This document shows positions 1 through 64,000 of a stretch of 64,000 bases of DNA, piece by piece. Location of the stretch: assembly GCF_006716115.1 (NCBI RefSeq), contig NZ_VFOO01000001.1, positions 3,410,001 to 3,474,000 of the forward strand, read 5' to 3'. The DNA comes from Subtercola boreus. GTDB taxonomy: Bacteria; Actinomycetota; Actinomycetes; Actinomycetales; Microbacteriaceae. The position numbers and the translations under genes were made by a program. The notes under the pieces were generated by a model. The model searched no databases. It was not told where the DNA came from and worked only from the letters and a program-made list of their open reading frames with translations. Within the stretch, counting starts at the first letter, position 1, and each line of letters starts with the position of its first letter.

Positions 1-66
1 CGAGGGGCGTACTGACATCTGTAGTGTCATGACGACGACGCTGCGGGGCGGGCTGGGGGAGGAGGG

Positions 67-726
67 TCAGTCGAAGAGGGCGGGGTGGCGGGCCAGCTCG
101 AGGCGCGTGCGGCGGATGTGGCCGAGCAGCACCCGTTCGGCATCGTCGGCGTCGGCCCGCCGCAGCGCCTGCACGAGCATGTGGTGCTCGTCGTGCACGA
201 TTCGGTTGCCGTCGGGGTCGAGCAGTAGCGTGTACGCGCGACGGTAGTGCTGGGTCGTGTTCCACAGTCGCCGCACGGTGTCTCCGAGAATGGCGGTGTG
301 AGCGCCGGCGTACGACAGCAGATGGAATTCGCGGTCGAGCCGCAGGAACTCCTCCGGGTCGCGGAGCGTCTGCATGGTGACGGCCAGCTCGTCGAGCCGG
401 TCCAGCTGTTCAGGCGTCAGGTTCTGGATGCTGTACCCGAGCAGCAGCGGCTCGATCCGTTCGCGCAGCTGGTAGATCTCCTCGCACTCGGCGAGGCTGA
501 GACGCGAGACCCACGCTCCCGTGTTGGCGACCAGTGTGATGAGGCCGTCGGCCTCCAGGATGCGGAACGCCTCCCTCACCGGCAGCCGGCTCGCGCCGAA
601 GTCGGCCGCCACGTCCTCCTGCAGGATGCGGGTGCCGGGCGGATGCTCGCCGCGGAGGATCGACTCGCGGAGGGCGGTGGCGATCCGTTCGCTGGCGACG
701 CCGTTGCGGGAGGTGGTCACCTTCAC
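67..726 (-). CDS. GntR-family transcriptional regulator, FCD subfamily
   Basis: A 219-aa protein with an N-terminal winged helix (about residues 10-75, with the typical SRLPVREAFRILEADGLI recognition segment) and an all-helical FCD ligand-binding domain containing FHLLSYAGAHTAI and the metal/ligand-type histidines of HDEHHMLVQAL. FCD regulators usually repress catabolic operons and are released by a small carboxylate or sugar acid. It starts with GTG, overlapping the stop of the VOC gene (GTGA), so the two are co-transcribed. Likely targets are the two matching palindromes in the divergent promoter at 1281 and 1344. Downstream, positions 1-66 hold no gene. The effector is not predictable from sequence. 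Confidence 0.9.
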   Translation of the reverse strand: MKVTTSRNGVASERIATALRESILRGEHPPGTRILQEDVAADFGASRLPVREAFRILEADGLITLVANTGAWVSRLSLAECEEIYQLRERIEPLLLGYSIQNLTPEQLDRLDELAVTMQTLRDPEEFLRLDREFHLLSYAGAHTAILGDTVRRLWNTTQHYRRAYTLLLDPDGNRIVHDEHHMLVQALRRADADDAERVLLGHIRRTRLELARHPALFD

Positions 727-1259
727 AGCGTAGGGCGGGCGGGGTGCCAGAGCAGAATGTCGGCGTCGCTCTCGTAGGCCTTGCCATTCGGGTAGCTGAC
801 GAGTTCGAGCTGCATGCCCCAGGGTGTGAGGAAGTAGATCCAGCGCTGCCCGCTGCTGTGGCTGCTGCTCGCGGTCGGCTCGCCGAGCACACGCACGCCC
901 TTCTCGCGCAGGTACGCCACGGCCTCGTCGAGGTCGTCGACGTAGAACGCGAGGTGGTGCCCGCCGACGTCGCTGTTCAGCGGAGGCGCAGCCGCGGCAT
1001 CCGGAGCGGCCGGCTCGTACTGGAAGATCTCGAAGTTCGGCCCCGTGCGGCAGCGGAAGAACCGCAGCTCACGCATCACCGTGCGAGGCGAGACGTTCAT
1101 GTGGTCGAGCATCCAGTCGCCCTCCCGCACGAAGGGTCCGAGCGAGTAGACGTACTCGCAGCCGATCACGTCGACGAAGAACGCCTGCGCCTGATCGAGG
1201 TCGGGAACGGTGAATCCGATGTGCTCGGTGCCGACGAGACCGGGGATGCCGGATGCCAT
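723..1259 (-). CDS. VOC-superfamily (glyoxalase/extradiol dioxygenase-like) protein
   Basis: A 178-aa protein with two beta-alpha-beta-beta-beta halves: VGTEHIGFTVPDLDQAQAFF opens the first and GGHHLAFYVDDLDEAVAYL the second. His in HIGFTV, His in HHLAFY and a C-terminal Glu in MQLELVSYP are the usual metal-ligand positions of the VOC fold, so it is probably a metalloenzyme such as a dioxygenase, lyase or isomerase. Start ATG 1259 is preceded by a purine-rich stretch. It is the first gene of a minus-strand pair with the GntR regulator and is divergent from the dehydrogenase operon, suggesting it acts on the same substrate. The exact reaction is unknown. Confidence 0.85.
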   Translation of the reverse strand: MASGIPGLVGTEHIGFTVPDLDQAQAFFVDVIGCEYVYSLGPFVREGDWMLDHMNVSPRTVMRELRFFRCRTGPNFEIFQYEPAAPDAAAAPPLNSDVGGHHLAFYVDDLDEAVAYLREKGVRVLGEPTASSSHSSGQRWIYFLTPWGMQLELVSYPNGKAYESDADILLWHPARPTL

Positions 1260-1280
1260 GAGAACTCCCTTGTCTTGCTC

Positions 1281-1292
1281 AATGGATCCAAT
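1281..1292. promoter_or_regulatory. Candidate GntR operator, proximal to VOC gene
   Basis: AATGGATCCAAT is a near-perfect 12-bp palindrome 22 bp upstream of the VOC start. It matches the site at 1344 at 10 of 12 positions. FCD-type GntR proteins commonly bind short palindromes of this shape, and the regulator is encoded in the flanking operon. Its role as an operator is inferred. Confidence 0.5.
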
Positions 1293-1343
1293 CTACCAAG
1301 AATCTTGCTGTTCACTCTCGTTTAACGCCCCCTGTTCAGCTAC

Positions 1344-1355
1344 ATTGGAGCCAAT
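1344..1355. promoter_or_regulatory. Candidate GntR operator, proximal to E1 gene
   Basis: ATTGGAGCCAAT is a palindrome with a 2-bp centre, 23 bp before the E1 start codon and about 63 bp from the sister site at 1281. Paired copies in a 118-bp divergent promoter suggest that one regulator controls both directions. Inferred. Confidence 0.5.
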
Positions 1356-1377
1356 CGCGATCAACGGAGACCACCGC

Positions 1378-3585
1378 ATGCCGAAACAACGACGTTTGGA
1401 GCCCCTCGCCCCCTGGGTCGAGTTGAGCACCACCGCAGCCGACTACAAGAAGGCCGATCCAGCCCTGCTTGCGACGATGCTGGGCCAGCTGCACCTCATC
1501 CGCGCGTTCGAGGAGACGGTGCTCGAACTCGCCGGCGAGGGCCTCGTGCACGGCCCCGCACACTCCAGCATCGGTCAGGAGGGTGGCGCCGTCGGATCCA
1601 TCGTCGGCCTCCGCTCGACCGACGCGATCAACGGGTCGCACCGCGGGCACCACCAGTTCCTTGCCAAGGCCATCAACCACGTCTCGGGCGGCTCGCTCGA
1701 CCTCGGCGCGCTCGTCACGAGCGACATCCAGACCGTGCTGCAGCGCACGCTCGCCGAGATCCTCGGGCTCGCGCAGGGCTACTGCCGGGGTCGCGGCGGC
1801 TCGATGCACCTCCAGTGGTTCGAGGCCGGCGCGCTCGGCACGAACGCGATCGTCGGCGGCGGCGTCCCGCTCGGGGCCGGCAACGCGTGGTCGCAGAAGC
1901 ACGCCGGCACGACGGATGTGACGGTCAGCTACTTCGGCGACGGCGCGACGAACATCGGGTCGGTGCTCGAGACGATGAACCTTGCGGCCGCGTGGAAGCT
2001 GCCTCTCACCTTCTTCATCGAGAACAACCTCTACGCCGTGTCGACCCGCGTCGACGAGGTCACCGGCGAACCCCGCCTGTCGAGCCGCGGCCAGGGCTTC
2101 GGCATCCCCTCGTGGCGGGTCGACGGCATGGATCCGCTCGCCGTTCACCTGGCGATGGATGCCGCGGCCGAGCGTATGCGGAGCGGCGACGGCCCCGCCG
2201 TGGTCGAGGTCGAGGTGTACCGCTACTTCCACCAGAACGGCCCGTACCCCGGCAGCGCCTTCGGCTACCGCAGTAAGGAAGAGGAGGCCGAGTGGAAGAA
2301 GCGCGACCCCCTCGACCGTGTCGCACGGGAGATGATCGCTCTCGGCCAGCTCGACGAGGCCGGTGTGGCGAGCATCCGGAGCCAGGCGCAGTCGGCGATG
2401 ACGGATGCCGTGCAGCAGCTGATCGAGGGAGACCCTGAGCGGCCGGGCAAGCGCCGCATCATGCCCGACCTCTGGCCCGACACCGACTTCGTGAACGTCG
2501 GCGTGCGCGGTGACACGAGTGAGCTGAACGACGCCCGCACGCTGGAGCCGCTCGAGTATGACGGCGAGCTCGAGAAGCGCAAGTTCGTCGACGCGGTCGC
2601 CGCGGTGATGGATCGCCGCATGGAACAGGATGACCGCATCGTCGTTCTCGGCGAAGACGTGCACCGGCTGAACGGCGGCACCAATGGAGCCACGAAGGGT
2701 CTGGCTAAGAAGTTCGAGGGCCGGGTGCTCGGCACCCCGATCAGCGAGAACGCCTTCGCCGGGCTCGGCGGCGGAATGGCCCTCGACGGGCGCTACCGGC
2801 CCGTCGTCGAGTTCATGTACCCCGACTTCATGTGGGTGGCCGCCGACCAGGTGTTCAACCAGATCGGCAAGGCGCGCCACATGTTCGGCGGCTCGAACCC
2901 GGTGCCGCTGGTGCTCCGCACGAAGATCGCCATGGGATCGGGCTACGGCTCGCAGCACCTGATGGACCCGGCCGGCATCTTCGCCACCAGCCCGGGCTGG
3001 CGCATCGTCGCCCCCTCGACCGCGGCCGACTACGTGGGCCTGATGAACGCAGCGCTGCTACTCGAAGACCCGGTGCTCGTGATCGAGCACGTCGACCTCT
3101 ATGCCGACCAGGGCGAGCTGCCCGCCGGTGATCTCGACTACATCCTGCCTTTCGGCAAGGCGGCGCTGCGGCGTTCAGGGGAGGATGTGACGATCATCAG
3201 CTACCTCTCGATGGTCAAGCACGTGCTCGAAGCGGTGGAGCAGACCGGGTTCGACGCCGACGTCATCGACCTGCGGTGGCTCGACCGGGCATCCATCGAC
3301 TGGGAGACCATCGGCGAGAGCATCCGGAAGACGAACAGCGTGCTCATCGTCGAGCAGGGCGCCCGCGGAACCTCCTATGGAGCGTGGCTGGCCGACGAGA
3401 TCCAGCGGCGCTACTTCGACTGGCTCGACCAGCCCGTCGAGCGCGTGACCGGTGAGGAGGCGTCGCCGAGCATCTCGAAGGTGCTGGAGCGCGCGGCGAT
3501 CGCCCGCACGGAAGAAGTGGTCGCGGGTCTCGAACGGATCGCGCGCGGAATGGGCGCGGACACGCGCGGAACGGGAGCCGTCTGA
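1378..3585 (+). CDS. Thiamine-diphosphate-dependent 2-oxoacid/acetoin dehydrogenase E1, alpha-beta fusion
   Basis: A 735-aa protein that joins E1-alpha and E1-beta in one chain. The alpha half (about 1-330) has the ThDP motif beginning GDGATNIGS and ending IENN. The beta half (about 395-735) begins VVLGEDVHRLNGG and contains RPVVEFMYPDF and the C-terminal transketolase domain (SVLIVEQGARGTSYG). The complex would oxidatively decarboxylate a 2-oxoacid or cleave acetoin and pass the acyl group to the lipoyl E2 encoded next. I chose ATG 1378 because GGAGA lies correctly upstream and family similarity begins there; the frame stays open further upstream. The stop overlaps the E2 start by one base. 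No E3 gene is visible nearby, so E3 is probably borrowed. Confidence 0.9.
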   Translation: MPKQRRLEPLAPWVELSTTAADYKKADPALLATMLGQLHLIRAFEETVLELAGEGLVHGPAHSSIGQEGGAVGSIVGLRSTDAINGSHRGHHQFLAKAINHVSGGSLDLGALVTSDIQTVLQRTLAEILGLAQGYCRGRGGSMHLQWFEAGALGTNAIVGGGVPLGAGNAWSQKHAGTTDVTVSYFGDGATNIGSVLETMNLAAAWKLPLTFFIENNLYAVSTRVDEVTGEPRLSSRGQGFGIPSWRVDGMDPLAVHLAMDAAAERMRSGDGPAVVEVEVYRYFHQNGPYPGSAFGYRSKEEEAEWKKRDPLDRVAREMIALGQLDEAGVASIRSQAQSAMTDAVQQLIEGDPERPGKRRIMPDLWPDTDFVNVGVRGDTSELNDARTLEPLEYDGELEKRKFVDAVAAVMDRRMEQDDRIVVLGEDVHRLNGGTNGATKGLAKKFEGRVLGTPISENAFAGLGGGMALDGRYRPVVEFMYPDFMWVAADQVFNQIGKARHMFGGSNPVPLVLRTKIAMGSGYGSQHLMDPAGIFATSPGWRIVAPSTAADYVGLMNAALLLEDPVLVIEHVDLYADQGELPAGDLDYILPFGKAALRRSGEDVTIISYLSMVKHVLEAVEQTGFDADVIDLRWLDRASIDWETIGESIRKTNSVLIVEQGARGTSYGAWLADEIQRRYFDWLDQPVERVTGEEASPSISKVLERAAIARTEEVVAGLERIARGMGADTRGTGAV

Positions 3586-5156
3586 TGCCCACGATCGTGC
3601 GGATGCCCGAGGTGCTCGCCAACGCGACGGAGGCCGCTCTTCAGAGCTGGCTGGCGGAGGTCGGCGACGACATCGCGCTCGGCCAGCCACTCGCCGAACT
3701 CGAGACCGAGAAGGCGATGGTGGAGTACAACGCCGAGACCGCCGGAACACTGGTGCGGATGCTCATCGAGCCGGGCGACTCGGTCGATGTCGGCGCGCCC
3801 ATCGCGGTGATCGCGGCGCCGGGCGAGACGGAGGCCGACATCGACACGCTCCTCGCGTCGGTCGGGATCGGCAGCGCGCCGGGCGGATCGGGTGCCACGG
3901 ATGCGGCTCCGGCTCCGGATGTCGCGGCTGCCCCGTCGGGCGGGTCGGATGTCGCGGCCGGGGTTGCCCCGTCGGGCGGGTCGGATGTCGCGGCCGGGGA
4001 TTCCCGTGCCGGCGAACCGACCCCGGCGAACGCCGACGCGCACGGCGGGAGGCTCTTCGCGAGCCCGATCGTGCGGCGGATGGCGAAGGAGCAGGGCATC
4101 GACCTCGCGGGCGTCGCCGGCAGCGGACCCGACGGCCGCATCGTGCGCCGCGACCTCGAGAGCCTCGGCGCGTCCGCGGTGGCGGGACCCGCCGCCGGTG
4201 GATCGGCCGGTGCGGTCGCCGACTTCCGGGGAGTGGCGGATTCCGCGCCCGACGAGACCGAGCCCGACCGCGGGCCGGTTGCTGTCGGCTCGGAGACGGC
4301 CACGCCGGCCGCCGACGAGGCGACGCCCGCCGTGCCGGCAACTTCCGTCGCGGCATCCGGTGCCGCAGCGGGGAGCCCGGCGAAGGCCCCCGCCCCCGCC
4401 CAGGCCGCACCCGCGACACCCGCCGCGCCCGCCGCACCCGCGAAAGCGGCACCCGCCGCACCGGCGGCCGCCCCGGGCGACACAGAGCTCGTGCCGCACA
4501 CGGGCATGCGCCGCGCCATCGCCCGGCGGCTCACCGAGAGCAAGCAGACGGTGCCGCACTTCTACCTCGTCGCCGACTGCCGGGTCGATGCGCTGATGGA
4601 ATTGCGGGCATCCGTCAACGCCAGCGCGCCGCGCAAGGTGTCGCTCAACGACTTCGTGGTGAAGGCCGCCGCGGGGGCGTTCAGCGAGGTGCCGGAAGCG
4701 AACGCGACCTGGGGCGACGACGGGACCACGCGCTACAGCCACGTCGACATCGCCGTGGCCGTCGCGACCCCCGGCGGACTGCTCACGCCTGTCGTGCGCG
4801 GGGTCGACCAGCTCTCGGTCACCGGTGTCAGCGAGCGGATCGCCGAACTCGCCGGCCGGGCCCGCGAGGGGAAGCTCCGGCAGAACGAGCTCGAGGGCGG
4901 CAGTTTCTCGGTGTCGAACCTCGGCATGTACGGGGTTCAGGAGTTCTCGGCCATCATCAACCCGCCGCAGTCCGCCATTCTCGCCGTGGGCGCGGCGCGG
5001 CTGCAGCCCGTGGTCGTCGACGGCCAGCTCGCGGTCGGAACGGTCATGACGGTGACGCTCTCAGCCGACCACCGGGTGATCGATGGCGCACTCGCCGGCC
5101 AGTGGCTCGGAGCGTTCGTGAAGCGCATCGAGAATCCCCTGACCATCCTCATCTGA
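3585..5156 (+). CDS. Dihydrolipoamide acyltransferase (E2) of the 2-oxoacid/acetoin dehydrogenase complex
   Basis: A 523-aa protein in standard E2 order. The lipoyl domain (1-80) has the lipoylated Lys in ETEKAMVEY. An Ala/Pro/Gly-rich linker follows, then a peripheral-subunit-binding domain starting at LFASPIVRRMAKEQG. A second long Ala-Pro linker leads to the catalytic domain, which ends with the active-site motif SADHRVIDGALAG (His and Asp). The trimer would receive acyl groups from the E1 encoded just upstream (TGATG junction) and make an acyl-CoA. The linker between the lipoyl and binding domains contains a duplicated 36-bp unit. The substrate follows from E1 and is unknown. Confidence 0.93.
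   Translation: MPTIVRMPEVLANATEAALQSWLAEVGDDIALGQPLAELETEKAMVEYNAETAGTLVRMLIEPGDSVDVGAPIAVIAAPGETEADIDTLLASVGIGSAPGGSGATDAAPAPDVAAAPSGGSDVAAGVAPSGGSDVAAGDSRAGEPTPANADAHGGRLFASPIVRRMAKEQGIDLAGVAGSGPDGRIVRRDLESLGASAVAGPAAGGSAGAVADFRGVADSAPDETEPDRGPVAVGSETATPAADEATPAVPATSVAASGAAAGSPAKAPAPAQAAPATPAAPAAPAKAAPAAPAAAPGDTELVPHTGMRRAIARRLTESKQTVPHFYLVADCRVDALMELRASVNASAPRKVSLNDFVVKAAAGAFSEVPEANATWGDDGTTRYSHVDIAVAVATPGGLLTPVVRGVDQLSVTGVSERIAELAGRAREGKLRQNELEGGSFSVSNLGMYGVQEFSAIINPPQSAILAVGAARLQPVVVDGQLAVGTVMTVTLSADHRVIDGALAGQWLGAFVKRIENPLTILI
3931..4002 (+). repeat. In-frame 36-bp tandem duplication in E2 linker
   Basis: Two adjacent copies of a 36-bp unit beginning CCCCGTCGGGCGGGTCGG, identical over the first 33 bases, encode the 12-aa step PSGGSDVAAG plus flanks. 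It lies in the flexible linker after the lipoyl domain, where length changes are tolerated. This looks like recent slippage or unequal crossover. Confidence 0.85.
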
Positions 5157-5170
5157 GACAGGAACAGACC

Positions 5171-5950
5171 ATGACAGCGCGACTGGAATCGAAGACCATC
5201 ATCGTCACCGGGGCAGCCTCGGGGATCGGGGCGGGAATCGCCCGCGGCATGGCTGCGGAGGGCGCCAACGTCGTCATCGCCGACCTGAACCTCGACGCGG
5301 CCGAGGCGGTGGCGGCGGGTATCCGTGACGCCGGCGGAAGTGCCATCGCCGTGCGCGTCGATGTGACGGACGAGGAGCAGGTCGCCGCCGGGGTCGCAGC
5401 AGCCGTCGCCGAATTCGGGCGACTCGACGTGTACTTCAACAACGCGGGGCTGAATGCGCCTGAGAACTTCCTCGACATCACGAAGGCGAAGTGGGACCTG
5501 ATCTTCAGCGTCAACACTTTCGGCGTCGTGCTCGGCACCCAGGCCGCGGCGAGGCAGTTCCTCGCGCAGGGAGGCGGCGGCAAAGTGGTGAACACCGCCT
5601 CGATCGCGGGCCGCCAGGGATTCCCGAGTTTCGCGCCCTACAGCGCATCCAAAGCCGCCGTCATCTCGCTGACCCAGGCCGCCGCACGCTCGTTCGCGGC
5701 CGACGGCATCACGGTCAACGCGTTCGCGCCCGGTGTCGTCGAGACGCCGCTCTGGAAGCAGCTCGACCAGGATCTCGCCGCCATGGGTCAGCCCGAGGCC
5801 GGCTTCGAGGGGATGTCGGGCGACATCCTGCTCGGCCGGCCGGCCACTCCCGCCGACATCGTGCCGACGGCTATCTTCCTGGCGTCGGGCGACTCGGACT
5901 ACATCACCGGCCAGGTGATCCCGATCGAGGGCGGGATGGTGCTCGTCTGA
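5171..5950 (+). CDS. SDR-family NAD(P)-dependent oxidoreductase
   Basis: A 259-aa classical short-chain dehydrogenase. It has the TGAASGIG cofactor loop at 13-20, acidic Asp after beta-2 (VVIADLNLD, favouring NAD), the NNAG motif, catalytic Ser in NTASIAGRQG, and YSASK. It ends with the usual EGGMVLV tail. The start ATG 5171 has AGGAA upstream; the frame is open across the E2 gene in another reading. It lies 14 bp after E2 in the same operon, and its stop overlaps the next start (TGATG). It probably oxidises an alcohol intermediate to the ketone used in this pathway. Substrate unknown. Confidence 0.92.
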   Translation: MTARLESKTIIVTGAASGIGAGIARGMAAEGANVVIADLNLDAAEAVAAGIRDAGGSAIAVRVDVTDEEQVAAGVAAAVAEFGRLDVYFNNAGLNAPENFLDITKAKWDLIFSVNTFGVVLGTQAAARQFLAQGGGGKVVNTASIAGRQGFPSFAPYSASKAAVISLTQAAARSFAADGITVNAFAPGVVETPLWKQLDQDLAAMGQPEAGFEGMSGDILLGRPATPADIVPTAIFLASGDSDYITGQVIPIEGGMVLV

Positions 5951-6993
5951 TGGCTGACCCGAAGAAGAACCTGAAGATCGCCTTCGTCGGCACCGGGGCC
6001 AACGGTGCCGGTATCGCGGCCGACCTCACCCGCGCCGGACTCGACGTCACGTTCATCGAGCAGTGGCCGGCCCATGTCGAGGCCATGCGGGAGAACGGCA
6101 TCACCGTCGTGATGCCGGACCGCACCGAGAGCACCCGGGTCGAGGTGCGGCACCTCTACGAGGTCGCGGAGCTCCGGGAATCCTACGACATCGTCTTCGT
6201 CGTGGTCAAGGCCTACGACACGCGCTGGGCCTGTGAGCTGATCAGGCCGCTCGTCAAGCCCGACGGCCTGGTCGTGGGCCTCCAGAACGGCATGAGTCTC
6301 GATGACATCGCCAGCATCGTCGGCCCCGAGCGCACCGTCGGAGCGGTCATCGAGGTCGCGTCGAACATGTGGGAACCCGGGATCGTCAACCGCGAGACGC
6401 CGCCCGAGCACGCGTGGTTTGCGATCGGCGGCATCCATCCGTCCGTCGACAGCGACCGGCTGCAGGATGTCGCGGCCGTGCTCGGACACGCGGGAACCGT
6501 CGAGGTCTCCGACGACATCCGCTCGTCGAAGTGGGGCAAGCTGATCGTCAATGCGGCCGAGCTGGTGCCGTCGGCCATCCTGGATCTGCGGCTTGCCGAC
6601 GCCATCCGGGTGCCGGGCATGTACGAGTTCATGCTGCAGTGCGGCAGCGAGGCGGCGCGCACAGCGGTCGCCTCGGGCAGCAGGCTGCGGCCGATCTTCG
6701 GGATGACGGATGCCGACCTCGACGACCCGGACGCGTTCGCCGAACAGCTGCTGGGCCAGGTGCTGAAGCGGTTCTCGTCGCCGACCACCCAGACGACGTC
6801 GCTGCAGGACTGGATCAAGGGCCGCCGCAACGAGGTCGCGGAGATCAACGGGCTGGTGGTCGACGAGCAGGCGAAGTTGGGCGGCTCGGCGCCCGCGAAC
6901 GCGCTCGTCGTGGACATCGCGCGCCGCATCGAGGCCGGCGAGCTCGAGCGGGGCGAGGCGAACATCCGCCTGCTCGTGCCCGGTGGCGCGTGA
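5950..6993 (+). CDS. Ketopantoate reductase (ApbA/PanE)-family oxidoreductase
   Basis: A 347-aa protein with an N-terminal Rossmann motif (IAFVGTGANGAGIAADL), the LQNGMSLDDI segment and catalytic Lys in SSKWGKLIVNA, plus a C-terminal helical ApbA_C domain. The family reduces 2-oxo to 2-hydroxy acids with NADPH. Its place at the end of the GntR-linked E1/E2/SDR operon argues for a catabolic 2-oxoacid/2-hydroxyacid substrate rather than pantothenate synthesis. It is longer than typical PanE (about 300 aa), with an insertion around DADLDDPDAFAEQL. A second divergent family member is at 39532. Confidence 0.88.
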   Translation: MADPKKNLKIAFVGTGANGAGIAADLTRAGLDVTFIEQWPAHVEAMRENGITVVMPDRTESTRVEVRHLYEVAELRESYDIVFVVVKAYDTRWACELIRPLVKPDGLVVGLQNGMSLDDIASIVGPERTVGAVIEVASNMWEPGIVNRETPPEHAWFAIGGIHPSVDSDRLQDVAAVLGHAGTVEVSDDIRSSKWGKLIVNAAELVPSAILDLRLADAIRVPGMYEFMLQCGSEAARTAVASGSRLRPIFGMTDADLDDPDAFAEQLLGQVLKRFSSPTTQTTSLQDWIKGRRNEVAEINGLVVDEQAKLGGSAPANALVVDIARRIEAGELERGEANIRLLVPGGA

Positions 6994-7043
6994 TCCGCTG
7001 CCATCGAGCGACTGGCGCGCGGGACGAACGGACGAGCGTGGGC

Positions 7044-7067
7044 GATGACGCAGCTCTCTGCGCCATC
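7044..7067. terminator. Candidate bidirectional terminator hairpin
   Basis: GATGACGCAG, a CTCT loop and CTGCGCCATC form a 10-bp stem with one mismatch, between the convergent ketopantoate-reductase-like gene and the XRE regulator. There is no T-run, so a terminator role is inferred from position. Confidence 0.5.
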
Positions 7068-7117
7068 ACGTCGGCTCATCCTCGTCCATTCGACTCGTGC
7101 GGGCGTCGCCGTGCCGG

Positions 7118-7819
7118 CTAGGGCAGGCGGTCCATCGCGTGCAGCACGTCGACGGCGCTCGTCAGTTCCGGGCCCCGCGCCTCGGCGGCGCCGCCTTCGG
7201 GGCCGGCCTCCGGTGTCGACTCGGCGTAGGCCTTCCGGCCCGTCACGAAGAACAGTCCCTTCGCGGGCACCGATCCGTTGTTGACGTACATGTGCGGCCG
7301 CACCGAGTCGAAGTTCAGCGAGTCGCCGGCCCGGATGACGTAGGTGTCGAACTCGAGGTGCACCGTGAGTTCGCCCGAGAGCAGGTAGGCGTACTCGTAG
7401 CCGCTGTGCCGCATCAGGCGACCCTCGACCGAGCTCGAACCGCCCGGCGCATAGGTCACGAGCAGGGGGTCGACGGGGCCGCCCGATCCGGTCGCCAGCC
7501 GCTCCCAGCGCACCCCGTTCTCCATCTCGAGCACCGGGTTGTCGCTGCCGTGCTGGATGGCCGAACGCATGCCCTCGGCCGGTTGCTCCGAAGGCGCCCG
7601 GGGCTCAGCCCGCTCGCCGGGCGGCGGCGGAGTCGCCCCCAGCAGTTCGTCGAAGGAGATGCCGAGCTGGTTCACCAGCGCATAGAGCGTACTGACCGAC
7701 GGCTGCGTCTTGCCGTTCTCGACCTGCGAGATGAGGCTCGCCGAGACGCCGACCTCGGCCGCGATGCTCCGGAGGCTCAGACCCTGTTTCAGGCGGGCGG
7801 CGCGGAGCTTGGGACCCAC
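7118..7819 (-). CDS. XRE-family regulator with C-terminal cupin domain
   Basis: A 233-aa protein with an N-terminal helix-turn-helix (about 5-60; LSLRSIAAEVGVSASLISQVENGKT split over two helices) and a cupin sensor (about 125-205) with GYEYAYLLSGELTVHL, DSLNFDSVRPHMYVN. Such HTH-cupin proteins respond to small metabolites and control adjacent catabolic or amine and amino-acid genes. The start is uncertain: GTG 7819 is the only standard start in frame, but a good AAGGAG (7843-7838) lies 18 nt upstream of it. It is divergent from the M24 operon, which it probably regulates. The C-terminal 30 residues are Glu/Ala-rich. Confidence 0.88.
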   Translation of the reverse strand: MGPKLRAARLKQGLSLRSIAAEVGVSASLISQVENGKTQPSVSTLYALVNQLGISFDELLGATPPPPGERAEPRAPSEQPAEGMRSAIQHGSDNPVLEMENGVRWERLATGSGGPVDPLLVTYAPGGSSSVEGRLMRHSGYEYAYLLSGELTVHLEFDTYVIRAGDSLNFDSVRPHMYVNNGSVPAKGLFFVTGRKAYAESTPEAGPEGGAAEARGPELTSAVDVLHAMDRLP

Positions 7820-8030
7820 TTCTTCGTTGATGACCCACTCCTTCGTCTCGGTACAGCGGGCGTGTCGGGGCTGCGCAGCAGTGCTGTGCAGTCAAGGTAC
7901 ACGTCAACAGAACGATGTCTTCGAATTCTAGAGGGTGATGTGCAAGATCTGACCGAACGGGACCCCGTCACTTCCCTCAACCGCTCTCAACAATTAAGCT
8001 AGAGTGAACACCACGTACATGCTTACTGAA

Positions 8031-8050
8031 CCCCGACAGCGGTGTCGGGG
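8031..8050 (+). promoter_or_regulatory. Perfect 8-bp hairpin abutting the M24 ribosome binding site
   Basis: CCCCGACA, loop GCGG and TGTCGGGG form a perfect stem whose 3' arm runs into the GGGGGAGAGGG Shine-Dalgarno region of the gene at 8066. If transcribed it could hide the SD or act as a protein or attenuation site. A TAAGCT box at about 7995 could be the -10. Function inferred. Confidence 0.55.
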
Positions 8051-8065
8051 GAGAGGGTCTTCACA

Positions 8066-9451
8066 ATGGGAACAGCAACACGCGGAACGAACGCCGTCGA
8101 CTGGGAGGAACGGGTCGACTTCGACCGCCTCCGGAGCGAACGGCTCGCCCGTCTGAAGGCCCAGCTCGCCACCTCGGAACTCGGCGCCGTTCTCGCCTTC
8201 GACTTCTCGAACATCCGCTACATGACGTCGACCCACATCGGCACCTGGGCGATGGACAAGCTCATCCGATTCAGCCTGCTGACCCGCGTGACCGACCCGA
8301 TCATGTGGGACTTCGGTTCGGCCGCCAAGCACCACTCCCTCTTCAACCCGTGGCTCGACCTGACCACGGCCGAGGCCGACGCCGACCCGCACGCGCCCCA
8401 CCACGGTGCGGTGAGGCCCCGCGCCGAGAGCGGCTCCCGCGCCGGCATCTCGACCCTCCGCGGAGCGTTCAGCCCCGACTCCGAGATCGCGGATCGCGTC
8501 GCTGCGAAGATCAAACGCGAACTCGAGAAGTTCGGCGTGCAAAACGAGCCACTCGGCGTCGACGTGATCGAGTTGCCGATCCTGTTCGCCCTGCAGAAGC
8601 TCGGCATCGAGGTCGTCGACGGCCAGCAGGTGTTCCTCGAAGCTCGCCGCGTGAAGACCGGTGACGAGATCTCGCTGCTCACGCAGGCTGCGTCGATGGT
8701 GGATGCGGCCTACGAAGACCTGTACGAATTTTTGAAGCCCGGCGTGCGCGAGAACGAGTGCGTCGGCCTCGTCTCGAAGAAGCTCTACGACCTCGGCAGC
8801 GAATACGTGGAAGGGGTCAACGCGATCTCGGGCGAGCGGTGCTCGCCGCATCCGCACGTCTTCTCCGACCGCCTGATCAGGCCCGGCGACCCGGCCTTCT
8901 TCGACATTCTGCACAGCTTCAACGGCTACCGCACCTGTTACTACCGCACGTTCGCGGTCGGTTCGGCGAGTTCGGCGCAGCACGACGCCTACAAGCGTGC
9001 CCGCGAATACATGGACCGCGCCATCGCCCTGGTGAAGCCTGGAGCGACGACGGCCGACATCGTGAAGGTCTGGCCGAAGGCGGAGGAGTTCGGCTTCCCC
9101 GACGAGGAGGCCGCCTTCGCCCTGCAGTACGGCCACGGGGTGGGCCTGTCGATCTGGGAGAAACCGATCTTCTCGCGGCTCGTCTCGCTCGAGCATCCGG
9201 AGACCCTCGTCGAGGGCATGGTCTTCGCGCTCGAGACGTACTGGCCGAGCGCCGACGGCTGGGGCGCCGCGCGCATCGAGGAGGAGATCGTTGTCACGGC
9301 CACCGGCTGCCAGATCATCACGAAGTTCCCGGCCGAAGACCTGCTCGTCGCCGGCAAGCGGTACTTCACGGTCGGTGGCGCGCTGCCGAACCTCCGCGAC
9401 TCGCAGTCTCACCTGAACACGGCCGCGGGTCGGGGCGAAGAGGGCGCCTGA
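8066..9451 (+). CDS. M24-family (creatinase/Xaa-Pro peptidase-like) protein
   Basis: A 461-aa two-domain protein: a creatinase N-terminal domain (about 20-190) and a C-terminal pita-bread domain with QYGHGVGLSIWEK, EGMVFALETYW and ARIEEEIVVT. The first metal Asp is D280 (PAFFDIL). The second, normally 11 residues on, is Cys291 in GYRTCYYRTF. Thus one of five metal ligands is missing, as in non-metal creatinase-type hydrolases. I chose ATG 8066, nine codons inside the longest frame, because AGAGGG sits 8 nt upstream. It overlaps the next gene by one base. It may hydrolyse an amidine or C-N substrate rather than a peptide. Confidence 0.85.
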   Translation: MGTATRGTNAVDWEERVDFDRLRSERLARLKAQLATSELGAVLAFDFSNIRYMTSTHIGTWAMDKLIRFSLLTRVTDPIMWDFGSAAKHHSLFNPWLDLTTAEADADPHAPHHGAVRPRAESGSRAGISTLRGAFSPDSEIADRVAAKIKRELEKFGVQNEPLGVDVIELPILFALQKLGIEVVDGQQVFLEARRVKTGDEISLLTQAASMVDAAYEDLYEFLKPGVRENECVGLVSKKLYDLGSEYVEGVNAISGERCSPHPHVFSDRLIRPGDPAFFDILHSFNGYRTCYYRTFAVGSASSAQHDAYKRAREYMDRAIALVKPGATTADIVKVWPKAEEFGFPDEEAAFALQYGHGVGLSIWEKPIFSRLVSLEHPETLVEGMVFALETYWPSADGWGAARIEEEIVVTATGCQIITKFPAEDLLVAGKRYFTVGGALPNLRDSQSHLNTAAGRGEEGA

Positions 9452-10347
9452 TGCCCGCCACCGTCGGCTTCGTCGGCCTCGGCACCATGGGCACGGCGAT
9501 GGTCGCGCACCTGTTGGCGACCGGCCATTCGGTTGTCGTCTGGAACCGCTCCGCGAAGGCGTCGGATGCCCTGGCCGCCCTCGGCGCGACGAAAGCCGAC
9601 AGCGTGCACGACGTGCTTCAGACCGGTCTCGTCTTCTCCATCCTCTCGAACGACGCCGCGGTGACGGAGGTGTTCTCGGCCGACGAACTCGCCGGAGCCC
9701 CCGAGGGCACCCTGCACGTCAACATGGCCACCGTCAGCGCCGCCACCGCCACCGAGCTCGACCGGATGCACCGCGAACACGGAGTGGCCTACGTGGCAGC
9801 TCCCGTACTCGGACGCTCGACGGTCGCCGAGCAGGGCGCGCTGACGGTGCTCGCGGCCGGTGCCGACGCCGATCTCGCGCGCGCCATGCCGTACCTCGAG
9901 GCGATGGGCCGCCGCGTCTGGACGCTCGGCATCGACCCCGCCGCGGCGAACATAGCGAAGATCTCGATGAACTACCTGATCATCCATGCGTTGCAGGCGA
10001 TGGCTGAATCGCTCACCCTCCTCGACGCGAACGGCGTGAGCGTCTCGACCTTCGTCGACGTCATGGCCGACAGCCTGTTCCCGGGCCCCGTCTACTCCGG
10101 CTACGGAGCCCTGATCGCCGACCGGCGCTACCAGCCGGCCGGCTTCACGACAGAGCTCGGCCTCAAAGACCTCGGGCTCGCGGAGCAGGCCGCATCCGGA
10201 GCCGGAGTCGCCCTCGCCACCGCAGCAGACCTCCGGCAGGTGTTCGAGGCGGCCATCACAGGCGGTCACGCCGACGATGACTGGTCGTCGATCGCCGAAG
10301 TCACCCGGGCCGGGTCGGCCGGCCTCCCAACCACTACCGTCAACTAG
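9451..10347 (+). CDS. NAD(P)-dependent 3-hydroxyisobutyrate dehydrogenase-family protein
   Basis: A 298-aa beta-hydroxyacid dehydrogenase. It has the Rossmann motif VGFVGLGTMGTAMVAHL at the N-terminus, a substrate-binding APVLGRSTVAEQGALTVL segment, and the probable catalytic Lys in ANIAKISMNYL. Asn at WNRSAKA after beta-2 favours NADP. ATG 9451 overlaps the M24 stop (TGATG), so it is translationally coupled. It is expected to oxidise a beta-hydroxyacid or reduce a semialdehyde formed in the same pathway. Identity beyond the family cannot be set. Confidence 0.88.
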   Translation: MPATVGFVGLGTMGTAMVAHLLATGHSVVVWNRSAKASDALAALGATKADSVHDVLQTGLVFSILSNDAAVTEVFSADELAGAPEGTLHVNMATVSAATATELDRMHREHGVAYVAAPVLGRSTVAEQGALTVLAAGADADLARAMPYLEAMGRRVWTLGIDPAAANIAKISMNYLIIHALQAMAESLTLLDANGVSVSTFVDVMADSLFPGPVYSGYGALIADRRYQPAGFTTELGLKDLGLAEQAASGAGVALATAADLRQVFEAAITGGHADDDWSSIAEVTRAGSAGLPTTTVN

Positions 10348-10387
10348 GGCGCAGAACGCCAACCCCCATGCAAAGGAGCATCACGAC

Positions 10388-11446
10388 ATGAAGGCAGCTG
10401 TCTTCCACGGCGCGAAGGACATCCGCGTCGAGAACGTCGCCGACCCCACCGACGTCGGCGCGTTCGACGTTCTGCTGAAGCCGTACTGGTGCGGCGTCTG
10501 CGGAACCGACCTGCACGAGTACGCGATGGGTCCGATCGTGATCCCGTCGTCGCCGCACCCGCTGAACGGGTCGACCGCCCCGCAGATCCTCGGCCATGAG
10601 TTCTCGGCCGAGATCGTCGAGGTCGGCCGCAGTGTCACGCATCTGCGGCCCGGCCAGCGCGTCTCGGTCATGCCGCTGCTCTTCTGCGGCGTCTGCTACT
10701 ACTGCCGCCGCGGCCTCAACCACCTGTGCCAGAAGATGGCCTGCGTCGGCCTGAGCTTCGCCTGGGGCGGTATCGCCGAACTCGCGATCGTCCCCGCCAG
10801 CCACGTGAGCGTGCTGCCCGATGGCGTCAGCGACCTGCAGGGCGCGCTCGTCGAGCCCGGCGCGGTCGCGGCCTACGGGGTCGACACCGCCCAGGTGCGC
10901 CCGGGCGACTCGGTGCTCATCACCGGGGCCGGCCCGATCGGCGCGCTCGCCTCGCTCTACGCCGCCTCCCTCGGTGCCACCGTCTTCATCTCGGAGGTCA
11001 ACCCGGTGCGCGCCGCCCTGGCCCGGTCTCTGGATGTCGGGGAGGTGCTCGACCCGACCCAGCTCGATGTCGCCGCCTACCTCAAAGACCTGAACGGCGG
11101 GGTCGGTGTGGATGCCGCGATCGAGTGCTCGGGCAACGAGCGCGCCCTCAACACCGCCATCGCCGCGGTTCGGAGTGCCGGCCGCATCTCGCAGACCGGC
11201 CTCCACACGAAGGCCGCCGCCATCGACCCGATGGTGCTCTCGGAGCACGACATCACCCTCTCGGGCACCTGGTGCTACCCGGTCACCGACTGGCCGCGCA
11301 TCGTCGACCTGATCGCGCGCGGACGGTACCCCGTCGAGAAGGTCGTCAGCGCCCAGATCGCGATGGAGGACGTGGTCGCCAAGGGCTTCGAAACGCTGCT
11401 GTCGCCGTCGGGCGACCAGGTGAAAGTGCTGGTGAACGCGCGATGA
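10388..11446 (+). CDS. Zinc-dependent 2,3-butanediol dehydrogenase-like MDR
   Basis: A 352-aa medium-chain dehydrogenase/reductase. Catalytic-zinc motifs are CGVCGTDLHEY and LGHEFSAEIVEVG; the structural zinc lobe is complete (CGVCYYCRRGLNHLC). The nucleotide loop is GAGPIGALA. The stretch between the first Cys and GHE (PLNGSTAPQILGHE) is typical of (R,R)-butanediol dehydrogenases, and a diol/acetoin substrate would fit the acetoin-dehydrogenase-like E1/E2 upstream. ATG 10388 has AAAGGAG before it; the open frame extends further upstream. It overlaps the next gene by ATGA. Confidence 0.85.
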   Translation: MKAAVFHGAKDIRVENVADPTDVGAFDVLLKPYWCGVCGTDLHEYAMGPIVIPSSPHPLNGSTAPQILGHEFSAEIVEVGRSVTHLRPGQRVSVMPLLFCGVCYYCRRGLNHLCQKMACVGLSFAWGGIAELAIVPASHVSVLPDGVSDLQGALVEPGAVAAYGVDTAQVRPGDSVLITGAGPIGALASLYAASLGATVFISEVNPVRAALARSLDVGEVLDPTQLDVAAYLKDLNGGVGVDAAIECSGNERALNTAIAAVRSAGRISQTGLHTKAAAIDPMVLSEHDITLSGTWCYPVTDWPRIVDLIARGRYPVEKVVSAQIAMEDVVAKGFETLLSPSGDQVKVLVNAR

Positions 11447-12426
11447 AGGCACTGCAGTACACGGTGCAGGATGTCGCGGAGGTGGTTGATCTCGACGTGC
11501 CGGCCCTCGCCGACGACGAGGTTCTCGTCGCGGCCCGCCGGGTCGGAGTGTGCCACTCGGACATCGACCTGCTCGAAGGCCGGTACATCATCCCGTTCAG
11601 CTACCCGCTGATCCCGGGGCACGAGTGGTCGGGGGAGGTCGCCGCCGTCGGGTCGCGTGTGACGTCGTTCGCGGTCGGGGACCGGGTCGTGGGGGAGTGC
11701 GTGATCGGCGCCGACCACTTCGGCTTCTCGATCTCGGGCGCCGCCGCCGAGTACTTCGTGGCCAAGCCGTCGTGGTTGCACAGGCTGCCCGACGAGCTCT
11801 CGTTCGCCGACGGAGCGCTCGTCGAACCGTTCAGCGTGGCGTACTACGCGCTGCGGCGGGTCGGAAACGTCGACGCCAGCGACACTCTCGTCGTGCTCGG
11901 TGCCGGTCCGATCGGCCTCGCGGTGACCGCTGCCGCCTCCGCCCTCGGGGCGCAGGTCATCGTCGTCGAGCCTGCTGAGGGCCGGCGGGCGATCGCGGTG
12001 CAGTTGGGCGCGGCGTCGGCCGTGCATCCGGATGCCGCATCGGACGCCGTTCTCGCCCTGTCGGCCGGTCGCGGGGCCGACGTCGTGGTGGAGTGCAGCG
12101 GACGCCCCGAGGTGATGGCCCAGGCTCTCGAACTCGCCGGCTTCCGCGCCCGCGTCGCCTACATCGGCATCGACGTGGGCCGCCTGGCGAACGCCCGCCT
12201 CGGCCTGATCCAGTCGAAGGAGCTGACCATCACCGGGTCGATCGGTTCACCCGGTGTCTGGCCCGAGACGCTGCGCTTCCTGGCCGGCGCTCGCATCGAC
12301 CTCAGCCCCCTGATCACCCAGGTCTTCGCCGCCGACGAAGCCCTCGCCGCCCTGGCTGCCGCCCACAACCCAGCCACCACGATCAAAGCGCACATCGAGT
12401 TCGCGGCCCCCACCCTCCCTGTGTGA
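11443..12426 (+). CDS. Zinc-type alcohol dehydrogenase-like MDR lacking the structural zinc site
   Basis: A 327-aa MDR with catalytic motifs CHSDIDLLEGRY and IPGHEWSGEV, and a VLGAGPIGLAV cofactor loop with following acidic Glu (VVEPAEG, NAD-type). The four-Cys structural lobe is absent: the equivalent stretch VVGECVIGADHFGF has only one Cys. That resembles sorbitol- and threonine-dehydrogenase-like paralogues that dispense with structural zinc. It is coupled to the upstream MDR (ATGA overlap) and ends the operon: the stop abuts a 60-bp palindrome. It probably handles a polyol or hydroxy acid. Confidence 0.85.
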   Translation: MKALQYTVQDVAEVVDLDVPALADDEVLVAARRVGVCHSDIDLLEGRYIIPFSYPLIPGHEWSGEVAAVGSRVTSFAVGDRVVGECVIGADHFGFSISGAAAEYFVAKPSWLHRLPDELSFADGALVEPFSVAYYALRRVGNVDASDTLVVLGAGPIGLAVTAAASALGAQVIVVEPAEGRRAIAVQLGAASAVHPDAASDAVLALSAGRGADVVVECSGRPEVMAQALELAGFRARVAYIGIDVGRLANARLGLIQSKELTITGSIGSPGVWPETLRFLAGARIDLSPLITQVFAADEALAALAAAHNPATTIKAHIEFAAPTLPV

Positions 12427-12485
12427 TCGAGTGGGCGGTTTGGGCCCCGAATTCTGCGAATTGGGGCCCAAACTGCCCACTCGAT
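12426..12485. repeat. 60-bp palindromic element, copy A
   Basis: An almost perfect 60-bp inverted repeat with outer arms ATCGAGTGGGC and GCCCACTCGAT and inner TTTGGGCCCC / GGGGCCCAAA. Only one mismatch and one indel are seen over 27-bp arms. Two related 60-bp copies occur at 42619 and 51079, each just downstream of a plus-strand gene. It may serve as a terminator and/or be a REP-like or non-autonomous mobile repeat. Confidence 0.9.
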
Positions 12486-12521
12486 TGCGTTGGGGGTGAG
12501 GCCGCTCGCTATGCTCGCGAA

Positions 12522-13475
12522 ATGACAGCTGAACGACCCCGCAGGCGGCGGTTCCCGTGGCAGGTCGTTGCTGCCGTTCTCGTGGCGGCGCTCGTCTATG
12601 CCGTTATTGTTTTGCTGTACGCGGGTGGACTGCGGGAGTCGAGCAACAGCTGCGTGCAGGTTGTGCAGGGTGATGAAAGCGACCTCGTCACAGTGAGCCT
12701 TCAGCCTGCGTCCGTGAACGCGGTCAACCAACGGCTGGAGTTTCAGCTGACGCTGTTTCCGCCGACCAGTCTGCTCGACCCCGACGGCTTCACCGCGAAC
12801 CAGAAGATCAGCCTGTTGACCTTCCCTGTTGACGGGTCGAGCGTGCTGACCTTCGCGGAGGGGGAGGCCCTCGGCAGTTCGACCCAGTCCGACTATGCCA
12901 AGGGCATCGTCGAAGAGTGGCCGTTCGACAGCTACCGCGCCGACCTGACGACATTTGCTTTCACCGGCGAGGGCGACGACCGGATCGCCGTGCCCACCGA
13001 AGTGTGCCTCGACAACTCGGTGCCGGGCTGGCAGTTGCAAACCAGCCTGGTTCCCAGCAAGGATAACAGCGTCACCACGGCCGGCGGCGAAGTGCCGTTG
13101 CCCACCGTGGAGATCGTCGCCACACGCTCCGCGAGCACCGTCGCGTTCGGGATCCTGCTGCTCGGCCTGATGGCGGTCATCCCGGTGCTGGTGCTCTTCG
13201 TGGCCATCAGCGCCTACAACGGTCGTCGCAAAGTCGAGGCCACCCTCACCAGCTGGATCGGCGCGATGCTCTTCGCCGTGATTCCCCTCCGGAACTTCCT
13301 GCCCGGCTCGCCGCCGGTCGGCTCCTGGATCGACTACCTCGTCGTGCTCTGGGTGATCGTGGGCCTGGTCACCGGGCTCACCATCTACATCCTCGCCTGG
13401 AACCGCTGGGGCACCCGGGCCTCCCCCCGCGACCCCGCCCCCGCACCAGCCCCAGCCGAACCCGGCTCGCCCTGA
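12522..13475 (+). CDS. DUF4436-like membrane protein
   Basis: A 317-aa protein with an Arg-rich N-terminus, one N-terminal membrane helix (about 13-35), a roughly 165-residue extracytoplasmic domain with two Cys, then three C-terminal helices (about 205-230, 240-258, 268-292). It ends in a Pro/Ala tail. The layout and the C-terminal VEATLTSWIGAMLFAVIPLR followed by a Pro-rich loop and a further helix match the DUF4436 family as I recall it. Function is unknown. The ATG at 12522 has no clear SD. It lies between two large inverted repeats and is probably monocistronic. Confidence 0.75.
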   Translation: MTAERPRRRRFPWQVVAAVLVAALVYAVIVLLYAGGLRESSNSCVQVVQGDESDLVTVSLQPASVNAVNQRLEFQLTLFPPTSLLDPDGFTANQKISLLTFPVDGSSVLTFAEGEALGSSTQSDYAKGIVEEWPFDSYRADLTTFAFTGEGDDRIAVPTEVCLDNSVPGWQLQTSLVPSKDNSVTTAGGEVPLPTVEIVATRSASTVAFGILLLGLMAVIPVLVLFVAISAYNGRRKVEATLTSWIGAMLFAVIPLRNFLPGSPPVGSWIDYLVVLWVIVGLVTGLTIYILAWNRWGTRASPRDPAPAPAPAEPGSP

Positions 13476-13500
13476 CATCCGCACTCAGTCCGGGTCGGTT

Positions 13501-13552
13501 AAGGGACCCATATCGCGCCCGCAGATCTAGCTTGGCGCGATTTGGGTCCCTT
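13501..13552. repeat. 52-bp inverted repeat between convergent genes
   Basis: Arms AAGGGACCCATATCGCGCC and GGCGCGATTTGGGTCCCTT (19 bp, one mismatch) flank a 14-bp centre. It sits between convergent genes and could be a bidirectional terminator. Its architecture resembles the 60-bp palindromes but its sequence differs, so it may be a second repeat family. Confidence 0.85.
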
Positions 13553-13575
13553 CGTCGCGGGCGCCGCGGGACTGG

Positions 13576-14343
13576 TCAGCGCGGCGTGCGCCCGATGACC
13601 GTCCAGGCGGTGGCGTCGATCGTGAAGGGGATGGCCGGGAGCAATGTGCGCGCGTGGCGCTCGAGCTCAGCACGCCGATCCGGTTCGAGGGCGACGACGT
13701 AGGCACCGGCGGGACCGATGCCGAGGGTGAAGGGGTCCCACCATTCGGCGAACGTCGGGAAGGTGATGTCGACGGTCAACTCACCCGTAGTGACGTCGGT
13801 CAGGCCGGCGCGGGTGACCATCTCCAGCATGTCTCCTTCGCCTGTGCCCCGCGTGATCTCAGAGACGGATGCCGCGGGGTCCAGATCGAGCGCCGCCTGC
13901 TGGAAGACCCCCAGAGGTCCCCGGCTGCCCTTGAAGTCCCACACGTTGGCCGCGATCCGTCCTCCCCGCCGGGTGACGCGCGCCATCTCCCGGATGGCGA
14001 CCACAGGGTCGGCGATGAAGTGGATCACGAGTTGCGAGAGTGTCAGGTCGAAAGTGTCATCGGGGTAGGGCAGGGACTCGGCTCGGGCAATCTGGATGTC
14101 CGCGCCGGGAAATCGCGATCGCGCCGCGCTCACGAACGGTTCCGACGGATCGACGGCACTGACCTGGCCTGCTCCGAGCGCATCGATGAGCTCCTTCGTC
14201 AGAGCTCCGGGGCCGCACCCGACATCGAGCGCGAGATCCCCGTCGGTCGGTGCGATCGCCTCGACGAAGCGTTTCGCCAGCGGGGCCGAGAAGCGACCCA
14301 TGAAGCGGTCGTAGGATTCTGCGTTCTCGAAGTGTGGGGTCAT
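13576..14343 (-). CDS. SAM-dependent class I methyltransferase
   Basis: A 255-aa methyltransferase. Motif I is LALDVGCGPGALTKEL, motif II AVDPSEPFV, and the post-I segment DTFDLTLSQLVIHFI, followed by ARVTRRGGRIAANVWDF, as in Methyltransf_11/25 enzymes that methylate small molecules. I start it at ATG 14343 (TPHFENAESYDRFMGRFS), where family similarity begins; the frame runs 26 codons further up. It stands alone, convergent with the DUF4436 gene and 52 bp from GrpB. The substrate is unknown. Confidence 0.88.
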   Translation of the reverse strand: MTPHFENAESYDRFMGRFSAPLAKRFVEAIAPTDGDLALDVGCGPGALTKELIDALGAGQVSAVDPSEPFVSAARSRFPGADIQIARAESLPYPDDTFDLTLSQLVIHFIADPVVAIREMARVTRRGGRIAANVWDFKGSRGPLGVFQQAALDLDPAASVSEITRGTGEGDMLEMVTRAGLTDVTTGELTVDITFPTFAEWWDPFTLGIGPAGAYVVALEPDRRAELERHARTLLPAIPFTIDATAWTVIGRTPR

Positions 14344-14395
14344 GCCCCATTGTCGCCCCAGCGGTCGCGACAGGGAAGGAGTCCGGAAAGACGGT

Positions 14396-14956
14396 TCAGG
14401 GCACGCGGGCGGCGCGGGCACGGGCCTTGATCGCGAGGATCACCTCGGTCTTGGCGTCGGCGTAGTCGTTCATGTCGTTCCACGGGCGGCTGAGCAGGGC
14501 CCGCTTCGTGTTCTCGTAGAGGGCGCGGTCGGCGGCGTCCCGGCGCAGGTGGTCGCGGAGCAGCAGGTACTCGTCGACGGCCGGGTCGCCCCGTTCCAGC
14601 ACGTGCACGTGCACGTCGCGGGCGGGGGTGCGCACGAGGCGATGCGCGGGCTCCCGGACACGCTCGTAGCCCGCGGCCAGGAGCGTGTCGAGGTAGTCCT
14701 CTTCGGCGGTGATGTCGTCGACGACGACCACGATGTCGATGATCGGCTTCGCCGCCAGGCCCGGTACCGACGTCGAACCGATGTGCTCGACACCGACGTT
14801 CGACTCGGGGAGGGCATCCAGGATCCGCCGCCGGTGGTCGAGGTAGAGGCCCGCCCACCGGTCGTCGGGGTCGTGCAGCGAAACCGTGAGCGCCTCCGCG
14901 CCACCGACGATCTCGATGGTCGTCACGTCGGGTCGCCGCGGCGTGGGATTCGTCAT
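14396..14956 (-). CDS. GrpB-family nucleotidyltransferase-like protein
   Basis: A 186-aa protein with the GrpB signature VEHIGSTSVPGLAAKPIIDI at about 57-75 and ENTKRALL near the C-terminus. GrpB proteins are small relatives of the nucleotidyltransferase fold; some are linked to dephospho-CoA kinase and most have no proven reaction. ATG 14956 overlaps the stop of the LacI gene (ATGA), so it is co-transcribed with that regulator, though a functional link is unclear. The open frame continues upstream but family similarity starts here. Confidence 0.88.
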   Translation of the reverse strand: MTNPTPRRPDVTTIEIVGGAEALTVSLHDPDDRWAGLYLDHRRRILDALPESNVGVEHIGSTSVPGLAAKPIIDIVVVVDDITAEEDYLDTLLAAGYERVREPAHRLVRTPARDVHVHVLERGDPAVDEYLLLRDHLRRDAADRALYENTKRALLSRPWNDMNDYADAKTEVILAIKARARAARVP

Positions 14957-16035
14957 GAGGTGCCCGTTTCCCTGGTGCCGGTGTCGGCGCTGGTGCCGCC
15001 GCCGTCGGTGTGAAGCCACGATCCCGTCGACTCGCGCGGCACGACGCGCACGGCACCGCGTCGGACGCCCCGTGCGGTGGTGCCGCCGATCGCCGCCACG
15101 AGTTCGAGCGCGGCCGACCGGCCCAGTTGCTCGAGGTTCATCTCGACGCTGGTGAGAGGTGGGCGCGCCTCTTCGGCGAGCAGGTCCCAGTTGTCGAAGC
15201 CCATCACGGCCACGTCGTCGGGAACGCTCCGCCGGCTCTCGCGCAGCTGGTCGAGGGCGCCCCGGGCGAGCTGGTCGCTGCCGCAGAGCAGCGCGTCGAA
15301 CTGCACGCCCGATTCGACGAGGGACTCCGTGCAGCGCCGCCCCCACCGTTCGCCCCACGGCCCGAACAGGTCCGCTCCGCCGACGAGCGACAGGCCCTCC
15401 TCCGCGAGTCGCGACGTCGCTCCCGCCACGCGATCCTGCGCGGCCGAGTACGACGGGTCGCCGTTGATGAACGCGATCCGCCGCCGCCCCCGCGAGAGCA
15501 GGTGATCGACGGCCTGCCGCCCGGCGTCGAAGTTGTCGGGTGTGAACGACAGGTCTGCGGGGTCGTCGGAGGGGGCGTAGACGTACACCACCGGTACCTT
15601 CAGGCCGGCAGTGAGGGATGCCCGGGGGTTCGTCGTGCGCCCGACGACCAGCAGGCCATCCACCCTCTTCGCCAGCAGCATGCCGAGCTGGTGCCGTTCG
15701 CGGATCGAGTCACTGCGGGCATCCGCCAGCAGCACCGAGGTCGAGCCGGCACCGAACGCGTCTTCGGCGCCGAGCAGCACGGGCAGCACGAAGCGGTTGT
15801 CGAGGTCCTGGGTGAGCATGCCGATGGTGCCGGTGGTGGCGGAGTTGAGGGCCTTCGCGAAGGGGTTCGGTGTGAACGAGAGGGTGGCCGCCGCGTCGAG
15901 CACACGCTGGCGCGTCTCGGCGCGCACCTGGCTGACGCCGTTCATCGCCTTCGAGGCGGTGGCGAGCGAGACCCCGGCGAGCTGGGCGACATCGGTCAGC
16001 GTGGTCGCGCCGGTGCCGCGCTTCCTGCCGTCCAT
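14953..16035 (-). CDS. LacI-family transcriptional regulator
   Basis: A 360-aa repressor. The N-terminal HTH and hinge (LTDVAQLAGVSLATASKAMN, about 13-32) are followed by a periplasmic-binding-like sensor domain (about 65-335) with the family motifs GRRRIAFINGD and VAVMGFDNWDL. It is divergent from the GH31/GH127 sugar-uptake operon and most likely represses it, being released by the imported sugar. Candidate ACCGAAA doublets lie in the 226-bp divergent spacer. It ends overlapping the GrpB start. Confidence 0.93.
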   Translation of the reverse strand: MDGRKRGTGATTLTDVAQLAGVSLATASKAMNGVSQVRAETRQRVLDAAATLSFTPNPFAKALNSATTGTIGMLTQDLDNRFVLPVLLGAEDAFGAGSTSVLLADARSDSIRERHQLGMLLAKRVDGLLVVGRTTNPRASLTAGLKVPVVYVYAPSDDPADLSFTPDNFDAGRQAVDHLLSRGRRRIAFINGDPSYSAAQDRVAGATSRLAEEGLSLVGGADLFGPWGERWGRRCTESLVESGVQFDALLCGSDQLARGALDQLRESRRSVPDDVAVMGFDNWDLLAEEARPPLTSVEMNLEQLGRSAALELVAAIGGTTARGVRRGAVRVVPRESTGSWLHTDGGGTSADTGTRETGTS

Positions 16036-16082
16036 CGCCCACCTCCATCGTCGGCTCGTGCCCCGCGAACCAGCCCGGGTCT

Positions 16083-16213
16083 TACCGAAACCTTACCGAA
16101 AACGTCGTCGTGTCTGCACCAGCTTTCCGTCGCCACAGGGCCGAAAATTGTTCTTGACGCGGGCATCCGACCGCCATAGAGTCATTCCCGAAACTACTTT
16201 CGGTCTTTCGGTA
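16083..16213. promoter_or_regulatory. Candidate LacI operator region with ACCGAAA doublets
   Basis: Two ACCGAAA boxes lie in tandem at about 16083-16100 (TTACCGAAACCTTACCGAAA), and two occur in opposite orientation at 16198-16213 (TTTCGGTCTTTCGGTA). The pairs face each other across the divergent promoter between the LacI gene and the binding-protein gene. The box spacing of about one helical turn within each pair suggests cooperative binding. Inferred. Confidence 0.5.
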
Positions 16214-16261
16214 CGAAATGACCGACACCGTGTGAACACGTCACATTCAGAGAGGAATACC

Positions 16262-17527
16262 GTGAACATCTCCGCACAGAGGGGCCGGCTCGCAGCAGCA
16301 GCCGTTCTCTCGATCACCGCCCTGGTGGCACTGTCCGCCTGTTCGTCAGGCTCGGATTCGACGTCGACGTCGACCGATGCCGCCGCAGCCGGCGGAACCT
16401 ACACCTTCTGGGATCCGTACCCCCAGTTCGATGAGACGGCCGACTGGTCGAAGCTGGTCGCGAAGTGCGGCACCGACGCCGGTGTCACGATCGAGCGCAC
16501 CGGGTACGACACCTCCGACCTCACGAGCAAGGCCCTCCTGGCCGGCCAGCAGGGCAGCTCGCCCGACATCCTGGTCGTCGACAACCCCGTGGTGTCGACT
16601 CTCGCCGACGCGGGCATCCTGACCACCACCGCAGATCTCGGACTCGACACGACGAACTTCGAGAAGAACATCCTCGCTGCCGGCCAGAGCAACGGTGACA
16701 CGTTCGGCGTTCCGATCGGGGCGAACACGCTGGCGCTGTACTACAACAAAGACATTCTCTCTGCGGCGGGCGTCGACATCGCGAGCGTCACCGACTGGAC
16801 GTCACTGAACGCCGCGCTCGCCAAGGTCACCGCCTCCGGCAAGCAGGGCATCACCTTCTCGGGCATCGGTACAGAAGAGGGCAGCTTCCAGTTCCTCCCC
16901 TGGTTCTGGGGAGCAGGGGCCGAACTGACCGACCTCAGCTCGAGCCAGGCCGTCGACGCGGCCACGCTCTGGACGGACTGGGTCAAGCAGGGTTACGCCC
17001 CCAACTCGGTGATCAACAACACCCAGACCACGAGCTGGCAGGAGTTCCTGACCGGCAACTTCGCCTTCTCTGAGAACGGCACCTGGCAGCTCGCCGGCGC
17101 CGACAAGTCGGGGCTCAACTACGGGGTCATCCCGATTCCGGCGAAGTCGGGCGGATCCGCTGCCGCACCGACCGGCGGCGAGTTCGTCTCCGCTCCCGTG
17201 CAGAGTGACACGGGCCGCTATGCGACGACGGAGAAGATCATCTCCTGCCTCACCAGCGACTCGAACCTGCTGACCACCGACACCACGCTGTCGTACGTCG
17301 CACCGATCGCCACCGTCCAGACGCAACAGGTCGCCGCGAACGCCGAACTGACCCCGTGGGTCGCCGCCGTCGCAGCCGCCCGCGGTCGTACGAGTGACAA
17401 TCTCGGCACGAAGTACCCCGTCATCTCGCAGGCCATGTGGGGCGGATTCCAGAACGCCCTCTCGGGGAGCCAGCCCCCGGCCGATGCGATGAAGGCGGCC
17501 CAGACCGCTGCTGCGGCAGCGCAGTAG
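16262..17527 (+). CDS. Sugar ABC transporter substrate-binding lipoprotein
   Basis: A 421-aa family-1 extracellular solute-binding protein. The signal peptide ends in lipobox LSAC with lipidated Cys27, followed by a Ser/Thr-rich spacer. Domain motifs include PDILVVDNPVVSTLADAG and FGVPIGANTLALYYNKDIL. GTG 16262 is preceded by GAGAGGA at the right distance. It is the first gene of an operon with two permeases, GH31 and GH127, so it should capture a plant-derived oligosaccharide outside the membrane. There is no ATPase gene in the operon; a shared MsiK-type ATPase is expected elsewhere. Confidence 0.93.
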   Translation: MNISAQRGRLAAAAVLSITALVALSACSSGSDSTSTSTDAAAAGGTYTFWDPYPQFDETADWSKLVAKCGTDAGVTIERTGYDTSDLTSKALLAGQQGSSPDILVVDNPVVSTLADAGILTTTADLGLDTTNFEKNILAAGQSNGDTFGVPIGANTLALYYNKDILSAAGVDIASVTDWTSLNAALAKVTASGKQGITFSGIGTEEGSFQFLPWFWGAGAELTDLSSSQAVDAATLWTDWVKQGYAPNSVINNTQTTSWQEFLTGNFAFSENGTWQLAGADKSGLNYGVIPIPAKSGGSAAAPTGGEFVSAPVQSDTGRYATTEKIISCLTSDSNLLTTDTTLSYVAPIATVQTQQVAANAELTPWVAAVAAARGRTSDNLGTKYPVISQAMWGGFQNALSGSQPPADAMKAAQTAAAAAQ

Positions 17528-17537
17528 GCAACCCATC

Positions 17538-18551
17538 GTGACTCTCACGCACAAGGCCGCCGCCTCACCCGTCAACACGGGTGGGGCGGCGGCGCCCGCC
17601 CGGGCCGGGCGCGGCGGTAGAGGAGATTCCGCCGGCGCCGGCAGCACCGGGCGCATCCGCTCCCGTCGCCCCCGGTCGACGCAGTGGGCGGCGTGGGCGT
17701 TCCTCGCGCCGGTCGTCGTCTACCTGGGGCTGTTCTACGCCCTCCCGCTCTACAAGAACATCGACCTGAGCATCCGGAACTACACGGTGCGGTCGTTCGT
17801 GCAGGGCAACGCGCCCTTCGTAGGGTTCGAGAACTACCTGAAGGTCTTCGCCGACCCGACGTTCGGGCCCGCGATCTTCCACACCGGGTTCTTCGTGCTG
17901 GTCTCGATCCTCCTGCAGTTCAGTCTCGGCATGGCGTTGGCCGTGTTCTTCTTCAACCGCTTCCGGTTGTCGTCGACGCTCCGGGCGCTGTTCCTGGTGC
18001 CGTGGCTGTTGCCGCTCATCGTGTCGGCGTCGACCTGGTCATGGATGCTCAACTCTGACTCCGGCATCGTCAACTCGTTCCTCGAATCGTTCGGCATCGG
18101 CAGCATCAACTGGCTGACCTCGCCGCAGTGGGCCCTGGTCTCGGTGACGATCGCCAACATCTGGATCGGCATTCCTTTCAATCTCGTCATTCTCTACAGC
18201 GGCCTGCAGAACATCTCGGCCGACCTGTACGAGGCGGCCTCACTCGATGGGGCGAATGCGTGGCAGAAGTTCTGGCGCATCACGTTTCCGCTCCTCCGCC
18301 CGGTCTCGGCCATCACCATCCTGCTCGGCCTCGTCTACACCCTGAAGGTGTTCGACATCATCTGGATCATGACCAAGGGCGGGCCGGCGAGTTCCTCGAC
18401 CACCCTCTCGACCTGGTCGTACCAACTCGGCTTCGGCTCGACCCTGCCCCGCTTCGGCCCCGCCGCCGCGGTCGGCAACATCCTGATCGTCGTCGCCCTC
18501 ATCTTCGGGCTCATCTACATCTACCTGCAGCGAAGGGAGGCCAGGCGATGA
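17538..18551 (+). CDS. Sugar ABC transporter permease, MalF type
   Basis: A 337-aa integral membrane protein with about six helices. A long Gly/Arg/Ala-rich cytoplasmic N-terminus is followed by WAFLAPVVVYLGLFYALPL. The EAA loop that contacts the ATPase is EAASLDGANAWQKFWRI. GTG 17538 lies 10 bp after the binding-protein stop; no strong SD is visible. It overlaps the next permease by ATGA. It forms the heterodimeric channel with the following gene. Confidence 0.94.
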   Translation: MTLTHKAAASPVNTGGAAAPARAGRGGRGDSAGAGSTGRIRSRRPRSTQWAAWAFLAPVVVYLGLFYALPLYKNIDLSIRNYTVRSFVQGNAPFVGFENYLKVFADPTFGPAIFHTGFFVLVSILLQFSLGMALAVFFFNRFRLSSTLRALFLVPWLLPLIVSASTWSWMLNSDSGIVNSFLESFGIGSINWLTSPQWALVSVTIANIWIGIPFNLVILYSGLQNISADLYEAASLDGANAWQKFWRITFPLLRPVSAITILLGLVYTLKVFDIIWIMTKGGPASSSTTLSTWSYQLGFGSTLPRFGPAAAVGNILIVVALIFGLIYIYLQRREARR

Positions 18552-19438
18552 CCGCTGTGGCCACACCGCGAAGCTCTGTCGCCCCGCGCACAGCCGCCGA
18601 GGACCGACCGGCCCCCCGGCGCCGGAAGCGCCCCACCTGGTACTTCACGCTCATCGGCGTCGTGCTCACAGCGCTCATGCTCTTCCCGATCTACTGGATG
18701 ATCAACGTCTCCCTGACGAAGACCGCCGACATGCGGAAGAGCCCGCCCAACTGGTTCCCCTTCGACCCGACCTTCTCGGGCTACCAGGCCGTGCTCTCGC
18801 AGCAGCTGCCCTACCTCGGCACCAGTCTCGTCATCGGCCTCGGAACGGTCGTGCTCACGCTCGTGCTGGCGGCCCCGGCCGGCTACGCGCTGGCGAAGCT
18901 CCGTCCGCGCGGCGGTGGAGCGGTCAGCTTCGTCTTCCTGATCGCGCAGATGATCCCCGGCATCATCATGGCAATGGGGTTCTATGCGATCTACCTGAAC
19001 CTCGGCATCCTGAACTCGATTCCCGGGCTGATCCTGGCCGACTCGACGATCGCGGTTCCGTTCGGGGTGCTGCTGTTCACGGCGTTCATGTCGGCGATCC
19101 CCGATGAGCTGATGTCGGCTGCGAAGATCGACGGCGCATCGTACTGGCGCACGTTCCGCTCGGTGGTGCTGCCGATCAGCCGCAACTCTGTCGTGACGGT
19201 GTCGCTGTTCGCGTTCCTCTGGGCCTGGTCGGACTTCATCTTCGCGTCCACGCTCGACGGGGGCGGCAAGATCCAGCCGATCACGCTCGGCATCTACAAG
19301 TACATCGGCAACAACAACCAGGAGTGGAACTCGATCATGGCCACAGCCGTGGTCGCGTCGATCCCTGCGGCCGTGCTGCTCATCGTCGCCCAGCGCTACG
19401 TCGCCGCCGGCGTGACAGCAGGGGCGGTCAAGGACTGA
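18548..19438 (+). CDS. Sugar ABC transporter permease, MalG type
   Basis: A 296-aa protein with six predicted helices, the first at YFTLIGVVLTALMLFPIYW. The EAA loop is SAAKIDGASYWRTFRSVVLP. It partners the MalF-type permease, whose stop it overlaps. Its own stop overlaps the GH31 start (TGATG), so uptake and hydrolysis are translationally coupled. Confidence 0.94.
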   Translation: MTAVATPRSSVAPRTAAEDRPAPRRRKRPTWYFTLIGVVLTALMLFPIYWMINVSLTKTADMRKSPPNWFPFDPTFSGYQAVLSQQLPYLGTSLVIGLGTVVLTLVLAAPAGYALAKLRPRGGGAVSFVFLIAQMIPGIIMAMGFYAIYLNLGILNSIPGLILADSTIAVPFGVLLFTAFMSAIPDELMSAAKIDGASYWRTFRSVVLPISRNSVVTVSLFAFLWAWSDFIFASTLDGGGKIQPITLGIYKYIGNNNQEWNSIMATAVVASIPAAVLLIVAQRYVAAGVTAGAVKD

Positions 19439-21447
19439 TGGTCAGGTTCCTGAATCTCGGCCGCGCCCTCGAAGTGCGTCACCGGCACGAGGTGCTCCTC
19501 ATCGAGGCGTGGGGTGCAGACAGCGCCCGCGTGCGAGCGGCCCTCTACCGCCTGCCGGGCGAAAGTGCAGGGGCGCTGGCCGAGGTGGCTCCGGATGTCT
19601 CGCCCGCCGTCACCATCACCACGGCCCCCACTCGCGCCACCCTCGTCAACGGCGCCCTCACCGTCACGGTCGCCTTCGATGAGGCCGAACCCTACCCCGA
19701 GCCGCACCTCACCTTCTCCGACACCGCCACCGGCCGGGAACTGCTCGCCGAGAGCCGCGAACACTTCTGGATGCCCGGGGCACGCGTCTTCCTCGGCAAC
19801 AACTCGGGCGCCGCAGAGGTGCACCAGCAGTTCCGCGCCTACGACGACGAGAAACTCTTCGGACTCGGCCAGCGCACCCACGGCCGCCTCGACATCAAGG
19901 GGCTCTCGCTCGACCTCGTGCAACGGAATGCTGAGGTGAACATCCCGTTCGTGCTCTCCTCCCGCGGTTATGCCCTGCTCTGGAACGTGCCCGCGGTCGG
20001 TCGCGTCGACTTCGCTTCCAACGCGACGCGCTGGCAGGCCGGCCAGGCCCGGGAGATCGACTACTGGATCACCGCCGCCCCGACCCCCGCCGACCAGCTC
20101 GCGCGCTACGCCGACGCGACCGGCCACTCGCCCGACCTCCCCGAGTGGGCGAGCGGGTTCTGGCAGTCCAAGCTCCGCTACCGCACTCAGAGCGAGCTGC
20201 TGGGCGTCGCCCGCGAACACACGAGCCGCGGCCTTCCGCTCTCGGTGATCGTCGCCGACTTCTTCCACTGGTCGGCGATGGGCGACTACCGCTTCGACGA
20301 GAACGAGTGGCCCGACGTGCCCAGCATGGTCGCCGAGCTCCGCTCGCTCGGCGTCGAGCTCATGGTCTCCATCTGGCCGACCATCTCCCCGCTCTCCGAG
20401 AACTTCGCCGACTACCGCGATCAAGGCCTGCTCGTCGGCGCCGACCAGGGGGTCGAGTTCCTGCAGACCATCCAGGACAAGGGCATGCAGACCCCGATGC
20501 CCGTCGGCTTCTACGATCCGACCAATCCCGAGACCCGCGACTACGTCTGGGGCCTGGTGGCGAAGAACTACCTCGCCCACGGCATCCGGGTCTTCTGGCT
20601 CGACGCCTCGGAACCCGAACTGAACCCCGCGCACCCGGCGAACATGCGCCTCTATGCCGGTCCCGGGGCGGAGGTCGCCAACATCTACCCGCGGGACAAC
20701 GCCCGGCTCTTCGCCGAGGGGATGGCGGCCGCCGGCGAGCAGCCGACCGTGCTGCTCTGCCGTTCCGCGTGGGCAGGATCCCAGAAGTACGGTGCCGCCG
20801 TCTGGTCGGGCGACATCCCGGCCACCTGGCTCTCGCTGGCACAGCAGGTGCGGGCGGGCCTTGCCATCGCGGTCTCGGGCATCCCGTGGTGGACCACCGA
20901 CATCGGCGGATTCCACGGCGGCGACGCCTCCGACCCCGCATACCGGGAGCTGGTCATCCGGTGGTTCCAGTACGGAGTGTTCTGCCCGCTGTTCCGGCTG
21001 CACGGCGACCGCGAACCACGCACGCCGACGGGTCACGAGATGACCGGCGGCCCCAACGAGCTCTGGTCGTTCGGCGAGGATGCGTTGCCGATCCTCACGG
21101 GCGTGCTGGAGTTGCGTGAACGGCTCCGCCCGTACATCCACGACCAGATGCGGCTCGCCGCCGAAACGGGGCTGCCCCCGATGCGGCCGCTGTTCGTCGA
21201 CTACCCGTCCGATCGGGCGGCGTGGATGATCGAGGACCAGTTCCTCTTCGGCCCCGACATCCTCGTCGCCCCCGTCACCGAAGCAGGCCAGCGTTCCCGC
21301 CCGGTCTACCTGCCGGGAACCGGGCGCTGGATCGATGCCAACTCGGGTGCGGTCTTCGCTGGCGGCCAGACGGTTGTCGTCGATGCGCCCCTCGAACACA
21401 TTCCCGTTTTCCTCCGAGAAGAAGCACAGGTGTCCCTTGTCCCATGA
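19438..21447 (+). CDS. Glycoside hydrolase family 31, probable alpha-xylosidase
   Basis: A 669-aa cytoplasmic enzyme with no signal peptide. An N-terminal beta-sandwich carries FGLGQRTHGRLD, a (beta/alpha)8 barrel runs from about 235 to 560, and C-terminal beta domains follow. The catalytic nucleophile is probably Asp389 in VFWLDASEPE and the acid Asp459 in WSGDIPATW. The WLDASEPE form resembles bacterial alpha-xylosidases more than alpha-glucosidases, but specificity is an inference. The context (ABC importer, GH127) fits intracellular trimming of xylo- or arabino-oligosaccharides. Confidence 0.88.
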   Translation: MVRFLNLGRALEVRHRHEVLLIEAWGADSARVRAALYRLPGESAGALAEVAPDVSPAVTITTAPTRATLVNGALTVTVAFDEAEPYPEPHLTFSDTATGRELLAESREHFWMPGARVFLGNNSGAAEVHQQFRAYDDEKLFGLGQRTHGRLDIKGLSLDLVQRNAEVNIPFVLSSRGYALLWNVPAVGRVDFASNATRWQAGQAREIDYWITAAPTPADQLARYADATGHSPDLPEWASGFWQSKLRYRTQSELLGVAREHTSRGLPLSVIVADFFHWSAMGDYRFDENEWPDVPSMVAELRSLGVELMVSIWPTISPLSENFADYRDQGLLVGADQGVEFLQTIQDKGMQTPMPVGFYDPTNPETRDYVWGLVAKNYLAHGIRVFWLDASEPELNPAHPANMRLYAGPGAEVANIYPRDNARLFAEGMAAAGEQPTVLLCRSAWAGSQKYGAAVWSGDIPATWLSLAQQVRAGLAIAVSGIPWWTTDIGGFHGGDASDPAYRELVIRWFQYGVFCPLFRLHGDREPRTPTGHEMTGGPNELWSFGEDALPILTGVLELRERLRPYIHDQMRLAAETGLPPMRPLFVDYPSDRAAWMIEDQFLFGPDILVAPVTEAGQRSRPVYLPGTGRWIDANSGAVFAGGQTVVVDAPLEHIPVFLREEAQVSLVP

Positions 21448-23431
21448 TGTCGCGGTCACCGTGCCCGCCCCGACAGCCGTCGCGTCGGCGACGGCCCTGC
21501 GCGGTGGACCCGTCGCGCCTTCCCGCTCCCGCCTCCGCCCGCTCGGCCCCGACGAGATCAGCATCGACGGCGGATTCTGGGGCGAGCGCCAGGCCTTGAA
21601 CGCCGACGTCATCCTCGCCCACTGCGAGACCTGGATGGAACGCATCGGCTGGAGCGCCAACTTCGACCGCGTCGTCGACGGCACCGTCGGGCGAGCCCAT
21701 TCCGGTATCGAATTCGTCGACTCGGAGATCTACAAGCTGCTCGAAGCGATGGCCTGGGAGCTGGCCCGTCGCCCATCGCCGGCTCTGGATGCCCGCTACC
21801 GCGCCCTCGTCGCGCGGGTCGCTGCGGCGCAGGAGCCCGACGGCTACCTCCACACCAGCTTCGGGCATCCCGGGCAGCCCGCCCGCTACTCGAACCTCGA
21901 GTGGGGCCACGAACTCTACTGCTTCGGCCACCTGTTCCAGGCGGCCGTCGCCCGGCTTCGAGGCGGACACGACGACGAACTCGTCGACGTCGCACGGCGG
22001 CTCGCCGACCACGTGTACCGCGAATTCGGCCCCGACGGGCGCTCGGCGATCTGCGGGCATCCGGAGATCGAGGTCGCGCTCGCCGAACTCTCGCGAGCGC
22101 TCGACGAGCCGCGCTACCTCGAACTCGCCCGCCTCTTCATCGAGCGCCGCGGCAACGGCCTGCTCGCCACCACCGTCCTGTTCGGGCACGAATACTTCCA
22201 GGACGACGTGCCCGTGCGCGATGCGACGGTGCTGCGCGGCCACGCCGTGCGCGCCCTCTACCTCGCGAGTGGGGCACTAGACGTCGCCACCGAGACGGGC
22301 GACCGTGCCCTCGCCGACGCCGTCGCGCTGCAGTGGAGGAACACCGTCTCGCGGCGCACGTACATCACGGGAGGCATGGGATCCCATCACCAGGACGAGG
22401 CGTTCGGCGACGACTACGAACTGCCCGCCGACCGGGCCTACTCGGAGACCTGCGCCGGCATCGGATCGGTCATGCTCAGCTGGCGACTGCTCCTCGAAAC
22501 CGGGGACACGGCCTATGCCGACCTGATCGAGCGCACCCTGCTCAACAATGTTCTCGCCTCCCCGCGCGAAGACGGCCGCGCCTTCTTCTACACCAACCCC
22601 CTGCAGCAGCGCACCGCCGGCGCCTCGCCCCCCGAAGACGTCCTCAGCGAGCGGGCCGAGGCGAGCCTCCGCGCACCCTGGTTCGAGGTCTCGTGCTGCC
22701 CCACGAACGTGGCGCGCACCCTCGCGAGCGTGGCGCTGTACTTCGCGACCGCCGACGCCATCGGGGTGCAGCTGCACCAGTACGGGGACGCGAGCATCCG
22801 AACGACCCTCCCCGACGGGCGCGTGCTCGCCCTGCAGGTGCGCACCGGCTACCCCTTCGCCGGCGACGTCTCGGTGACCGTGCTCGAGCCTGTCACGGCA
22901 GCCATCACTCTGCGCGTCCCGGCCTGGGCCCAGGATGCCGCGACCCTGACGGTCGCGGGTGCCACCACACGCACCGCCGGCGGCTCGGTCGTCGTCGCAC
23001 GCACCTTCGCGGCCGGTGAGGTGTTCACCCTCCACCTCCCGATGGAGCCCCGGATCGTGCATCCGCACCCCCGCATCGACGCCGTGCGCGGAACCGTCGC
23101 CGTCGAACGCGGACCCCTGGTGCTGGCCCTCGAGTCGCCCGACCTGCCCGACCTGTCCGCCGGGACCTCCGGCGGCCCGGCGAGCACCGAGCACGCCGAA
23201 CTCGACCTCACTCGGCCCCTCCGCTCGACCCCGACCGGTGCGACTGCCTCCATCGCCCTCCGCGCCGACGAGGATGCCGACGCGCGGCCCTGGCCGTACG
23301 CCGCCGCGGCCGCCGCCGGCTCTCCCGCTCCGGATCGGGCGGCCGAGGTAGCCCTCACCCCCTACTTCGCGTGGGCGAATCGCGGCCCGTCCACCATGCG
23401 CGTCTGGCTCCCCGTCGCCCCGACCACCTGA
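21437..23431 (+). CDS. Glycoside hydrolase family 127 (beta-L-arabinofuranosidase-like)
   Basis: About 664 aa with an (alpha/alpha)6 barrel followed by beta-sandwiches. The zinc/catalytic set of GH127 is complete: Glu and Cys in YSETCAGIGS, and the Cys pair in FEVSCCPTNVART, where the first or second Cys acts as nucleophile in HypBA1-type enzymes. The start is uncertain: TTG 21437 overlaps the GH31 end, GTG 21461 is the alternative, and family similarity begins near RLRPLGPDEISIDGGFW. It would release L-arabinofuranose from imported oligosaccharides and is the last gene of the LacI-linked operon. Confidence 0.9.
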   Translation: MSHDVAVTVPAPTAVASATALRGGPVAPSRSRLRPLGPDEISIDGGFWGERQALNADVILAHCETWMERIGWSANFDRVVDGTVGRAHSGIEFVDSEIYKLLEAMAWELARRPSPALDARYRALVARVAAAQEPDGYLHTSFGHPGQPARYSNLEWGHELYCFGHLFQAAVARLRGGHDDELVDVARRLADHVYREFGPDGRSAICGHPEIEVALAELSRALDEPRYLELARLFIERRGNGLLATTVLFGHEYFQDDVPVRDATVLRGHAVRALYLASGALDVATETGDRALADAVALQWRNTVSRRTYITGGMGSHHQDEAFGDDYELPADRAYSETCAGIGSVMLSWRLLLETGDTAYADLIERTLLNNVLASPREDGRAFFYTNPLQQRTAGASPPEDVLSERAEASLRAPWFEVSCCPTNVARTLASVALYFATADAIGVQLHQYGDASIRTTLPDGRVLALQVRTGYPFAGDVSVTVLEPVTAAITLRVPAWAQDAATLTVAGATTRTAGGSVVVARTFAAGEVFTLHLPMEPRIVHPHPRIDAVRGTVAVERGPLVLALESPDLPDLSAGTSGGPASTEHAELDLTRPLRSTPTGATASIALRADEDADARPWPYAAAAAAGSPAPDRAAEVALTPYFAWANRGPSTMRVWLPVAPTT

Positions 23432-23440
23432 ACTGCGCCG

Positions 23441-24109
23441 TCAGGCCTTCCGGTACATGCTGAAATCGCAGGTGTGGATGGCCGCGGCATCCATGACGGT
23501 GCGCAGGTTGTAGGCGGCGCAGTCCGCGAAGGTGCCGATGCTCGGGCGGCGGGTCGATCGTTCGAGAACGCCCTTCGATTCGCCATTCGATCCGATGCCG
23601 GCTCGGTGCACCATCCATTCGATGTCGGGTGCCTCGTCTGTCAGGTACTCCATCACGGCTTCGTTGTCCCGGTGTTGGCCGTCGTATCCGCGAGCGATGG
23701 TCTTCCTGATCGCCCAGAGAGCCGGTGACAGTGGCCGGCCCGGGGCTTTGCTCAGCCCACCCGCCTGATAGAGGAAGCGCTTCACGCCGTTCCTGCGCAT
23801 CGCGGGCACCAGGCGCTGCACGAATTCGGTGTTGACCTTGCGTTCTCTCTGCATCTCGACGTCGCCGAGCATCGACACCACAACATCGGTGCCGCCAACG
23901 AGGTCGTCGAGGTCGACGCCACTGTTCGCGTCGCTCACCGATCCCTTGCGTACGTCGAGATTCGGATGCTCGGAGCTGAGCTTGGAAGGAGTGCGGGCGA
24001 GCGCCCGCACCCTGTGCCCGGCCTGCAGGGCGAGCGAGGTGAAGTGCTGGCCGGTCTGCCCGGTGGCGCCGAAAACAAGGAAGGTCTTCGGCTCTATGGA
24101 GGAAGTCAT
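23441..24109 (-). CDS. NAD(P)-binding NmrA/atypical SDR protein
   Basis: A 222-aa protein with the atypical-SDR cofactor loop VFGATGQTGQH at 12-22. It has no YxxxK catalytic pair in the standard place, as in NmrA-like sensors and NAD(P)H-binding quinone or flavin reductases. The segment RNGVKRFLYQAGGLSK is typical of the family. It is divergent from a TetR regulator with clustered TAGAC boxes between them, so it is probably TetR-repressed and responds to a redox-active or toxic compound. Confidence 0.85.
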   Translation of the reverse strand: MTSSIEPKTFLVFGATGQTGQHFTSLALQAGHRVRALARTPSKLSSEHPNLDVRKGSVSDANSGVDLDDLVGGTDVVVSMLGDVEMQRERKVNTEFVQRLVPAMRRNGVKRFLYQAGGLSKAPGRPLSPALWAIRKTIARGYDGQHRDNEAVMEYLTDEAPDIEWMVHRAGIGSNGESKGVLERSTRRPSIGTFADCAAYNLRTVMDAAAIHTCDFSMYRKA

Positions 24110-24113
24110 ATCG

Positions 24114-24164
24114 CTAGACTAGGCAGTGTCTAGTAAATAGTCAATGTCTAGTCCTGGGGTAGAC
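24114..24164. promoter_or_regulatory. Candidate TetR operator cluster
   Basis: Four half-sites occur in 51 bp: CTAGAC at 24114, GTCTAG at 24128 and 24146, and TAGAC at 24160. The first and second form an inverted pair with 8 bp between. They fill the divergent promoter of the NmrA-like and TetR genes. Inferred operator. Confidence 0.55.
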
Positions 24165-24171
24165 TGAGGCC

Positions 24172-24810
24172 ATGACGTCGCGGCCCTTCCATCACGGAAA
24201 CCTGCGCGCCGTGCTGCTCGAGCAGGCCGAAAAGGTACTGCGCGAGAGCGGAGTCGACGGCCTCTCGCTGCGGGAGCTCGCCCGCCAGGCCGGCGTGAGC
24301 CACGGCGCTCCTCGCAGCCACTTCATCGACAAGCAAGCCCTGCTCGACGCCCTCGCCGAGCAGGGCTTCAACCGGCTGACCGAGCAGGTCGCCGTGGCGA
24401 TCGCGACCCCGGGCGCGTTCGAGGAGCGTTTCCGCCGCGTCGGCCGTGCCTACGTCGACTTCGGCGTCGACGATGCAGCCCTCATGGAGCTCATGTTCGC
24501 GGCGAAGACGAACCACCCCACCCCGGCGCTCGAGGCCGCGGCCGCGCACCTCTTCGACACCCTCAATGGTGCGATGCCAGCCGGCCCTGCCGAGCCTGGC
24601 GCGCCTGCCGTCCCCGGCGACTCGCCCTCAGAGCTCCGCACCCGCTTCAAGCTCCTCTTTGCCGCAACCATGCAGGGCACTGCCACCCTCATCACCTCCA
24701 GCCGCATCACCCGCGCCCAGGGCGACACCGTCATCGCCGACGCGGCCGCCGCCCTTCTCTCCTCAGATCTCGGCACCAGCATCCTGCACCCCTCCAGCCG
24801 CCCCCGCTGA
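24172..24810 (+). CDS. TetR/AcrR-family regulator
   Basis: A 212-aa protein with an N-terminal HTH (about 10-55) containing GVDGLSLRELARQAGVSHGA and HFIDKQALLDALAEQGF. The GAPRSHF form and the C-terminal domain resemble the WHG-type TetR group. The sensor domain has a Pro/Ala-rich insertion (GAMPAGPAEPGAPAVPGD). It probably represses itself and the divergent NmrA-like gene through the TAGAC boxes. The ligand is unknown. Confidence 0.9.
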   Translation: MTSRPFHHGNLRAVLLEQAEKVLRESGVDGLSLRELARQAGVSHGAPRSHFIDKQALLDALAEQGFNRLTEQVAVAIATPGAFEERFRRVGRAYVDFGVDDAALMELMFAAKTNHPTPALEAAAAHLFDTLNGAMPAGPAEPGAPAVPGDSPSELRTRFKLLFAATMQGTATLITSSRITRAQGDTVIADAAAALLSSDLGTSILHPSSRPR

Positions 24811-24820
24811 GCGGCTCTCT

Positions 24821-24857
24821 GCCGAGGGCGGCGATCTTTGCGCCCACCGCCTTCGGC
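24821..24857. terminator. Candidate terminator between TetR and PIN genes
   Basis: GCCGAGGGCG and CGCCTTCGGC pair over 10 bp with one mismatch around a 17-nt loop, between convergent genes. No T-run is present; assigned by position. Confidence 0.4.
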
Positions 24858-24865
24858 GCGCGTCT

Positions 24866-25450
24866 TCACGCTTGCGCGCCAAGTGGCTCACAGCGGTGTT
24901 CTCGAACGCGGTCGGCGAAGTCAGGGCAGCCCGCTCGCCGAAGGGCTTCCTCCAGCCCCTTCGTCGCCCGCCCTTCTCTCTCGCATGCCTGCCAGTACGA
25001 CCCCTGCTCGCGGATCACACCACGGACGGCAGCAGAATTTCCGTCATCGACGAGGCAGAGAAACGCGTCGGCGGAGTAAACGTCGTACGGCAGGAGCTTT
25101 GCCTCACCGAAGTCGCGGACATTGTCGGTGACGAGGATGTCGGAGCGTGCGTGTGTCGCCGCGGCGTTCACGTGCTGATCGTGCTCATCGCTTCCGACGA
25201 AGTCGACATCCCCGGGGAAGTCCTCGATGATCTCGTCGAGAACCGCCCGGATCTTGCGGTCGATCTCCGAGATCACGCCGCCGTCAGCCCGCGGATGTTG
25301 CCTGCGTGCCACACGAATGGTTTCGGCGAGCACGTCGAGCGAGGTGTGCAACTGGAACATGTCGCCAGTGCGCAATCGGCACAGCAGGATCCAATCGCGC
25401 ACCGTGCGACTGGCCAGCACGTTGGAGTCGAGGAAGACGCGATGAGGCAC
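24866..25450 (-). CDS. PIN-domain toxin (VapC-like RNase)
   Basis: A 194-aa protein with the PIN acidic residues in order: Asp in VFLDSNVLAS, Glu in DVLAETIRVA, Asp in DILVTDNVRDF and a downstream acidic position. PIN proteins are Mg-dependent RNases, most often toxins. It is longer than classic VapC (about 130 aa) and starts with GTG 25450. It follows a DNA-binding antitoxin-like gene by 29 bp on the same strand, the usual antitoxin-first order. Confidence 0.85.
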   Translation of the reverse strand: MPHRVFLDSNVLASRTVRDWILLCRLRTGDMFQLHTSLDVLAETIRVARRQHPRADGGVISEIDRKIRAVLDEIIEDFPGDVDFVGSDEHDQHVNAAATHARSDILVTDNVRDFGEAKLLPYDVYSADAFLCLVDDGNSAAVRGVIREQGSYWQACEREGRATKGLEEALRRAGCPDFADRVREHRCEPLGAQA

Positions 25451-25479
25451 CCGTGAAGACTACTGGGCAAACATGAGTT

Positions 25480-25917
25480 TCAGTCGTCTAATGCTTCCTC
25501 CAGTGCGCGGAGGTCGGCGAACGCTTCCTCGCGGGCCGCCCGACGAGCCTGCGCGCGGGCCATCACCTCACGAGTATCGAAGCGATGGTGCGAGCCGACC
25601 ATGCGTGAACTCAGCGTTCCCTCCTTCACCCACTTCATCAGAGTCGGTCGGGATACGGCGAGGAGCTCGGCGGCGGAAGTCGATGTGAGCTCGGTGGGAA
25701 TAGCGGTCACGCTCACTGGTCCGTGAGTGAGCCCCCGCAGAACCTGACTGACGAACGTAGCGAGGCTGGCGGGAAGTGCCACGACGCTGCCGTCGCTGAG
25801 CGTGGCTGAAAGCCCGACAACGGTACGGTCCTGGGCGCTTTCGACGAAGTCTCCCGCATCTCTGCGCAGTCCATCATCGACCAACAGGGTGCCGTTGGAC
25901 ATGAGGGTCGAACTCAC
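25480..25917 (-). CDS. Excisionase-type HTH antitoxin of the PIN toxin
   Basis: A 145-aa protein with a central Xis/MerR-like winged helix (about 78-120): TSAAELLAVSRPTLMKWVKEG, then a wing SHHRFDTREVMA. A C-terminal charged helix (ARAQARRAAREEAFADLRALEEAL) is a plausible toxin-neutralising segment. The start is either GTG 25917 or ATG 25902. Paired with the PIN gene it should autorepress the operon. The 114 bp upstream hold no gene. Confidence 0.75.
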   Translation of the reverse strand: MSSTLMSNGTLLVDDGLRRDAGDFVESAQDRTVVGLSATLSDGSVVALPASLATFVSQVLRGLTHGPVSVTAIPTELTSTSAAELLAVSRPTLMKWVKEGTLSSRMVGSHHRFDTREVMARAQARRAAREEAFADLRALEEALDD

Positions 25918-26031
25918 TGGCGCCTCTCCGATCGTGCAGCGCTCTGGGGCGCAACATGTTCAAGATACACCGGTTGCGCTTATAAGTGCAATCAAGAGCG
26001 TGGCAACCGTAGAGCTGAGGCCCGGCCGGTG

Positions 26032-27114
26032 TCACGGGATGATGCGGGCCTCGCGGTAGCGGGCGACCTTGTCGGCGAAGCTGGCGAAGGTGGTGCGGTA
26101 GTTCGGGAAGCCCGCGTCGCGGCTCTTGTTCATGCTCGTGAAGGCCTCGATGTTGCGGCCGAGGTCGCTGTCGGTGTGCCACCACGAGGCGAGGCGGGTG
26201 ATGTCCGGTTCGGCCAGGCCCTCGCGGAGAGCGATGGCGGCCCAGGCTTCCTCCATGCCCGCCATGCGGCCGTCGAGCGGGCGGGGTTCGCCGTCGAAGC
26301 CGACAGGTTCCACGCCGAAGAGTTCGGCGATGCGCGGCCACATCCAGCGCCAGCGGAACACGTCGCCGTTGGCGATGTTGAAGGCCTCATTCGCAGCCGA
26401 GGGCGTGGTGCCGGCCCAGATGAGCTGCTCGGCGAGCAGGTCGGCGTCCGTGACATCCGTGACGCCGTTCCACTGCGTGGCAGAGCCGGGGAAGATGAAC
26501 GGCAGCCCGAGTTCGCGGCAGAGCGTGGCGTACACCGAGAGTGTGAGCACCATGTTCATCGCGTTGCCGACGGCGTAGCCGAAGACGGTGTGGGCCCGGT
26601 GGATGCTCCAGGTGAACCCCATGCGCTCCGCGGCGGTGAACACCTCGTCTTCCTGGTTGTAGTAGAAGTTCGGCGACGACAGGCGCGGCTCGTCCTCGTT
26701 GAAGGGGGTGTCGGCCATCACTCCGGTGGCGTAGTTGTCGAACGGGCCGAGGTAGTGCTTGAGCCCGGTGACGAGGGCGACGTGGCGCACAGATCCCGCA
26801 GGCGACAGGGCGGCGAGGATGTTGCGCACCGTCGCCGAGTTCACCTCGATGTTCTCGGCTTCGGTGTCCTTCTTCATCCACGCGGTGATGATCACGAGTT
26901 CGGGGGCCAGCCCGGCGACGGCGGCGGCGAGGGAGGCGGGATCGAGCAGGTCGGCGGCAACGGGGATGACCCCGGGCGTGAGTTCGGCGCCCCCGCGGGA
27001 GAGGCCGTAGGTGCTCCAGCCGAGGTCGACCAGCTGGCGGGCGACGCTCTGGCCGGCGATACCGGTGGCGCCGACGACGAGCGCCTGCCTGCCGGTGGTG
27101 GGGGTGTCAGTCAC
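26032..27114 (-). CDS. PRISE-like SDR (progesterone 5-beta-reductase/iridoid synthase-type reductase)
   Basis: A 360-aa atypical SDR. The cofactor loop is ALVVGATGIAGQSVARQL. PRISE features are TGLKHYLGPFDNYATG (with the family Lys-His-Tyr) and NFYYNQEDEVF carrying the catalytic Tyr motif. PRISE enzymes use NADPH to reduce enone C=C bonds. I chose GTG 27114 because AGAGAGG lies 10 nt upstream; ATG 27141 in the same frame is the alternative. It is divergent from a ribose-type importer, suggesting that the imported compound or its oxidation product is the substrate. Confidence 0.8.
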   Translation of the reverse strand: MTDTPTTGRQALVVGATGIAGQSVARQLVDLGWSTYGLSRGGAELTPGVIPVAADLLDPASLAAAVAGLAPELVIITAWMKKDTEAENIEVNSATVRNILAALSPAGSVRHVALVTGLKHYLGPFDNYATGVMADTPFNEDEPRLSSPNFYYNQEDEVFTAAERMGFTWSIHRAHTVFGYAVGNAMNMVLTLSVYATLCRELGLPFIFPGSATQWNGVTDVTDADLLAEQLIWAGTTPSAANEAFNIANGDVFRWRWMWPRIAELFGVEPVGFDGEPRPLDGRMAGMEEAWAAIALREGLAEPDITRLASWWHTDSDLGRNIEAFTSMNKSRDAGFPNYRTTFASFADKVARYREARIIP

Positions 27115-27281
27115 GATGGTTCGACCTCTCTGTTGATGCATCCCTCAAAATGTACACCTGTACTGCACGAATCTGAATCGAGAGTCAACAAGCCCTTGTG
27201 AACAACGGGGCAGTCTGTAAAGCTACACTCAACGTTGTAGCTCATCGTCGAGAGTCTCAACCCACAGCAACGGGAGTAGGA

Positions 27282-28313
27282 ATGTACGCAATGGAGCGGC
27301 AGGTCAGTGGTCTGAAGCGCCCGAGTCGTCGCGCGTCGAAAGGCCTCATCACGGTCGGCGTCGCGCTGGTCATCCTCCTCGTCGCGAGCGCCGTGCTCGC
27401 ACCGTCGAGCCTCTCACAGGGTGCCGTACTCGGGATGCTCCCGTTCGCTTCGGTGCTCGCCGTGGTGGGCCTCGGCCAGATGCTCGTCGTGCAGCAGGGC
27501 GGTATCGACCTGTCGGTGCCCGGCGCCGTCTCGCTGGCGATCGTGATCGTCAGCCGCATCCCGAACGGCGACAACGCGCTGCTGGTACCCGCCATCCTGC
27601 TCGCCTTCGGTTTCGCAGCCGCGGCCGGACTGCTGAACGGTTTCCTCGTCGGGCGCCTCGGCCTGAACGCGATCATCGCCACTCTCGGCACCAACGCTCT
27701 GCTCTTTGCAGCGGTGCTGGGCATCTCGGGCGGTTCGCCCACGACCACGACCCGGCTGCTCCAGTCCGTCGCCGGTGGGCTCTCGCTCGGCATCCCGAAC
27801 TCCGTGTTCTTCGCAGCGGCCGTGGCCGTCATCGTCATCGTGCTGGTGAAGAAGACGGTCGCCGGCCGCCGCTTCGAGGCGATCGGTGCGAACCCGATCG
27901 CGGCGCGGGCAACGGGCCTCCGGGTGCGGGTGCACCAGACGGCCGCGTATGTCTGGGGGCAGATGCTCTACTGCATCGCGGGCATCCTGCTGGCCGGCAT
28001 CACGGCCCAGCCCACAGCGTTCCAGGGCAACACCTACCTGATCCCCGCCGTCGCGGTCGTCGTGCTCGGCGGAACCTCACTGCTCGGCGGCCGGGGCTTC
28101 CCGCTCGCCACCGTGGTCGCGGCCGTCTTCCTGAGCCAGCTCGACCAGTTCAATCTCGCCGTGGGTGTGCCGTATGCCGTGCGCACACTCGTTCAGGCTG
28201 CAGCGCTCGCCGTCGGCGTCGCGCTCTACACAATCGACTGGTCGCGTGTGCGCGCCCGGTTCGGCAGCAGAACCCGAACGACCAAGCCCAAGCCCACCCC
28301 CTCGCCAGCCTGA
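27282..28313 (+). CDS. Ribose-type ABC transporter permease
   Basis: A 343-aa BPD_transp_2 (RbsC-like) protein with about eight to ten helices. It has the hallmark GQMLVVQQGGIDLSVPGAV and the C-terminal VVLGGTSLLGGRG. ATG 27282 follows GGGAG by 5 nt; ATG 27291 is a weaker alternative. It is the first gene of a carbohydrate or polyol uptake operon with a lipoprotein and a fused ATPase-permease, so the importer would have two different permease domains. Confidence 0.92.
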   Translation: MYAMERQVSGLKRPSRRASKGLITVGVALVILLVASAVLAPSSLSQGAVLGMLPFASVLAVVGLGQMLVVQQGGIDLSVPGAVSLAIVIVSRIPNGDNALLVPAILLAFGFAAAAGLLNGFLVGRLGLNAIIATLGTNALLFAAVLGISGGSPTTTTRLLQSVAGGLSLGIPNSVFFAAAVAVIVIVLVKKTVAGRRFEAIGANPIAARATGLRVRVHQTAAYVWGQMLYCIAGILLAGITAQPTAFQGNTYLIPAVAVVVLGGTSLLGGRGFPLATVVAAVFLSQLDQFNLAVGVPYAVRTLVQAAALAVGVALYTIDWSRVRARFGSRTRTTKPKPTPSPA

Positions 28314-28322
28314 CGGATCAAC

Positions 28323-28380
28323 CACACAGCACCACCACACACAGCACCACCCACGCAGCTCCACCACACACAGCACCACC
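28323..28380 (+). repeat. Short direct repeat CACACAGCACCACC, three copies
   Basis: The 14-bp unit occurs at 28323, 28338 and 28367 in the 129-bp spacer between permease and binding-protein genes. It is strongly C/A-skewed with no G run, hence unstructured in the transcript. It could be a slippage product or a translation spacer. Confidence 0.7.
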
Positions 28381-28442
28381 TGACAGAGCAGTCACACACC
28401 CCCCTGCGGCAGAGAAGCCGCACCAAGTAGAAGGAACGACGA

Positions 28443-29549
28443 ATGATGATTCGCAAGCGGATCCTGTCCCTCACAGTCGCCCTCGGCCTGAGCGCCGTCG
28501 CACTCACGGCCTGCAGCAGCGGCGCCCCCGGCGCTGACGAACCCGTGCCCACCGGTACCGTCGCGGGCGCACCCTCCTGGTGCGGCCCCAAGCAGATCAC
28601 CCTGGGCCTGCTCGACGGTTTCGGCGGCAACAGCTGGCGCCTGATCACCACGGCGGCCGGTGCCGACGAGGTGAAGAAGTGCCCGAGTGTCACGAAGTAC
28701 GAGTACGCCGACGGCCAGGGCGACACCCAGAAGTCGATCTCCGACATCCAGGGCATGGTCGCCAAGGGCGTGAACGCGCTGGTCGTGTTCCCGGATGCTG
28801 GCGAGGCCATGCTGCCCGCACTGCGGAGCGCCTACCAGGCCGGTGTCGTGACCGTGCCCTACCGCGTGAACCCGGGCGGCAAGGACGGTGTCGACTACGA
28901 CGCCTGGATCGGCGCCGACTTCAGCCAGGACGGCGCCAACTGGGCCGCCTGGATCCAGAAGAACCTGCCCGACGGCGGCAACATCCTCTTCATGAGCGGG
29001 CCGAAGGGCAACAGCCAGGGCGAGGACGAGTACAACGCCATGACCGGCATCCTCGACCCCGCCAAGTACACGTTCGTCGGCGAGACCCCGTTAGAGCCCA
29101 CCAACTGGGACCCGGCCCTCTCGCAGCAGGTTCTGACGGCGGCGATCGCCAAGAACCCGAAGATCGACGTGATCGTCAGTGACTTCGGCCCGTCTCTCCT
29201 GGGGGCTCTGCCCGAGTTCCAGAAGAGCGGTCGCAGCATCCCGGCCCTCGTCACCACCGACGGCAACTCGCTCGGCTGCTTCTACGAGCAGAACAAGGCC
29301 GCGAACCCCGACTTCAAGATGATGACGGTCGCGACCGGCAACGACAACGTGCGACTCGCCGTGCAGTACGCGGTGGCGAAGGCCACGGGCGGCCAGCTGC
29401 CGACCACCACGAAGTTCGAGGCCCCGATGTTCGAGGATTCGGTGTCGAGCACCCCCAACCCGGTCGAGTGCAAGACCGACCTGCCGGGCGACATCTTCCT
29501 CTCGGCCGAGATGCCCGCTGCCGACCAGGCCGCACTCCTGAAGAAGTAG
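28443..29549 (+). CDS. Ribose-type substrate-binding lipoprotein
   Basis: A 368-aa family-4 (periplasmic-binding-like) protein. Lipobox LTAC places the lipidated Cys at 24. The core shows QITLGLLDGFGGNSWR, DIQGMVAKGVNALVVFPDAG and VIVSDFGPSLLGALPEF. A starting ATGATG with AGAAGGA upstream makes 28443 or 28446 possible. It delivers a sugar or polyol to the permeases at 27282 and 29586. It has four Cys beyond the lipobox, so it may be disulfide-stabilised. Confidence 0.92.
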   Translation: MMIRKRILSLTVALGLSAVALTACSSGAPGADEPVPTGTVAGAPSWCGPKQITLGLLDGFGGNSWRLITTAAGADEVKKCPSVTKYEYADGQGDTQKSISDIQGMVAKGVNALVVFPDAGEAMLPALRSAYQAGVVTVPYRVNPGGKDGVDYDAWIGADFSQDGANWAAWIQKNLPDGGNILFMSGPKGNSQGEDEYNAMTGILDPAKYTFVGETPLEPTNWDPALSQQVLTAAIAKNPKIDVIVSDFGPSLLGALPEFQKSGRSIPALVTTDGNSLGCFYEQNKAANPDFKMMTVATGNDNVRLAVQYAVAKATGGQLPTTTKFEAPMFEDSVSSTPNPVECKTDLPGDIFLSAEMPAADQAALLKK

Positions 29550-29585
29550 AACGATCCACGCTGCACAAGAACCAAAGGTGAACTC

Positions 29586-32141
29586 GTGAACAATCAGACG
29601 TACGTCCAGGCGGAAGACCCCGTGATGCTGTCGGTGCCGACACTGTCGCTCAGCGACATCACGAAGACCTACGCCGGTGTCGTTGCTCTCGAGAACGTCT
29701 CGTTCGACGTTCTCCCCGGGGAAGTGCACGCCCTCCTCGGGGAGAACGGTGCCGGCAAGTCGACGCTCATGAACGTCGCCTCCGGCACGGTGCAGCCCGA
29801 CAGCGGAACCATCCGGGTGGGCGGCGAGAGCATCGACGTGCTGTCGCCGGCGCTCGCCGCCGCATCCGGAATCGCCATCGTGCACCAGCACCCCGCGGTG
29901 CTGCCCGACATGACCGTGCTCGAGAACCTGCAGGTGGCGCTGCCGGCGTCGGCCTTCCGGGTGGATGCCGCATCCAGCGTCGAGCAGACGGCCTCCCGCA
30001 TGCTGGCCGAGGTCGGCCTCACCGCGCACCTCCGGGATCGTGTCGAGTCGCTCACTGTGGCCCAGAAGCACCTGCTCGAGATCGCGAAGGCGCTCGCGCT
30101 GAAGCCGAAGATCCTGGTGCTGGATGAACCCACCGCCCCGCTCGGCCAGGACTCCGTCGACCTGCTGTTCGCCCGCGTGCGCTCGGCCGTCGCCGAGGGC
30201 ACCTCCGTCATCTACATCACCCATCGCATGGCCGAGGTGCGCCAGCTCGCCACGCGGGTGACCGTGTTGCGTGACGGCCGCTTCCGCGGAACGGCGGATG
30301 TCGCGGAGATCACCGACGACGAACTGCTGGCCCTGATCGTGGGCCGGAAGCTCGAGTCGACGTTCCCGCCGAAGCATGAGCCCACGGGCGACGAGCCCGT
30401 CAACTTCGTGCTGGATGGCTTCACCGCCGCCGGGTTCGCCGACGTGAACGCCTCCACGACCCGCGGCCAGATCCTCGGGGTGGCCGGTGTCGTCGGCAAC
30501 GGCCAGAGCGAACTGCTGCGCGCCCTCGCCGGTCTCGAGCCGTTCACCGGTACCGCGACCGTCGGCGACCGGGCCGTGACCCCCGGCGAACTGCTGCACC
30601 GCGCAGGCTACATGCCGGCCGACCGGCACCGCGAGGGCCTGATGATGACCCTCACCGTGCAGGAGAACGCCGCCGTCTCCGCGCTCTCGAAGTTCAAGAA
30701 GGTCCTCTTCCTCAGCACATCGCGTGAAGTCTCCGAGGTCGGCAGCACGCTCGACTCGCTGAACGTCAAGGCGCCCGCGATGGACGCGGTCGTCTCCTCT
30801 CTCTCCGGCGGCAACCAGCAGAAGGTCGTCATGGCTCGGGCACTGCTCAGCGAGCCGCTCATCGTGGTGGCCGACGAACCCACCCAGGGCGTCGACGTCG
30901 GGGCCCGGCTCGAGATCTACAAGATCCTCCGCCAGGTGTCGGCCTCGGGCATCCCGGTCATCATCGCCTCCTCTGACGCCAAAGAGCTCGAGGGCCTCTG
31001 CGACCAGGTGATCGTCATGTCGCGCGGCCACGCGGTCGACCTCATCGTGGGTGACGACATCACCGAGGAACGCATCGTCCGTGCGGCCGTCAGTTCGACC
31101 ACGCACACGGTCGAGGTTCCGACCATCCGCAAGCAGCGGCCCTTGGCCGGCACAAAGGTACGGTCGGAGGGTTTCGGCCGTTTCGTGCAGGGCGACTATG
31201 CGCCGACGGTGCTGCTGATCGGCATCATCGTGCTGCTCGGAGCCTTCATCTTCGGTCAGAACGCCCGGTACCTCTCGGCCTTCAACATCTATTCGGTGCT
31301 GACGCTCGTCGCCGCGCTCGGTTTCATCGCGCTCGGCCAGACGATCGCCCTCATCATCGGCGGCATCGACCTGTCCGTCGGGCCGCTGGCCGGGTTCCTG
31401 GTAGTGGTCGGCTCGTTCTTCTTCAACGACGACAAACCGCTCTCGATCGTCGCGCTCGGCCTGGTGCTGATGTTCGTCATTGCGATAGCGACGGGGTTCG
31501 TGAACGGTGCGCTCATCCGGTTCGGCAAGTTCACCGCCATCGCCGCGACCCTGACGCTCTACATCGGCCTGCAGGGCCTCAGCTTCCTGCTGCGGGACTC
31601 GCCCGACGGCTACATCGGCGCAGGGATGACCGCGGTGATGACCACGAAGGTCGGACCCGTGCCGATCGCCTTCATCGTGCTGGTCGTCGTGGCGGTCGCG
31701 CTCGAGTTCGCCCTGCGTCGCTCGCGCTGGGGCCGGCGCCTCCGCGCGACCGGGTCCAGCGAGGAGTCGGCCCGCCGCATCGGCGTGAACATCAACAAGA
31801 CGGTCGTGCTGGCCTACATGCTGACCTCGATCTTCGCCTTCCTCGGCGCGATCATGCTGATGGTTCAGATCGGCGTGGGCGACCCCGCGCAGGGCGTCAG
31901 CTACACGCTCACCAGCATCACGGCTGTGGTGCTCGGCGGCACCTCGCTGCTCGGCGGCCGCGGAACGTTCATCGGCACGCTGTTCGGCTCGATCCTGCTG
32001 ATCCAGGTGCTGAACGCGACCACCTTCCTCGGGCTCTCCCAGATGTGGCAGTACATCTTCCAGGGCGTGCTGATCCTCGCGGCGGCGGTGCTGTACTCCG
32101 TCGCCCGCTCGCGGAAGAAGAAGCTCGAGGCCCTCGGATGA
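29586..32141 (+). CDS. Fused ABC ATPase-permease of ribose-type importer (RbsA-RbsC fusion)
   Basis: An 851-aa protein with three parts. ATPase domain 1 (about 20-265) has Walker A LGENGAGKST and Walker B ILVLDEPTAP. ATPase domain 2 (about 280-515) has the degenerate Walker A VVGNGQSELL, signature LSGGNQQKVV and ADEPTQGVDV. A complete RbsC-like membrane domain (about 535-845) contains IALIIGGIDLSVGPLAG and VVLGGTSLLGGRG. RbsA-type ATPases and permeases are normally separate chains. It overlaps the following dehydrogenase by ATGA. Reading through both domains shows no frameshift, so the fusion appears genuine. Confidence 0.93.
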   Translation: MNNQTYVQAEDPVMLSVPTLSLSDITKTYAGVVALENVSFDVLPGEVHALLGENGAGKSTLMNVASGTVQPDSGTIRVGGESIDVLSPALAAASGIAIVHQHPAVLPDMTVLENLQVALPASAFRVDAASSVEQTASRMLAEVGLTAHLRDRVESLTVAQKHLLEIAKALALKPKILVLDEPTAPLGQDSVDLLFARVRSAVAEGTSVIYITHRMAEVRQLATRVTVLRDGRFRGTADVAEITDDELLALIVGRKLESTFPPKHEPTGDEPVNFVLDGFTAAGFADVNASTTRGQILGVAGVVGNGQSELLRALAGLEPFTGTATVGDRAVTPGELLHRAGYMPADRHREGLMMTLTVQENAAVSALSKFKKVLFLSTSREVSEVGSTLDSLNVKAPAMDAVVSSLSGGNQQKVVMARALLSEPLIVVADEPTQGVDVGARLEIYKILRQVSASGIPVIIASSDAKELEGLCDQVIVMSRGHAVDLIVGDDITEERIVRAAVSSTTHTVEVPTIRKQRPLAGTKVRSEGFGRFVQGDYAPTVLLIGIIVLLGAFIFGQNARYLSAFNIYSVLTLVAALGFIALGQTIALIIGGIDLSVGPLAGFLVVVGSFFFNDDKPLSIVALGLVLMFVIAIATGFVNGALIRFGKFTAIAATLTLYIGLQGLSFLLRDSPDGYIGAGMTAVMTTKVGPVPIAFIVLVVVAVALEFALRRSRWGRRLRATGSSEESARRIGVNINKTVVLAYMLTSIFAFLGAIMLMVQIGVGDPAQGVSYTLTSITAVVLGGTSLLGGRGTFIGTLFGSILLIQVLNATTFLGLSQMWQYIFQGVLILAAAVLYSVARSRKKKLEALG

Positions 32142-33280
32142 CGGGCACCACTTCGTCCGTCGAGCCCTCCACCATGCTGGCGGCTGTCTACCACGGGCCG
32201 CACGACATCCGCATCTCGTCGGTTCCCGTGCCGTCGGCCCGCCCCGGCGAGGTGCTCGTGAAGGTGCTGCGGTCGGGCATCTGCGGCACGGATGCCACAG
32301 AGTGGTCGGTCGGCCCGAAGGTGTTCCCCGTGCAGGGCACGCATCCCGTGACCCACCACCACGGCCCGATGGTGCTCGGCCACGAGTTCGTCGGCGAGAT
32401 CGTCTCGCTGCCCGAATCGTCTCTGCCCGGTACGTCGCTGGCCGGCACCGGCGAGGCTCTGGATGTCGCGGCCGCCGCCTCCCTCGCCGTGGGCGACCTC
32501 GTGGCGAGCGGCGCCGGCGTCTGGTGCGGCGACTGCGCGCGCTGCAGGGAGGGCCGCACGAACATGTGCGAGAACTACTACACGCTCGGGCTCAGTCTCG
32601 ACGGGGGCATGGGCGGGTATGTCTCGGTACCGGCACGCACCCTCGCCGCCGTGCCCGACGGTGTCTCGCCCGATGTCGCGGGTCTTGCGCAGCCGCTGGC
32701 TGTGGGCATCCATGCCGCCCGTCGATCGGGTGCGGTGGACGGCGACCGGGTGCTCGTGATCGGCGGCGGCGCGATCGCGTCGTTCGTGCTGGCCGGCCTC
32801 ACGCACCTGGTCGACGTGGAGGTGACCGTCGTCGAGTTCGCGGGCCGCAAGCAGGAGCGCGCGCTGAGGCTCGGTGCCGACCACGTCGTCAGCCCCTCGG
32901 AGGAGCTCGCCGCCGACGTTCCGGCGTCGTTCGGCGGCCGACGTCCCGATGTGGTGATCGAGGCCAGCGGTGCGCCCGGCCAGCTCGCGGCGGCCGTCTC
33001 CCTGGTGCGGAACGGTGGCCGCGTGCTCGCCGTCGGGCTGCCGAAGGTGCAGCCGACCCTCGACGTGCACTCGCTGGTATTCCGTGAGATCACGCTCGAC
33101 TCTTCTCTCGCGCATGTCTGCGCGACCGACCTCCCTGCGGCGCTCGCGATCCTCGCCACCACCATGCTCGGCGCGGAACTGGTCGAACGGGTGGTGCCGC
33201 TCGACGAGCTCGGGGCGCAACTCGATCGCCTGGCCGCGGGACAGGTGGACGGCAAGATCCTGATTGACCCCTGGCTCTGA
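32138..33280 (+). CDS. Zinc-dependent alcohol/polyol dehydrogenase (MDR)
   Basis: A 380-aa MDR with catalytic zinc motifs SGICGTDATEW and LGHEFVGEIV. It has a complete structural zinc lobe (WCGDCARCREGRTNMC) and the cofactor loop VIGGGAIASFV. A 20-residue Ala/Ser-rich insertion precedes the zinc lobe. It is coupled to the transporter by ATGA overlap and followed by an aldehyde dehydrogenase, so alcohol to aldehyde to acid oxidation of the imported compound is the simplest reading. Confidence 0.88.
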   Translation: MTGTTSSVEPSTMLAAVYHGPHDIRISSVPVPSARPGEVLVKVLRSGICGTDATEWSVGPKVFPVQGTHPVTHHHGPMVLGHEFVGEIVSLPESSLPGTSLAGTGEALDVAAAASLAVGDLVASGAGVWCGDCARCREGRTNMCENYYTLGLSLDGGMGGYVSVPARTLAAVPDGVSPDVAGLAQPLAVGIHAARRSGAVDGDRVLVIGGGAIASFVLAGLTHLVDVEVTVVEFAGRKQERALRLGADHVVSPSEELAADVPASFGGRRPDVVIEASGAPGQLAAAVSLVRNGGRVLAVGLPKVQPTLDVHSLVFREITLDSSLAHVCATDLPAALAILATTMLGAELVERVVPLDELGAQLDRLAAGQVDGKILIDPWL

Positions 33281-33313
33281 GAACTCCCCTCTCACCAACG
33301 AAGCGGAAACCCC

Positions 33314-34816
<1,503 letters not shown>

Positions 34817-34849
34817 CCGCGCGCCGCGCCCGGTGGCCCTGCGACACTG

Positions 34850-35422
34850 TTACGACGTCAGCGCCGGCGGGGTCCACGATGGCCAGGCGGCGGAGCCGAT
34901 GAGGCGGCCGCGTTCGTATCGTGCATCGACCTCGAAAGGGTCTGTGGCACGGCTGTTGTCGTAGACGGTTGTGCTGTGGGCGAGGGACCGGGCTTCCGCG
35001 ACAAGACCCCACAGTCGCCGGTACCGCTCGCGGATCTTCGCCTCCGGCACGGTGTGCCCACCCCGCGTCACTCGGTGTGCAACGCGCCGCACGGTCACGT
35101 CTTCGGGCACGAGGATGACGTGCAGGGCCACGAGATACCCCGTTGCTGCCCCGAGCCGAACGAGTTCGAGTTTGCTGGGGTGGCTGAAAACGGTCTCGGT
35201 GATGAATGAATGCCGTCCGGCGAACGCCCGCTCACGCTCGATTGAGGCGGCCGCTGACGCATCGTAGGCGTGTTGGGCTTCGCTACCCGGCCACCGCTCG
35301 GCCGCGATCTCGTCGGCATTGATGAAGGGGAGGTGAGTGACCGGCTGCAGCACCGCGCGGACGAACGTCGACTTGCCCGCGCCGTTGGGTCCCGCGAGCA
35401 CGTGCAGAACGGGTGAGCTCAC
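34850..35422 (-). CDS. Zeta-toxin-like P-loop kinase
   Basis: A 190-aa protein with Walker A VLAGPNGAGKSTFV at 8-21, INADEIAAERWPG, the substrate-binding ETVFSHPSKLELV and a basic lid VPEAKIRERYRRLW. This is the AAA_33/zeta-toxin pattern, in which kinases phosphorylate UDP-N-acetylsugars. It starts with GTG 35422, overlapping the upstream antitoxin stop (GTGA). Solo homologues can be non-toxic kinases, but the coupled small partner supports a toxin role. Confidence 0.82.
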   Translation of the reverse strand: MSSPVLHVLAGPNGAGKSTFVRAVLQPVTHLPFINADEIAAERWPGSEAQHAYDASAAASIERERAFAGRHSFITETVFSHPSKLELVRLGAATGYLVALHVILVPEDVTVRRVAHRVTRGGHTVPEAKIRERYRRLWGLVAEARSLAHSTTVYDNSRATDPFEVDARYERGRLIGSAAWPSWTPPALTS

Positions 35423-35841
35423 GCGGCGGATGAGGCGGCGGCGGGTGCGCCGGGTAGTGATCCGTTCGCGTGCGCCGTACCACCGTGCTCTGGCCGGTGG
35501 TTCACCATGATGACGTTGCCGTCAGCATCCGCCTCGGCCCACGGGAGACCGGCCTCGAGGAGCTCGTCGGTGAAGTCGAGTTCGGCGATCCGGGCGGCGA
35601 CACGGTCGTTCCACGCGACCCGGACGACGGCCTGTTCGCTGTCTCGGAGATCGTCGTATGACGAGACGCCGGCCAGTACCTCCGTGATCGCCGTGTGCGT
35701 GACGGTCGGCGACGACTCGAACTCACGCCCGATGCGCGCCCAGTGGTCGAGCTGCTGCGCGGCGCTGCGGCTCTGCACTTCGCCGGCCGCTTTCGCCGAT
35801 TCGAACAGTTCGCCGTCGATTCGGGTGGGCATCGTCTTCAT
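35419..35841 (-). CDS. Antitoxin partner of the zeta-like toxin (ParD-like)
   Basis: A 140-aa protein starting KTMPTRIDGELFESAKAAGE, a ribbon-helix-helix-like N-terminus resembling ParD-like antitoxins, then RSAAQQLDHWARIGREFE. I chose ATG 35841 (ATG 35832 is possible) rather than the longer open frame because a perfect operator-like palindrome lies just upstream. The C-terminus is Ala/Gly-rich and disordered, suited to wrapping the toxin. It overlaps the toxin start by four bases. Confidence 0.72.
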   Translation of the reverse strand: MKTMPTRIDGELFESAKAAGEVQSRSAAQQLDHWARIGREFESSPTVTHTAITEVLAGVSSYDDLRDSEQAVVRVAWNDRVAARIAELDFTDELLEAGLPWAEADADGNVIMVNHRPEHGGTAHANGSLPGAPAAASSAA

Positions 35842-35848
35842 GGCTTGA

Positions 35849-35867
35849 GTGTAGCACTTCGCTACAC
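35849..35867. promoter_or_regulatory. Perfect palindrome, candidate autoregulatory operator of TA operon
   Basis: GTGTAGC, spacer ACTTC and GCTACAC form a perfect 7-bp inverted repeat starting 8 bp before the antitoxin ATG. Antitoxins of this type typically bind such a site to repress their own operon. Inferred. Confidence 0.6.
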
Positions 35868-35904
35868 CTGACATGCCGGGCGGGGTGCCCAGCTTCGCCC
35901 TGGC

Positions 35905-37698
35905 TCAGGCGAGCCAGACGAACTCGTGGGGGGCGAGGGTGAGTCCGGCCCCGAGCGGCATGGGCCGGCCGGTCACGAGGTCGGTCCGGTCGGCCGACAG
36001 CCCGCCGAACCTCTCGGCGTCGAGCGTCTGCGCGTGCTCGGAGAAGTTCGCGAGCACGAGCACCTCGCCGCGCTGGTAGCCGAGCACGTGGGGGTTCTGC
36101 GTGTGGAACGCGGTCAGCTGCCCGCCCGCGAAGGCCGGCGTGCGGCGGCGCACGTCGATGAGGCCGCGGAACCGGGCGAACAGCTCGCCCGCCCGGGTCT
36201 CCGGGTCGTCGCGGGTGGCGTACCGTTCGGCCGGGTAGGGCGGCCGGCCCACCCAGCGGCTGTCCTCTGCGTGCCCCGGCACGTCGAGGTAGCCGTAGTC
36301 GTTCAGCTGCCCGACCTCGTCGCCGAGGTAGATCAGCGGCACGCCGCCGGTGCTCAGGATGATCGAGTGGGCGAGCACGATCCGGTCGACGGCCCCGGGG
36401 TCGCCGGCCTCGAGGCCCGCGAGCGACGCGGTCGTGCCCGAGATGCGGCAGTCGCCGGTGCGCGGGTTGTCCTGGAACGGCACGCCCCGGGCGAAACTGC
36501 CGGGGAACCGGTTCACGTAGAACGCGTTCAGGAAGCGGCGGTGCTCGTACCCGTCGATGCCGAACTGCCGGGCATCCTCGTCGGCGAACGTCCAGCCGAT
36601 GTCGTCGTGGCTCCGCACGTAGTTCACCCACGCCGTGTGCGGGGGCAGGTTGTGCCGCTGCTCCAGCGCCTGCGCGAGCAGGTTCACCTCGCGGGTGGCG
36701 AGAGAGTTCCAGATGAGAGCCATCTGCAGCGGGTTGTAGCTCAGTTGGCATTCATCGGGCCGGATGTACACCACCACGTCATCCGGATGCACGATCGCCT
36801 CCGACTTGAACAGCAGCGAGGGCGCGGCGATCCGGCAGACGGCGTTGAACGCCTGGAGCAGGAGGTGCGCCTCGGGCAGGTTCTCGCTCGTGGTGCCGAG
36901 TTGCTTCCAGATGAAAGCCACGGCGTCCATCCGCAGGATGTTCACCCCCTGGTTCGCGAGGAACAGCATCTCCCCGGCCATCGCCCGGAAGACGGCGGGG
37001 TTGCGGTAGTTCAGGTCCCACTGGAACGAGTGGAACGTCGCCCACACCCAGCGCCCGTCGGCCAGCGGTACGAAGGAGCCGGGGTGGTCATCCGGGAAGA
37101 TCTCGCGGGTGGTGAGCTCGTACCGGTCGGGCATCGTGCGGTCGTCGAAGATGAGGTAGAAGTCGTCGTAGAGCGGATCGCGCGCGAGCGCGCCTCTCGC
37201 CCACACGTGCTCGTTCGAGGTGTGGTTGAAGACGAAGTCGACCACCAGCGAGATGCCGTTCCGCCGGAGCTCTGCCGCCAGGGCGGTGAAGTCGGCCATC
37301 GTGCCGAGATCCGGGCGGATGTCGCGGTAGCTCGACACCGCGTAGCCGCCGTCGGAGTTCTCGGCCGGCGCGAGGAACAGCGGCATCAGGTGCAGATAGG
37401 TGAGCCCGAGCTCCCGGAAGTACGGGATGCGCGCCCTCACCCCGTCGAGCGTTCCGGCGTAGAGGTCGACGTAACAGACCCCGCCGAGCATCTGGTTCGA
37501 GGCGAACCAGTCGGGGTCGGCCTCGCGCTCGTCGTCGAGGGCCTTCAGCTCGGCGGGCCGCGCGTCCCAGGACGCGCGGAGGTCCTGCACGAGTCCGTCG
37601 AGCGCGCGGCCCGCCTCCGGCAGGTCGCCGTAGATGCGGCCGAAGAGGGAACGGAGACGGGGGAGCTCAGCGTTGAGGCGTTCGTCGAACGTGGTCAT
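35905..37698 (-). CDS. Amylosucrase (GH13 subfamily 4)
   Basis: A 597-aa enzyme matching amylosucrases along its length: [27 protein letters not shown], nucleophile Asp258 in [13 protein letters not shown], acid Glu300 in [11 protein letters not shown] and Asp365 in [12 protein letters not shown]. It converts sucrose into an alpha-1,4-glucan plus fructose; some relatives mainly hydrolyse sucrose. No signal peptide is evident, so it is intracellular. I start at ATG 37698 rather than GTG 37704. It stands alone on the minus strand, downstream of the EamA/RpiR pair. Confidence 0.9.
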
Positions 37699-37762
37699 AG
37701 TCACGCATCTTGGCAGGTGTTGAGGCCGTGTTCCACCCCCGGCACGCCGCCGCAGAACGCCG

Positions 37763-38623
37763 TCAGAGGCTGATGGCCGCGATTCCGGCGAGCACGATGA
37801 CGGCGCCGACGATGCGCCGCGCCAGGTGGGCTTCCCGGAAGAGCCACCACGCGAGCAGTGACCCGATGACGATGGAGGATTCGCGGAGCGGAGCGACGAG
37901 GGCCACGGGTGCAGTCTGCATCGCTGTCAGGACGAGGATGTAAGCCAGCGGCGACAGCACCGCGACGGTGAGGATCGGGCCCGCGTCTGCAAGGAGGGTG
38001 AACCGGATCCTGCTCCGGCGGCGGAGGGCGAACGGCGTCAGCACCAGGCTCTGCACGAGGAACGTGCCGGTGAAGTAGGTCACCGGGTCGAGGTGGAGGG
38101 TCGTCACCGAGAGGCTGTCCCACAGGGTGTAGCCGGCGATGGCGGCTCCGGTGGCTGCGCCCCAGAGCACGCCGCGAAACGGATGCCGTGCGCCGGCCCG
38201 GAAGGGGTTGCCCGCGACGACCACGATGCCCGCCACCACCACGACCGCGCCGAGGATCGCGATTGCACTCAGCCGTTCCCCGAACAGCAGGATGGCGAAC
38301 AGCAGGGTGAGAACGGGCCCCGTTCCGCGGGCGACGGGGTAGACCACGCCGAGGTCGAAACGGTCGTACCCGCTCTGGAGTGTCAGGGAGTAGGTCACGT
38401 GCAGGGCGGCGGAGACGACGGCGCCGGCCGCGAGCTGCCAGCTGAGCGTCTGGCTGCCCGCGGCGAGGGCGGCCAGGGCGAGCGGGAGGCAGAGCAGGGT
38501 CGCAGCCGAGGTGTACGCCCAGACGAACAGGAACGTGTCGCCCCGCTTGTACTTCGACACCGTGTTCCAGACCGCGTGCGCCAGGGCGGCGACGAGCACG
38601 ATCGCGATGGTGCCGGGCTGCAT
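37763..38623 (-). CDS. EamA-family (DMT) transporter
   Basis: A 286-aa protein with ten predicted helices in two EamA repeats. The first repeat ends at [20 protein letters not shown] and the second at [20 protein letters not shown], both with the family's conserved Glu/Arg. It exports or imports a small metabolite across the membrane. ATG 38623 overlaps the RpiR stop by one base, so the regulator and transporter form one transcript. The substrate is unknown. Confidence 0.88.
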
Positions 38624-39507
38624 CAGGTGATGTCGGGCAGATCGATACCGGCACGCTCGGCCCGGCGCATCCTGTCAGGGTCGCCGAGGGCCAGCGCCGC
38701 CGCCAGCGTGTCGACGACGACGAGCTGCGCGAGGCGGCTGCCTGCGGCGGCCATCTGCGTCTGGAGGGGTGCTCCTCCGACGACGAGGGCGACGTCGGCG
38801 AGCACCGCCAGGGGAGTGTCGCTCTGGTTCGTGATCGCGACGAGGGTCGCGCCGGAGGAGGATGCCGCGTCGGCGACACTGAGCGTCGAGGCCGTGCGTC
38901 CGGTCGAGCTGACGGCGATGACCACGTCTTCCGTGGAGAGGAGCCGCATCGCGATCATCGCCGATTCGTGGTCGGGGATGGCGGAGACCCGGAGGCCGAG
39001 CGCCCGGAAGCGGAAGACGGCGTCGGCGGCGACAGCAGCCGACGTGCCCGCACCGATCACGATCACCTGGCCCGCCCGCCGCAGGGCGCCGACCGCCTGA
39101 TCGAGGGCGGCGGGGTCGAGCGCTCCGCCGAGCGCTCCGAGCGCATCCGCACCGGTGCGGATGGCCGTTTCGAGCACCGCGGCCGTCGTGGCGTTCTCGT
39201 CGAGCGCTCCCGGCGGGGCGAAGAACTCCGTGGTGCCGCGGGCACGGGCGATCTCGAGCTTCAGTTCGGTGAATCCGGTGAATCCGACGGCGCGAGCTGC
39301 CCGCACCACGCTGGGCGCCGACACACCGGCCCGCGCCGCGACTTGCGCCGTGGTGCTCGTGCCGACGAACAGCGGGTCGGCGAGCAGCAGGTGCACGACC
39401 TTCGTCTCGCTCGGTGCGAGGTCGCCACTGCGCGACTGCACGCCGCCCAGCCAGCGGGTGAGGCCGCCGTCGTCGGGTGAAACATGGTTACCGACTTTAC
39501 CAAGCAT
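38623..39507 (-). CDS. RpiR/MurR-family regulator with SIS domain
   Basis: A 294-aa protein with an N-terminal HTH_6 (about 25-100: SETKVVHLLLADP, GVSAPSVVRAARAVGFTGF) and a C-terminal SIS domain (about 130-265: VIVIGAGTSAAVAADA, AVSSTGRTASTL, VAITNQSDTPLA). Family members sense phosphosugars. Its start is 24 bp from the divergent PanE-like gene, with GGTTAC and GTAACC arms around the start that could be its operator. It probably controls the EamA transporter and/or the divergent reductase. Confidence 0.9.
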   Translation of the reverse strand: MLGKVGNHVSPDDGGLTRWLGGVQSRSGDLAPSETKVVHLLLADPLFVGTSTTAQVAARAGVSAPSVVRAARAVGFTGFTELKLEIARARGTTEFFAPPGALDENATTAAVLETAIRTGADALGALGGALDPAALDQAVGALRRAGQVIVIGAGTSAAVAADAVFRFRALGLRVSAIPDHESAMIAMRLLSTEDVVIAVSSTGRTASTLSVADAASSSGATLVAITNQSDTPLAVLADVALVVGGAPLQTQMAAAGSRLAQLVVVDTLAAALALGDPDRMRRAERAGIDLPDIT

Positions 39508-39531
39508 GTGTAACAGAGTAACCTCATCGGC

Positions 39532-40443
39532 ATGGCCCAGACCAGTCCCGAGCAGTCAGTGCGCCCGCGCGTCGCGATCGTCGGTCCCGGCGCGATCGGT
39601 ACCACCGTCGCCGCCGCGCTGCATGCGGTCGGCCGCACGCCCCTGCTCTGCGGCCGCACCGCCCGCGATGGCCTCGAGTTGAGCACGGCAGACGCCGTCA
39701 TCGAGGTTCCGGGACCGGTTCACACCGACCCGGCCGACATCGGGGGCACCGTCGACCTCGTCTTCCTCGCGGTCAAAGCGACGCAGGTGGATGCTGCGGC
39801 CCCCTGGCTCGCGGCCCTCTGCCATTCCGGCACCGTCGTCTGCGTGCTGCAGAACGGCGTCGAGCAGCTGGCGGCCGTCGGGCCGCACGCCCCCGCCGGA
39901 GCGGTGCTGCCCGCGGTGGTGTGGTTCCCCGCTGAGACCCAGCAGAACGGATCCGTGCGGCTGCGCGGCCCCGCCCGGCTCACTCTGCCCAACCTTCCGG
40001 CGGCCCGCATCGTGGTCGACGTGCTCGACGGGACGCTCTGCGCGGTCGAGCTGGCGCCGGACTTCACCTCGGTCGCGTGGCGGAAGCTCCTGCAGAACGC
40101 GATGGCGGGGCTGATGGCGCTGACGGGCCGTCGCGCCGGCATGTTCGGCCGCGATGACATCGCGGAGCTCTCGCTCGACTACCTCCGGGAGTGCCTCGCG
40201 GTCGCCCGGGCGGAGGGCGCGGTGTTGGGCGACGAGGTGCCGCGGCAGATCCTCGAGGCGTTCCAGGCGTTCCCGCCCGACCAGGGCACCTCGATCCTGG
40301 CCGACCGGGAGGCGGGGCGGCCGCTGGAATGGAGCATCCGCAACGACGTCGTGCGGCGCCGGGGGCGGGCCCGCGGCATCCCGACCCCGATCAGCGACAT
40401 CGTGGTGCCGCTGCTCGCCGCCGCGAGCGACGGGCCCGGCTGA
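39532..40443 (+). CDS. Ketopantoate reductase (PanE/ApbA)-family protein
   Basis: A 303-aa protein with Rossmann motif VAIVGPGAIGTTVAAAL, LQNGVEQLAAV and catalytic Lys in VAWRKLLQNAMAG; the C-terminal domain has the DQGTSILADREAGRPLEW segment conserved in true PanE and in related oxidoreductases. It could be housekeeping 2-dehydropantoate 2-reductase or a catabolic relative. It shares a 24-bp divergent spacer with RpiR, so its leader must be very short. It differs clearly from the family member at 5950. Confidence 0.85.
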   Translation: MAQTSPEQSVRPRVAIVGPGAIGTTVAAALHAVGRTPLLCGRTARDGLELSTADAVIEVPGPVHTDPADIGGTVDLVFLAVKATQVDAAAPWLAALCHSGTVVCVLQNGVEQLAAVGPHAPAGAVLPAVVWFPAETQQNGSVRLRGPARLTLPNLPAARIVVDVLDGTLCAVELAPDFTSVAWRKLLQNAMAGLMALTGRRAGMFGRDDIAELSLDYLRECLAVARAEGAVLGDEVPRQILEAFQAFPPDQGTSILADREAGRPLEWSIRNDVVRRRGRARGIPTPISDIVVPLLAAASDGPG

Positions 40444-40505
40444 GGCATCGCAGGCCCGGCCCGGCCCGCCGCACCCCCCACCGGCCGGCCCGCGGCCCAG
40501 CCCTC

Positions 40506-41513
40506 CTACAGCGCGCGCAGTCGCGGGATGACCTCTTCGCCGTAGAGCTTGATGAACCGCTCCTGGTCGTGGCCGGGCGCGTGGAAGACGAGGTGGCGGA
40601 ACCCCAGGTCGATGTACTGCTGGATGCGTTCAACGTGCTCGTCGGCATCCGTCGACACGATCCAGCGCGACGCGACCCGTTCGATCGGCAGTTCGTCGGC
40701 GAGCCGCTCCATCTCGCTCGGGTCTTCGACGCTCATCTTCTCGTCGGGGCTCAGCGCGAGCGCACCCCAGAACCGGGTGTCTTCGAGGGCGCGCGCCCCG
40801 TCGTGGTCGAATGAGACCTTCATCTCCATCAGGCGGTCGACGGCGCCCTCGGCCCGTTCGCCCTTCGCGATGCCGTCTTCGAGCGCGGGAACCAGGGTGT
40901 CCGAGTAGAGCGCAGGCGCCTTGCCCGACGTGGTGATGAACCCGTCGGCGATGCGGCCCGCGAGGCGCGTCGCCGCGGGCCCGGATGCGCCGATGTAGAT
41001 GGGCACCGGCTTCTCGGGGCGGTCGTAGATGGTGACGTTGTCGACCGTGTAGAACTCGCCGTTGTGTGTGACGCGCTCTTCGGTCCAGAGACGCTGGATG
41101 AGCAGTACGGCCTCCTTCAGGCGGGCGAAGCGCTCCTTGATGTCGGGCCACGGGATGCCGAGAGCCGACTCGTTCAGCGATTCGCCGGTGCCGACGCCCA
41201 GGATGACCCGTTCCGGGAACATCTCACCGAGGGTGCCGAACGCCTGCGCGATGACCGCGGGGTGGTAGCGGAACGTCGGCGTCAGAACAGAGGTGCCCAT
41301 CACGATCTTCGACGTGCGAGCGCCGAGCGCCCCCATCCACGGGATCGCGGCCGGCGCGTGCCCGCCGGTGTGGCGCCACGGCTGCAGGTGGTCGGAGATG
41401 AAGATCGACTCGAAGCCGGCCTGCTCGGCCTGCACCCCGAAGTCGAGCAGCTGCGTCGGGGTGAACTGTTCGGCGGACGCCTTGTAGCCGATCGTGAGCT
41501 TCTGGTCTGTCAT
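40506..41513 (-). CDS. fgd: F420-dependent glucose-6-phosphate dehydrogenase-like LLM protein
   Basis: A 335-aa luciferase-like TIM barrel that follows mycobacterial Fgd closely by recalled sequence: LTIGYKASAEQFTP, SDHLQPWRHTGGHAP, GTSVLTPTFRYHPAVIAQA, GVGTGESLNE, IASRWIVS-like VASRWIVSTDADE, and FHAPGHDQERF. Fgd oxidises glucose-6-phosphate and reduces F420, so the host probably makes F420. ATG 41513 is preceded by AGAAGGA. Some close homologues act on other sugar-6-phosphates. Confidence 0.85.
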   Translation of the reverse strand: MTDQKLTIGYKASAEQFTPTQLLDFGVQAEQAGFESIFISDHLQPWRHTGGHAPAAIPWMGALGARTSKIVMGTSVLTPTFRYHPAVIAQAFGTLGEMFPERVILGVGTGESLNESALGIPWPDIKERFARLKEAVLLIQRLWTEERVTHNGEFYTVDNVTIYDRPEKPVPIYIGASGPAATRLAGRIADGFITTSGKAPALYSDTLVPALEDGIAKGERAEGAVDRLMEMKVSFDHDGARALEDTRFWGALALSPDEKMSVEDPSEMERLADELPIERVASRWIVSTDADEHVERIQQYIDLGFRHLVFHAPGHDQERFIKLYGEEVIPRLRAL

Positions 41514-41560
41514 CACATGTCCTTCTCTGGAAGGTCGGTCCGGGTGGATAGGCTTTCCCT

Positions 41561-42571
41561 ATGTACCCTCACGTTGCCGACTCTTCACGTTACGACACAA
41601 TGCAGTACAACAGGGTCGGTCGCAGCGGCCTGAAGCTCCCCGCGATCTCGCTCGGGCTCTGGAACAACTTCGGCAACGACAAGCCGCTCGAGACCCAGCG
41701 GGCGATCATCCGGCGCGCCTTCGACCTCGGCGTGACGCACATCGACATCGCGAACAACTATGGCCCGCCCCCCGGCTCCGCCGAGTCGAACTTCGGGCGC
41801 ATCTTCGCCGAAGACCTGCGTCCGTACCGTGACGAGCTGATCATCTCATCGAAGGCCGGTTACGACATGTGGTCGGGGCCGTACCAGGTGTTCGGCTCGC
41901 GCAAGTACATGCTGTCGAGTCTGGATGCCTCGCTGAAACGTACGGGCCTCGACTACTTCGACATCTTCTACTCGCACCGTCCCGATCCGGAGACCCCGAT
42001 CGAGGAGACCATGGGCGCCCTCGCGCACGCCGTGCAGAGCGGCAAGGCGCTCTACGTCGGCATCTCGAACTACAACCCCGAGCAGACCCGCGCCGCAGCG
42101 GCGGCGCTCGCCGAGTTCAAGGTGCCGCTGCTCATCCACCAGCCGCGCTACAGCATGTTCGACCGCACCCCCGAAGACGGGCTGCTCGACACCCTCGCCG
42201 ACCTCGGCATCGGCAGCATCGCGTTCTCGCCGCTCGCGCAGGGCCTCCTCACCGACCGTTACCTCGGCGGATCCGTGCCGGACGGGTCGCGGGCATCCGA
42301 GGGTCGCTGGCTGCAGCCGGGCGCGATCGGCGACACGTACCTCGCGCGGGCGCGGGCGTTGAACGACATCGCAGCGTCGCGCGGGCAGAGCCTCGCCCAG
42401 CTCGCCCTCACCTGGGTGCTGCGGCAGCCGTCGGTCACCACCGCGCTCATCGGCGCCTCGAGCGTCGGGCAGCTGGAGAACAACATCGCCGCCGTGCACG
42501 CCGCACCCCTCACCCCAGACGAGATCGCCCTCATCGACCCCCTGGCCGTCCACGGCACCCAACTGCGCTGA
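41561..42571 (+). CDS. Aldo/keto reductase, YghZ/Gpr (L-glyceraldehyde-3-phosphate reductase) type
   Basis: A 336-aa AKR with the catalytic tetrad: Asp in HIDIANNYGPPPGSAE with Tyr after it, Lys in IISSKAGYDMW and His in FYSHRPDPETP. KAGYDMWSGPYQ and GSRKYMLSSLDASLKRTGL are characteristic of the YghZ group, which detoxifies methylglyoxal and reduces L-GAP with NADPH. There is no SD; TAGGCT lies 6 bp upstream, so a leaderless transcript is plausible. It is followed by palindrome copy B. Confidence 0.88.
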   Translation: MYPHVADSSRYDTMQYNRVGRSGLKLPAISLGLWNNFGNDKPLETQRAIIRRAFDLGVTHIDIANNYGPPPGSAESNFGRIFAEDLRPYRDELIISSKAGYDMWSGPYQVFGSRKYMLSSLDASLKRTGLDYFDIFYSHRPDPETPIEETMGALAHAVQSGKALYVGISNYNPEQTRAAAAALAEFKVPLLIHQPRYSMFDRTPEDGLLDTLADLGIGSIAFSPLAQGLLTDRYLGGSVPDGSRASEGRWLQPGAIGDTYLARARALNDIAASRGQSLAQLALTWVLRQPSVTTALIGASSVGQLENNIAAVHAAPLTPDEIALIDPLAVHGTQLR

Positions 42572-42618
42572 CCCCCCGCCTCCGTCCCCGCCCCCACCCA
42601 CCCGGCCCCCACCCCACC

Positions 42619-42678
42619 CCATCGAGTGGGCACTTTCGGCCCTAAAACGGGCCGTTTGGGGCCCGAACTGCCCACCCG
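42619..42678. repeat. 60-bp palindromic element, copy B
   Basis: Exactly 60 bp, with outer arms ATCGAGTGGGC and GCCCACCCGAT and inner GGCCC/GGGCC blocks. Arms are more diverged than copy A but outer sequence, length and position (48 bp after a plus-strand gene) agree. Confidence 0.85.
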
Positions 42679-42775
42679 ATTGGTGCGGGGCGACTGTACC
42701 CCCCGTTGGAGTGAATCGAGCGATCGCGGGGCGCCTGCTGTGTCAGGATCATCACACAACACAAGGGGATCATCG

Positions 42776-43420
42776 ATGAAGGCTTTCACGCGCTCGGCCC
42801 GGGCGTTCCGCATCACGTCGGCATGCAGTCTCATCGGGGTGTCGATCGCCGTGCTCGCGGGCTGCGCCCCGTCGACTCCGGCCGCGACCCCTGCGCCCAC
42901 CGTGACCGTGACGGTCACCCCGACGTCGAGCCCGGCACCGACGCCCACGTGGAGCGCGAGTTCCTCGCCCGCGGCGACGACCGGGAGCCCGGTCACGATC
43001 GCCTGCTCATCGCTGGTGGCCGACGCGACCATCGCCGCGATCAGCCCCGACTTCAAGACAGACCCGGGTGCCGAGGTCTCCGGCGACAACAGCTTCGCGA
43101 CGATCGCGGGGCTCGACGGCAGACTCTGCTCCTGGCTGAACTCGGCCAGCGGCTCGAGTATCTCCGTCGGGGTGGCGAACCCCGGTTCAGCGTCCCTCGC
43201 GACGAACGAGGCGAAGATCAAGGCGTCGGGTACGGCCAACGCGGCCCTCTCCGGCACCTCGGGCAACCGCGGCTACGTCGAGAGCAACACCGAGGCTCCC
43301 GTCTTCGACGTCTTCACCGAATCCGGCTACTGGATCTCCATCTCGTCGATCATCTTCGACTCGCCGAGCTCCGCCGACAGCATCCTCTCCAACATCCTGC
43401 AGACCCTCCCCGCCGGCTAG
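42776..43420 (+). CDS. Putative lipoprotein (DUF3558-like)
   Basis: A 214-aa secreted protein. Signal peptide with lipobox LAGC at Cys30, then a Pro/Thr/Ser spacer (about 31-68), then a roughly 140-residue domain with two Cys (IACSSL, LCSWLN). It resembles mycobacterial/actinobacterial DUF3558 lipoproteins in layout. ATG 42776 has AAGGGGA 6 nt upstream. Function unknown; no obvious operon partners. Confidence 0.78.
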   Translation: MKAFTRSARAFRITSACSLIGVSIAVLAGCAPSTPAATPAPTVTVTVTPTSSPAPTPTWSASSSPAATTGSPVTIACSSLVADATIAAISPDFKTDPGAEVSGDNSFATIAGLDGRLCSWLNSASGSSISVGVANPGSASLATNEAKIKASGTANAALSGTSGNRGYVESNTEAPVFDVFTESGYWISISSIIFDSPSSADSILSNILQTLPAG

Positions 43421-43455
43421 CCCGACACCGGGTGGCGCGCGGGTGGGGGCGCGGC

Positions 43456-44034
43456 TCAGCGGCCGCGGAGCAGCCACGGGCGAAGCGCCCGCGTCACGAA
43501 CGGCAGGGCGAGGTACGTCATCACCGGCGTCAGCACGATCACGGTGACGAGCACCCGCGCCCAGATCGGCCAGTCGCCGAGCAGGGGCGCCGCGAGGTAG
43601 TTCGCCAGCACACTCAGCGGGTAGAAGACGATGAAGATCGAGATCATCTGCTTCCACCGCGGGGGAGTGCGCGGCTGCGCACTGATCACCTCGACGGCCG
43701 CGGGCTCGTCGAACCAGCCCTCGATGCCGGTGCGGCGTTCCTGGTCGCCGTGCTCCACGAGACCCTGTCCGGTGGAGACCCACCAGGCCCGTTCCGCCGA
43801 CTTCTCCCACACATCGAGGCTGGCGGTGTCGGCGAACCGGAACAGCATGTGCCAGTCGGCCGACGACGGGTCGGGCCGGATCCAGCCCGACCCGAGGTAC
43901 CCGGGGTAGGTGCTGATCAGGTCCTGCCCGGATCTCGCCCACGCGGCCGCCTCGCGCGCGCGGTCGGGCGAGACGGTGCGGGTGACCGCCACGGTGATGG
44001 GGCCGGCGGTGCGTGCTTCCTGAGGCTCAGTCAT
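43456..44034 (-). CDS. Antibiotic-biosynthesis-monooxygenase-domain membrane protein
   Basis: A 192-aa protein with an N-terminal ABM-like ferredoxin fold (about 12-95: PITVAVTRTVSPDRAREAAAW, PGYLGSGWIRPD, WHMLFRFADTASLDVWE) and two C-terminal membrane helices (about 130-150 and 155-180). Proteins of this design are common in actinobacteria and have no established reaction. It follows the SRPBCC gene by 4 bp and is co-transcribed with it. Confidence 0.8.
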   Translation of the reverse strand: MTEPQEARTAGPITVAVTRTVSPDRAREAAAWARSGQDLISTYPGYLGSGWIRPDPSSADWHMLFRFADTASLDVWEKSAERAWWVSTGQGLVEHGDQERRTGIEGWFDEPAAVEVISAQPRTPPRWKQMISIFIVFYPLSVLANYLAAPLLGDWPIWARVLVTVIVLTPVMTYLALPFVTRALRPWLLRGR

Positions 44035-44038
44035 GCCT

Positions 44039-44482
44039 CTAGTCTGCTACCCGGTGGCGCACCCCCGTCTTCCGGGTCACGTACTCGCGGAAATTGTCGA
44101 GTTCCCGCGTCACGGCCCGGGAGTCGTCACCGAAGAGGGCTCCGACACGCTCGACGAAACTGCGCGGAGTCCAGACGATCTCGACGGTCAATCGGCAGCC
44201 CCCGGCATTCAGGGCCTCGAAGCTCGCACGACCGAGGAGCTCGAGCTCGCCGGTCGTGCTCTTCCAGTCGATATGGTCGCCGCGCACGACGGAGGTGACG
44301 ATCGCGTCGTACTCCCAGTCGATGCCGCCGAGCCTGATCTCCCAGTAGCTGTGTCGGAGGCCGGTCACCGTCACCCGGGTGACCGTCTCCATGATCGCCG
44401 GGAACGACTCGATGTCCATCCAGAACTCGAAGACGGTGGCGACGTCGACGGGCAGGTCGATGCTGTGGACGATCTGTGACAT
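44039..44482 (-). CDS. SRPBCC-family polyketide cyclase/dehydrase-like protein
   Basis: A 147-aa START-like protein: SQIVHSIDLPVDVATVFEFWMDIESFPAIM at the N-terminus (given here in two parts by position 2-31), WEYDAIVTSVV, and a long C-terminal helix. The fold makes a hydrophobic cavity for lipids or aromatics. ATG 44482 has GAGGGAG upstream. It forms an operon with the ABM membrane protein. Confidence 0.82.
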   Translation of the reverse strand: MSQIVHSIDLPVDVATVFEFWMDIESFPAIMETVTRVTVTGLRHSYWEIRLGGIDWEYDAIVTSVVRGDHIDWKSTTGELELLGRASFEALNAGGCRLTVEIVWTPRSFVERVGALFGDDSRAVTRELDNFREYVTRKTGVRHRVAD

Positions 44483-44587
44483 GGGGCTCCCTCGCGAGAT
44501 CCTGCAGTGCGGCGCCGGTGCCGCGATCAGAGGGTAGTCCCGATTCCGTCCCGACGTCACCGCCATCGCCCGGAGTGATGCAGCGTT

Positions 44588-45361
44588 TCAGCCGGACGGG
44601 GTGCCGGCCAGCTCGGCCATGTCGATGTTCCCGAGCGTCAGGGCACGCCCGTAGGTGAACCGCACCCGGCTCGCGAGCCAGGAGGTGAGGGCGAGTTCGA
44701 CGAGTTCGCCGGTCTCCCTGAGTCTGCTGCAGGTGGTCACCTCCAGCAGGGGCACATCGCGGTAGGAGCCGAGGAGGGCCGCCTGGCCGGTGGTGGCGAA
44801 CGCGATGCGCACGGTGCTCGTCGCACTGACGGGGGCTGCCGGCGACGGTGCGGCGCTGGTACCCGGACCGTGGCGGTCGCTGGTGGCCCGCACGGGCATC
44901 CACGAATCCGTGACCCCGATCGCCAGGCCGTCGACCTCCTGGACGTGTCGCCCGTGACGGACGTCGTCGGGGGAGTCGTACTCCACGTCGCGCCGCAGGT
45001 TCTCGGGCACCGCGACGTGCTCCGAGGTCTCGACGAGCCGGGAGCGCGCGACGTGCCCGGTGGCGAGGAGCTGTTCGCGCCACGGCCGCAGCAGGTCGAT
45101 GTCGGAACGCTGCACATCGCCGTTCTCTGTGACGAAGGTGCCGGATCCGCGCCTCGCCAGTAGCAGCCCATCGGCGACGAGAGCCTCGATGGCGCGTCGC
45201 ACGGTCTCCCGGCTGACCCCGTAGTGCGTCACGAGGTCGGCCTCAGAGGGGATGCGCGATCCGCGCGTGAACTCGGCCTGTTCGATGCGGCGTCGGAGGT
45301 CGCGGTGCACCTGCCCCCACGCGGTGAGCGGGGAATCGGGTTCGACGACGAAGCGGGCCAT
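44588..45361 (-). CDS. GntR-family regulator with UTRA domain
   Basis: A 257-aa protein with an N-terminal winged helix (about 10-75; SRIPSEADLVTHYGVSRETV) and a C-terminal UTRA ligand domain with VPLLEVTTCSRLRETG. I start at ATG 45361; the frame extends 20 codons upstream. It is divergent from the reductase/flavodoxin/P450 operon, with an inverted TTGTCT repeat between them, and is the likely regulator of that operon. The inducer is presumably the P450 substrate. Confidence 0.9.
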   Translation of the reverse strand: MARFVVEPDSPLTAWGQVHRDLRRRIEQAEFTRGSRIPSEADLVTHYGVSRETVRRAIEALVADGLLLARRGSGTFVTENGDVQRSDIDLLRPWREQLLATGHVARSRLVETSEHVAVPENLRRDVEYDSPDDVRHGRHVQEVDGLAIGVTDSWMPVRATSDRHGPGTSAAPSPAAPVSATSTVRIAFATTGQAALLGSYRDVPLLEVTTCSRLRETGELVELALTSWLASRVRFTYGRALTLGNIDMAELAGTPSG

Positions 45362-45368
45362 GATCCTA

Positions 45369-45388
45369 TTGTCTCCACTTCCAGACAA
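45369..45388. promoter_or_regulatory. Candidate GntR/UTRA operator
   Basis: TTGTCT, 8-bp spacer and AGACAA form an inverted repeat 7 bp upstream of the regulator start, in the 201-bp spacer before the P450 operon. Typical HutC-subfamily sites have this shape. Inferred. Confidence 0.55.
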
Positions 45389-45562
45389 CTTTGCCTCAAG
45401 GATGTCTGCGATCCCGTGCAACCTGCTGCGAATCCGGGCCCCCGGGACCCCGGCCGGTCGGTGTGGCTGTTAGTTTTCGAGCGTGTCCGGCTCCCGCCCG
45501 CCCGAAGGGTCCGGACACGGCACCGACACCGACAGCGCAGTCAGACGAAGGAGACACCGGCC

Positions 45563-46807
45563 GTGAACGAGACAGCTGCCCCGCCCGAGGTGCTCCGTGT
45601 CGCGATCGTCGGTGCGGGCCCCGCGGGCTGCTACACCGCCGGATTCCTGCGGAAGCGCTGGCCCCAGGCCGCGATCACCGTCTTCGACCGGCACGATGCC
45701 CCGTACGGACTCATCCGCTACGGCGTCGCCCCCGATCATCTCGGCACGAAGGCGATCGCGAAGCAGTTCGACCGCCTCTTCGCCCGCGACGGCGTGACGT
45801 TCGCCGGCAACACCGACATCGGCACGGATGTCTCCCTCGACCAGCTCCGCGCCGACAACGATGTCGTGGTGCTCGCGACAGGGCTCTGGGCCGATCGCGT
45901 GATCGAGACGTTCCACACCGCCCCCGGTACCGGTGCCGCTGCGCCTCTCGCCGGCGTCTACGGCTCCGGACGACTGACCCGCCTCATCAACGGCCATCCC
46001 TCCGAGAGCGTCGAGGGCCTCACCATCGGCCGACGCACGGTGATCGTCGGCAACGGCAACGTCGCGGCCGATCTCGTGCGCCTCATGCTCACCCCGGCCG
46101 ACGTGCTCGCCTCGCACGGCGTGGCCGCCGACGTCATCCACGCTCTCACCGCCGGCCCGCTCGAGCACATCGATGTCGTCGGGCGTTCGCCGGTCGGCGC
46201 GGCCAAGTTCGACGTGGCCATGATCCGCGAGCTCGGACGGCTTGCCGATGTGCGGTTCACGAGCGACGCGGCTCCGGATGCCGGCGCTCCGGATGCCGGC
46301 GCTCCGGATGCCGGCGCTCCGGATGCCGCTGCCCCGGATGCCGCGGATGCCGACGGGAAGGCGGCCGCCATCCGCGAACTGGTCGCGGGGTCGCCGGAGG
46401 CCGCCGGCCGCACGGTGGCGTTCCACTTCGGCTGGACCCCCGACCGCGTGACGGGCGACGGCCGGGTGTCGGCCGTGACGTTCACCGCGACCGGCGCTGC
46501 CGGCGGTGCCGGCACTGCCGGAACCGCTGCCGGTTCCGCCAGCCTCGAGCTCCCCGCCGACTCGGTCTGCACGGCGGTCGGCTTCACCGAGACCGACGGC
46601 GCCCACATCAGCCGCGCATCCGTGGCCTCGCCCCGGGCCGACCCCGATCGCGGCCGGCTCGATGACGGGCTCTACGCGGTCGGCTGGTTCCGCCGCGGGC
46701 CGGTCGGCACGATCCCCGCGAACCGGGCGGACGCCCGCTCGGTGGCCGATGCGATCATCGCCGACCTCGAAGCATCCTTTATCCCCACTCCCACCTCCCT
46801 CACCTAA
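45563..46807 (+). CDS. FprA/adrenodoxin-reductase-type NADPH reductase
   Basis: A 414-aa flavoprotein. FAD motif AIVGAGPAGCYTAGFL, the family mark PYGLIRYGVAPDH, NADPH motif IVGNGNVAADLVRLM and C-terminal GWFRRGPVGTIPANRADA identify the adrenodoxin-reductase group. GTG 45563 has GAAGGAGA upstream. An Asp/Ala/Pro repeat is inserted in the NADP domain. Such reductases usually reduce ferredoxins; here the only linked carrier is the flavodoxin encoded next, so it probably passes electrons from NADPH to flavodoxin to P450. Confidence 0.9.
   Translation: MNETAAPPEVLRVAIVGAGPAGCYTAGFLRKRWPQAAITVFDRHDAPYGLIRYGVAPDHLGTKAIAKQFDRLFARDGVTFAGNTDIGTDVSLDQLRADNDVVVLATGLWADRVIETFHTAPGTGAAAPLAGVYGSGRLTRLINGHPSESVEGLTIGRRTVIVGNGNVAADLVRLMLTPADVLASHGVAADVIHALTAGPLEHIDVVGRSPVGAAKFDVAMIRELGRLADVRFTSDAAPDAGAPDAGAPDAGAPDAAAPDAADADGKAAAIRELVAGSPEAAGRTVAFHFGWTPDRVTGDGRVSAVTFTATGAAGGAGTAGTAAGSASLELPADSVCTAVGFTETDGAHISRASVASPRADPDRGRLDDGLYAVGWFRRGPVGTIPANRADARSVADAIIADLEASFIPTPTSLT
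46271..46345 (+). repeat. In-frame 15-bp tandem repeat in reductase gene
   Basis: GCTCCGGATGCCGGC recurs at 46271, 46286 and 46301, with degenerate units following to about 46345, encoding repeated APDAG. It lies in a surface insertion of the NADP-binding domain, so copy number may vary without destroying function. Confidence 0.85.
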
Positions 46808-46818
46808 GGAACCCCCCG

Positions 46819-47283
46819 ATGAAATTCGTCATTCTCTACGGCACCGAATCGGGCAACGCCGAGACGGTCGCCGACGACCTGGTCGACGAGCTCGGCACCG
46901 ACAACGAGGTCGAATCGGTCGACATGACCGACGCCAGCGCCGAGACCCTCAGCCCCGACGCTCTCCTGCTCGTCGTCTGCTCCACCCACGGCGACGGCGG
47001 ACTACCGGCCAGCGCCGTGCCGTTCGCCGAGCTGCTCGACACCGAGCGGCCGGACCTCACGGGCATCCGCTACGCCATGTTCGGCCTCGGCGACAGCTCG
47101 TACGAGACCTACAGTCGAGGCAGCGAACGCATCGACGAACGGCTGAGCGCACTGGGTGCGACCCGCGTGGGCGAATACGGTCGCCACGACGCGAGCGACG
47201 GATCGCTGCCGAACGACGCGGCCCTCGAGTGGGCGCGCAACCTGGTCGGTTCCCTCGACGAAGCTCAGGCGGTGGCCCGATGA
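46819..47283 (+). CDS. Flavodoxin (electron donor to P450)
   Basis: A 154-aa FMN protein. Phosphate loop ILYGTESGNAETVADDL at 5-21, the FMN-flanking loops CSTHGDGGLPASAVPF and FGLGDSSYETY, in the order of cytochrome-P450-reductase-like flavodoxins (cindoxin, MioC). ATG 46819 follows AAGGA. The stop overlaps the P450 start (ATGA). Most bacterial P450s use ferredoxins; a dedicated flavodoxin is unusual and recalls the P450cin system. Confidence 0.93.
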   Translation: MKFVILYGTESGNAETVADDLVDELGTDNEVESVDMTDASAETLSPDALLLVVCSTHGDGGLPASAVPFAELLDTERPDLTGIRYAMFGLGDSSYETYSRGSERIDERLSALGATRVGEYGRHDASDGSLPNDAALEWARNLVGSLDEAQAVAR

Positions 47284-48524
47284 GCATCACGACGACGGTG
47301 CACGCGCCCGAGCTTGTGCTCCCGGCGAACCTCACGGTGCACTACGACCCGCTCTCGTACGCCGACTACGACTACCCGTACGACCTGTTCCGCCGGCTCC
47401 GCGACAAGGCCCCCGTCTACTACAACCGCGACCGTGACCTCTACATCGTGTCGCGCTACGCCGACGTGCGTGCCTGCCTCGGTGACCACATCCGACTCTC
47501 GAACCGGCTCGGCAACGACATCGACGGAACCCACGACTCCTACGGCAACGGGATGCTCGTCGCCCTCGACCCGCCGCGGCACACCGCCCTCCGCGCGGCC
47601 GTCCGGCGCACCTTCTCGGCCCGCGAGATCCTCGCGAAGGAGGACAGCACGCGCGAGTTCACCCGCGACCTCGTCGGGTCCCTCCGGCGGAACGGCGGCG
47701 GGGACTTCGCCACAGACGTCGCCATCCCGATGGGCATCGGCATGGGCATCGCCCTGCTCGGCGCCCCGCAGAGCGACAACGAGGCGTTCTCCGAGCATCT
47801 GCTCCGCGCGATGGTGCGCATCGTCGGTCACCTGGGGGTTCCGGATGACGCGGCGGAGGCCAACCGCGAGACCGAGGAGATCCTCGCCGAGCGTTTCCAG
47901 GAGCGCCGCGCCGAGATCGACGCGGGGTCGCCCACCACCTCGAGCGACGCGTTCACGCAGATCCTCCTCGCCGTGCATGCGGGCAAGGTGATGCCCGAGG
48001 AGCAGGGCGGACTCGCCCACCTGGTGCTCTCGGCGGCGAGCGACGCACCGGCGTCGCTGCTCACGAACTGCATCGCGATCCTCGACAAGTTCCCGGCGCT
48101 CCAGGGGTTCCTCCGCGAGAACCCGTCGATGATCCCGCAGTTCGTCGAGGAGTCGCTCCGGTACGACACCCCCGGCCAGAACCTCTCCCGCCAGACCACC
48201 GAGGAGATCGAGATCGCCGGCACGGTCATCCCGGAGAACTCGCGCGTGATGTTCCTGCAGGGTTCGGCGAACCGCGACGAGCGCATCTACGACGACCCGG
48301 ACACCTTCGACCTGACCCGCGAGTTCACGCCGGCCAACCGGATCATGTCGTTCGGCGACGGGATCCACGCCTGCATGGGCGCCCCGTTCGCCCGCCTCGC
48401 GACACGCATCGTGGTGGAGGAGCTCGTGCAGGCCGGCGAGTTCCGCATCGTCGGCTCGCCCGAACGCTGGACGAAGCAGCTGGTGCGCGGCTTCTCGAAG
48501 CTGCCGATCCGGTTCGTGTCGTGA
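47280..48524 (+). CDS. Cytochrome P450
   Basis: A 414-aa class I-type soluble P450. The heme loop is MSFGDGIHACMGAPFA with Cys365 as axial ligand; the ExxR motif is in EESLRYD. In the I-helix the usual A-G-x-D/E-T is A252-A-S-D-A256, so the conserved proton-relay Thr is Ala, with Pro257 next. It is translationally coupled to flavodoxin upstream and the HtaA-domain protein downstream. A small hydrophobic, terpene-like substrate is possible by analogy with flavodoxin-driven P450cin, but the sequence is not close to it. Confidence 0.93.
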   Translation: MSITTTVHAPELVLPANLTVHYDPLSYADYDYPYDLFRRLRDKAPVYYNRDRDLYIVSRYADVRACLGDHIRLSNRLGNDIDGTHDSYGNGMLVALDPPRHTALRAAVRRTFSAREILAKEDSTREFTRDLVGSLRRNGGGDFATDVAIPMGIGMGIALLGAPQSDNEAFSEHLLRAMVRIVGHLGVPDDAAEANRETEEILAERFQERRAEIDAGSPTTSSDAFTQILLAVHAGKVMPEEQGGLAHLVLSAASDAPASLLTNCIAILDKFPALQGFLRENPSMIPQFVEESLRYDTPGQNLSRQTTEEIEIAGTVIPENSRVMFLQGSANRDERIYDDPDTFDLTREFTPANRIMSFGDGIHACMGAPFARLATRIVVEELVQAGEFRIVGSPERWTKQLVRGFSKLPIRFVS

Positions 48525-49108
48525 CGCTGGTGGCTCCTGGTGCAGGTGTCACCGCACCCGCGCAGGGCGCCCGCCTCGCGCAGGGCGCCCGCCCCGCGCA
48601 GGGCGCCCGCCTCGAGTGGGCCGTCAAGGCGAGCTTCGTGGCCTACGTCGAGGCGCTGCCCGACGGGAAGGTCGAGACGTTCGGCGGGGCGGCGCGCGCG
48701 GCCGACGGCCGGTTCCTGTTCGCGGCAGCCGGGGGCACTGAAGGCGACCTCGCCTTCACCGGCACCCTGCGTTTCTCGGGCCACCACGGCGTTCTGGATG
48801 TTCTGCTCTCCGATCCGCGCATCGAGACCGTCGGCGGCCTGGCCGCCCTGACGATCGCCGTCGGCGCCGAGCGGGTGCACATCGCCACGATCGGGCATCT
48901 CGAGGCGGGGACGCCCGGCACGGGCATCCATTCGTCTGAAGGCGCTGCGGCCCGCGCGGACACCCTCACCGCTGCCACCCTCACCGGCACGGGTGTCACC
49001 GCGACCGACGACGGCGCGCACCTGCTCGGCGGCGTCTACTCCGCCGGCACCCCCCTCGACGACCTCGTCATCCTGCGCGTGGCCGCCCCGGCCCCCGCGC
49101 TGGCCTGA
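48521..49108 (+). CDS. Cytoplasmic HtaA-like domain protein
   Basis: A 195-aa protein whose core LEWAVKASFVAYVEALPDG (about 31-49) and FLFAAAGGTEGDLAFTGTLRF, LDVLLSDPRIE resemble the HtaA domain (heme-transport-associated). HtaA proteins are normally secreted or membrane-anchored heme binders; here there is no signal peptide, lipobox or membrane helix. The N-terminus holds a three-unit AQGARL repeat. GTG 48521 overlaps the P450 stop. Co-translation with a P450 suggests a heme or substrate/product-binding role for the enzyme. The family call is moderate. Confidence 0.7.
   Translation: MTLVAPGAGVTAPAQGARLAQGARPAQGARLEWAVKASFVAYVEALPDGKVETFGGAARAADGRFLFAAAGGTEGDLAFTGTLRFSGHHGVLDVLLSDPRIETVGGLAALTIAVGAERVHIATIGHLEAGTPGTGIHSSEGAAARADTLTAATLTGTGVTATDDGAHLLGGVYSAGTPLDDLVILRVAAPAPALA
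48560..48613 (+). repeat. In-frame 18-bp tandem repeat in HtaA-like gene
   Basis: Three 18-bp units containing GCGCAGGGCGCCCGC start at 48560, 48578 and 48596, encoding AQGAR(L/P) three times in the N-terminal tail. The core domain is untouched. Confidence 0.85.
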
Positions 49109-49128
49109 TGCCCCCCTGGCGCGACCGT

Positions 49129-49179
49129 CCTGACCCAACCGTCTTGACCCACCCCCTGACCCAACTGTCCTGACCCACC
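49129..49179 (+). repeat. Two-copy 25-bp direct repeat in intergenic spacer
   Basis: CCTGACCCAACCGTCTTGAC plus CCACC at 49129 is repeated at 49155 with two T/C changes. It lies in the 99-bp spacer before the aldo/keto reductase gene. No function suggested. Confidence 0.7.
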
Positions 49180-49207
49180 ACCCCGACTCCCTCGAAAGGC
49201 ACCTCCC

Positions 49208-50182
49208 ATGCACTACAGAACGTTCGGCCGCACCGGCTGGCAGGTCAGCGAGATCTCGTTCGGCGCCTGGCAGCTCGGCGGCCAGTGGGGCACCGTCGAC
49301 GACGAAGAATCGATCGGCGCGCTGCTGCAGGCCTACGAGCAGGGCATCAACTTCGTCGACACCGCCGAGCTCTACGGCGCCGGGCACAGCGAGGAGGTCA
49401 TCGGCGAGTCCCTCCGTCGCTGGCAGGGCGACAAGGTCTACGTCGCCACGAAGATCCAGCCGCTCCGCTGGCCCGACCCCGACGACGACGCTCCTCTCAT
49501 GCGCGGCCGCTACCCCGAGTGGTACCTCCGGGAGGGAGTGGATGCCGCACTCACCCGCCTCGGTGTAGAACGCCTCGACCTGCTCCAGTTGCACTGCTGG
49601 GCGCCCTCCGCGCTCACCTCGCTCGACTGGCTCGAGACCCTGAACGCCCTGCGCGTCGAGGGCAAAGTTGACCGCGTCGGTGTCTCGCTCCGCGACTACC
49701 GCCCCGATGAGGGAGTGGATGTCGCGGCCCTCGGCCTCGTCGACTCCATCCAGGTCATCTTCAACCTCTTCGAGCAGCGCCCCACCGAACGCCTCTTCCC
49801 CGCCAGTGCCGCCAGCGACACCGCCATCATCGACCGGGTCGCGTTCGACTCCGGCTCGCTCTCCGGCCTCTGGACGCCCGCGACCTACGACTCCTGGGAG
49901 GAGGGCTCGCAGCAGAAGGAGATGTTCCGGGGCGAGCGGTTCACCGAGACCTACGAACGGGTCGAAGCGCTGAAGAGACTGGTCTCGCCGTACTACTCCT
50001 CGCTCGCGGAGGCCGCGGTGAAGTACGTTCTGTCGTCGCCCGAGGTGTCGACGGTCATCGCGGGGATGAGCAGCAGCCGCAACATCTCGCGGAACGTCGG
50101 CTACTCGGACGGCCTGCCGTTCCCCGAGGAGTTGCGTGCGCAGCTGGCCGACCACGCCTGGATCCGGAACTACTACCAGTGA
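49208..50182 (+). CDS. Aldo/keto reductase
   Basis: A 324-aa AKR: Asp and Tyr in NFVDTAELYGAGHSEE, Lys in VYVATKIQPLRW and His in LLQLHCWAPSAL complete the tetrad. It starts MHYRTFGRTGWQVSEISFG. It is encoded in the P450 operon and translationally coupled to the creatininase-family gene (GTGA), so it probably reduces or oxidises the carbonyl/alcohol product of the P450 step. Substrate unknown. Confidence 0.9.
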   Translation: MHYRTFGRTGWQVSEISFGAWQLGGQWGTVDDEESIGALLQAYEQGINFVDTAELYGAGHSEEVIGESLRRWQGDKVYVATKIQPLRWPDPDDDAPLMRGRYPEWYLREGVDAALTRLGVERLDLLQLHCWAPSALTSLDWLETLNALRVEGKVDRVGVSLRDYRPDEGVDVAALGLVDSIQVIFNLFEQRPTERLFPASAASDTAIIDRVAFDSGSLSGLWTPATYDSWEEGSQQKEMFRGERFTETYERVEALKRLVSPYYSSLAEAAVKYVLSSPEVSTVIAGMSSSRNISRNVGYSDGLPFPEELRAQLADHAWIRNYYQ

Positions 50183-51009
50183 CGGTCATCCCACCGGCTG
50201 TCGGGTCTTCGTCCGGCGCTGCCGGCGCTGGCGGTGCTGTCGGCGCTGATGCTGGGGCGGCGCCGGACGCGCTCGAGGTGCCGCCGGGCGCCCCCGAGGT
50301 GCGCGCTGAGCGCCTGAGCCCCGCCGAGCTCGACGTCGCCATCGCGGCCGCACCCCTCGCCTACCTGCCGCTCGGAACCCTCGAGTTCCACGGCCCGCAC
50401 CTCCCCATCGGCCTCGACGCTATGAACGCCAAAGCGCTCTGCGAAGCGGCGGCACTCCTCACCGGAGGAATCGTGCTGCCGGTCGTCTACCAGGGCACCG
50501 GGGGCGGCCACGGCGACTATCCGTGGACGATCATGATGCCCGGCCCCGAGGCGATCGTCTCGCACCTCGAGTCGACGCTGGCGCGCCTCGACTCCTTCGG
50601 AGTGCGCACCGCCATGGTCTTCACCGGCCACTTCGCCGACGAGCAGCTGGACATGGTCGACGACCTCACCGCCCGCTGGAACGCCGGCCCCTCCCCGCTC
50701 CGCGTCGTCGGCACCGGTGTCAACCGATGCCCCGACGCACCCCTCCCGCCCGACCACGCCGGCGCCTTCGAGAGCACTCTGCTCGCCGCCACCGAGCCCG
50801 CCCTCGTGCACCTCGACCGTCTTCCGGCTCTGGATGCCCACCCCTCGCCCGACCCCGCCGGAGACCCCTTCGGCACCCACCGTCACGACCCCGCCCATCC
50901 GCTCTGGGGCGTGTTCGGCCCCGATCCCCGCCCCGCCGACCTGTCCGCGGCGCCCGCGTTGCTCGCGCACCTCGCCGGCTGGCTGGCTGCCCTGGCCCGT
51001 CCCGCCTGA
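50179..51009 (+). CDS. Creatininase-family amidohydrolase
   Basis: A 276-aa protein with the family metal motif LPLGTLEFHGPHLPIGLD (Glu, His, Asp ligands), TGHFADEQLD and AGAFEST, all intact. The first 45 residues are Ala/Gly-rich and low complexity. Creatininase-fold enzymes open cyclic amides or cleave formamides; mycofactocin MftE is a relative. GTG 50179 overlaps the AKR stop. It closes the operon; copy C of the palindrome follows. Confidence 0.85.
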   Translation: MTVIPPAVGSSSGAAGAGGAVGADAGAAPDALEVPPGAPEVRAERLSPAELDVAIAAAPLAYLPLGTLEFHGPHLPIGLDAMNAKALCEAAALLTGGIVLPVVYQGTGGGHGDYPWTIMMPGPEAIVSHLESTLARLDSFGVRTAMVFTGHFADEQLDMVDDLTARWNAGPSPLRVVGTGVNRCPDAPLPPDHAGAFESTLLAATEPALVHLDRLPALDAHPSPDPAGDPFGTHRHDPAHPLWGVFGPDPRPADLSAAPALLAHLAGWLAALARPA

Positions 51010-51078
51010 GCGCCGCCCACCCGGAGTCCCCCCCCCCCCCCGGAGTCGCCGCCCACCCGGCGCCGCCGCCCACCCGGA

Positions 51079-51138
51079 ATCCGGTGGGCACTTTGGGCCC
51101 CAAAATGGGAATTTTGGGGCCCAAGTCGCCCACTCGAC
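51079..51138. repeat. 60-bp palindromic element, copy C
   Basis: Exactly 60 bp: ATCCGGTGGGC at the left and GCCCACTCGAC at the right, with the inner block TTTGGGCCCCAAAA mirrored by TTTTGGGGCCCAA. It lies 70 bp after the plus-strand creatininase gene. A run of 14 C (51028-51041) precedes it. Confidence 0.88.
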
Positions 51139-51202
51139 TGCTCCTGCGCGTGCGTCTTCTCCTCCCGGCCATCCCCGGCCACCGCCGGCCGCCCCGAGTG
51201 GG

Positions 51203-52459
51203 TCAGACCGCGCGGCCGCGCCGGAGTGCCGCGATGAATCCGCCCACGAACGAGTCCCCGAGGCCGATCGTGGTGGGGGAGGGGTCGTCGAGCTGGAACC
51301 CCGGGATGCAGACGGCGCCGGGCAGCAGCTCACGCAGCGCCGCAGCCACCGCGACCCCGGCCGGGTTCTGGCGCTCTCCGGCCATCCCCTCATAGTCGGC
51401 CAGCGTGAAACCGTCGCCGAAACGGTAGCGGGTGCTGGCCATCAGGATGCCGCCGCGAAGCGCCTCGCGGTAGCCGGCTGCATCTGAGGCTGCACCCGAG
51501 GCTGCATCTGAGGCTGGAGCGGTATCCGAAGCCGAGCCGGCATCGCCGCCCATCACCACGGACCAGTACTTCGTGTGCACCACCAGGTGGCGGGCCGGAA
51601 TGAGCGTGCCGATGTCCACCAGGGCGGCGTGCACCGCCGACGGGTCGAGCAGGTCGACCGTGCGGCCGAGGTGGTTCTCGAGTTCGTCCTCGTTCATCGA
51701 GTAGACGTCGATCGTGTCGAGCAGCGCGGCAAGCACCCGCGCGGTGAACTCCGGCCGGTGGAAGCCCGAATCCTCGTAGAAGACGGTGGCGCCGTCGGGC
51801 AGGCAGGCCATCGCCGCCCGAAGCTCACCGAGGCGCTCGTCGAGGGCCGCGGCATCCTGCATCGAATTGAACCCGGAGACGAGGAAGAGTGTCGCCTGCC
51901 GCAACGCCGCCGGCAACTCGGCGCTCAGGTAGAGGGTCTGGTTGGGCGGGTCGTTCGAGTAGATCAGCCGGTTGGCGTGACTGGCCGCCAGCACTGCACC
52001 TCCGACACGCACTCGCGCTCCGACAGGGAACTGGATGATCAGGTGCGGGTCTGTCGAATCGTCTGCCGCGCTGCTGATGTAGCCGCTGCCGGGCGGCAGG
52101 AGCCGGCGCACGTGGTCGTCGATGCTCACGAGGTGCAGCGTGCTCGTGACGCCGAGCACCTCCATCGCGAGCGCGGCCCGCACGCCCGTGCCGCCGAGGG
52201 TCACGCGGCTGGTGAAACGCGCGGCGAACGTTTCGACGATGCCGGAGGAGGCGACGAAGCGCTCTCCTCCGGAACCGGTCTGGAGGAACGCCAGCACCGA
52301 GACGACGAGGTCCCGTTCGCTGGCGATCGGATGCCGCGTGGTGAGCTCCGAGACCGTGACGCCGTATTCGACGGCTAGGTGTTCGAGCACGGCGGAGTCC
52401 CAGTCGATCTCGTAGTCGACGGTGCCGCCGAGGCCCAGGACGGTTTCGGAGCTCACCAT
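51203..52459 (-). CDS. ADP-dependent glucokinase/phosphofructokinase-family sugar kinase
   Basis: A 418-aa ribokinase-fold protein. GLGGTVDYEIDW opens it, and TTIGLGDSFVGGFIAAL carries the GxGD catalytic Asp near the C-terminus. FTSRVTLGGTGVRAALAMEVLG and SNDPPNQTLYLS match the ADP-dependent PFK/GK family rather than PfkB. A Ser/Asp/Ala insertion (about 305-325) is low complexity. It is last in an importer-aldolase operon, 4 bp after the aldolase, so it probably phosphorylates the imported sugar. Phosphoryl donor and substrate are unproven. Confidence 0.8.
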   Translation of the reverse strand: MVSSETVLGLGGTVDYEIDWDSAVLEHLAVEYGVTVSELTTRHPIASERDLVVSVLAFLQTGSGGERFVASSGIVETFAARFTSRVTLGGTGVRAALAMEVLGVTSTLHLVSIDDHVRRLLPPGSGYISSAADDSTDPHLIIQFPVGARVRVGGAVLAASHANRLIYSNDPPNQTLYLSAELPAALRQATLFLVSGFNSMQDAAALDERLGELRAAMACLPDGATVFYEDSGFHRPEFTARVLAALLDTIDVYSMNEDELENHLGRTVDLLDPSAVHAALVDIGTLIPARHLVVHTKYWSVVMGGDAGSASDTAPASDAASGAASDAAGYREALRGGILMASTRYRFGDGFTLADYEGMAGERQNPAGVAVAAALRELLPGAVCIPGFQLDDPSPTTIGLGDSFVGGFIAALRRGRAV

Positions 52460-52463
52460 GCGA

Positions 52464-53321
52464 CTAGTACAGCTCGGCCTTGCCGGCGGCTTCGAACAGG
52501 TCGATCTTGTGGGCGGCGACCTTCTTCATGGCGGCGATGGCGGGCGGCTGGATGGTGTTCGGCTCGCGCAGGCCCTTGTTCTCGAGTTCCTTCCGCATCG
52601 CGTCATGGTACGCCGCTTTGATGTCGCTGGAGATGTTGATCTTGTTGACGCCGTACTTGACGGCCTCCGCGATCTCCGAGTCGGGGTTGTTCGAGCCGCC
52701 GTGCAGCACGAGGGGGATGGGCAGCAGCGCTTTGATCTCCTGCAGCAGGTCGATGCGGAGTTTCGGCTCGAGGTCGGCCGGGTACAGGCCGTGGCTGGTT
52801 CCGATGGCGATGGCGAGGCTGTCCACGCCGGTCTGCTTGACGAAGTCGACGGCCTCCGAGGGAACCGTGTAGATGATCTCGCCGCCCTCTTCGGCTTCTT
52901 CGTCGAGTTTGCCGATCGTGCCGAGCTCACCTTCGACCGAGAGGCCGACGTCGTGGGCCGTGTCGACGACGCGCTTGGTGACGGCCACGTTCTCGTCGAA
53001 GGGCCGCATCGACATGTCGATCATCACCGAGGTGAAGCCGGCCTGGATCGCGGTGAGCATCTGCTCGTACGATCCGCCGTGGTCCCAGTGGATCGCCACC
53101 GGGATGCTCGACTTGTGGGCCCGCTCGCGGATCGCCAGGATGGCTTCCACTCCGAGGTGGCTGACCTCGTCCGGGTGGATCGCGATGATCATCGGCGCGT
53201 TCTTCTCTTCGCTGATCTCGAAGAGGCCGTTCATCATGGCGTAGTCGCTGACGTTGAACGCCGGAATCGCGAAGTTGTGTTCGTTTGCGACGGCGAGCAG
53301 GTCTTTACCGGTCATCAGCAT
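52464..53321 (-). CDS. Class II ketose-bisphosphate aldolase (GatY/KbaY/FbaA family)
   Basis: A 285-aa zinc aldolase. Zinc His ligands are in AIHWDHGGSYEQ, GTSHGLYPADL and LVLHGGSNN; catalytic Asp precedes the first (WDH). EGELGTIGKLDEEAEEGGE matches tagatose-bisphosphate-type enzymes. It has GGAGAAG upstream. Located between permeases and sugar kinase, it would cleave the phosphorylated sugar into DHAP and an aldehyde. Confidence 0.92.
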   Translation of the reverse strand: MLMTGKDLLAVANEHNFAIPAFNVSDYAMMNGLFEISEEKNAPMIIAIHPDEVSHLGVEAILAIRERAHKSSIPVAIHWDHGGSYEQMLTAIQAGFTSVMIDMSMRPFDENVAVTKRVVDTAHDVGLSVEGELGTIGKLDEEAEEGGEIIYTVPSEAVDFVKQTGVDSLAIAIGTSHGLYPADLEPKLRIDLLQEIKALLPIPLVLHGGSNNPDSEIAEAVKYGVNKINISSDIKAAYHDAMRKELENKGLREPNTIQPPAIAAMKKVAAHKIDLFEAAGKAELY

Positions 53322-53408
53322 TGTGGGTACTTCTCCTTGTTGGGTGGTGGTGCGGGTGGATGGAGGGTTTGGGGGAGCGGCGGCGGGCCAGGCGACGGAT
53401 GCCGCGGC

Positions 53409-54347
53409 TCAGCTCTTGACGGAGCCGGAGGTGAGGCCGCCGATGAAGTAGCGCTGGAAGATGAGGAAGAGCAGGAGCACAGGGATGCTGCCCATGATCG
53501 AGATGGCCATCATCTGGTTCCACTCGTAGGAGTTCTGCCCGATGAGCAGCTGGATCCCCACCGGCACCGTACGGAGGTCGTTGGTGCGCGTCAGGGTCAG
53601 CGCGAACAGGTATTCGTTCCACGAGATCATGAAGGTGTACACCGCGACCGAGACGATGCCGGGCACCGAGATCGGCACCAGGATGCGCCAGAGCGCCGTC
53701 CACGCGCCGGCCCCGTCGACCTTGACGGCCTCGTCGAGCTCCTTGGGCAGGGTGTTGAAGTATGCGGTCATCATGATGATCGCGTAGGGCAGCGTGAACA
53801 CGATGTAGGTCAGGATCAGGCCCGCGTACGTGTTGTAGAGGCCGAGCGTCACCATCAGGCCGAAGAACGGGATGATCAGGGCGATCGGTGGCACGGCCTG
53901 GGTGCCGATGATGATGACGTTCATCACCCGCTTGCCCCGGAACTCGTACCGGCTGAACGCGTAGGCCGCCATGATGGCGAACAGCACGGTCAGCGCGGTC
54001 ACCGACAGGGCGACGATGTAGCTGTTGATGAAGAAGCGGATCTCCTCCGGGTCGTTCAGCACGGCGAGGTAGGCGTCGAAGCTGAAACCCTGGGTGATGA
54101 TCTGCGGCGGGTAGGCGAAGATCTCGGTGTTCGTCTTGAAACTGCTGATGAGCATCCAGAACACGGGGAAGCCGGCGAAGACGGCTCCGGCGAGCAGGCC
54201 GAGGAGGAGGCCGAGGCGCAACCCGATCTTGCGGGGGGCGCGGTGCACCGTGATGGCCGCGGCGCCGCTTCCGCCTCCTTTGGCGGGCCCGTCGGTGCGG
54301 GCATCCGTGGCCCTGGCGTTCTTGCGGGTGGTCGTGATGGTGGCCAT
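53409..54347 (-). CDS. Sugar ABC transporter permease, MalG type
   Basis: A 312-aa protein with a Lys/Arg/Gly-rich cytoplasmic head and six helices from LGLLLGLLAGAVFAGFPVFW. The EAA loop is EAVKVDGAGAWTALWRI. It follows the MalF-type gene by 2 bp. No ATPase gene is in the operon. Confidence 0.94.
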   Translation of the reverse strand: MATITTTRKNARATDARTDGPAKGGGSGAAAITVHRAPRKIGLRLGLLLGLLAGAVFAGFPVFWMLISSFKTNTEIFAYPPQIITQGFSFDAYLAVLNDPEEIRFFINSYIVALSVTALTVLFAIMAAYAFSRYEFRGKRVMNVIIIGTQAVPPIALIIPFFGLMVTLGLYNTYAGLILTYIVFTLPYAIIMMTAYFNTLPKELDEAVKVDGAGAWTALWRILVPISVPGIVSVAVYTFMISWNEYLFALTLTRTNDLRTVPVGIQLLIGQNSYEWNQMMAISIMGSIPVLLLFLIFQRYFIGGLTSGSVKS

Positions 54348-54349
54348 GA

Positions 54350-55270
54350 TCAGCTCTCCGATCGCTGTGAACGCACGTAGAAGACGGCGACGATGAGCGA
54401 GAAGACCAGCACGATCACTGCGCTCGCCGAAGCGGCCGAGAAGTCGAAGCCCGTGAAGGCGAGCTTGTAGGTGACGGTGCTCAGCATCTCGGTGACGCTG
54501 ATGGGGCCACCTCCCGTGGTGAGCCAGATGAGCGCGAACTGCTGGGTGGTCCAGAGCACGTCGAGCATGGCCATCGAGATGATGATCGGGCGCAGCTGCG
54601 GCAGCGTCACGTTCAGAAACTGCTGGAATCCGGATGCGCCGTCGACGCGCGCCGCCTCATAGAGGTCGGCGGGTACGCCCTGGAGTCCCGCGAGGAGGCT
54701 GATCATGAAGAAGGGGTAGCCCGCCCAGATGTTCATCACGGTCACGGCGAGCAGTGCGGAGGAGGGGTCACCGAACCAGGCGATCGGGCTGCCGGTGAGG
54801 TGCACCGACTGGAGCAGGTAGTTGATGACGCCCTGCGGGTCGAGCAGCAGTCGCCAGAGCACCGCGATGATGGCGGCGGTGAAGAGCCACGGGAGGATGT
54901 AGATCACCCGGAAGACGGCCCGCGGCACCGCGCCGATCAGCTTCGAGTTGAGCATCAGCGAAAAGCCGAGGCCGATGAGGAGGTGGGCGACGACACTCGA
55001 GACGGTGAACACCAGCGTGTTGAGGGCGGCGTTCCAGAATTCCGGGTCGGTGAGCAGGGTGATGTAGTTGGTGAGGCCCGCGAACGAGGCGTTCTTGGTG
55101 GTGATCGCGCCGTCGGAGACCGAGTAGCCGATGACCAGGATGATCGGAACGACCATCAGCGCGATCAGGAGGATCGCGGTGGGAGCGACGAAGCCGTAGG
55201 GGGCGGACTTGGCCGCCAGGCGTGCCGATCCGAACCGGGACGGTGTGCGTCCCGTTCGCAGAGCTGTCAT
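54350..55270 (-). CDS. Sugar ABC transporter permease, MalF type
   Basis: A 306-aa protein with six helices starting at YGFVAPTAILLIALMVVPII. The EAA loop is EAARVDGASGFQQFLNVTLP. ATG 55270 is chosen; the longer open frame upstream overlaps the binding-protein gene. A strong stem-loop (55295-55338) separates it from that gene. Confidence 0.94.
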   Translation of the reverse strand: MTALRTGRTPSRFGSARLAAKSAPYGFVAPTAILLIALMVVPIILVIGYSVSDGAITTKNASFAGLTNYITLLTDPEFWNAALNTLVFTVSSVVAHLLIGLGFSLMLNSKLIGAVPRAVFRVIYILPWLFTAAIIAVLWRLLLDPQGVINYLLQSVHLTGSPIAWFGDPSSALLAVTVMNIWAGYPFFMISLLAGLQGVPADLYEAARVDGASGFQQFLNVTLPQLRPIIISMAMLDVLWTTQQFALIWLTTGGGPISVTEMLSTVTYKLAFTGFDFSAASASAVIVLVFSLIVAVFYVRSQRSES

Positions 55271-55294
55271 AGTCGTACTTCTTTCAGGAGGGAG

Positions 55295-55338
55295 GGTCGT
55301 GCCACATCCGCCATGGGGGTGATGGATGTGGCACGACC
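55295..55338 (-). promoter_or_regulatory. Perfect 15-bp stem-loop between binding-protein and permease genes
   Basis: GGTCGTGCCACATCC and GGATGTGGCACGACC are perfect complements around a 14-nt loop, in the 95-bp spacer of the operon. Such structures often protect the upstream binding-protein mRNA or partly terminate, giving more binding protein than permease. Inferred role. Confidence 0.7.
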
Positions 55339-55365
55339 GGTCTGCATCGAGGTCTGGCAGGGGGC

Positions 55366-56655
55366 CTAGAAGGCCTTGGACCAGCTCGCCTGAGTGGTGG
55401 AGAGCATGTCGCTCACGCTCCCGTCGCCGTTGAGCGTCTTCTGGAACTCGGTGTCGAAGTCGCGCATCAGCTGGTCTGAGGTGGGCAGACCGACGAACTC
55501 GTTCGCGGGGTATCCGGCCTGGTAGATCTTGAAGGCCTCTTCGTACAGCGGGTCGGATCCGGTGAAGTCGGGCGTCGCCGTGCTGTTCGCCGGGAAGCCG
55601 TGCGCGAGGCTCGAGATGTTGGCGTTGACGTCTTTGCTCATCATGTACTGCACGAACTTCCATGCCTCAGCCTTGTGCGCCGAGTTGTTCGAGACGCCGA
55701 TGCCCCACGAGGCGAACGGGATGCCGCGCTTGCCGGTGTAACCGTCTTCTGCGGGAATCGCCGAGATGCTGAACTTCAGGTCGGGGTTGGCCTTGCGAAT
55801 GGTGGTGATGTGGGCGAGGGAGTCGACCATCATCCCGACCTGTCCGTTGGTGAACTGGGTCACCTTGTCGGGCTCCTGCAGGGTGAACGTGCCGTCGGCC
55901 ACGACCTTCGCGTCGTAGAGCGACTTCACGTAGTCGACCGCGCTCTTCACGCCGTCGTTGGTGAGGTCGGGCTTGCCGTCTTTCAGCATGCTGCCGCCGG
56001 ATGCCCAGAGCCACGACATCACGTCGTTCTGAACGCCGTTCGGGTTGGTGGTTCCGAGCGGGAGGATCCAGCCCTTCGCGGAGGTCTTCGCGGTGACCGC
56101 CTCGGCGTCGGTCAGGAACTCGCTCCGGGTCGCCGGGGGAGTGGTGACGCCGGCCTGCGCCAGCAGCGTGTCGTTCGTGAAGAGCGGGTAGACGAAGTTC
56201 ACGACAGGGATCGCGTAGGTCGACCCGTCGATCTGCACCTGGCTGGAGAGCTGGCTCGCATCGTAGTTCGACGACTTCATCTCGTCGCTGAGGTTGTCGA
56301 GCGCGCCCTGCTTGACAAGGTTGTTCACCCAGGCCCCGTCGAGGCCGACCACGTCGGACAGGGTGCCGGAGACGCCTGCAGTGGTGGTCTGGTCCTGCAG
56401 GGAGGAGTACGGCTGTGTGAGGAGCTTGACCGTGATGTTCGGGTTCGCGGTCTGGAAGTCGTCCACGATCTTCTGCAGGTCGCCGTCGGGGAGTTCGGAT
56501 CCCCACCACTGCGAGAACTCGATCGTCACCTTGCCGTCGGCGCTGGTGGAACTGCCACTGCTGCTGCAGCCGGCGGTGAGGAGGACAGCCGTCGTCGCGA
56601 GGGCCAGCCCTGCGAGCTTGACCCGACGGCCTCGAGCAACGTTGCTCATGTTCAT
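55366..56655 (-). CDS. Sugar ABC transporter substrate-binding lipoprotein
   Basis: A 429-aa family-1 solute-binding protein. Lipobox LTAGC places the lipidated Cys at 30, followed by a Ser/Gly linker. The core has VTIEFSQWWGSELPDG, AIPVVNFVYPLFTNDTLL and GFPANSTATPDF. ATG 56655 or 56649 is the start. It heads the operon of two permeases, aldolase and kinase, divergent from a DeoR repressor. Confidence 0.93.
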   Translation of the reverse strand: MNMSNVARGRRVKLAGLALATTAVLLTAGCSSSGSSTSADGKVTIEFSQWWGSELPDGDLQKIVDDFQTANPNITVKLLTQPYSSLQDQTTTAGVSGTLSDVVGLDGAWVNNLVKQGALDNLSDEMKSSNYDASQLSSQVQIDGSTYAIPVVNFVYPLFTNDTLLAQAGVTTPPATRSEFLTDAEAVTAKTSAKGWILPLGTTNPNGVQNDVMSWLWASGGSMLKDGKPDLTNDGVKSAVDYVKSLYDAKVVADGTFTLQEPDKVTQFTNGQVGMMVDSLAHITTIRKANPDLKFSISAIPAEDGYTGKRGIPFASWGIGVSNNSAHKAEAWKFVQYMMSKDVNANISSLAHGFPANSTATPDFTGSDPLYEEAFKIYQAGYPANEFVGLPTSDQLMRDFDTEFQKTLNGDGSVSDMLSTTQASWSKAF

Positions 56656-56769
56656 CCAATCTTCAGTGATTGCTTAGTGTTACGGGAAAGTGCTGTTTTA
56701 TGCGCTTATCAGCGTGATCCGATGGTAATGCGCGCCGCATCTCGCGTCAACATGAATTTTGCGGCACAA

Positions 56770-56779
56770 GTATGCATAC
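56770..56779. promoter_or_regulatory. Perfect palindrome in DeoR/importer divergent promoter
   Basis: GTATGCATAC is a perfect 10-bp palindrome about 60 bp before the DeoR start and 115 bp before the binding-protein start. The surrounding A/T-rich 184-bp spacer is the obvious control region. It is a possible DeoR operator; the match to a known site is not established. Confidence 0.4.
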
Positions 56780-56839
56780 ATTTCGGGTATGGGGCGCACA
56801 AATACGCGAAAGCCTGCGACCATCTGCTAGACATGCTCT

Positions 56840-57679
56840 GTGGGCGACAGGCAGAGCACCGAGAATTCCCTGCAACCCGTGCGCCTGCCGGCCGGGCGGA
56901 AGGCCGAGATCGCCGCCTTCGTCGCCGAGGTCGACCAGGTCACCGTCGCCATGCTGTCCGCCCGTTTCGGGGTCTCCTCCGACACCATCCGCCGCGACCT
57001 CGACCAGCTCGACGCCGACGGAATCGTCGTGCGCACCCACGGCGGAGCGGTCAGCCGCTCGGCCATGGTCGTCACCGAGAAGAAGCTCGACGTGCGCATG
57101 CAACTGCACACCACGGCCAAGGAGAAGATCGGCGAACTAGCCGCAACCCTCGTCGACGACGCCTCCGTCATCATGATCAACGCCGGCACGACCTGCCTCG
57201 CCCTCGCCCGGCACCTCCGCAACCACCGCGAGCTGACCATCGCGACCAACAACCTGCGCATCCCCGCCGAGGTCTCACCGAAGGCCGTGAACGACCTCTA
57301 CCTCTTCGGCGGCGCCGTGCGCTTCGCCGGCCAGTCGACCGTCGGCCCCGTGAGCTTCCGCGTCACCGGCCGCTCCACCGACCTCGAACTGCGCTGCGAC
57401 CTCGCCCTCATCTCCGTCGGCGCCGTGTCGGCAGACGGCGGCTACTCCACCAGCAACGTCAGCGAAGCCGTCATGATGGGCGAGATGATCGCCCGCGCGA
57501 CCCGCGTCGCCATCCTCGCCGACTCCTCCAAATTCGGCGCCCCCCTCTTCGCCCAGGTCGCCGCCCTCGGCGCCGCCGACTACCTCGTCACCGACCAGGA
57601 GCCGCCCCCCGAGCTCGCCGATGCCCTGCAGCGCCACGGCGTGAAGGTGCTGCTGCCGCCTGCGGCGCCCGCGGTCTGA
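56840..57679 (+). CDS. DeoR-family transcriptional repressor
   Basis: A 279-aa protein with an N-terminal HTH (about 19-75; VTVAMLSARFGVSSDTIRRD, LDADGIVVRTHGGAV) and a DeoRC sugar-phosphate sensor domain with IMINAGTTCLALARHL, TIATNNLRIPAE, YLFGGAVRF and LADSSKFG. It starts with GTG 56840. DeoR proteins sense phosphorylated sugars; it is divergent from the importer/aldolase/kinase operon and likely controls it. Confidence 0.93.
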   Translation: MGDRQSTENSLQPVRLPAGRKAEIAAFVAEVDQVTVAMLSARFGVSSDTIRRDLDQLDADGIVVRTHGGAVSRSAMVVTEKKLDVRMQLHTTAKEKIGELAATLVDDASVIMINAGTTCLALARHLRNHRELTIATNNLRIPAEVSPKAVNDLYLFGGAVRFAGQSTVGPVSFRVTGRSTDLELRCDLALISVGAVSADGGYSTSNVSEAVMMGEMIARATRVAILADSSKFGAPLFAQVAALGAADYLVTDQEPPPELADALQRHGVKVLLPPAAPAV

Positions 57680-57944
57680 CGCTGCCGTGCAGACGCGGAA
57701 TGTTTCGTGAGCCTTTGACCGGATGGCTGGATGATCAGCTACAGCTGCCAAATTTGTCCGCTCAGCCGCCGCAAGCCGATATTGGATATTATGTCAAGAG
57801 GCTGATTTTAAGATTCGCAGAAGGCGCGAAGACTGCAAGACGCAAAAGCTAGGGCTCGAGGACCGGCCGGGCTTATGCACCACCACCGGTCTCGGCACAT
57901 CTCTGTGTGGCGGGGTGCGCATTACAGCTATGGCGCGGTGCAAC
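57680..57944. other. Non-coding AT-richer left edge of island
   Basis: These 265 bp contain no convincing gene. Base composition shifts to A/T-rich here (for example around 57775-57850), marking the boundary between the DeoR gene and the following island. A weak GACCGG/CCGGTC inverted repeat near 57860-57895 could end the minus-strand gene. Confidence 0.6.
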
Positions 57945-58724
57945 TCATCGCTTGACGGGCACCCGGCGAACCTCCACGAGTTTGTCACCCTCAGCCAGGC
58001 CGTCGACAGCTTCCTGCGGTACTGCCGCCTTAGTCTCCAGAGCCAGCGTAATCGCCGCGGGCAACTGTTGAACGGAAAGCCGGTCAAACGTGCTGGTTAG
58101 CTCTCGCTGGAAGTCGTACTTCACGTGCGTGTTCAACAAGATCTGTTTTTGCTCGTCGATGAAAGCCTCGGCTGCTATGACAGCGAGCCGTCGTTGACTC
58201 GCTTCCTCCGGGCTCATGCTCGCCCGGTATTGATCGAATGCTTCGTCTATGACTCGCGAGAATTCTTCGGGCGCCTTCTTGCTTAGGTCGGCAAGGTAGC
58301 TCGTAGCGGCCTGGGCTTCGCTCGGCACGGGTAGTTCCGCTGACCTAGCTAACTTTCGCAACTGCCTGCGCTGTAGCGCCGGGCGTACCGTCTCAACCCA
58401 CCATCTGCGAACACGCGGCATCGCCTTCTCATGAATGAAGACCGCGAGCTTGGTCAGTGCCACTAGCAACGCCAGCACGTCCGCGATCATCTGTTCGCGT
58501 TCTTCTGCCGTCATGGGTTCTTGTTCAGGCTGGGACAAATACTCGTAAACGTATTCATCGTGGTCCCCTGCCCTGGCGTCCTGGAAGAGTTCGGGCGGCC
58601 CGAGGAGCTTGCCCGTCTCGATGTCAAACAGGAGCGCTCGCTTGTTTCCGGCGGTGTCCTTAGACTCCGCCAGATACGCGCCCTTTGGCACTCGGACTCG
58701 GTAGGTTTCGCCGTCGTCAGTCAT
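57945..58724 (-). CDS. Hypothetical protein of the AT-richer island
   Basis: I do not recognise this 259-aa protein. The N-terminus (1-60) is beta-like with YRVRVPKGAYLAESKDTAGNKRALLFDIETG split over strands. A hydrophobic helix lies at about 81-98 (ADVLALLVALTKLAVFIHEK), then a strongly basic segment (RRWWVETVRPALQRRQLRK), then a long helical region. It is less GC-rich than its neighbours, suggesting transfer. It is divergent from the nuclease remnant and lies 650 bp from the GHKL protein, so a partnership is possible but unproven. Confidence 0.7.
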   Translation of the reverse strand: MTDDGETYRVRVPKGAYLAESKDTAGNKRALLFDIETGKLLGPPELFQDARAGDHDEYVYEYLSQPEQEPMTAEEREQMIADVLALLVALTKLAVFIHEKAMPRVRRWWVETVRPALQRRQLRKLARSAELPVPSEAQAATSYLADLSKKAPEEFSRVIDEAFDQYRASMSPEEASQRRLAVIAAEAFIDEQKQILLNTHVKYDFQRELTSTFDRLSVQQLPAAITLALETKAAVPQEAVDGLAEGDKLVEVRRVPVKR

Positions 58725-58917
58725 CGTCTTCTCCGTGTGTCGACGCTCTGTGCCGTTTGACCCTGCCGGTCTTCACAATGCTGCCCCCGCCGCCGCATTC
58801 AACTCTATAGAAGTGCGCCGACATGGCCCGAGCTGTGAATCGCTTACGCTGCCCGTCGTCGCATCGAAGTGGAGCCGGTGAGGACGTTCTGCGGGGCGCT
58901 AGCCTCATACTGCTTAG

Positions 58918-59169
58918 ATTTCGCTACGCCCGGCGAGCACCATCGGCTACATCCCCGCGAATGAGCAGGCCGGCCCGGAGCTGTACGCTCGCAACGACCT
59001 CGACCGCGGCCACCAGGTCCGCCGTCGCGACCCCGTCTGGGGAGACCTTGCCACCGCGACCGCCGCGAACCACGCCACGTTCGTGTACACCAACGCTGCA
59101 CCCCAAGCCGGGGAGTTCAACCAATCCGCTGAACTCTGGGCAGGCTTAGAAAACTACGTCCTCAACTAG
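58918..59169 (+). pseudogene. 3' remnant of a DNA/RNA non-specific endonuclease
   Basis: The frame reads PASTIGYIPANEQ, then ARNDLDRGHQVRRRDPVWG, and ends FNQSAELWAGLENYVLN with a stop at 59169. DRGH is the catalytic motif of the NUC (NucA-type) family. There is no start codon, and stops at 58879, 58900 and 58915 precede it in frame, so the N-terminal part is gone. It is a decayed nuclease fragment left inside the island. Confidence 0.75.
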
Positions 59170-59371
59170 CAACTGGGGGTGTCTGCGCGAACTTGAAGCC
59201 ATCGTCACGGCCTTGATTCGGCAGTGGAATCAGGATCATCCATTGCTTTTCAACTGAGGCTGGAGTTGCAAAGTGGAAAGCCTGAGAGTCAAGATCACTC
59301 CGTACCCGGCGAGGCGAGCGACCACGCCGCCCTCAAGCCGAGGAACCGGTACCTCATGCCATGCTGTGCTT

Positions 59372-61363
59372 ATGGAGAATCTCGACGTCGTCGTGGAGCA
59401 AGCGCATCTCGTCACACTCGCCAAAACACCCAGAGTTGCGCTGGCCGAGCTGGTCTGGAACGCGATCGATGCGGACGCCACGAACATCGCACTTGACGTG
59501 GAGTTCGGTGCATTGGGTGGCCCTGAAAAGATCACCGTGATCGATAACGGTACGGGTATTGCACCCGACGATCGCAAACAGACCTTTGGAGCCCTGGGAC
59601 ATTCTTGGAAGCGTCTCACCCAGCAGAGTCTCGGTGGCCGCGCCCTACACGGGAAGCGCGGCGAAGGTCGGTGGGCCGCACTGGGAATCGGCGATTCGGT
59701 CCGCTGGACGAGTGTCGCCGAAAGCACGGCAGACGGTCGAGTACGGTTCACCATTTCTGCGAACAAGGCAGAACTAAAGCGATTTGCCGTCTCAGACCTA
59801 TCGCCCGCCCTCGACGCCGAAACTGGCGTCACCGTCGAGATTGCCGCGCTGTCCCAGCGCGGCGCTGCGTATGCCGAATCAGACGCAGTGGTCGAAGATC
59901 TCTTGACGACCTTCGCTCTGCACATCGAGCAGTACGGACTTGACCTGTCCTGGCGCAGGCAACATCTCGATGTCGAAGCGCTCAAGAAAGACCAGGTCGA
60001 CATCCCGGTCCTCGTTGAAGGTGTTGACGGCTCAATCACTCTCACAGTGATCGAGTGGAAGTCTGCCGTGCAGCGGCATCTGTACCTCTGCGATGCTGCA
60101 GGAAACTCACTGCACGACATGAAGCCAGGTATCCAGGCTCCGGGCTATCACTTCACCGGATATGTGAAATGGGCGGGTTTCGCCGCCGATGCCGACCTGC
60201 TGACTCTCGAAGACGGTGCACCTGAGCCTATTAAGTCAGTCCTCGACGCGACTCGTGAGGCGTTGAAAACGCATTTCGCATCGAAAGAAGAAGAGCGCTC
60301 CGCCAAGCTCATCAAGCAGTGGCGCGACGAGGATTCGTATCCTTTCCGGAAGCCTCCAAAGAACAAGATTGAAGAGGCCGCACGCGGCATCTTCGACATC
60401 GTCGCAGTCGCGGCAGCTCCCGTGGTTGAGAAATCTGACTTCGCGTCACGCAAGTTCTCGCTGGAACTGCTGAAGAACGCAGTCGAGACGAGCCCGTCCA
60501 GCATTCGACACATTCTTGAGGAGGTTCTTAACCTCCCTCCGGAGCAAGCTAACGAGCTCAGTGATCTCATCAAAAAGACTTCCCTCGGAGCATTACTGCG
60601 CGCGGGCAACCAGGTCCTGGGTCGCCTCGAATTTCTGACCGGCCTCGAACAGATCATTAACGATCGCCAGCTGAAGAAATTAGTGACCGAGCGCCGCCAG
60701 CTCCACCGCATCCTCGCCGAAGAAACATGGGTGTTCCGCGAGGAGTACGCGCTTACTGTCGACGACAACACACTTCGCACTGCCCTCAGGTCACATACCG
60801 GGTTGTTAGGGCGGGATGATCTCACTCCTGGCGATTTGGACGAGCCTGTGGTCGACTCGGATGGACGAGTGATCGTTGTCGACATGATGCTCAGCCGTGT
60901 CATCGAACAGTCACGAAACCACCGCGAGCACATTGTGATCGAACTCAAGCGTCCGTCCGTGTCGATCGGGAAGCATCAACTTGATCAGATTGAGAACTAT
61001 GCCCAGACCGTAGCCAGCGACAATCGCTTTGCTGCGGTCCAGACGACCTGGGAATTCTGGATAGTGGGCGACGAGATCGATCCGCGCATCAAGCACAAGT
61101 TTGGGCAGGGCAATCTGCCAGAGGACGTGTATCAGGATTACTCCGAAGACGGTAGGCGCGTCACTATCCGGGCGGTCACTTGGGCTCGCATCATTCAGGA
61201 CGCACGTCATCGGATGAAGTTCGTGAAGGATGCACTCGGCTACGACCCAGACTCGGAAGCCAGCATCAACTATCTACGTGAACGCCACGGAAAGGTTCTG
61301 CCGTCTGTCTTTATGCCCAAAGCCTCGGCAAATGACGAGAACGAAGGCGCTTTTTCTGTCTGA
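59372..61363 (+). CDS. GHKL ATPase with C-terminal PD-(D/E)xK-like nuclease domain (candidate defence protein)
   Basis: A 663-aa protein, less GC-rich than the surrounding genes. The N-terminal Bergerat ATPase shows the N-box ELVWNAIDADA (Glu26, Asn30, Asp33), G1 box VIDNGTGI (Asp58) and G2 box LHGKRGEGRWAAL (about 92-104), as in Hsp90/MutL/histidine kinases. A middle helical region follows. The C-terminal part has Asp504 in VIVVDMML, Glu524-x-Lys526 in VIELKRP and Gln536, the order of a PD-(D/E)xK (Shedu-like) nuclease. I start at ATG 59372; GTG 59366 is possible and no SD is visible. It may cleave nucleic acid under ATP control. Function is inferred. Confidence 0.78.
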   Translation: MENLDVVVEQAHLVTLAKTPRVALAELVWNAIDADATNIALDVEFGALGGPEKITVIDNGTGIAPDDRKQTFGALGHSWKRLTQQSLGGRALHGKRGEGRWAALGIGDSVRWTSVAESTADGRVRFTISANKAELKRFAVSDLSPALDAETGVTVEIAALSQRGAAYAESDAVVEDLLTTFALHIEQYGLDLSWRRQHLDVEALKKDQVDIPVLVEGVDGSITLTVIEWKSAVQRHLYLCDAAGNSLHDMKPGIQAPGYHFTGYVKWAGFAADADLLTLEDGAPEPIKSVLDATREALKTHFASKEEERSAKLIKQWRDEDSYPFRKPPKNKIEEAARGIFDIVAVAAAPVVEKSDFASRKFSLELLKNAVETSPSSIRHILEEVLNLPPEQANELSDLIKKTSLGALLRAGNQVLGRLEFLTGLEQIINDRQLKKLVTERRQLHRILAEETWVFREEYALTVDDNTLRTALRSHTGLLGRDDLTPGDLDEPVVDSDGRVIVVDMMLSRVIEQSRNHREHIVIELKRPSVSIGKHQLDQIENYAQTVASDNRFAAVQTTWEFWIVGDEIDPRIKHKFGQGNLPEDVYQDYSEDGRRVTIRAVTWARIIQDARHRMKFVKDALGYDPDSEASINYLRERHGKVLPSVFMPKASANDENEGAFSV

Positions 61364-61726
61364 GGCCGCGCACGATCCAGTCGTTATCCTCTAGGACAGC
61401 CCGGACAAGATCTCGGGGTTAAGTTCGTTCAAGGCGGTCAGCAGAGTGCCTTGAAAACCTAAAGGTTTTTGAGGCGTCTCAGGTCGGCGCCTCCGTGATG
61501 TCTACGTCTTGCCGTTCTGGTGTTGTACGACGATTCGGCGGCTCGCCGAGCAGAGCGCTATGGGTTTGTGAGACACCGGCGTCCTTCCCTTCAACGGAGT
61601 GTTCTTCAGCGGTCTCCGCGCGGTAATCGTGAAATTTTTGTCAAAAAGCTGCTGTAGTACGTGTTTCGTTCTGGTCTTCTTGCCAGCCCGCAACCTGTCC
61701 GCGACCAACCGTTAAGGTTGTTCGAA
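61364..61726. other. Non-coding right edge of island with a terminator-like hairpin
   Basis: These 363 bp hold no convincing gene; the longest frames look non-coding. AAAACC at 61453 and GGTTTTT at 61463 form a short hairpin ending in T residues, a plausible terminator for the GHKL gene 90 bp upstream. The sequence is A/T-richer until about 61730, where the hemD-type gene ends. Confidence 0.55.
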
Positions 61727-62910
61727 CTAGATCGCGAGCCGGTAACCGCGCTTGATTACTGTTTCGACGAGCGCGGGCTGTGTGAGATTCTGCCTCAGCC
61801 TGCTCAGCGCGACTTCCAACGCATGGTCGTCGAGCATCGTGGGAGTGGAGGCCGCCAGGCTCACGCGGGGAACAACGTCGCCGCCGGCCGCAGCCAGAGT
61901 TCGGAGCAGCGCGAGCGAGGTCGGCGGCAGCACCGACCTCGTGCCGTCGAGCAGCACCACCGCGCCGCGGAGCTCGAGAAGTCCGTGCCGGGTCTGGAGC
62001 TGCGTGACGCGGTGCTGTTCGAGGTGGTCGCAGACGAGTTTGATCAGCGCGCCGAGGCGGAACCGCTGAGGCTGGATGACCGGGATCCCGAGCGCGATGA
62101 GGGGTTCCGCGGTGACCGGTCCCACGGCTGCCGCCAGGACGGCCGACCGGAACCCCCCGGCCACCTCGTTCAGTCTGCCGAGCGCTTCGGCGGTGCTGAT
62201 GAGTGCGTGCACAGCCGGCGCGCTCGTGAACGTGACCGCGTCGAGTTGCTGTCCCGCGATGGCCTCGATGAGACGCTCGACCCGCGGATCGGTGGTGTCG
62301 GGGCTCAGCCAGCGGTAGGGCGCGACGGTGAGCACCCGGTGCCCTGCGGCGCGCAGCCGGTCGAGTTGGTGTTCGTCGGTGTAGCCGTGCAGCTGGATGG
62401 CGACGGTCTGCGGGCTCGAGAAGTCGTTCAGAGTCTTCGTCACGAGACTCGCGGTGGTCTCCTGGTCGCTCATGCCCGTGTCATTGAGTCCAGCCGCGCG
62501 GATGCCGCCCCGAGCCTTCGGCCCGCGCACCAGGATGGTCGTGTCCTTCAGGGCGTCGAGCAGCTCGTCGCCGAGGCCATCGGCGTCGGCGACTTCGAAC
62601 CATCGGCGGATGCCATACGACGTCGTCGCCAGCAGAACGTCGGGCCGGGCGGCGATCATGGCGCGAGTGTCGGCCAGGATGGGTTCGTCATCGACCCGGT
62701 CGGCCATCTTCAGGGTGGGCGCGTGGAGCACGGTCGCCCCCCGGCGCTTCAGCGCGTCGATGAGGTCTTCTGATCGGCGATCGCTCGTCACCCCGATGCG
62801 GAAGCCGTCGAGCTGGTCGAAGCGGAACCCGACGGGGGCGGCATCCGTGGCCGGAGCACCGGCGGGAGCCGCCCCTGCCTCGGCGCGACCACTGTCCTCG
62901 GCCACGCGGA

Positions 62911-62914
<4 letters not shown>
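61727..62914 (-). CDS. Uroporphyrinogen-III synthase fused to a winged-helix domain
   Basis: A 395-aa protein. The N-terminal two-thirds is HemD-like (LDGFRIGVTSDRRSEDLIDAL split, LLATTSYGIRRWFEV, DAVTFTSAPAVHALI). The C-terminal about 100 residues form an OmpR-type winged helix ending in LVETVIKRGYRLAI. In actinobacteria this fusion sits with nitrite/siroheme genes and may be enzyme, regulator or both. The N-terminal 30 residues are Ala/Gly-rich. It overlaps the CobA stop by four bases. Confidence 0.88.
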
Positions 62915-63683
<769 letters not shown>

Positions 63684-63687
<4 letters not shown>

Positions 63688-64000
63688 GCGCCCTCGCGAA
63701 CGGGGATCCGTGTCCCGGCCAGCAGGACGCCCTTGCCCTCGGCCCGCTCGGCATCGGTCGGCGGCCGGGACTGGCCCCGTTCGGCGACCCGGAGGTGGCT
63801 CGGGTCGGCCTCGTGCGGGGCGTTGACGAACGTGCGGAACCGGCGGAGCCGTTCCGGGTCCTTCAGGGTGGCAGCCCATTCGTCCTCGTAGTTGTCGATG
63901 TGCCTGGCCATCGCCGACTCGAGCTCGTCGGCCAGGCCGAGTGAATCGTTGACGACCACGTCGTACACGTGGGCGAGGCCGCCCTCGATCTCCTCCATCC
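63684..64000 (-). CDS. nirB: Nitrite reductase [NAD(P)H] large subunit, C-terminal part
   Basis: The C-terminal about 105 residues only: the gene continues past the window edge at 64000. RHIDNYEDEWAATLKDPERL and RFRTFVNAPHEADP followed by RVAERGQSRPP match the end of NirB-type siroheme nitrite reductases. It heads the nirB-cobA-hemD order typical of actinobacterial nitrite assimilation; a small subunit gene is not visible here. Called from a partial sequence and context. Confidence 0.8.

Follow-up and report, generated by a model that had tools for sequence, protein, structure and literature searches.

The combination of a GHKL ATPase with a restriction-fold nuclease in one protein was described in 2008 as paraMORC3 (Iyer, Abhiman, Aravind 2008; PMC2292703). 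The paraMORC3 proteins contain a GHKL domain, an S5 domain, and a nuclease domain with an E-D-ExK active site; some members are standalone genes, and the family is patchy and mobile (PMC2292703). The VcSduA protein of V. cholerae has the same build and was reported in 2025 as a GHKL and DUF4263 protein of Shedu type I-D, which confers phage defence in both E. coli and V. cholerae (PMC12137116). Expression of VcSduA alone is enough for activity in E. coli, and phage protection is abolished by either an ATPase substitution (E27A) or a nuclease substitution (K557A) (PMC12137116). Protection was similar across the range of phage doses tested, and the authors interpreted this as direct restriction in which the host survives (PMC12137116). 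For the canonical Shedu (SduA, DUF4263), the title of a Shedu paper cited in the same article points to sensing of DNA ends or structure.

The window analyzed here is a 64-kb stretch (64,000 nucleotides) of the Subtercola boreus genome, in which the plus strand encodes a protein of 663 amino acids at positions 59372-61363, including the stop codon. The ATG at 59372 is supported as the start, since the two closest relatives become similar in DNA sequence only 15-18 bases upstream of it; homologues cover most of the length of the protein. The N-terminal residues 1-160 (59372-59851, plus strand) form a GHKL (Bergerat) ATPase domain, which was matched by Pfam HATPase_c_3 above the cut-off (3.3e-17) and also by Foldseek. 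The ATP-binding site, which a sequence-only reading of this DNA had considered intact, is indeed complete: the N-box residues E26 (59447-59449) and N30 (59459-59461), the D58-N-G-T-G62 motif (D58 at 59543-59545), and the G94-K-R-G-E-G99 loop (G94-R100 at 59651-59671) are all present. In an alignment of 29 family sequences, E26, N30, D58, G60, G62, G97 and G99 are invariant in this domain, and D504, E524, K526, Q539 and Y543 are invariant in the C-terminal domain. Most of these 29 sequences are just 18-41% identical to the window protein, and therefore this invariance is not due to chance. The same reading had proposed a nuclease site of Asp504, Glu524, Lys526 and Gln536. The first three residues stand (codons at 60881-60883, 60941-60943 and 60947-60949), but Q536 is not conserved in the family, and the conserved catalytic glutamine is Q539 (60986-60988). 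A further invariant acidic residue, E457 in the sequence ETWVFRE (60740-60742), completes the classical E-D-ExK set.

The predicted PD-(D/E)xK domain covers residues 441-622 (60692-61237, plus strand). The profile of HSDR_N_2, a PD-(D/E)xK family, matched this region of the window protein weakly and below the cut-off (E 0.004-0.01); the same profile matched 28 of the 29 family members in the nuclease region, with a best value of 7e-7. The AlphaFold2 model of the full-length protein (mean pLDDT 81.5) suggests the domain order GHKL, S5-like, helical linker and PD-(D/E)xK. The S5-like or transducer domain was assigned from the predicted structure and Foldseek rather than from a sequence profile, and spans residues 171-272 with approximate boundaries (59882-60187, plus strand; pLDDT about 90). 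The helical linker, taken from the AlphaFold2 secondary structure, comprises residues 287-450 (60230-60721, plus strand), in part with pLDDT of 59-77. Foldseek matched the N-terminal half to structures of TRAP1 (Hsp90-type), the MutL N-terminus and MORC, over about 300-420 columns. Because the full-length searches returned this GHKL/S5 half, the nuclease domain was modeled separately (pLDDT 88, pTM 0.87). Its matches to solved structures were weak (best E 0.007), led by MspJI and McrC, with the E. coli SduA structure 8ps5 as the fifth match (prob 0.84, TMq 0.42). The motifs, the HSDR_N_2 matches and the domain model confirm that a GHKL ATPase and a predicted PD-(D/E)xK nuclease domain are located on one chain, and the C-terminal fold agrees with what had been proposed.

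This architecture had not been recognised as that of a named system. That part of the earlier reading is not upheld, as paraMORC3 has had the same build since 2008 and VcSduA shares it; the window protein belongs to a known kind of architecture, and represents a distinct family within it. The paraMORC3 features found in the window protein include the intact GHKL motifs, the predicted S5 fold and the C-terminal E-D-ExK residues. The reference set for comparison consisted of six proteins: L082 (located with the SduA_C model), an Escherichia phage PhiR44_1 protein annotated as ParaMORC3, and four plasmid relatives. Plain BLAST between the window protein and L082 gave E 0.001, which is too weak to settle the homology of the nuclease half. 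A comparison of profiles, checked against shuffled and reversed controls, settled the full-length homology: hhalign aligned the family profile with the six references at 99.9% probability (E 2.3e-33, residues 4-625) and the nuclease domain alone with the paraMORC3 nuclease at 98.5% (E 1.5e-15); whereas column-shuffled controls reached 0-0.4%, and the shuffled and reversed controls all stayed below 1%. The identity in the profile alignment is about 16%. In a tree built by a quick method and containing long branches, the six references fell on one side of a branch with SH-aLRT of 100, and by these sequence comparisons the window family is a separate sister branch to the reference set.

The two groups have in common the GHKL, S5 and restriction-fold nuclease domains, mobility, and standalone genes. 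Their glycine loops differ, with LHG-x-x-G-x-G-R in the window family and G-[RK]-K-G-[IL]-G-K in paraMORC3. The spacing between the catalytic Glu and Lys is 497-518 residues in the window family, and 503-539 in the paraMORC3 set. Moreover, a C5-methyltransferase lies directly beside the gene in all six paraMORC3 references; whereas the window family as a rule lacks it. In a Pantoea relative of paraMORC3 (L084:2962-4944), a Met takes the place of the catalytic Lys in the alignment (LEFMRP), and this relative may be inactive or misaligned. VcSduA resembles the window protein as a single gene with GHKL and PD-(D/E)xK domains, and their catalytic residues appear equivalent (E26 and E27, K526 and K557); its Glu-to-Lys spacing of 530, a placement read from residue numbering, lies inside the paraMORC3 range and outside that of the window family.

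A link to the Shedu domain DUF4263 had also been suggested, and it holds at the level of profiles. No match of SduA_C (PF14082)/DUF4263 to the window protein was found at E<=1, and the SduA_C profile search of its own genome gave none; the profile gave hits to four of the 29 family members, all with E of 0.005 or more. In the hhalign comparison, the alignment of the nuclease domain with those of canonical Shedu reached a probability of 94.8% (E 5e-8), against <=0.3% for shuffled controls. The nuclease domains of the two are thus related, but the N-terminal half of canonical Shedu is different from that of the window protein.

The gene is carried on a strain-specific segment of about 4.3 kb (57697-62014), which was delimited by blastn synteny between the window from 50 to 64 kb and eight regions of six genomes of the same genus. 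On the left, synteny is unbroken to 57684-57696, at the end of a DeoR gene; on the right it picks up at about 62015, inside a HemD gene. Both flanks of the insert are themselves variable within the genus, and metabolic genes flank it on both sides, with the window gene standing alone. The AT-richer composition pointed out earlier was borne out, with a GC content of 57%, compared with about 68% in most of the window, and a GC3 of 0.66 against 0.85-0.94 in the flanking genes. The closest relatives, in Agromyces albus (79% DNA identity) and in the genome G202 (72%), match the window over the gene only (59354-61318). The insert, the low GC3 and these gene-limited matches agree with the horizontal transfer that had been proposed. 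The window gene is under purifying selection, with a dN/dS of 0.056 against Agromyces. Full-length copies are few among 300 Microbacteriaceae genomes, and several copies are broken, namely a remnant with two stops in G001, a copy with one stop in G146, and split copies in G147 and G301 (broken-copy loci L004, L013, L014/L025 and L015/L024). Together, the rarity, the broken copies, the purifying selection and the insert point to an accessory gene that is under selection yet transient.

Two other features are located in the same insert. Just upstream of the window gene is a degenerate remnant of a DNA/RNA non-specific endonuclease (58921-59166, plus strand; Pfam Endonuclease_NS 1.8e-18, profile positions 63-128 of 223), of which the N-terminal part is gone. 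A hypothetical protein of 259 amino acids is encoded on the minus strand (57945-58724); it has no family match above the cut-off, and relatives occur in only two other of 150 Microbacteriaceae genomes. It was rejected as an operon partner, as neither genome with a relative is listed with a copy of the GHKL-nuclease gene.

Homologues were found on 35 plasmid records, in two phage genomes, on viral contigs (27 loci of the family in the viral-contig scan), and in E. coli, Salmonella and Microbacteriaceae. Of 5426 complete E. coli genomes, 11 contain a copy that is 98% identical to the one in Salmonella; the E. coli satellite homologue has the accession WP_021536577. Two of the E. coli loci were read, and in each the gene is the sole occupant of the interval from psu to int in a P4-like satellite, a slot that is an established hotspot of anti-phage defence (PMC9122126). 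In two Pasteurella prophages, the gene is the solo cargo among tail genes. The plasmid copies have no fixed neighbours; however, defence genes recur around them. For example, Drt2, a C5-methylase and a LlaMI-family endonuclease lie near one copy (L032), type ISP restriction genes neighbour another, and an abortive-infection gene and a helicase neighbour a third. The closest Microbacteriaceae relatives adjoin TrwC relaxases, one of them also near an OLD-like ATPase and a Z1 protein; another Microbacteriaceae relative has a TrwC relaxase and HmaB/HmaC next to it, and one broken copy is flanked by a type III endonuclease on one side and Hachiman HamB on the other. The family thus has a recurrent place in defence hotspots and islands, as prophage solo cargo, in the P4 psu-int slot and among defence genes. 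The phage-defence role that had been suggested is probable as a candidate function and well supported by this context; plasmid restriction or general competition between elements would fit the same gene context. In the satellite of E. coli 1002W03, another gene (L090:737-1396, minus strand) encodes a protein with an HsdR N-terminal domain, which was weakly matched by the paraMORC3 nuclease profile (E 4e-4).

Taken together, we consider it likely, with good confidence, that the window gene was acquired by horizontal transfer and encodes a single-gene anti-phage nuclease, whose family is distinct from paraMORC3 and sister to it. The most likely mode of action is that of an ATP-gated DNase working without a dedicated methylase, its activity being predicted; the literature searched contained no phage assay of a family member. 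Two chains would dimerize through the GHKL/S5 module, and ATP binding would shut the clamp around DNA. The helical linker might then relay the closure to the two PD-(D/E)xK domains, which would cut foreign DNA; by analogy with VcSduA, this may amount to direct restriction of incoming DNA. The distinction between foreign and own DNA might depend on free ends, replication intermediates, phage modification or a phage protein, and not on host methylation. A structural or infection-induced cue is probable since no methyltransferase travels with the gene, and end or structure sensing would be the first candidate for sparing the host, by analogy with canonical Shedu. Given the activity of VcSduA alone, function without a partner methylase would not be unique to the window family.

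Solo genes of prophages and satellites often act by abortive infection. The window protein could accordingly be an effector whose ATPase senses the phage and whose nuclease degrades the host DNA, so that the infected cell dies. The lack of a methylase fits a normally silent and indiscriminate nuclease, and the occurrence in prophages, in satellites and beside defence genes is also compatible with such a role; however, the similar protection by VcSduA at all tested phage doses (PMC12137116) speaks against it, and we regard this explanation as unlikely.

The restriction enzymes BbrUII and HgiDII suggest a further explanation, that of a site-specific Type II-like enzyme guarded by a remote methyltransferase or by host methylation. 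The BbrUII model (NCBIfam NF050001) matched the GHKL part of the window protein (E 2.7e-12, best stretch at residues 24-131), but with 46 bits the protein is far below the cut-off of 550 bits. The paraMORC3 reference L082/L091 (L082:73-2043), a GHKL-SduA_C protein adjoining a C5-methylase, matched the BbrUII/HgiDII model over its whole length (7e-78), which links paraMORC3 to named restriction enzymes. This suggests that paraMORC3 and the BbrUII/HgiDII family are one thing, although no statement of their equivalence was found in the literature searched; through paraMORC3, the window protein would share the same overall build. The C5-methyltransferase beside every paraMORC3 reference also argues for the Type II-like explanation, as do three window-family members located beside methylases (L029, L031 and L032). 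Against it, a C5-methylase profile matched in 5 of 48 family loci, counted over the fetched flanks, some of them short, and in just one of these (L032) is it near the gene, where it is accompanied by its own LlaMI-family endonuclease. Moreover, no methylase gene adjoins the family gene in the P4 satellites and Pasteurella prophages, no cognate methyltransferase adjoins the window gene, and no C5-methyltransferase was found in the 64-kb window. A Type II-like enzyme is therefore quite doubtful. A MutL-like protein for DNA repair or plasmid maintenance, unrelated to phage, is very improbable: by sequence, no solved structure comes nearer to the N-terminal half than MutL and MORC, and plasmids carry many of the copies, but the patchy presence of the gene, its decayed copies and its lack of a fixed neighbourhood argue against such a role, as do the defence genes that recur nearby and its place in the P4 psu-int slot.

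The paraMORC3/BbrUII-like proteins work beside a methyltransferase, and the window family travels without one. A comparison of the two groups asks how an ATP-gated nuclease spares its host without methylation. It might tentatively be proposed that there are separate and widespread GHKL-gated nucleases that restrict phages without a methylase, using an ATP-dependent clamp to sense DNA structure or an infection signal, in contrast to the methylase-paired sister paraMORC3. PADLOC (2023 library) matched the window protein only with generic REase_II models in the GHKL part, and defence annotation tools may therefore miss this family. Since some members occur in P4-like satellites of E. coli, the question of self-sparing can be tested in a laboratory strain.

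In a BFVD fold search, the top viral structural matches to the GHKL half included the phage RIIA proteins, which are known to play a part in phage exclusion. In view of this likeness and role, it may be worth examining whether attacker and defender share an ATPase module.
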